This document shows, piece after piece, positions 1 to 22,942 of a stretch of DNA of 22,942 nucleotides. A program made the position numbers and the translations under genes. The notes below the pieces were generated by a model. It ran no database searches and had not been told where the DNA came from. It saw only the letters and a program-made list of their open reading frames with translations. Positions within the stretch are counted from its first letter, which is position 1, and each line of letters opens with the position of its first letter. The stretch comes from Nitrospinota bacterium (GTDB taxonomy: Bacteria > Nitrospinota > Nitrospinia > JACRGO01), in NCBI GenBank assembly GCA_016212295.1, contig JACRGO010000168.1:1-22942 (forward strand), in the 5' to 3' direction.

Positions 1-314
1 AAAACTTGGAGAAAACTCATTGAACTCCGAGTGCGGTGGCTTTATCGTTATTTTTTGCTTTTTTTCAGTAGCTTTATATTAAAAAATGGTGTTGTAAACG
101 TTGGTATTCCACTAAACGTATGGACCCTCTTCTGACGCAGGCCCGGAAAAATCGCATTAGGAGCTAACTGGATAGGCATAAAAGAAAAATCTTGCCTAAA
201 GGCGGAACTACAAGCCTAAAAAAACGCGTAAATAGCAATTTCGATTACTTTTCTAATTACGCTGAACAGTTAAAATTTTTCAAAAAACAACGGCTGTAAT
301 GTACTGGAGAAACC
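1..314. other. AT-rich leader region upstream of valS, no gene recognised
   Basis: This stretch is AT-rich and holds no gene I can support. A short plus-strand open frame runs from about 168 to the TAA at 297-299 and ends 15 bases before valS. It has no good start or ribosome site, and its A/T-rich codon use differs from valS, so I do not call it. A TATATT box lies at 75-80, but no well-spaced -35 box precedes it. The valS ribosome-binding site GGAG is at 306-309. Confidence 0.5.
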
Positions 315-2984
315 ATGTCTGAACAAAAAATCCTGCTGAACAAAACCTACGAGCACGGGACCGTTGAGGACAAGTGGTATTCCTTCTGGCTGGAAAACGG
401 ATATTTCCACGCGGATGAAAATTCCACCAAGCCCCCTTTTTCCATTGTGATCCCCCCTCCAAACATCACAGGCTCCCTTCACATGGGGCATGCCTTGAAC
501 AACACCCTGCAGGATATCCTGATCCGCTGGAAAAAAATGCAGGGCTTCAGCTCCCTCTGGCAGCCGGGAACGGACCACGCCGGGATCGCCACCCAGAACG
601 TGGTGGAGAGGATGCTGAGGGAAAAGGGAATTGACCGGGACCACCTGGGACGGGAAAAATTCGTTGAAAAGGTATGGGAGTGGAAAAAGGAATCCGGCGG
701 AATGATCGTGAACCAGTTGAAAAAACTGGGCGCGGCCTGCGACTGGGAACGCGAACGCTTCACAATGGACGAGGGCCTCAGCGCCGCTGTGCGGAGGACC
801 TTTGTCCGCCTGCACGAGGAGGGCCTTATCTACCAAGGCAACTATATCATCAACTGGTGCCCGAGATGCCATACCGCGCTCTCTGACCTCGAAGTCATAT
901 ACCAGGAAAAAAAGGGCGCTCTATATTACGTCCGGTATCCCCTGGCGGACGGGACAGGTTCTCTCACTGTTGCCACAACGCGGCCTGAGACCATGCTGGG
1001 CGACGCGGCGGTCGCCGTCAACCCGGATGACGAAAGGTTCGCTTCCTGTATCGGCAAAAATCTTATTCTGCCTCTAATGAAGCGGGAAATCCCTGTCATA
1101 GGCGATTCCTACGTTGACGTGAAATTCGGCGCCGGGGCCTTGAAGGTCACCCCCGCCCATGATCCAAACGACTTCGAGATCGGGAACCGGCACGGGTTGC
1201 CAAAGCTCAAGGTCATGGCGGATGACGGCTCCATGAATGAAAACGCCGGGAAATACAGCGGCATGGAGCGTTTTGCCTGCCGCAAGGCTGTGGTTGAGGA
1301 CCTTGAAAAAGAGGGGCTACTGGAAAAGGTGGAGGATTACCTGCATTCCGTTGGAGGCTGCTACCGCTGCCATACGGTTGTGGAGCCCACCATCTCGCGC
1401 CAGTGGTTCGTGAAGATAAAGCCTCTTGCGGAACCGGCCATGGAGGCGGTCCGCTCCGGGAAAATCCGCATCATCCCCAAAAACTGGGAAAACACTTACT
1501 TCGAGTGGATGGAGAACATCCGTGATTGGTGCATTTCCCGCCAGATATGGTGGGGACACCGCATCCCGGCCTGGCATTGCGGAGACTGCCGGGAAGTCAA
1601 TGTGGCGGTCGAGACCCCGGAAAAATGCGTCAAGTGCGGCGGCGCCAGCCTCACGCAGGAAACCGATGTGCTGGACACATGGTTCAGCTCAGCCCTGTGG
1701 CCCTTTTCCACCCTCGGGTGGCCGGAAAATACCCAGTCGCTGAAAAAGTTTTACCCGACGTCCGTCCTGGTCACGGGCTTTGACATCCTGTTTTTCTGGG
1801 TAGCCAGGATGATCATGTTCGGCCTGAAACTCATGGGCGACGTTCCCTTCCGCGACGTCTACATCCACGCCCTGGTCCGGGACGCAGAGGGCCAGAAGAT
1901 GAGCAAGTCCAAAGGAAACATCATTGATCCATTGATCATCATGGAAAAATTCGGGACCGATGCCTTCCGCTTCACCCTTGCCATCATGGCGGCCCAAGGC
2001 CGGGACATTAAATTGTCCGAGGACCGCGTCGAGGGATACAGAAATTTCGCGAACAAGATTTGGAACGCCTCGCGCTTCGTGTTGATGAACATGGACGGCT
2101 TCAACGGCCGGGGCGGGACATTTTCCCTTTTGCCTGGAGACCAGAGGCTTGACCTCACGGACCGCTGGATACTGAGCAGGCTGAACAAGACCGCGGCTTA
2201 CGTCAACGAGATGCTGGAGGAGTATAAGTTCAATCAGGCGTCCGCTAGGATTTATCAGTTCGTGTGGAGGGAGTTCTGCGACTGGTACATAGAGCTTGCC
2301 AAGGGACGCATATTTTCCGGTGGCGAGGAGCCAAGGCAAACGGTCCTGGCGGTCCTGGCGCACACGCTGGAGACAACGCTGCGGCTTTTGCATCCCTTCA
2401 TGCCCTTTATTACAGAGGAGATCCGCGGCCAAATGCTGCCGGAATCTGGAAGCATCATGTCAGCCGCATATCCCCAATGCGACAGGGAATGGCTGGACGA
2501 GGCCGCGGAATTCGAGATGGGGCTGATAATGGAAGTCCTTGGGGCCATGCGGGCGGTGCGTGGAGAGATGAACGTGCCTCCTTCCGCCAAGCCGCTCGCC
2601 GTTTTGCTTTGCCCTGACCCGGCCAGGCGCGAGGTCCTTTCCACCAAGATTGATTACATCGTCCAATTGGCCGGACTCAAGGCAATGGAGCTTAAGCCCG
2701 CTGGAGAACGCCCGGCGGGGCATGCCTCCACGGTTGTCGGCGATATAGAAATTTTTCTGGACATCAAGGAGTTCCTGAACCTGGAAGAGGAGAGAACACG
2801 GCTGGAAAAGGAATTGAAAAAGACCAGGGAAGATGTGGAGTTTTTTGAAAAGAAATTGGGAAATAAAAGCTTCGTGGAAAGGGCGCCGGAAGAGGTACTC
2901 GCGGAACACAGGGAAAAGCAAGAAAATTCCCAGGCCAAATTCGAGCGGGTTTCCAGGAACCTGGCCGCGCTTAAGGCAATGTAG
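315..2984 (+). CDS. valS: Valine--tRNA ligase (ValRS)
   Basis: Cytoplasmic class I aminoacyl-tRNA synthetase that charges tRNA-Val and hydrolyses mischarged Thr-tRNA-Val. The 889 residues fit the bacterial family. Visible signatures are the PPPNITG segment followed by the ATP-binding HMGH at residues 56-59, the long inserted editing domain with TTRPETMLGD, zinc-type Cys pairs (WCPRC, and CGDC followed by CVKC), and KMSKS at 528-532. An anticodon-binding helical domain and a basic C-terminal coiled coil (starting LNLEEERTRLEKELKK), typical of the ValRS tRNA-clamping arm, complete the protein. The ATG is preceded by GGAG at 306-309 with normal spacing. No terminator follows; the stop lies 9 bases from the stop of the convergent small gene at 2994. 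Identification is firm. Confidence 0.98.
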   Translation: MSEQKILLNKTYEHGTVEDKWYSFWLENGYFHADENSTKPPFSIVIPPPNITGSLHMGHALNNTLQDILIRWKKMQGFSSLWQPGTDHAGIATQNVVERMLREKGIDRDHLGREKFVEKVWEWKKESGGMIVNQLKKLGAACDWERERFTMDEGLSAAVRRTFVRLHEEGLIYQGNYIINWCPRCHTALSDLEVIYQEKKGALYYVRYPLADGTGSLTVATTRPETMLGDAAVAVNPDDERFASCIGKNLILPLMKREIPVIGDSYVDVKFGAGALKVTPAHDPNDFEIGNRHGLPKLKVMADDGSMNENAGKYSGMERFACRKAVVEDLEKEGLLEKVEDYLHSVGGCYRCHTVVEPTISRQWFVKIKPLAEPAMEAVRSGKIRIIPKNWENTYFEWMENIRDWCISRQIWWGHRIPAWHCGDCREVNVAVETPEKCVKCGGASLTQETDVLDTWFSSALWPFSTLGWPENTQSLKKFYPTSVLVTGFDILFFWVARMIMFGLKLMGDVPFRDVYIHALVRDAEGQKMSKSKGNIIDPLIIMEKFGTDAFRFTLAIMAAQGRDIKLSEDRVEGYRNFANKIWNASRFVLMNMDGFNGRGGTFSLLPGDQRLDLTDRWILSRLNKTAAYVNEMLEEYKFNQASARIYQFVWREFCDWYIELAKGRIFSGGEEPRQTVLAVLAHTLETTLRLLHPFMPFITEEIRGQMLPESGSIMSAAYPQCDREWLDEAAEFEMGLIMEVLGAMRAVRGEMNVPPSAKPLAVLLCPDPARREVLSTKIDYIVQLAGLKAMELKPAGERPAGHASTVVGDIEIFLDIKEFLNLEEERTRLEKELKKTREDVEFFEKKLGNKSFVERAPEEVLAEHREKQENSQAKFERVSRNLAALKAM

Positions 2985-2993
2985 AATTAGGGA

Positions 2994-3083
2994 TTAAGGC
3001 AAAGGGAAATGCTCCCACGAAACCATTATCAGCAAAATAAGGAACGAAATTAAAATCCAAAAGAAGAAGTCCTCGGTCGCCAT
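2994..3083 (-). CDS. Putative 29-residue single-span membrane peptide
   Basis: I do not recognise this peptide, and it is too short for ordinary gene finders. It reads MATEDFFFWILISFLI followed by LLIMVSWEHFPLP and a TAA stop. A short acidic N-terminus is followed by an uninterrupted hydrophobic stretch at about residues 6-22, long enough for one membrane helix, then a short polar tail. The ATG is preceded by a very strong purine-rich ribosome site, GGGGAGGTGAGGAG, a few bases upstream. A TTGAAT / 16-base spacer / TATATT promoter lies at 3128-3155 on the same strand and would give a leader of about 38 bases. It converges on valS with 9 bases between stops. It could be a subunit of a respiratory or transport complex or a stress peptide; the sequence does not say which. 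Confidence 0.62.
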   Translation of the reverse strand: MATEDFFFWILISFLILLIMVSWEHFPLP

Positions 3084-3127
3084 TGCTCCTCACCTCCCCG
3101 TGAAAGTCGCACGCCTTCCATACATTT

Positions 3128-3155
3128 AATATAAACCCTAAGCAAAAAAATTCAA
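3128..3155 (-). promoter_or_regulatory. Predicted sigma-70-type promoter for the small membrane peptide
   Basis: Read on the minus strand, TTGAAT (3150-3155) is followed after 16 bases by TATATT (3128-3133). Transcription would start near 3121, about 38 bases before the ATG at 3083, with the strong GGAGGTGAGGAG ribosome site in between. Confidence 0.5.
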
Positions 3156-3261
3156 CCCCTGTGCATGGCTTCCGTCCGTTTCAAGTGGATCAGGCCAGAA
3201 GACCGGTCATTTTTCGCGAATCCTGGCCCATAAAAAAATTTAAAAAAAATAAAAATTTTAC

Positions 3262-3290
3262 TTGCAATTCAGAAAATTTTATTGGATAAT
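3262..3290 (+). promoter_or_regulatory. Predicted sigma-70-type promoter upstream of the cold-shock gene
   Basis: TTGCAA (3262-3267) and GATAAT (3285-3290) are separated by exactly 17 bases inside an AT-rich tract. Initiation near 3297 would give either a 5' leader of about 170 bases for the cold-shock gene or a separate RNA of about 100 bases ending at the hairpin at 3352-3396. Confidence 0.5.
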
Positions 3291-3351
3291 ATCCATCGTA
3301 AGGATGAAGTTTCGTTTCTGATGTTATATTTTTCTATCAATAACTTGAAAA

Positions 3352-3396
3352 AACCGCACGGGAATAAATCTCACAAATTCCTGCGCGGTTTTTTTC
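3352..3396 (+). terminator. Terminator-like hairpin inside the cold-shock gene leader
   Basis: Arms 3352-3364 and 3378-3390 pair over 13 positions with one mismatch and one G-T wobble around a 13-base loop, and are followed by a T-run at 3391-3395. This has the form of an intrinsic terminator, yet it lies between the predicted promoter and the cold-shock start codon at 3466. It may end a small RNA or attenuate the cold-shock transcript. Confidence 0.6.
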
Positions 3397-3465
3397 GTTT
3401 GAGGCAGACTTTTCAGATTCCTTAGCTTCAAATTTTTTCTTACGTAAGGTGGTGATTAAGAAACT

Positions 3466-3663
3466 ATGAAGGGAACAGTAAAGTGGTTCAACAGCTCCAA
3501 GGGGTATGGCTTCATTACTCCGGAGTCAGGGGAAGATGTGTTCGTTCACTTTTCCGCCATTCAGGGTGATGGATACAAAACCCTGGAAGAAGGCCAAGCG
3601 GTGGAATTCGAAGTGAAGCAGGGTCCAAAGGGTCCTCAGGCTGCCAACGTTCAGCCGGCTTAG
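3466..3663 (+). CDS. Cold-shock protein (CspA/CspB family)
   Basis: A 65-residue single cold-shock domain, the usual length for the family. It is a small cytoplasmic beta-barrel that binds single-stranded RNA and DNA and acts as an RNA chaperone. It begins [18 protein letters not shown], containing RNP1 (KGYGFI), followed by RNP2 (VFVHFSAI) and the typical end ([11 protein letters not shown]). The ATG is preceded by TAAGGTGGTGA (3445-3455), a near-consensus ribosome site. The gene stands alone, with its own predicted promoter at 3262-3290 and a strong terminator at 3685-3719. A terminator-like hairpin in the leader (3352-3396) suggests RNA-level control, in line with the long regulated leaders known for csp genes. 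Which csp paralogue it is cannot be told from sequence alone. Confidence 0.96.
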
Positions 3664-3684
3664 AGACATCATCTAACGAAAAAG

Positions 3685-3719
3685 CCCGCGTCGATTCAGT
3701 TCGGCGCGGGTTTTTTTTT
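3685..3719 (+). terminator. Intrinsic terminator of the cold-shock gene
   Basis: Arms CCCGCGTCGA (3685-3694) and TCGGCGCGGG (3701-3710) pair over 10 positions with one T-G wobble around a 6-base loop. A run of nine T follows at 3711-3719, starting 21 bases after the cold-shock stop codon. Confidence 0.9.
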
Positions 3720-3851
3720 AGAATCCTGAAATACATGGCCAACGCGCCAAATTTTCCACTGAAATTTCTTGTTTATTAATGCCTTTTTGCGCTATGATAA
3801 AGTCCTTTTAAGTTTCCAGAGGGCAGTTGCCAGGGAGCTTTGCTGAAAAAA

Positions 3852-3948
3852 CAAAGTGTTATGGAACTCCAAATTTCAATTGTCAAATAACTTTGCTATT
3901 TGTCATTTGGGATTTTGTTTTCCCTTTGGTTGCGGCAAAGGCCGCGCC
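3852..3948 (+). repeat. Dispersed TTTGGTTGCGGC repeat, short copy (A)
   Basis: This copy matches the reverse complement of 9975-10144 nearly throughout, but lacks about 75-78 internal bases present there. Shared blocks are the CTCCAAAT-TCAATT part (about 3867-3888) and the part containing ATTTGTCATTTGGGATTTT through TTTGGTTGCGGC and GCCGCGC (about 3890-3948). It ends just before the ribosome site AGGAG (3955-3959) of the aldolase-like gene. The rest of the 3664-3966 gap holds only the cold-shock terminator and unremarkable AT-rich sequence. Confidence 0.75.
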
Positions 3949-3966
3949 GTGATCAGGAGTTTTTAA

Positions 3967-4926
3967 ATGTATCGAAAAAAATTAAAAGTGCTTGATTGCA
4001 CCATCCGGGACGGCGGCCTGATAAATAATTACCATTTTTCCGATGATTTCGTGAAAGCGGTCTACCGGGCCATCTGTGATTCCGGGGTCGATATAATAGA
4101 GATCGGCAAAAAACTCTGCGTGGGCGCGGAGTATACGCGGGAAAAATACGGGAAATGGAATTTTTGCGATGAGGACGATATCAAGCGAGTGGTGGAGTCG
4201 CATGAATGCGCGAATCCGCCGGTCCTGGCAGTCATGTACGATGTTGGCAGGATCGATATTTCCGCGCTGCCGCCCGCGGACCAGAGCGTTATAGGGATGG
4301 TCCGCACGGCCTGTTATGTGCCGGATATAGACAAGGGACTGGACCTTGTAAAACGCACCAAGGACCTTGGTTATGAAACCACCATAAACATCATGGCCTC
4401 CTCCGCGGCAATAGAAAAAGATCTCATCGAGGCCCTCCAGCAGGTGAATGAAACCCCGGAAGTGGATTACCTCTATCTGGTGGACAGCTTTGGCGCGTTT
4501 TATTCCGAGCAGGTAACAAGCTATCTGAAGCTCTACAAGGAAAATGCCCCAAGCAAGGAACTTGGGTTCCATGCCCACAACAACCAGCAACTGGGTTTTT
4601 CCAACACCCAACAGGCGATAATCGACGGGGTCAATTTGCTGGACGCGACCATTAACGGCATAGGCCGGGGCGCGGGGAACTGCAACCTTGAACTGCTGCT
4701 TAATTTCCTGAAGAACCCCAAATTTGACGTAAGGCCCGTATATAAAGTTATCCAGGAGCACTTTGTGCCGCTGCGCCATGAGATGGAATGGGGCTTTAAT
4801 GATATCTACGGCATCAGCGGATACCTGAACCAGCATCCTAGGGAAGCCATGAAGCACCGGGCCAATTCCAAAGTCCGCGACAATTGTTATGATTTTTTTC
4901 TGGAAGCTACTTCGGAGGTGGCATAG
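3967..4926 (+). CDS. DRE-TIM metallolyase, 4-hydroxy-2-oxovalerate aldolase-like
   Basis: A 319-residue TIM-barrel protein of the HMG-CoA lyase-like/DRE-TIM superfamily, expected to use a divalent metal for aldol cleavage or condensation in the cytoplasm. The N-terminal LDCTIRDGG supplies the conserved Arg14 and Asp15. The metal-binding HAHNN is at 202-206 (His202 and His204), and GIGRGAGN is the family's glycine-rich loop. Length and layout resemble the aldolase MhpE/DmpG, but the His that follows RDGM in DmpG is replaced (RDGGL here). No acetaldehyde dehydrogenase partner lies nearby, so the classical catechol meta-cleavage role is doubtful. AGGAG at 3955-3959 fixes the ATG. The gene stands alone between a repeat and a GC-rich hairpin. 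Similar proteins occur in surface-polysaccharide and other biosynthetic loci, but the substrate is unknown. Confidence 0.82.
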   Translation: MYRKKLKVLDCTIRDGGLINNYHFSDDFVKAVYRAICDSGVDIIEIGKKLCVGAEYTREKYGKWNFCDEDDIKRVVESHECANPPVLAVMYDVGRIDISALPPADQSVIGMVRTACYVPDIDKGLDLVKRTKDLGYETTINIMASSAAIEKDLIEALQQVNETPEVDYLYLVDSFGAFYSEQVTSYLKLYKENAPSKELGFHAHNNQQLGFSNTQQAIIDGVNLLDATINGIGRGAGNCNLELLLNFLKNPKFDVRPVYKVIQEHFVPLRHEMEWGFNDIYGISGYLNQHPREAMKHRANSKVRDNCYDFFLEATSEVA

Positions 4927-4942
4927 CGCGGCCATGCCGCGC
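4926..4942. repeat. Perfect GC palindrome after the aldolase-like gene
   Basis: GCGCGGC (4926-4932), CAT, then GCCGCGC (4936-4942) form a perfect 7-bp stem starting on the last base of the stop codon. No T-run follows, so it is not a standard intrinsic terminator. A second hairpin-forming CGCCTG/CAGGCG segment follows at about 4969-4988. These are short palindromic repeats of the kind scattered through this window. Confidence 0.5.
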
Positions 4943-5022
4943 TCCAGGAAACGGTTAAAACACTTGCGCCTGTCTGCCACAGGCAGGCGGAACACACAAA
5001 TTTCTATACGTAATAATACGAC

Positions 5023-5475
5023 ATGTCTGATCTAAGAAAACGCATTTTCAGTGATCTGATCGAAGCAATGAAAAAGAAGGAGGCCGTCCGCCTGGACACT
5101 CTCCGGCTTTTGAAGGCCGAGATCATGAAGTTCGAGGTCTCCGGCAAGGCAAAGGTTGAGGCAGGCGCTTCCGAAATTCTCCCACTGGTGACAAGGCTCA
5201 TCAAGCAACGCCGCGAGGCGGCGGAGCAATTCCGAAAGGGGGGAAGGGAGGAAATGGCGATGAAGGAAGAAGCGGAACTCAAGGTGCTGGAGGACTACTT
5301 GCCTGCCCAGCTTACCGCCGGGGAACTGGAGCAAATCGTGCGGGAAGCCATTGAACAGGTGGGCGCAAAGGACAAAGCCGCCATGGGAAAAATCATGGGA
5401 GTGGTCATGGGCAAGGTCAAGGGCAAGGCCGACGGCGCCACGGTAAAAAGCACGGTGGAAAAGCTGCTGTCCTGA
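5023..5475 (+). CDS. yqeY: GatB/YqeY domain protein
   Basis: A 150-residue, mostly helical cytoplasmic protein of the YqeY family, of normal length. It carries the characteristic start (LRKRIFSDLIEAMKKKEAVR, then LDTLRLLKAEI), the central VTRLIKQRREAAEQFRKGGR, then LEDYLPAQLT and the GKIMGVVMGKVKGKADGATV tail, which resembles the C-terminal tRNA-binding domain of the amidotransferase subunit GatB. The family's function is not established; a tRNA-related role is usually inferred from that likeness. No clear ribosome site precedes the ATG. The gene is monocistronic and converges on aspS, with a long inverted repeat at 5506-5585 between them. Confidence 0.92.
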   Translation: MSDLRKRIFSDLIEAMKKKEAVRLDTLRLLKAEIMKFEVSGKAKVEAGASEILPLVTRLIKQRREAAEQFRKGGREEMAMKEEAELKVLEDYLPAQLTAGELEQIVREAIEQVGAKDKAAMGKIMGVVMGKVKGKADGATVKSTVEKLLS

Positions 5476-5505
5476 CGGTTGGTTTTAGTTGGAAATTTTT
5501 TTATT

Positions 5506-5585
5506 AACCGCGGAGACGCAAAGACGCTGAGAAAAGAAATTTATAATTAAAGAATTTTTCTCCGCGCCTTAGCGTCTCCGCGGTT
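5506..5585. repeat. Long imperfect inverted repeat, GCAAAGACGC type (copy 1)
   Basis: Arms beginning AACCGCGGAGACGC (5506-5519) and ending GCGTCTCCGCGGTT (5572-5585) are perfectly complementary over 14 bases. The imperfect pairing continues inward (CAAAGACGC, GAGAAAA against TTTTTCTCC). It sits between the convergent yqeY and aspS genes and could serve as a two-way transcription stop. Related elements lie at 11722-11878 and 19895-19967. Confidence 0.8.
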
Positions 5586-5615
5586 CCTTTTTAATTTACA
5601 GGTTCCTTAACGCGC

Positions 5616-7397
5616 CTACTCCTTGAATTTGGCGATCTCCAGCCTCAACTCCTTCAACTGCTCAGCGCTTACCTCCGAGGGCGCGTCCGACAAGAGACAA
5701 GCCGCCTTTTGAGTCTTCGGGAAGGCTATCACGTCGCGTATGGATTTCGCGCCGGTTAGTATCATGGCCAACCGGTCCAGGCCAAGGGCTATCCCGCCAT
5801 GCGGAGGCGCCCCGTATTCAAAGGCGTCCAGCAGAAAACCGAATTTGGCCCTCGCCTCCTCCTCTCCCATGTTCAAGGCGCGGAACATCTTCTCCTGCAT
5901 CTCCTTCTGGAATATCCTGATACTACCGCCCCCGATTTCCTGTCCATTCAGAACCAGGTCGTATGCGTTCGCCCTCATTTTTCCAGGGTCTGAGTCGAAC
6001 AATAGCGCGTCCTCCGGCAAGGGAGAGGTGAATGGATGGTGCATGGCGTAAAATCTGCGGTCCTCCTCGTTGTACTCGAACAGCGGAAAATCCGTGACCC
6101 ACAGGAAGGAATATTTGGAGGCGTCGATTAGATTCAGCTTCTCCGCCAAGCGGCCCCGGATAAAGTTCAGGGAGTCAGCGGCCACCTTTGGTTTGTCCGC
6201 AACGAATAGCAGGACGTCTCCAGGCTTTCCCTCAAGCCTCTTCACTATCCCGTCCATTATCTCCTTTTCAAAAAACTTGATGATGGGCGATTGCAGGCCG
6301 TCGGCGTCTATCTTGATCCATGCCATACCCTTGGCGCCGAAGGGTTTAATGTCCTCAGTGAGGGTGTCCAGGTCCTTGCGGGAAAATCCGGCGCAGCCGG
6401 CGGCGTTGATCCCCTTTACCACCCCTCCATCCTCGGCAACGCTACGGAATACCTTGAAATCAGATTTCAACGCAAGGTCCGTTATGTCCTTTAACTCCAG
6501 TCCATAGCGCATGTCCGGCTTGTCGCTCCCGAACCTGTCCATTACCTCGGCGTAGGGGAGCCTGGGAAAGGGCAATGGGACGTCGAGTCCCAAGGCCGCC
6601 TTGAAAATTTCCTTAACCAATCCTTCCACTATGCGAAAGATGTCTTCACGGTCCACGAAGGAGAGTTCCATGTCTATCTGCGTGAACTCCGGCTGGCGGT
6701 CGGCTCGGAGGTCCTCGTCGCGGAAACACTTAACGATCTGGTAGTACCGCTCGAAGCCCGCCACCATGAGCAGTTGCTTGAATATCTGGGGCGACTGTGG
6801 AAGGGCGTAGAAGCGGCCCGGATTGACCCGGCTTGGGACCAGGTAATCCCTGGCCCCCTCCGGCGTGCTCTTGGTGAGAAAAGGGGTCTCTATGTCCAGG
6901 AAGCCCTCCCCGTTCAGATAGCCCCTGGCCGCGCTTGTTGCCTTGTGGCGCAGTATAAGGTTGCGTTGGAGGTCCCCGCACCGGAGATCTAAAAATCGGT
7001 ATTTCAGTTTCAGGTTTTCAGACACAGACTGGTTATCATACAGGGGGAACGGGAGGGCGCGCGAGGGATTCAGTATTTCCACCACATTCACTATCACCTC
7101 TATCTCCCCTGTGGCCAGCTTGGGATTTTCCATGCCCTTGGGCCGCTCCACCACCTTGCCCTTGACAGCTAGGACGAATTCGTCCCTGATTGTGTGGGCC
7201 TTGGCATGGGCGATTTCATCGTTTTCCGGATTCAGGACCACTTGTGTGATCCCCTCACGGTCGCGCAAGTCCACGAAGATAAGTCCGCCGTGGTCCCGGC
7301 GTGTATTCACCCATCCCATCAGGCAGACCTCGCTCCCTAAATCTTTCTTGCCTAGGCTGGAACAGGAATGGGTTTTCTTGAATTTAATATAGCTCAT
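5616..7397 (-). CDS. aspS: Aspartate--tRNA ligase (bacterial type, possibly non-discriminating)
   Basis: A class II aminoacyl-tRNA synthetase of 593 residues, the bacterial length with the inserted GAD domain. Domains in order: an N-terminal OB-fold anticodon-binding domain ([11 protein letters not shown] at about 28-38), the catalytic core with motif 2 ([18 protein letters not shown]), the GAD insertion in the middle, and motif 3 near the C-terminus ([13 protein letters not shown]). His36 in RRDHGG stands where E. coli-type discriminating enzymes have Leu. In Pseudomonas-type non-discriminating AspRS a histidine there is linked to also aspartylating tRNA-Asn. AAGGAG at 7403-7408 supports the ATG, and a TATAAT box is at 7421-7426. 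No asnS or gatCAB is in the window, so the specificity is inference. Confidence 0.97.
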
Positions 7398-7420
7398 TTG
7401 TTCTCCTTAATTACACGTTC

Positions 7421-7426
7421 ATTATA
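7421..7426 (-). promoter_or_regulatory. Candidate -10 box for aspS
   Basis: TATAAT on the minus strand, about 24 bases upstream of the aspS ATG and just before the AAGGAG ribosome site. No convincing -35 box lies at the right distance, so only the -10 element is supported. Confidence 0.35.
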
Positions 7427-7524
7427 AAATGGCGGCTCTGTGGAATAGCCCAGAGATTTTCTGTAAGTGGAGAGAGCCGTTAACAACCGGCCTTCATGCG
7501 ATGGAAAAAATTCCTATTAATTTT

Positions 7525-7785
7525 TTAAACATGGCCAAATTCAAATTCATACTTTATCAGGGGAACCGATATAGTAGGCGCTTGATCAATCAGCTTCCTG
7601 TCCTTGAGGATTTCCGCTATGTGCTCTCCTACCTCCGCATTGACTACTTTTTCTCCACATCGGGGGCATACTCCGGCCGGAACATTCTCAATAACCACTA
7701 ATTTGCCCTTAATCCAGAAGTCTTGTTGTATGGATTTGACCTCAAGCGGAGTAGCGCATATTTCACATTCTCCATAATTATACAT
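7525..7785 (-). CDS. YgiT-type zinc-finger protein (MqsA-like antitoxin), solo
   Basis: An 86-residue protein with paired CxxC motifs, CEIC and CPRC, about 30 residues apart, followed by a short helical tail (EVGEHIAEILKDRK). This is the YgiT/MqsA N-terminal zinc-binding fold, found mostly in type II antitoxins. The DNA-binding helix-turn-helix of full-length MqsA is absent. I start at the ATG at 7785 rather than the in-frame TTG at 7803: GGAGG at 7797-7801 fits the ATG with an 11-base spacing, and a TATAAT box at 7808-7813 would start transcription too close to the TTG. No toxin gene (DUF4258 or MqsR type) lies next to it, which is unusual. It may be an orphan antitoxin or a free-standing regulator. 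Confidence 0.75.
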   Translation of the reverse strand: MYNYGECEICATPLEVKSIQQDFWIKGKLVVIENVPAGVCPRCGEKVVNAEVGEHIAEILKDRKLIDQAPTISVPLIKYEFEFGHV

Positions 7786-7807
7786 ATTCCTTACTGCCTC
7801 CAAAAAA

Positions 7808-7813
7808 ATTATA
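7808..7813 (-). promoter_or_regulatory. Candidate -10 box for the YgiT-type gene
   Basis: TATAAT on the minus strand, 22 bases upstream of the chosen ATG, with GGAGG in between. The -35 position is a poor match. It helps decide the start codon, because the upstream TTG would leave almost no leader. Confidence 0.4.
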
Positions 7814-7864
7814 ACGCATACACGGTTATATCCAGACCGTGCTCTCCATTATATTATTACGTAC

Positions 7865-7893
7865 AAAAATTTGCGTTTTCCGCGCAAATTTTT
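7865..7893. repeat. Perfect 11-bp palindrome between divergent genes
   Basis: AAAAATTTGCG (7865-7875) and CGCAAATTTTT (7883-7893) are perfect reverse complements around a 7-base loop. The A-run and T-run ends give a terminator-like form in both directions. It lies between the divergently read YgiT-type gene and the first receiver/TPR gene, so it could instead be an operator. Confidence 0.55.
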
Positions 7894-8064
7894 CAATGGC
7901 GATTATACAATTACAGCTTCATATTGTAAAGGAAAGCCCTGAAAGAGCTAAACAACAAAAATGCTGGAAAATAATTCTGGATTTTTTTTATGCCTCTACT
8001 TTCATGTAAAGATAAAAGCCATTTAAGCCGTAAACATTAACTGGAACAAAAGGAGAATTTTATT

Positions 8065-9888
8065 TTGAACTATTCGGAATTCATAAAGAACATAAAGGAA
8101 GCGGCCAAGGGGACAAAAAAAACCTTCCCCGGCGTGAAAATCCTTATAGTGGACCACGATGAGTCCGCATCCAGGACGCTCTTCAATCTGCTCAGGAATT
8201 CAGGCTTTTCCAGGATTGACCGGTCAAAAAGCACGCCACATTCCCTTTATTTGATCAAAAAAGACAGTTACGATATTTTCTTCATCAATTACAGGCTTTC
8301 AAGCCCGGATATGGGAATGGCCCTGATCGAACATCTTTACGCCGATGGATATCAGGAAAAGGCGCTCACATTCCTCATTTTAAACGAGAAGGAAAAAATC
8401 CCGGCGGAATTTCCGCAAGAGTATAACGCGGACGACATCCTGCTCAAGCCCTTTAACCTTTCCAGGATATTTTCCCTGCTCCATGACGCCTGCTTCAACA
8501 GGCTCTTGCGCCTTAAAACCCAGGAACTCATAAATGAAAACAAGATACGGGACGCGGTAATCCTGAATATCCAGGCCACCGGCAAGAGCAACGGCAAAAC
8601 CCTTGGCGCCCTTGCCGCGGCGAAAATCTATGAAAAAATCAACTATATTGAGGAAGCGATTGCATTGTACAGGGTCCACCTGTCCAGCTTTCCCAACTGC
8701 GCCATAGTCCTGGATTCCATAGGACTCCTGTTGAAAAAGCAGGGCCGCTTCCGGGAGTCGGAATATAATTTCGTGTCAGCCATGAAAAAGAACCCTTATT
8801 ATCTCCCGGCGAAATTGCACCTCTCCGAGCTTTATTACCAAAACGGGGAAAAGGAAAAGGCCCGGGACATACTGAAGCTGGCGTTGAGGTATAATCCACT
8901 GAACATTGACGCGAACAAGGAATTCGCCCTGGTATCCAGGGAACTTGGCGATCACGCGTCAGCGGAAACCGCTTTCAAAACCGTCTTGCAGGATTCCAGG
9001 TACGCGGAAGACCCGGACTTGCTGGCCGCCTATGGAGATACCTTGATGATGAACAAAAAGCCGGCCGAGGCGGTGGAAAGCCTGAACAAATCCCTGGCGA
9101 ACCGCAAGGCGGACGTGGACGTCGTGAAAAACTCCCAAAAAATGAAGGAGACTTTCATGGCCAAGGCCCTATGTTTCCTCAAATTCGAGGACATTGGAAA
9201 AAGGAAACTGGCGTCCGGCTGTTTCAAGGCAGCGGAAAGGTCCATGCAAAAAACGGGGGCCTCGATGGAGACCCTTGACGAATTCAAGCTCTCCGCCGGG
9301 AAGACCTATCTGGAGCATGGAATGGAGGAGGAGGCGGGAAAAGCCTTTTCCGAATATATTGACGCCGACCCCAAAAGCAAGGCCAGGCAAGGCGCGCTGA
9401 TAGGCATTTACAAACTTTTCAATAAGCTGAAAGAGGCATTGGCGTTGATCGAAAAAGCGATTCAGAGGTCAGCGGATAGCATAGAAAAACTCGACCAGGA
9501 AAACCGGCGCTTGAGGAGGGAGGGCAGGTTCGCTGAGGCTGTTGCGAATTACCACGAGCTCATCAACAGGTATCCCTCCGACGATGGACTTCATTTTAAT
9601 TGCGGCAGGACCTGTCTCGAGTGGTCCAGAAGCCTGGGCGAGAACACCAAGGAGGGCATAAGGAACAAGGCCTTAGCCTTCACGCACTTCAGCGCGGCGC
9701 TGAAACTCGACCGCGAAAGAATTTCCCTTGGCCTCAAGGCCATTGGACTGGAAGAAAGGGAAATCGCGGCGTATAATTATAACGGCATGCACCGCCCAAG
9801 CAATACAAAACCACAGCCGGCGCCAATATCAACAAAATCGCAGGAAGCAAAAGTAAGAAGCCTGGCCGCCACTGCCGATGCTTTTTAA
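8065..9888 (+). CDS. Receiver-like (pseudo-receiver) TPR protein
   Basis: A 607-residue predicted cytoplasmic protein. Residues 23-140 form a CheY-like receiver fold: VKILIVDHDES gives the acidic pair Asp30/Asp32, and LLKPFN gives the conserved Lys128. At the phospho-acceptor position the sequence is FFINYRLSS, so the Asp is replaced by Asn75. The domain therefore probably cannot be phosphorylated in the normal way. From about 165 to 590 there are repeated TPR helices (for example YYLPAKLHLSELYYQNGEKE), which usually bind proteins. The start is TTG, chosen because AGGAG (8051-8055) is well placed and no ATG fits. The next gene encodes a second receiver-like TPR protein, then a histidine kinase follows on the same strand. 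Partners and output are unknown. Confidence 0.85.
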   Translation: MNYSEFIKNIKEAAKGTKKTFPGVKILIVDHDESASRTLFNLLRNSGFSRIDRSKSTPHSLYLIKKDSYDIFFINYRLSSPDMGMALIEHLYADGYQEKALTFLILNEKEKIPAEFPQEYNADDILLKPFNLSRIFSLLHDACFNRLLRLKTQELINENKIRDAVILNIQATGKSNGKTLGALAAAKIYEKINYIEEAIALYRVHLSSFPNCAIVLDSIGLLLKKQGRFRESEYNFVSAMKKNPYYLPAKLHLSELYYQNGEKEKARDILKLALRYNPLNIDANKEFALVSRELGDHASAETAFKTVLQDSRYAEDPDLLAAYGDTLMMNKKPAEAVESLNKSLANRKADVDVVKNSQKMKETFMAKALCFLKFEDIGKRKLASGCFKAAERSMQKTGASMETLDEFKLSAGKTYLEHGMEEEAGKAFSEYIDADPKSKARQGALIGIYKLFNKLKEALALIEKAIQRSADSIEKLDQENRRLRREGRFAEAVANYHELINRYPSDDGLHFNCGRTCLEWSRSLGENTKEGIRNKALAFTHFSAALKLDRERISLGLKAIGLEEREIAAYNYNGMHRPSNTKPQPAPISTKSQEAKVRSLAATADAF

Positions 9889-9974
9889 AAAACATTGGCT
9901 GCAATAGTCTATCGTGACAAGGTTAACAAAGTTTTTTAAAAGTATTTTTAACCACGGATTTCACCGATTGCATG

Positions 9975-10144
9975 GCGCGGCTTCGCCGCAACCAAAGGGA
10001 AAACAAAATCCCAAATGACAAATAGCAAATTACAAATACCGAATGTCCAAAACAATTCCATTTCCTTGCTTGTCGTTTGTAATTTTGGTTATTGAAATTT
10101 ATTTGTGATTTGATAATTGAGATTTGGAGCTTCATAAAACTTTG
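9975..10144 (-). repeat. Dispersed TTTGGTTGCGGC repeat, long copy (B)
   Basis: On the minus strand this copy runs from CAAAGTTTTATGAAGCTCC at its left end to TTTGGTTGCGGCGAAGCCGCGC at its right end. It matches copy A (3852-3948) at both ends and carries about 75-78 extra internal bases (roughly 10030-10107) made of simple AT-rich words. Just before it, 9949-9970 (TTAACCACGGATTTCACCG) resembles half of another common intergenic repeat. Confidence 0.75.
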
Positions 10145-10153
10145 TATTTTAAG

Positions 10154-10227
10154 CAAAGTTTTATTGGCAATTCGACTTACTCGTCACTCGTCACTTGTAC
10201 TTCAGTTTGGTTGCGGCGAAGCCGCGG
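10154..10227 (+). repeat. TTTGGTTGCGGC repeat, diverged copy (C), inverted against B
   Basis: It starts CAAAGTTTTATTGGCAATTC and ends TTTGGTTGCGGCGAAGCCGCGG. It lies head-to-head with copy B, so AAAACTTTG (10136-10144) and CAAAGTTTT (10154-10162) form a perfect 9-bp hairpin. Its last bases overlap the GGAG ribosome site (10226-10229) of the following gene. Confidence 0.6.
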
Positions 10228-10237
10228 AGAACGCGCA

Positions 10238-11647
10238 ATGAAAACTCCCGAACCAGAAGGCAACTTTAAAAATTTAAGAAAATGGAACAAGACGAAAAAC
10301 GCCCTTGGCCTGCAAGCCAATTGGAGGATAGGGCTGTTTTTTTATCTGAAACCCAAAAAGGACGCCCTGGAAAAACTCCTGAAGGACCTGGGCCTGCGCG
10401 TGACCTCCTTCGACGCCCCGGAGGACCTCTTCAAGCGGATTTCTGATAAGAATGACATTGTGCTTATTTTCTGCGACTGGGAGCCGCAAAAGGAAGCGTC
10501 ATCCAGAATCGGCCTGAACTTTCTGTGCGACTACAAGAAATTCGCTAAAAAAAATCCCGTGCTCCGGGACATCCCTGTTGTCCTCGTCACTTATCACTTC
10601 ACAGCGAACGACCTGAGTCCGGCCATACATCATGGGGCCAGCGACATTCTAATCATGCCCACCACCATCGACATCGTGGGAGAAAAGGTGCTGGAAAACA
10701 TCAGCAAGTCGGAAGAAAAGCTAAAAATTCTGGCCGAGACCAGCGAACTGATGGACAGGGCCGAGGAATTTGTCAGGACCGGAAACTACCGCGCCGCCAT
10801 TAAAATTTACGAGGATGTTATCCACGAACATGGGGCCGCTGTGGAGGTGCTTGAAAAACAGGCCGAGGCGTGCGTGAGAGCGGGGCAGATAGAGGACGCC
10901 ATAAGCTGTTATAAAAAATGCGTGGCCATTGAAAAAAGCAACGCGCGCGCCTGCCAGGGGCTTGGAAACTGTTATTGCCAACTGGGAATGCATCGCAACG
11001 CGCGGGAGTATTACCTCAAGGTCCTGGAACTGGAGCCTGAAAACGCCTTCGTGGACCATAAGATAGGCCGGACCTATCTCATGGAAAACAACCTGAAGGC
11101 GGCGGAACGGCATCTGGAAACGGCGCTCAAGCGCAATCCGCATTTTTATGAAATCTACGAGGACCTTGCCAGAATCAAATGCGACCAGCAGAAGGAGGGC
11201 GACGCGGCTGAGATACTCAGCCAATTCATCAAGTTCTATCCGGAAGACATGCGCGGCCATATAGAATTCGCCGAGACCCTGATCAAGGCGGAGCGGTATC
11301 AAGACGCGGAAGAAGCTGTCCGGCAGGGGATACAGGAGGCGAACAAGGAAAAATACGCCCCGCCGGTGGCCCTTTACAACCGGTGGGGAATAGCCCTCAG
11401 GAAGCAGGACAAGTACCTGGCCGCGATCCAGAAATACGAGCTTGCGCTGAAAATAGAGCCCAACAATCCTGAAATCCACTTCAACATCGCGAAGGCATAT
11501 TTCGAGAGCGGGGAAAAAACCGAGATAGTCGTGAAAAAACTCGCCGCCTGTTTTGAGATTGACCCTTCCCTCAAGGACGAATTCTGGGAGGACAAGCTGT
11601 TAACTCCGCTCCACAAATATTTCCCCAGGCCAGCGCAGAAAAATTAG
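10238..11647 (+). CDS. Receiver-like TPR protein, second copy type
   Basis: A 469-residue predicted cytoplasmic protein with the same plan as the gene before it: an N-terminal receiver-like domain (about 28-155) and TPR repeats (about 170-455). Its defects mirror the neighbour's. The phospho-acceptor Asp80 (LIFCDWEP) and the following Thr118 (VLVTYH) are kept, but the acidic pair is missing (GLFFYLKPKKD) and the conserved Lys is Met140 (DILIMPTT). TPR units such as ARACQGLGNCYCQLGMHRNA are clear. The frame is open further upstream, but that part is repeat sequence. I choose the ATG at 10238 because GGAG at 10226-10229 is 8 bases away. The upstream repeat ends on this ribosome site, so translation may depend on repeat-derived sequence. 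Function is unknown; a protein-binding signalling role is inferred. Confidence 0.84.
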   Translation: MKTPEPEGNFKNLRKWNKTKNALGLQANWRIGLFFYLKPKKDALEKLLKDLGLRVTSFDAPEDLFKRISDKNDIVLIFCDWEPQKEASSRIGLNFLCDYKKFAKKNPVLRDIPVVLVTYHFTANDLSPAIHHGASDILIMPTTIDIVGEKVLENISKSEEKLKILAETSELMDRAEEFVRTGNYRAAIKIYEDVIHEHGAAVEVLEKQAEACVRAGQIEDAISCYKKCVAIEKSNARACQGLGNCYCQLGMHRNAREYYLKVLELEPENAFVDHKIGRTYLMENNLKAAERHLETALKRNPHFYEIYEDLARIKCDQQKEGDAAEILSQFIKFYPEDMRGHIEFAETLIKAERYQDAEEAVRQGIQEANKEKYAPPVALYNRWGIALRKQDKYLAAIQKYELALKIEPNNPEIHFNIAKAYFESGEKTEIVVKKLAACFEIDPSLKDEFWEDKLLTPLHKYFPRPAQKN

Positions 11648-11721
11648 ATACCCGCTCTGAATATCCGATGATTTCCTCTCACAAATTTAAAAAAGATATA
11701 GAACGCGGATGGCGCGGATTG

Positions 11722-11878
11722 GACGGATCTGCTAACCGCAAAGACGCAAAGTTCGCAAAGGAAAACATGGCAAAAAAAAACAAAGAAGAGATTCTTGCCA
11801 TGTTTCTTAAAATTTCACCTATTTTCTTGAATTTATTTTTTCCAAAAATTCACTTTGCGTTCTTTGCGCCTGGTGAAT
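11722..11878. repeat. Long inverted repeat, GCAAAGACGC type (copy 2)
   Basis: The left part (AACCGCAAAGACGCAAAG, from about 11724) pairs imperfectly with the right part (CTTTGCGTTCTTTGCGCC, 11853-11870). An inner perfect 9-bp pair, ACATGGCAA (11765-11773) and TTGCCATGT (11795-11803), is nested inside. Just upstream, 11699-11730 carries ACGCGGATGGCGCGGATTGG, another common intergenic word. The whole 11648-11923 gap between the second TPR gene and the kinase is repeat material. Confidence 0.7.
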
Positions 11879-11923
11879 AGTTACACCAATTTTTTGTCTT
11901 TACAATCTAACGCCCCTGAAACC

Positions 11924-13657
11924 ATGAAAATACGGCACAGGCTGGCATATCTGATAATCATCATGTCCGTTTGCGTCGCGGGCATCTGCTTCTTTACCTT
12001 CCGCCAGTTCTATATGATAGCCATAGAGGAGCAACGCGCATGGCTTGTAAGCTCCGCTCAAATCCAGGCCCGCCTGATAGAGTCCATGGTCCGGTTCAAC
12101 GCCAAAAGCAGTCTGAATTATTCCGAGGGCGCGGAGGCCGAGGCGCTGAGGCAGGTCATGAAGGCGCACAGCAATTTCAAGGGCTTCGGCAAGACCGGGG
12201 AATTCACCATTGCCAGGAAGGAGGGCGACAGGATCGTTTTTCTTCTCAGGCACAGACATTATAACGACGGCATTCCTGACTCCGCCCCTGTTGATTCCAA
12301 ATTCGCGGAGCCAATGCAATTGGCGCTTGATGGTAAATCAGGCGCTACGATATCAAAGGACTATCGCGGGGTGCTTGTCATAGCGGCTTATGAGCCGGTT
12401 TCGGCCCTGAAGCTCGGCGTCGTGGCCAAGATTGACGTCGCGGAAATAAGAGGGACATACATCAAGTCCGGGATCGAGGCTGGCGTCACGGCGATTTTGG
12501 TTATACTTGCAGGCGCCTTGCTGTTTGTCCTCGTCACCAGGCCGGTCATCGTTGAACTGCGGCAAAATGAAAATACACTCCGGTTGACGCTTGACGCTAC
12601 CAGCGACGGCAGTTGGGACTGGGACGTCCCGTCCGGGAAAATTGATTTCAGCGATGCATGGGCCAGGTCTTTCGGATATGAGCGCTGGGAAGCAGGGCAT
12701 GATCTGAGTTTTTGGGAAGGGATAATACATCCTGATGATTTGCATAAGTTCAGGGACGCCATTCCGTTCAAGGAATGCAGGATCCACCGGGCCGTCAGAA
12801 AAGGAGCGGTCGTCCATGTTGAAGACGAGGTCTTCTGGCGCAAGGACGGGACAAGTTTTCCGGTCGAGTACTGGTCTTATCCCATGGAACGCGATGGAAA
12901 AATAATAGGGGCGGCGGTCACGTTCATTGACATAACGGAGCGCGCGAGGATGCAGGCGCAGCTTGTCCACTCTGAAAAACTCTCGGCCGTCGGCACCTTC
13001 GTGGCCGGTGTGGCGCATGAGTTGAATAATCCTATAACAGCCATCCACGGCTTTTCCCGCCAGTTGATAAAAAGGGAATACCCCATGGAAGAGGTCAGGA
13101 AAAAACTGGGCATCATAGCCAGGGAGGCCGAAAGGACCGGGAACCTGGTCAGGAACCTTCTGCGGTTTTCCAGAAAACACCAGTCCGGCAGGTCAAATGT
13201 GGACGTCAATGAACTTGTTGAAAATTCATTGGAGCTCCAAACTTACCAGTTCCAGGCGGAAAATATCGAGGTGGCCAGGGATTTTTCAGAAAGGCCGTTG
13301 ACGGCTCACGCCGACCCCAATCAATTGCAGCAAGTGTTCCTTAATATCATCACGAACGCCCAACACGCCATGGCCGAGGCCCATGGCCGCGGAACGCTGC
13401 GGGTGGAAACAAGGCCGGCCGGGAATGAGGTATCCATAATTTTTGAAAACAGCGGCAGGCCGATGCCGGATAAAATTCTGCCCAGGATTTTTGATCCGTT
13501 TTTCACCACCAAGGAAGCAGGCAAAGGCTCCGGCCTGGGCCTTTCAATTTGCAACGAAATCATGAAGGACCACGGCGGCAGGATTTCAGCGGAAAACATA
13601 GGACAGGACGGGGTCAGGTTCATTGTTTCAGTGCCCGCGCTAAGCAATAAACCCTAA
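11924..13657 (+). CDS. Membrane PAS-domain sensor histidine kinase
   Basis: A 577-residue inner-membrane histidine kinase. Layout: transmembrane helix at about 7-26, an extracytoplasmic Cache-like sensor at about 27-183 (GKTGEFTIARKEGDRIVFLL), a second helix at about 184-205, and a PAS/PAC domain at about 215-336 (DGSWDWDVPSGKIDF to TFIDITERA). It then has a HisKA dimerisation domain with the phosphorylated His365 (VAHELNNP) and an HATPase domain with N-box (FLNIITNAQHAM) and G-boxes (IFDPFF, GKGSGLGLSI). The frame is open upstream into the repeat; the ATG at 11924 is chosen because it begins a normal signal-anchor. No ribosome site is visible. No response regulator follows, so it is an orphan kinase unless it works with the two receiver-like TPR proteins before it. 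Its last 18 bases overlap the convergent ATPase gene. Confidence 0.93.
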   Translation: MKIRHRLAYLIIIMSVCVAGICFFTFRQFYMIAIEEQRAWLVSSAQIQARLIESMVRFNAKSSLNYSEGAEAEALRQVMKAHSNFKGFGKTGEFTIARKEGDRIVFLLRHRHYNDGIPDSAPVDSKFAEPMQLALDGKSGATISKDYRGVLVIAAYEPVSALKLGVVAKIDVAEIRGTYIKSGIEAGVTAILVILAGALLFVLVTRPVIVELRQNENTLRLTLDATSDGSWDWDVPSGKIDFSDAWARSFGYERWEAGHDLSFWEGIIHPDDLHKFRDAIPFKECRIHRAVRKGAVVHVEDEVFWRKDGTSFPVEYWSYPMERDGKIIGAAVTFIDITERARMQAQLVHSEKLSAVGTFVAGVAHELNNPITAIHGFSRQLIKREYPMEEVRKKLGIIAREAERTGNLVRNLLRFSRKHQSGRSNVDVNELVENSLELQTYQFQAENIEVARDFSERPLTAHADPNQLQQVFLNIITNAQHAMAEAHGRGTLRVETRPAGNEVSIIFENSGRPMPDKILPRIFDPFFTTKEAGKGSGLGLSICNEIMKDHGGRISAENIGQDGVRFIVSVPALSNKP

Positions 13658-14782
13658 AAAATTCTCCTGGTTTATCAGTTCATAACCTGCGTTGGAATAG
13701 TTTTCAAGCCATGCCCGGGGGCATTTGGCTTTTTTCTTTCCCCATTTTATCTCATACCCGAAAAGCCTTCCTTCCCGCTCTTCCACCCAATCCAGTTCCT
13801 GCTGGTCGTATGTGCGCCAGAAGTAGTTATTGGAAAATAAAGGGGTATATGCCTGCTTTTTTAACCGTTCCACGACGATGTAATTTTCCCAAAGCCGGCC
13901 TGCGTCATCTCTTAGCTTGAGTGGATTATAGTTGTTAATCAGGGCGTTCCTGATTCCGTTGTCGTAAAAATAATACCGTGAATTTTTAATAACCTCTTTC
14001 CTGAGGTTCCTGCTGAACCCCCTGATGTTTATGAGGACGAAGGATTTTTCCAGAAGGTCCAGGTAGCGGGCCACAGTGTCTTTATGTAGATCCAGATTAT
14101 TCCCTAATTCGGCCAGGGAAACTTCCTGCCCGATTTGGAAAGCCAGCAGTGTAAGAAGGTCTTTAAGTTTTTTGGGGTTCTTTACTTTTTCAAGCTTCAG
14201 GATATCCTTAAAGAGGAAAGAGTCCACCAATTCAAGGAGATATTCCCGTTGCTCATCTTGGGATTTTAATGAAAATAATTCGGGATAACAGCCGAAAATC
14301 AGAAGGGATTCCAAAATCGATTGGTAATAATGGCCGCTATGGTTATTGATTATTTCCTGGCAGGAAACAGGATAGAGGTTCAGGGTTTTTTTACGGCCCG
14401 TAAGCGGCTCTCCTACTTTTTGCGCCAGATCGAAAGAGGCTGATCCACTGGCTATCACTTTGAGATGGGGCAGGGTATCCACAATAATTTTCAGGTTCAG
14501 GCCGATGTTTTGTATCTCTTGCGCCTCATCGACAATCAAAAGGCTAGTGTTTCCCAGGTATTGTTTCAGCCGTTCCGGATTTTGGGAAGAGATATTTTCC
14601 TGAACAATCCGGCTCTCACCATTTAGGAAGAGTATTTTTTCTTTTTTTTCCAGATAGCTTTTAAGCTGTTCCAGCAGAAAGGTCTTTCCGGTCCGTCGCG
14701 GTCCATATAAGACGAGGACTTTTCCCCCCTGTAGTTTACTTTTTAATTGCTCGAAAACAATGCGTTTTATTGGTGTCTTCAT
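13640..14782 (-). CDS. AAA-family ATPase with DUF4143-type C-terminus
   Basis: A 380-residue predicted cytoplasmic ATPase. Walker A is GPRRTGKT at 27-34 and Walker B is LLIVDEAQ with Asp85-Glu86, followed by VIASGSASF (sensor-like). The C-terminal part has a DNA-binding-like helical stretch (ELGNNLDLHKDTVARYLDLL) and a nuclease-like segment (ELDWVEEREGRLFGYEIKW) resembling the D...ExK pattern of DUF4143 proteins. The family is widespread and sporadic in bacteria and archaea, and its role is not established. I start at the ATG at 14782, not the in-frame TTG at 14794; neither has a clear ribosome site. The gene looks more AT-rich than its neighbours, which suggests transfer. Its 3' end overlaps the kinase gene by 18 bases on the opposite strand. 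The gap 14783-15048 shows only short GC palindromes. Confidence 0.85.
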   Translation of the reverse strand: MKTPIKRIVFEQLKSKLQGGKVLVLYGPRRTGKTFLLEQLKSYLEKKEKILFLNGESRIVQENISSQNPERLKQYLGNTSLLIVDEAQEIQNIGLNLKIIVDTLPHLKVIASGSASFDLAQKVGEPLTGRKKTLNLYPVSCQEIINNHSGHYYQSILESLLIFGCYPELFSLKSQDEQREYLLELVDSFLFKDILKLEKVKNPKKLKDLLTLLAFQIGQEVSLAELGNNLDLHKDTVARYLDLLEKSFVLINIRGFSRNLRKEVIKNSRYYFYDNGIRNALINNYNPLKLRDDAGRLWENYIVVERLKKQAYTPLFSNNYFWRTYDQQELDWVEEREGRLFGYEIKWGKKKAKCPRAWLENYSNAGYELINQENFLGFIA

Positions 14783-15048
14783 TAATATAGCCAAGAGATT
14801 AGCGGAAATAATAACAATACCGCCAATAGGATGCCTGTATTTTAGTCATTTCCGCCAAGGAAGTCCAGGGAAAATGTCGATGGAGGCGAGTTGCAGCTCC
14901 GCCTGCGCGTGGAACGGCTCATGAAAATTTCGATAGGAAATATAGCCGCAGGCGGCAATGCCGCGGCCGGCAAAATGAAAATGAATAAAAAGGCCGTGCG
15001 CTTGAAAAGCGTTGACTGTCTATAAAATAAAAAAAATCACGGCGGGTA

Positions 15049-16509
15049 TTATTGAAACTTCCAGACGGTGCCGTCTGGTTTGTCCTCAAGGACGATCCCC
15101 TTCGCGGCAAGTTGGTCCCGGATGGCGTCGCTCCCGGCCCAATCCTTGTTCTTCCTGGCCTTTGCCCTCTCGTCAATAAGGCGGGCTATTTCCCGCCTGT
15201 CCATATTCAGCTTGGCAAGCCGCGCTTCCGTCTCCTTCTCGAAGTGCCGGCCTGGGTCCTGCTGAAACACGCCGAGGACAAAGGACATGTCCCGGAAGTC
15301 CTGGAGGATTTTGTCCCTGTTGGCAAGGAGGAGCGAAGGGTTTTCCGTGAGCAGGGAATTCACAGCCCTCACCCACTCGAAGAGGCGTCCGATGGCCGCC
15401 GCTGTATTGAAGTCGTCATCCATCTCCTCGAAAAACCGTTTGTGCGTGGACAAAATCAGCTCAAGGCGCGGGTCATTCTGCTCACGCTCAGAGCCGCCTT
15501 TCGTCTGGAGGGACATGAGGTCCTGAAGCGTCCGGTAAAACCTTTCCACCCCGATCCTCGCGTCCTTTAGGACCTGCTCCGAAAAATCTATCCCGCTCCT
15601 GTAGTGGCTGGAGAGGAGAAAAAAACGAAGCGTCTCCGGATTCACTTCCTTCAGCACCTCGCGGATTGTGAAGAAATTGCCAAGGGACTTGGACATCTTC
15701 TCCTTGTTTATGTCCACGAAGCCGTTGTGTATCCAGTATTTCACCGGGACCTTTCCAGTGGCGGCGTGTGACTGCGCTATTTCGTTTTCGTGGTGTGGAA
15801 AAATCAGGTCCTTTCCGCCGCCGTGGATATCGAAATATTCACCAAGATATTTTTGTCCCATGGCGGAGCATTCGATGTGCCACCCTGGCCGGCCCTTTCC
15901 CCACGGGCTGTCCCATTCCGGCTCTCCTGGCTTGCTTCCCTTCCAGAGCGCGAAATCGCCGGGGTCCTTTTTCTTTTCATCCACCGCCACCCTTGCCCCG
16001 GCCAGGAGGTCTTCCACGGTCTTTCCGCTCAGCTTTCCGTAAGGGGAGAATGAGTTGATGTCGAAATAAACGTCGTTTCCGGCTTGGTAGGCATGGTCCT
16101 TTTCGATCAATTTTTCGATAATGGAAATCATCTCAGGGATATGGTCCGTTGCCTTTGGCTCAACATCAGGCTTCAAAAGCCCAAGCGCGTCCATGTCCCT
16201 GTAAAATTCTTCTATATATTTCTCGGATATTTCACGGCAGGTCTTCCCGTCCTGGTTGGCCTTGTTGATGATCTTGTCGTCCACGTCCGTGAAGTTGCGG
16301 ACATAAATGACCTCTTCCAGGCCGCCGGTTTTCTGGATGTGTTTGAAGTAACGGTAGATGACGTCGAAGACTATGCCGGACCTGGCGTGGCCTATGTGGC
16401 AGAAATCGTATACGGTCACGCCGCACACGTACATCCTCACCTTGCCTTCCTTGATCGGCTGGAAGGTTTCCTTTTGGCGCGTCAGGGAGTTGTGGATTTT
16501 AAGGGACAT
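15049..16509 (-). CDS. cysS: Cysteine--tRNA ligase (CysRS)
   Basis: A cytoplasmic class I aminoacyl-tRNA synthetase that charges tRNA-Cys. At 486 residues it is slightly longer than the E. coli enzyme. It has HIGH at 38-41, the zinc ligand Cys29 in the MYVCGVTVYD motif, a zinc/cysteine-site segment GRPGWHIECSAM, the HGGGKDLIFPHHENE motif and KMSKS at 271-275. The C-terminal region is the usual helical DALR/anticodon domain ending in KPDGTVWKFQ. The ATG begins the family's usual start (SLKIHNSLTRQKE) but has no clear ribosome site. It is on the same strand as topA but is separated from it by about 400 bases of repeats, so joint transcription is uncertain. Confidence 0.97.
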   Translation of the reverse strand: MSLKIHNSLTRQKETFQPIKEGKVRMYVCGVTVYDFCHIGHARSGIVFDVIYRYFKHIQKTGGLEEVIYVRNFTDVDDKIINKANQDGKTCREISEKYIEEFYRDMDALGLLKPDVEPKATDHIPEMISIIEKLIEKDHAYQAGNDVYFDINSFSPYGKLSGKTVEDLLAGARVAVDEKKKDPGDFALWKGSKPGEPEWDSPWGKGRPGWHIECSAMGQKYLGEYFDIHGGGKDLIFPHHENEIAQSHAATGKVPVKYWIHNGFVDINKEKMSKSLGNFFTIREVLKEVNPETLRFFLLSSHYRSGIDFSEQVLKDARIGVERFYRTLQDLMSLQTKGGSEREQNDPRLELILSTHKRFFEEMDDDFNTAAAIGRLFEWVRAVNSLLTENPSLLLANRDKILQDFRDMSFVLGVFQQDPGRHFEKETEARLAKLNMDRREIARLIDERAKARKNKDWAGSDAIRDQLAAKGIVLEDKPDGTVWKFQ

Positions 16510-16907
16510 TGAGTTTTACAAAAAAATTACGAATTACAAATTACGAATAAACTCAGCAGGGCTTTAGCCCTGAATATATCTTTGCAAGTCATGGCTAAAG
16601 CCGGGTATTTATTTCCGCTTCTCCGCCATGAATGGCGGAGTTATTAAAACCAATATATCAACTCATCCCTGCCTATGCGCACCTGTACACAAACATATGT
16701 ATTAGGCAGGGCTGAACTATTACGAATTTGTTTCGGATTTCGATATTCGAATTTCGATTTTTAACTGAATTGTGGCTTCCGTTCAGGCGTTGATTATCCT
16801 GTCCACTGACACCTGATCCCGCCCCCAAGATTTTGGCATTTGAATTTTGGATTTTATTTGAAATTTGTTATTTGAAATTTGAGTTTTTCCCTTGGCTTTC
16901 AAGAAAA
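16510..16907. repeat. Patchwork of intergenic repeats between topA and cysS
   Basis: No gene is seen here. The gap contains AT-rich word repeats (AATTACGAATTACAAATTACG type), then CAGGGCTTTAGCCCTG (16557-16572), a related GGCTAAAGCC at 16593-16602, and the palindrome TCCGCCATGAATGGCGGA (16622-16639). A wider inverted pair follows, CCCTGCCTA (16667-16675) with TAGGCAGGG (16703-16711). Close to topA come more TTTGAAATTTG-type words and a CCTGTCCACTGACACCTGAT segment with a near-copy around 21750-21775. These are short dispersed repeats rather than a coding relic. Confidence 0.65.
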
Positions 16908-19205
16908 CTACTCCGCCGCCTCTTCCTCCACCTCTTTCCTGAATTTGCATTCCTTCTGGGGGCAGGCGAAATATTTTTCTCCCTCCTTATGCCTTTCCAC
17001 GAGAAACGGGTGCCGGCATTGGGGGCATTTTTCCGGGACCGGCTTGTTCCATGACGCGAATTTGCAAGCGGGATATTTGTTGCATCCGTAGAAGGACCTG
17101 CCCGCCCTGGACCTTTTTTCAACGATCTCACCGCCGCAGCCTTCCTCCGGGCACTTGATCCCCGTGCCTATGGGTTTAGTGGTCTTGCAATCAGGATATT
17201 TCGAGCAGGCGATGAATTTCCCGAACCTGCCGGACTTGATGACCATCCCCGCGCCGCAGGCGGGGCATTTTTCGTCAGTTGGAATATCCGGCGCCTTTGG
17301 GGCGGACGATGATTCCGTCGCGCCGTCTGATTGTATTTTCTTGGTGGTTTTGCATTCAGGGTATCCGGCGCAGGCCATGAATTTCCCGAAGCGCCCCCTC
17401 TTGATGAGCATCTTTTGCCCGCATTTCTCGCAGACCTCGTCCGTTTCAATCCCTTCCTTCTTGAAATCCTTCATCGCGGTTTCGGCCTTTTCCAGGTCCT
17501 TTTTAAAAGGGACATAAAACGCCTTGAGGGTCTCAACCCAACCTGCCTTTCCCTCCTCGACCAGGTCCAGTTGATTTTCCATGTTGGCGGTGAAGGCCGC
17601 GTCCAGGATGTCCGGAAAATTTTCAACTAGTTGATCGCTGACCAGGAACCCCAATTCCGATGGGAACAGCCTGCGGTTGGTGTCGAAGACGTATTCCCTG
17701 TCCTTTATAAGCCCGACGGTGGCGGCGTAGGTGGACGGCCTGCCTATGCCTTTTTCCTCCAACTCCCTGATAAGCATGGCCTCGGAAAAACGCGGCGGCG
17801 GCTGCGTGAAATGCTGCTTTGGGGTTATCTTTTGAATTTTCAGTTTTTCGCCGACGGCGAGCGGCGGGAGAATAATCGTTTTTTCCGCTCCTGTCGCGGT
17901 TGCGTCCTGTCCATTCGCTTCCTTTGTTTCCTCTTCTTCCTCAACGTAGATCTTCATGAATCCGGGGAAGGTTATCGTGGCGCCTGTGGCCCGGAAGATA
18001 TAAGTCTTGGCCTGGATGTCCACTCCAGTCTGGTCGATCTTCGCAGGGGCCATCTGCGAGGAGATAAAACGGTTCCATATCAATTCGTATAGGGCCAACT
18101 GGTCCTTGGTCAGGTATTCCTTGATTTCCGCCGGGGGCTTATCCATATAAGTCGGGCGTATGGCCTCGTGGGCGTCCTGGGCGCTTTTCTTGGTTTTATA
18201 GACATTAGGTTCCGAGGGGAGAAATTCCTTGCCGAAATTTTTCTCGACAAACCCCCTGGCCCCTTGTATTGCTTCGTCGGAAACGCGGGTCGAGTCCGTC
18301 CTCATGTATGTGATCAATCCAACGGACCCTTCCTCCCCCAGTTTGATTCCTTCATAGAGCATCTGGGCGATGGTCATTGTCTTCTTGGGAGAAAATCTGA
18401 GTTTCCTGGACGCCTCCTGTTGAAGGGTGCTGGTGATGAACGGCGGGTACGGGTTTTTCTTGCGTTCCTTTTTCTGGACGTCAGTGACCGTGAAGGAGGC
18501 GTCCTGGAGGTCGGACAATATCGCATTGGCCTGTTCCTCGTTCCTGACCTCCGCCTTTTTTTCTCCGATTTTATTCAGCTTGGCCTCGAAGGCCGGGGGC
18601 AGTTTTCCTTCCAGGGCGGACCAAACGGACCAGTATTCCTCGGGCTTGAACGCCTGGATTTCCCTCTCCCTTTCGCAGATAAGGCGAAGGGCCACGGACT
18701 GGACCCTTCCCGCGCTCAGTCCCCTTTGGACTTTTTTCCAAAGCAGGGGGCTGATCTTGTATCCAACGAGTCTGTCCAGGACCCTTCTGGCCTGCTGTGC
18801 CTCGAAGAGGTTCATGTCGATCTTTCTGGGGCGCTCAAGGGCGGCCTGCACAGCGGTCTTTGTTATCTCGTTAAAGAGGACGCGGTAGATTTCTCCCTTG
18901 GTCTGGTCCTTTATAATGCTTTCGATGTGGTAGGCTATGGCCTCGCCTTCCCTGTCAGGGTCAGGGGCCAGATAAATTTTTTCGGCCTTTTTCGCTGCGT
19001 TCCTCAACTCCGCTATGATCTTCCCCTTGCCGCGGATGGTCACGTATTCAGGCTCAAAGTTATTGTCCACGTCCACGGCGAGTTTTTTCTTTGGCAGATC
19101 GCGGATATGCCCCACGGACGCCTTTACATCAAACCCCTTGCCAAGAAATTTTTTCAAGGTGGTTGCCTTGGCCGGTGACTCAACTATAACAAGCGATTTA
19201 GACAT
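16908..19205 (-). CDS. topA: DNA topoisomerase I (type IA)
   Basis: A 765-residue cytoplasmic enzyme that relaxes negative supercoils by cutting one strand. The N-terminal TOPRIM domain (SLVIVESPAKATTLKKFLG, then DPDREGEAIAYH) binds magnesium. The catalytic tyrosine is Tyr300 in GLITYMRTDSTR. QQARRVLDRLVGYKISPLLW and GLSAGRVQSVALRLI are family signatures. The C-terminus carries four zinc-ribbon Cys4 units (starting CEKCGQ, CPACGA, CPEEGCGG and CPQCRH), which bind single-stranded DNA. AAGGA lies 7 bases before the ATG. The gene lies downstream of smg and dprA on the same strand, as in many bacteria. The smg terminator at 19299-19335 suggests topA has its own promoter. Confidence 0.98.
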   Translation of the reverse strand: MSKSLVIVESPAKATTLKKFLGKGFDVKASVGHIRDLPKKKLAVDVDNNFEPEYVTIRGKGKIIAELRNAAKKAEKIYLAPDPDREGEAIAYHIESIIKDQTKGEIYRVLFNEITKTAVQAALERPRKIDMNLFEAQQARRVLDRLVGYKISPLLWKKVQRGLSAGRVQSVALRLICEREREIQAFKPEEYWSVWSALEGKLPPAFEAKLNKIGEKKAEVRNEEQANAILSDLQDASFTVTDVQKKERKKNPYPPFITSTLQQEASRKLRFSPKKTMTIAQMLYEGIKLGEEGSVGLITYMRTDSTRVSDEAIQGARGFVEKNFGKEFLPSEPNVYKTKKSAQDAHEAIRPTYMDKPPAEIKEYLTKDQLALYELIWNRFISSQMAPAKIDQTGVDIQAKTYIFRATGATITFPGFMKIYVEEEEETKEANGQDATATGAEKTIILPPLAVGEKLKIQKITPKQHFTQPPPRFSEAMLIRELEEKGIGRPSTYAATVGLIKDREYVFDTNRRLFPSELGFLVSDQLVENFPDILDAAFTANMENQLDLVEEGKAGWVETLKAFYVPFKKDLEKAETAMKDFKKEGIETDEVCEKCGQKMLIKRGRFGKFMACAGYPECKTTKKIQSDGATESSSAPKAPDIPTDEKCPACGAGMVIKSGRFGKFIACSKYPDCKTTKPIGTGIKCPEEGCGGEIVEKRSRAGRSFYGCNKYPACKFASWNKPVPEKCPQCRHPFLVERHKEGEKYFACPQKECKFRKEVEEEAAE

Positions 19206-19249
19206 TAATTATTCCTTTGTAAAATGCGTTGACTATGATTATTGAAAGA

Positions 19250-19276
19250 TTTGGTTGCGGCGAAGTTGTGCCGCGG
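19250..19276 (+). repeat. TTTGGTTGCGGC repeat, minimal copy (D)
   Basis: TTTGGTTGCGGCGAAG followed by TTGTGCCGCGG matches the end of copies A-C with a small insertion. It lies about 45 bases upstream of the topA start, in the space between topA and the smg terminator. Confidence 0.55.
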
Positions 19277-19298
19277 AATGAAAAGAAGGGGCAAAGCC

Positions 19299-19335
19299 AA
19301 AAAAAAGGGCCGCTGGACCAGTATCGAGCGGCCCT
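19299..19335 (-). terminator. Intrinsic terminator after smg
   Basis: On the minus strand, AGGGCCGCT and AGCGGCCCT form a perfect 9-bp stem (19306-19314 with 19327-19335) around a 12-base loop, followed by eight T (A-run at 19299-19306 on the plus strand). It begins 22 bases after the smg stop codon. Confidence 0.88.
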
Positions 19336-19357
19336 CTCCGGTGAAATATTATCGGAC

Positions 19358-19837
19358 TTAATGCAAACGCTCTTGTTTGGGAATTTCATCGAATAAATGC
19401 AGCAAATTCCGATACCAATTTTTATATCCGTATTCAGCAAGCACCATTGAACCGATTATCTTCAGTTCCTCCACTCCCACCGCGCTCTCTGAAAACCATT
19501 TCATCTTTTCGACAATCTCTTCGTGGATCTCTATATCAATAATTCCAGATGATAAAAGTTTTTGCAAGTATTCAACGGCCTCTGGAGATAAAACCATCCG
19601 TTCCTCCAAGGTATATACTCTAACGGAATTTTTTTCGAATATGCAACTCCCATGAAAAATATCCTCAGGGGGACGGAAGAAAGCGTTTCTGTTTTCCTCG
19701 CACGGGGCGTTGGCGCCGTCATATAAGGAAGCTTTTTTTGCCTTGTCCGTCCTGCGGTCCTTAGCGCAAAAATCCTTTTCCTCTTCAAGGATTTTTTTCA
19801 TGATTGAATTCCAAAAGGCTTGGGTTTTATCTTCCAT
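19358..19837 (-). CDS. smg: Smg/DUF494 family protein
   Basis: A 159-residue acidic cytoplasmic protein, matching the Smg family length. The C-terminal half carries the recognisable pattern: RVYTLEERMVLSPEAVEYLQ, then GIIDIEIHEEIVEKM, and a VGVEELKIIGSMVLAEYG segment where the family has its LKxVxxMVL motif. The N-terminal 70 residues are unlike the family as I know it, with a charged KKILEEEKDFCAKDRR stretch and few family residues. In many proteobacteria smg lies between dprA (smf) and topA, exactly as here, which strengthens the call. Its biochemical role is not established. AGGA lies 7 bases before the ATG, and a strong terminator follows at 19299-19335. Confidence rests on the C-terminal pattern plus position. 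Confidence 0.75.
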   Translation of the reverse strand: MEDKTQAFWNSIMKKILEEEKDFCAKDRRTDKAKKASLYDGANAPCEENRNAFFRPPEDIFHGSCIFEKNSVRVYTLEERMVLSPEAVEYLQKLLSSGIIDIEIHEEIVEKMKWFSESAVGVEELKIIGSMVLAEYGYKNWYRNLLHLFDEIPKQERLH

Positions 19838-19894
19838 TATTTTTTCCTATAGAAAATATTTTATTTGTAACTGCTCAGCCGCTATGATTTTTTT

Positions 19895-19967
19895 GCCACT
19901 AAGACACAAAGATTCACTAAGATTTAATGCTTAAAATGTTCTTTGTGATGCTTTGCGTCTTGGTGGC
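19895..19967. repeat. Long inverted repeat, GCAAAGACGC type (copy 3)
   Basis: GCCACTAAGACACAAAG (19895-19911) pairs imperfectly with CTTTGCGTCTTGGTGGC (19951-19967), with further pairing of CACAAAGA-like words inside. It fills much of the gap between smg and dprA and is related to the repeats at 5506-5585 and 11722-11878. Confidence 0.75.
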
Positions 19968-20007
19968 GTAGTTGCTTTCTTTTATTAATTGCATTATTGC
20001 ATAAAAT

Positions 20008-21102
20008 TCAGGAAACAACAAACATTTTTCCGGCCAATTGTTTTATAACCCCTTTGAGTTCCAAAGTCAACAGCAGGGCCGAGGCCCTGCTTGCCGGGAT
20101 GCGGCTTTTTTCAATAATGGCGTCGATATGGCTGGCCTCTGGATCAATGGCGGAAATGAGCCTTTCCTCCTCTTCCGTGAGCGCGGGCTTTTCGCGGGCC
20201 GCCGCCTTTTCCTTAAGAAAGGAACTCTTTATGTAAAACGGCAGTTCCTCGATAATGTCCTCCGCCTTTTCAACAAGCTTCGCCCCTTTTTTAATTAAAA
20301 GATTGGCCCCCTTGCTCTTTGGGTTGTTGATGTTTCCCGGCACGGCGAAAACGTCCCTTCCCTGGTCAAGGGCGAATTGCGTGGTAATCAAGGCGCCGCT
20401 TTTCTCCCCGGCTTCGATCACCAGCGTGCCAAGTGAAAGGCCGCTTATGATCCTGTTCCTTGCCGGGAAATTTCCCCGGTCCGGTTTCCTGCCCATTGGA
20501 AATTCCGAGATAACGGCCCCTTGCTGGATTATCCTGTTCCGGAGCCGGATGTTTTCCGGTGGATAGACGATGCTCAATCCGCTCCCGAACACGGCAAAGG
20601 TCCTGCCCCCGGCGTCCATTGCCCCCTTATGCGCCACGCTGTCCACTCCACGCGCCATGCCGCTTACAACCGTTATCCCCTTTTCAGCCAGGCCGGCGGA
20701 TATTTTCTCGGCCACCAGCTTGCCGTAATGGGAAGGCGACCTGGTGCCGACCACCGCTATTGCGGCCGCGTCCCTTTCCAGGATTTCTCCTTGAACATAA
20801 ATGACCGGCGGCGGATCGAAAATATTTTTTAAATTTCCGGGATACTCCTTTTCCTCGGAAATGAAGACCTTGGCGTTATTGTTGCGGATGTAGTTATTTT
20901 CCTTTTCCGATTCCCTGGAGAGGTTGAACTCCAGTATCGCCCGCGACAGACTTTCCCCTATCCCCTCCACCTGGCGGAGGTCTTTTTCCTTGGCCTTGAA
21001 GACGCTTTCCGCTGACCCGAAAAATTTTACAAGCCTATGGAAAAGGGTTTTTCCAAGCCCGGGCACGATATTCAGCGCTATCCAAAAATCCTTCTCCGTC
21101 AT
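20008..21102 (-). CDS. dprA: DNA-processing protein DprA (Smf)
   Basis: A 364-residue cytoplasmic protein that binds incoming single-stranded DNA during natural transformation and loads RecA. The N-terminus has helix-hairpin-helix/SAM-like elements (IVPGLGKTLFHRL, VEGIGESLSRAIL). The central extended Rossmann fold shows VVGTRSPSHYGK, SGMARGVDSVAHKGAM and GSGLSIVYPPEN, with SGALITTQFALDQGRDVFAV later. The last 60 residues form the winged-helix DprA C-terminal domain (LTEEEERLISAI to LELKGVIKQLAGK). Only a weak ribosome site precedes the ATG. The coiled-coil gene upstream ends 22 bases away, so the two may share a transcript. DprA is also common in bacteria not known to be competent, so uptake of DNA is not proven. 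Confidence 0.96.
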   Translation of the reverse strand: MTEKDFWIALNIVPGLGKTLFHRLVKFFGSAESVFKAKEKDLRQVEGIGESLSRAILEFNLSRESEKENNYIRNNNAKVFISEEKEYPGNLKNIFDPPPVIYVQGEILERDAAAIAVVGTRSPSHYGKLVAEKISAGLAEKGITVVSGMARGVDSVAHKGAMDAGGRTFAVFGSGLSIVYPPENIRLRNRIIQQGAVISEFPMGRKPDRGNFPARNRIISGLSLGTLVIEAGEKSGALITTQFALDQGRDVFAVPGNINNPKSKGANLLIKKGAKLVEKAEDIIEELPFYIKSSFLKEKAAAREKPALTEEEERLISAIDPEASHIDAIIEKSRIPASRASALLLTLELKGVIKQLAGKMFVVS

Positions 21103-21124
21103 TAAAGTGGATTCAGGTTAAATT

Positions 21125-21604
21125 TCAGAGTACGCCTCTAGGCGGCAGGAGTTTTTCGATGAGAGATTGGAGTTTTTCCATGAGGGATTTAAGGAATGAA
21201 ATTTCCTCTTTTTGCGCTTGAAGGGTGGCTTCGATTTGCGTCAATTTATTCTGCTGATTCCAGAGAATCCGCCCCATGATTCCCATCAAGGAAAGGGCAA
21301 CGGTAATGAAAAGGCCAAACATCCATTGGAGGATATCGAACCGTTTGTTGATGTCATCAAACCGTTTGTTGATGTCATCAAACCGTTTGTTGGTTGACTC
21401 CTTTAAATCATTGATTTGCTGCTGAATGGCTCTCTGTCCTTCATCTAACCTTTTTATCTCCGTCTTTAATTCCTTGATATCGCCCCGCAAATCGGATAAA
21501 TTTTCTATGATTTCCCTGTCGCTTATCCTAGGCGCCGTTTCCACAGCAAAAGCCGGAGCGGCAAACAGGAACATGAAAAATAAAAATGCCCATGGCCTTT
21601 TCAT
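21125..21604 (-). CDS. Secreted/membrane-anchored coiled-coil protein, copy 1
   Basis: I do not recognise a named family. The 159 residues comprise a signal peptide (MKRPWAFLFFMFLFAAPAFA, likely cut before VETAP), the conserved RISDREII, and a coiled coil. In the coiled coil the heptad NKRFDDI is repeated (RFDDINKRFDDINKRFD), encoded by a perfect 21-bp direct repeat (21339-21359 and 21360-21380, plus a partial copy to 21392). A transmembrane helix (FGLFITVALSLMGIMGRILW) and a second coiled coil (LTQIEATLQAQKEEISFLKS) follow, ending LLPPRGVL. An upstream in-frame ATG at 21634 exists, but starting at 21604 gives the signal peptide its normal form and matches the paralogue. The nearly identical gene at 22149-22604 shows a recent duplication. 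A periplasm-to-cytoplasm oligomeric scaffold is possible; function is unknown. Confidence 0.82.
   Translation of the reverse strand: MKRPWAFLFFMFLFAAPAFAVETAPRISDREIIENLSDLRGDIKELKTEIKRLDEGQRAIQQQINDLKESTNKRFDDINKRFDDINKRFDILQWMFGLFITVALSLMGIMGRILWNQQNKLTQIEATLQAQKEEISFLKSLMEKLQSLIEKLLPPRGVL
21339..21392 (-). repeat. 21-bp tandem repeat coding a coiled-coil heptad
   Basis: Two perfect 21-base copies (21339-21359 and 21360-21380) and a 12-base partial copy. One unit codes exactly one heptad (NKRFDDI), so copy-number change keeps both reading frame and coiled-coil register. Confidence 0.9.
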
Positions 21605-21798
21605 ACACCCATTGTATTGGCCGTGATTATCCATGTCAAGGAGTATTTTTGATTTTTGATTTTGGATTTGAAATTTTAAATCGCCAATCCGAATTCAGCT
21701 TCAATTGACAATTGGAAATGGCCAACTCCCCTGGCGCCTGGTAATTGATTCTGTCCCCTGCCACTTGATAACTGCCTTTCTGATTACAAATCCGGTAG

Positions 21799-21952
21799 CC
21801 GTTCACTGGTTCAGGGTTCAAGGTTGAAAAAGGGCGTGAATCACGGCAATATTGCAAGGGATTTTTAGGGCATTCCACCTTGGTTATAATGCCGCTCAAC
21901 AAAAATCTGCGTGGGTACAAACCCGGAACCCTGAACCTGAAACCGTGAACGG
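21799..21952. repeat. Imperfect inverted repeat CCGTTCAC...GTGAACGG
   Basis: The left arm, 21799-21825 (CCGTTCACTGGTTCAGGGTT...), and the right arm, 21920-21952 (ending AAACCGTGAACGG), are imperfect reverse complements, both built from GGTTCAGGGTTC words. About 95 bases of non-coding sequence lie between them. The rest of the 21635-21979 gap is AT-rich word repeats plus a segment (about 21750-21775) resembling 16798-16818. Confidence 0.65.
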
Positions 21953-21988
21953 GTACCAAATCCGAGACGGGCGGAACGTGAAAAATAT

Positions 21989-22125
21989 CAGCAATTCCCG
22001 GTGAAAAAGCGAGATTGCCGCGGCGCTGAAAGGCGCGCCTCGCAATGACATCACGAAAACCATTTTTGCCATTGCGAGCGAAGCGAAGCAATTTCAAGCC
22101 CATGCCAATTCACCGGGAATTGCTG
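21989..22125. mobile_element. MITE-like element with 16-bp terminal inverted repeats and 9-bp target duplication
   Basis: A 137-bp non-coding element. Its ends are perfect inverted repeats, CAGCAATTCCCGGTGA (21989-22004) and TCACCGGGAATTGCTG (22110-22125). They are directly flanked on both sides by the same 9 bases, GAAAAATAT (21980-21988 and 22126-22134), the pattern left by transposition. Inside are two inverted copies of an ATTGCGAG...GAAGCAAT-type repeat (about 22009-22050 and 22069-22096). It has no transposase gene, so it would need one supplied in trans. It lies 14 bases past the stop codon of the coiled-coil gene at 22149, where its stem could also end transcription. Confidence 0.82.
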
Positions 22126-22148
22126 GAAAAATATGGAACGACGGGCGG

Positions 22149-22604
22149 CTACAAAACCCCTTTTGGCGGCAGGAGTTTTTCAATGAGGGACTGGAGTTTT
22201 TCGATGAGGGATTTAAGGAATGAGAGTTCCTCTTTTTGCGCTTCAAGGGTGGCTTCGATTTGCGTCAATTTCTTCTGCTGATTCCAGAGTATCCTGCCCA
22301 TGATTCCAAAGATGGAAAGGGCGACCGTAATGAAAAGACCGAGCATCCACTGGAGGACGTCAAGACGTTTATTGGTTGACTCCTGAAGATCATCAAACCG
22401 TCTGTTGACATCGTCAAAGCGTCTGTTGACGGAATTATTCATGTCGTCAAACCGCTGCTCAAGGGCCTTCTGTCCGGCCTTTAATTCTGCCAGGCTTTCT
22501 ATTATCTCCCTGTCTGATATCCTGGGAGCGGTTTCCACGGCAAAGGCTGAGGCATGGCAAAGGCCAATGAAAAGAAGGAATAAAAAGGCAAGTGTCTTCC
22601 TCAT
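22149..22604 (-). CDS. Secreted/membrane-anchored coiled-coil protein, copy 2
   Basis: A 151-residue paralogue of the protein at 21125-21604 with the same order of parts. These are a signal peptide (MRKTLAFLFLLFIGLCHASA, cut after AFA), VETAPRISDREII, a coiled coil with diverged heptads (NRRFDDVNRRFDDLQESTNK), a transmembrane helix (LGLFITVALSIFGIMGRILW) and a C-terminal coiled coil ending LLPPKGVL. The tail from LQWM onward is nearly identical to copy 1, while the first coiled coil differs in sequence and heptad number. The change since duplication is thus concentrated in the presumed periplasmic part. The gap between the copies holds only repeats and the MITE-like element. Function is unknown; the conserved tail suggests a constant cytoplasmic contact. 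Confidence 0.82.
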   Translation of the reverse strand: MRKTLAFLFLLFIGLCHASAFAVETAPRISDREIIESLAELKAGQKALEQRFDDMNNSVNRRFDDVNRRFDDLQESTNKRLDVLQWMLGLFITVALSIFGIMGRILWNQQKKLTQIEATLEAQKEELSFLKSLIEKLQSLIEKLLPPKGVL

Positions 22605-22828
22605 GGATCAAGTTTAAACGGAATAGCGAGGGGTGTCAACAGGAAATTCAGATTTCGGATTTCGGATCTTAAATTTTAAATTTTCTTGGCTTGGCCTGCC
22701 GCGCTCCGCTTGGCGGCAGGCAGGGATTAAAAATCCAGAAGGCATGGCGTTACAGATTGCAAATCTGTAACGAGCGGAAACTTAAGTCAAAAGCAGACTT
22801 GACCACGGTAAATTTGTTCTACCATATC
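22605..22828. repeat. Intergenic palindromes upstream of coiled-coil copy 2
   Basis: This stretch shows AT-rich GATTTCGGATTTCGGAT words at about 22650-22668. CCTGCCGC (22695-22702) pairs with GCGGCAGG (22713-22720). CGTTACAGATT (22748-22758) and AATCTGTAACG (22762-22772) form a perfect 11-bp hairpin with a 3-base loop. I see no gene here; the palindromes look like short dispersed repeats. Confidence 0.6.
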
Positions 22829-22942
22829 TCACACGCCATTAAGGGTGCAGGAGTTTTTTGTCATGCGCAGGTAATCGAAGACCAACCTGGCGCTACGGTG
22901 TAGTTGCCTCATCTTTTGCGCGACATTGGAGACACCTTTGGA
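22829..22942 (-). CDS. Possible 3' end of an unrecognised gene (partial)
   Basis: A frame stays open from the window edge for 37 codons to a TGA at 22829-22831. It reads VAQKMRQLHRSARLVFDYLR in the middle and ends KNSCTLNGV. The start lies outside the window. The composition is protein-like (basic, helical), but the length is too short to be sure, and the surroundings are repeat-rich. It could be the remnant of a mobile gene, a real gene end, or chance. I do not recognise a family. Confidence 0.25.
   Translation of the reverse strand, partial: SKGVSNVAQKMRQLHRSARLVFDYLRMTKNSCTLNGV

Follow-up and report, generated by a model that had tools for sequence, protein, structure and literature searches.

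A cross-phylum MITE family with a REP-like core and a candidate transposase family

We identified a 137-bp segment in the window (the whole 22,942-nucleotide stretch of Nitrospinota DNA analysed here) that is very probably a MITE moved by a DDE transposase of an ISNCY-annotated family that recognises its ends, with a REP-like pair carried as cargo. Observation establishes the inverted ends with their duplications, the presence of dispersed copies, an insertion sequence that shares these ends, and 9-bp duplications at relatives of this insertion sequence. Ends common to a MITE and to a transposase-bearing insertion sequence provide a route by which these very common palindromic repeats may be copied around genomes.

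The window element and its copies in the same genome

The segment (21989-22125) has perfect 16-bp inverted ends, with a 9-bp repeat abutting both of them without a gap, and on direct reading the original prediction of perfect ends and an intact duplication around 137 bp proved exact. The estimated chance of a perfect 16-bp inverted pair with perfect 9-bp flanks, at this spacing, in the window is approximately 1e-8, and a search of the window for further sites of the 16-mer, allowing up to three mismatches, returned none. The interior contains two inverted repeat units, as had also been claimed, with GAGATTGC...CTCGCAATGACA on the left and TGCCATTGCGAGCGAAGCGAAGCAATTTC on the right. The segment has the features that characterise a MITE, as it is short and non-coding (no credible gene), has inverted ends, a target duplication and dispersed copies, and an autonomous element with matching ends exists in genome G736 as an insertion sequence of 1,809 bp. 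An ORF at 21636-22103, which starts within the element, was discarded as a gene, being a mechanical ORF with no support.

Table 1. Positions of the parts of the MITE in the window
Feature	Position	Strand	Remarks
Left target-site duplication copy, GAAAAATAT	21980..21988	.	Read directly
MITE, 137 bp	21989..22125	+	4 further full-length copies in genome; family n=61 distinct elements
Left terminal inverted repeat, CAGCAATTCCCGGTGA	21989..22004	+	Both ends of the G736 1,809-bp insertion sequence have the same 16 bp, with T at position 10
Left core unit, long form, GAGATTGCC...GGCGCGCCTCGCAATGACA read on +	22012..22050, approximate	-	TGTC head towards centre; alignment
Conserved inter-unit spacer, TCACGAAAACCATTTTTGC, family consensus TTACGAAAA	22051..22069, approximate	.	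Alignment
Right core unit, short form, TGCCATTGCGAGCGAAGCGAAGCAATTTC, family consensus TGTCATTGCGAGCGAAGCGAAGCAATCTC	22068..22096, approximate	+	Alignment
Right terminal inverted repeat, TCACCGGGAATTGCTG	22110..22125	-	Read directly; mismatch search of window
Right target-site duplication copy, GAAAAATAT	22126..22134	.	Read directly

A BLAST search with the 137 bp against its own 3.74-Mb genome recovered four more full-length copies, at 94-96%, and one truncated copy, and when up to two mismatches are allowed the 16-bp end has 29 sites in this genome, compared with 2 sites for the reversed control. Copies C225, C108 and C147 have perfect 9-bp duplications of their own, which differ from each other (AAAGTAATT, GATTTAAAT and CCTGAATAG) and lie at unrelated sites, and copy C127 matches in 8/9 positions. 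In C147, C127 and C226 the same ends enclose a sister core, with ATTCTGA...GAATCTC in place of ATTGCGAG...GCAATCTC. Other same-ended copies with 9-bp duplications, which had been proposed as a check, are therefore present in the genome itself, and they were also found in the survey described below. The suggestion of recent movement holds only moderately: the ends and the duplication are intact, but the copies are 4-6% apart in sequence and the window copy has a slightly decayed core. No empty site was found for the window copy; in the related gene copies, similarity is confined to 22139 and the sequence to its right, and their left flank is unrelated.

A second MITE adjoins the first one. It is 162 bp long (21795-21956), is bounded by GTAGCCGTTCAC...GTGAACGGGTAC and, together with its flanking 8-bp duplication, which is perfect (CAAATCCG), occupies 21787-21964, and its kind of ends (GTAACCGTTCACGG) also bounds a REP-like core in genome G199.

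A family of same-ended elements across phyla

When the genomes of approximately 85,000 species were scanned for the end sequence with GAGATT close behind it, 73 stretches were obtained, mainly from Deltaproteobacteria/Desulfobacterales and Nitrospirae MAGs, and also from Nitrospinae and Riflebacteria; a few of them are probably due to chance, about 3 being expected by estimate. We collected 61 distinct two-ended elements from unrelated genomes (Nitrospirota, Desulfobacterota, Nitrospinota and others), the carriers being mostly fragmented MAGs. An exact abutting duplication of 9 bp is present in 23/61, with one case each of 10 bp and 7 bp, and none of 5, 6, 8 or 11-13 bp was observed among the 61 elements, a further 10 of which match in 8/9 flank positions. 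Flanks matching in at least 8/9 positions occur in register in 33/61 elements, at an offset of 1 in three and at offsets of 2, 3 or 5 in none, and when flanks were cross-paired between elements as a control such a match was obtained in 1/3,660.

In the collection, 31/61 have a length of 136 or 137 bp, and the 33 aligned elements follow a common plan, consisting of an end, approximately 10 variable bases, the long unit, a TTACGAAAA-type spacer, the short unit, approximately 12 variable bases and the other end; in longer members the additional sequence lies chiefly within the units. There are also same-ended elements that have no core, of 54 bp (L095/L143, genome G006) and 214 bp (L096/L124, genome G009), and since these keep intact, perfect 9-bp duplications, the core is dispensable for insertion and the ends suffice.

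The 54-bp element of L143 (719-772) consists of the two ends and 22 bases, with the perfect 9-bp duplication GCTTTAGCC, and is perhaps near the smallest mobile form. In genome G198, contigs L264 (2933-2986) and L267 (1-54) terminate in an identical 54-base piece (CAGCAATTCTCGGTGAACCATAAGATGTC...) of an element with these ends, which probably represents the collapse of a larger element that is missing from the assembly; a search of Nitrospirota with the G198 sub-end sequence retrieved only G198 itself.

Core units and their resemblance to REPs

The core units form a head-to-head pair of one long and one short unit, and each unit combines an ATT...AAT outer stem with a TGTC tag and a tail; the head-to-head arrangement is found in all aligned cores. 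The TGTC tag belongs to the family consensus, and the right unit of the window copy has TGCC. For CGTC REPs, TGTC variants, head-to-head dimers and conserved spacers have been reported (Di Nocera et al. 2013, PMC3733652), and the core of the window family resembles them in its TGTC tag, CGTC REPs having a CGTC, TGTC or CCTC tag at one end, in the ATT...AAT start of the stem, in the head-to-head pairing of two unlike units across a conserved spacer, and in its distribution over many phyla. In contrast, CGTC REPs have a stem of 8-9 bp and a CCA-like tail, whereas the short units of the window family have an outer stem of about 5 bp with an inner stem of 2 bp, and a CTC tail. Because stem length and tail are unlike the published consensus, we call the core units REP-like and not members of the CGTC REPs. 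The published CGTC REPs are without a known transposase or enclosing ends of the kind seen in the window element; they "apparently lack a dedicated transposase", and their means of movement was left open (PMC3733652). The original prediction that the ATTGCGAG-type repeat can travel inside a transposable element is supported, the repeat being the core of the MITE.

It is improbable, in our view, that the element is a selected regulatory structure, such as an mRNA 3' hairpin or a terminator, for which mobility would be incidental. It folds strongly, as RNA or as DNA, and far better than its shuffles (z -6.3 to -7.4), but this stability is owed largely to the inverted ends, and a single unit has no advantage in folding over shuffled sequence. 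The core architecture is kept across phyla, yet the paired changes in the core mainly correspond to one split into two core types (8/33 sequences), and the location of the window copy, 15 bp beyond the stop of the minus-strand gene at 22149-22604, has to be weighed against the different sites and orientations of the other copies. As the paired changes are mainly one split and single units are unremarkable relative to shuffles, selection for RNA structure is not claimed.

Core units also occur outside the 16-bp ends, amounting in a hand count to 5/16 canonical units in the own genome, 24/56 in G195 and approximately 57/65 in G199. Twelve pairs were read, and many of them lie within different inverted ends. 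In G199 the orientation of the pair is reversed, with tail facing tail, and the enclosing ends are of the GTAACCGTTCACGG type, with an 8-bp duplication that is perfect in L333 (AAATTTGG) and matches in 7/8 positions in three others, and in G195 a core pair lies between AGAGACTGTGTCACAATG-type ends. From these few loci, different end families are seen to carry similar pairs, so that the repeat pair has the appearance of a module open to exchange, and MITE cores are pointed to as such modules. We suggest tentatively, at somewhat less than even odds, that several unrelated transposons each took up a TGTC/CGTC-type pair as MITE core, in either orientation, that such hitchhiking is the main way in which these very widespread intergenic repeats spread and cross phyla, and that solo repeats are remnants of such elements.

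Loci L331-L339, L341 and L342 hold REP-like pairs within other inverted ends, namely GTAACCGTTCACGG (with 8-bp duplications), TCAAAAAGYTCGG and AGAGACTGTGTCACAATG. IS66 was considered as a source of GTAACCGTTCAC ends and rejected, as these are absent from both IS66 loci found. At L207 (5409-6901, Nitrospirae MAG PEUB01) an IS110-type transposase gene, identified by sequence reading, starts beside a MITE core unit, across an N run, a possible IS110-type insertion into the REP-like unit.

The core pair could itself be the mobile entity, moved as single-stranded DNA by a tyrosine (RAYT/IS200-type) transposase, as GTAG REPs are thought to be (PMC3733652), with the outer ends being accidental or a preferred target. 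The units lying outside these ends in the own genome, G195 and G199 would fit such a process, but at least some of them lie within other inverted ends. The 9-bp duplication is placed exactly at the outer ends and not at the core, it is also found at same-ended elements without a core, and IS200-type transposition is not known to produce a target duplication. We thus regard movement of the core by itself as highly improbable.

An autonomous insertion sequence and the candidate transposase

The full insertion sequence with the same ends that had been proposed as a check on the MITE was found in a search of 247 relatives of G195, the most copy-rich genome. In one of them, G736, perfect CAGCAATTCTCGGTGAACATG ends lie 1,809 bp apart, and the ends match those of the window element in 16/16 positions, allowing Y at position 10. 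This insertion sequence encodes a 391-amino-acid protein with a match to PF01609 (Pfam DDE_Tnp_1) of 24.8 bits, for a cut-off of 23, and its homologues on sequenced plasmids, at 33-50% identity, include one annotated as "ISNCY family transposase". No NCBIfam model matched the transposase above cut-off, and the ISNCY name rests on one RefSeq annotation. In the seven homologues compared, residues D89, D178 and E300 do not vary, and they fit a D-D-E triad. The insertion sequences around the homologues have CAGCAATTATTGGTGA at both the beginning and the end in Saccharobesus, and CAGCAATTCTCATTTT in Gloeothece, Calothrix and Nostoc. Those of Saccharobesus, Calothrix and Nostoc are flanked by 9-bp duplications without mismatch, the three sequences being TAAATAAAG, GAAATATAC and GGTAATCCC. 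Given the shared ends and the 9-bp duplications on both sides, the autonomous family and the MITE agree in end sequence and in duplication length. The IS4-like parent initially envisaged is not upheld, since the transposase is of the DDE_Tnp_1 type with an ISNCY-annotated homologue and is not a classical IS4 relative.

In the mechanism that we propose, a transposase of the ISNCY-annotated insertion-sequence family would recognise the CAGCAATTCYCGGTGA ends, excise the element and insert it at a staggered 9-bp cut, giving rise to the 9-bp duplication. The cargo between the ends would be the head-to-head, TGTC-tagged REP-like palindromes, one long and one short, with their conserved TTACGAAA spacer. 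We infer that the window copy was mobilised in trans by a G736-type transposase, with the core as a passenger that plays no part in the mechanism; the REP-MITEs and the G736 insertion sequence have only the 16-bp ends in common. The copy of the G736 insertion sequence that was read has no target duplication, possibly as a result of recombination between copies.

No relative of the G736 transposase is present among the five PF01609 loci of the own genome, the assembly of which is approximately 90% complete and broken at repeats, and none of the PF01609 loci of nine genomes has such ends. As a positive control, the end-finder recovered ISAs1 copies with 10-bp duplications. End pairs 250-5000 bp apart at the first loci include none with a duplication, and the ORFs adjoining single ends that were read are housekeeping or other genes, except for one IS110-type transposase. 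Viral contigs gave four single-end matches, with no visible element and no transposase relatives.

We give hardly any credence to the ends belonging to another transposase family such as ISAs1, which starts with CAG, duplicates 8-10 bp, and has copies with CAG ends and 10-bp duplications in one genome with chance-level end matches (L292, L294), since its transposase (PF13808) is missing from 12 of the 14 genomes tested, as well as from the own genome, and its CAGGGCAAACGC ends do not match the CAGCAATTCTCGGTGA ends. ISAs1 was rejected as parent, with the PF13808 transposase being absent from most carriers.

Relation to known systems

The closest autonomous counterparts of the window element are the ISNCY-annotated, CAGCAATT-ended insertion sequences of the D-D-E family (Gloeothece WP_013335080.1 and the Saccharobesus, Calothrix and Nostoc plasmid homologues). 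These cyanobacterial and Alteromonadaceae sequences have the first 8 end bases and the exact 9-bp duplication in common with the window element, but they are 1.6-1.9 kb long and carry a transposase, whereas the window element is gene-free and shares only the ends. A REP inside a MITE is also found in QMITE2 of Coxiella burnetii, which holds a GTAG REP (PMC5896051). QMITE2 is approximately 150-190 bp long, with long ends and 7-11 bp duplications, and unlike the window family it has a GTAG-type REP, is found in one main genus, and its mobilising transposase was not identified. With this precedent, and with some REP dimers already noted inside palindromes in the 2013 survey (PMC3733652), a REP-bearing MITE is a known kind of element. 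What is new is the cross-phylum family, the likely transposase family and an explanation for part of these repeats. In the open-licence literature searched, no account was found of the cross-phylum family, of the candidate transposase family or of the link to TGTC-tagged repeats, and a search for the element sequences themselves gave nothing relevant.

If the likeness to CGTC REPs holds, at least part of this class can be assigned specific ends, a length of duplication and a candidate family of transposases, which makes the movement of these repeats testable at the bench. The results are also a warning that the intergenic repeats of the common ATTGCGAG/ATTCTGA type seen in environmental genomes can belong to mobile elements.

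Other features of the window

Four other contigs of this genome, C69, C32, C147 and C149, have at their ends a sequence that matches the last ~148 bases of the window (22795-22942) at 98-100%, and the assembly breaks here because of a collapsed repeat. The genes at 22149-22604 and 21125-21634 (minus strand) encode small coiled-coil-like proteins, and related copies with 74-91% DNA identity are found in the genome (C147, C168, C124, C156 and C57), some of them near contig ends. At 3244-3719 there is a match to the Rfam cspA thermoregulator of 80.6 bits, for a gathering threshold of 78, which is probably driven by a cold-shock protein gene.
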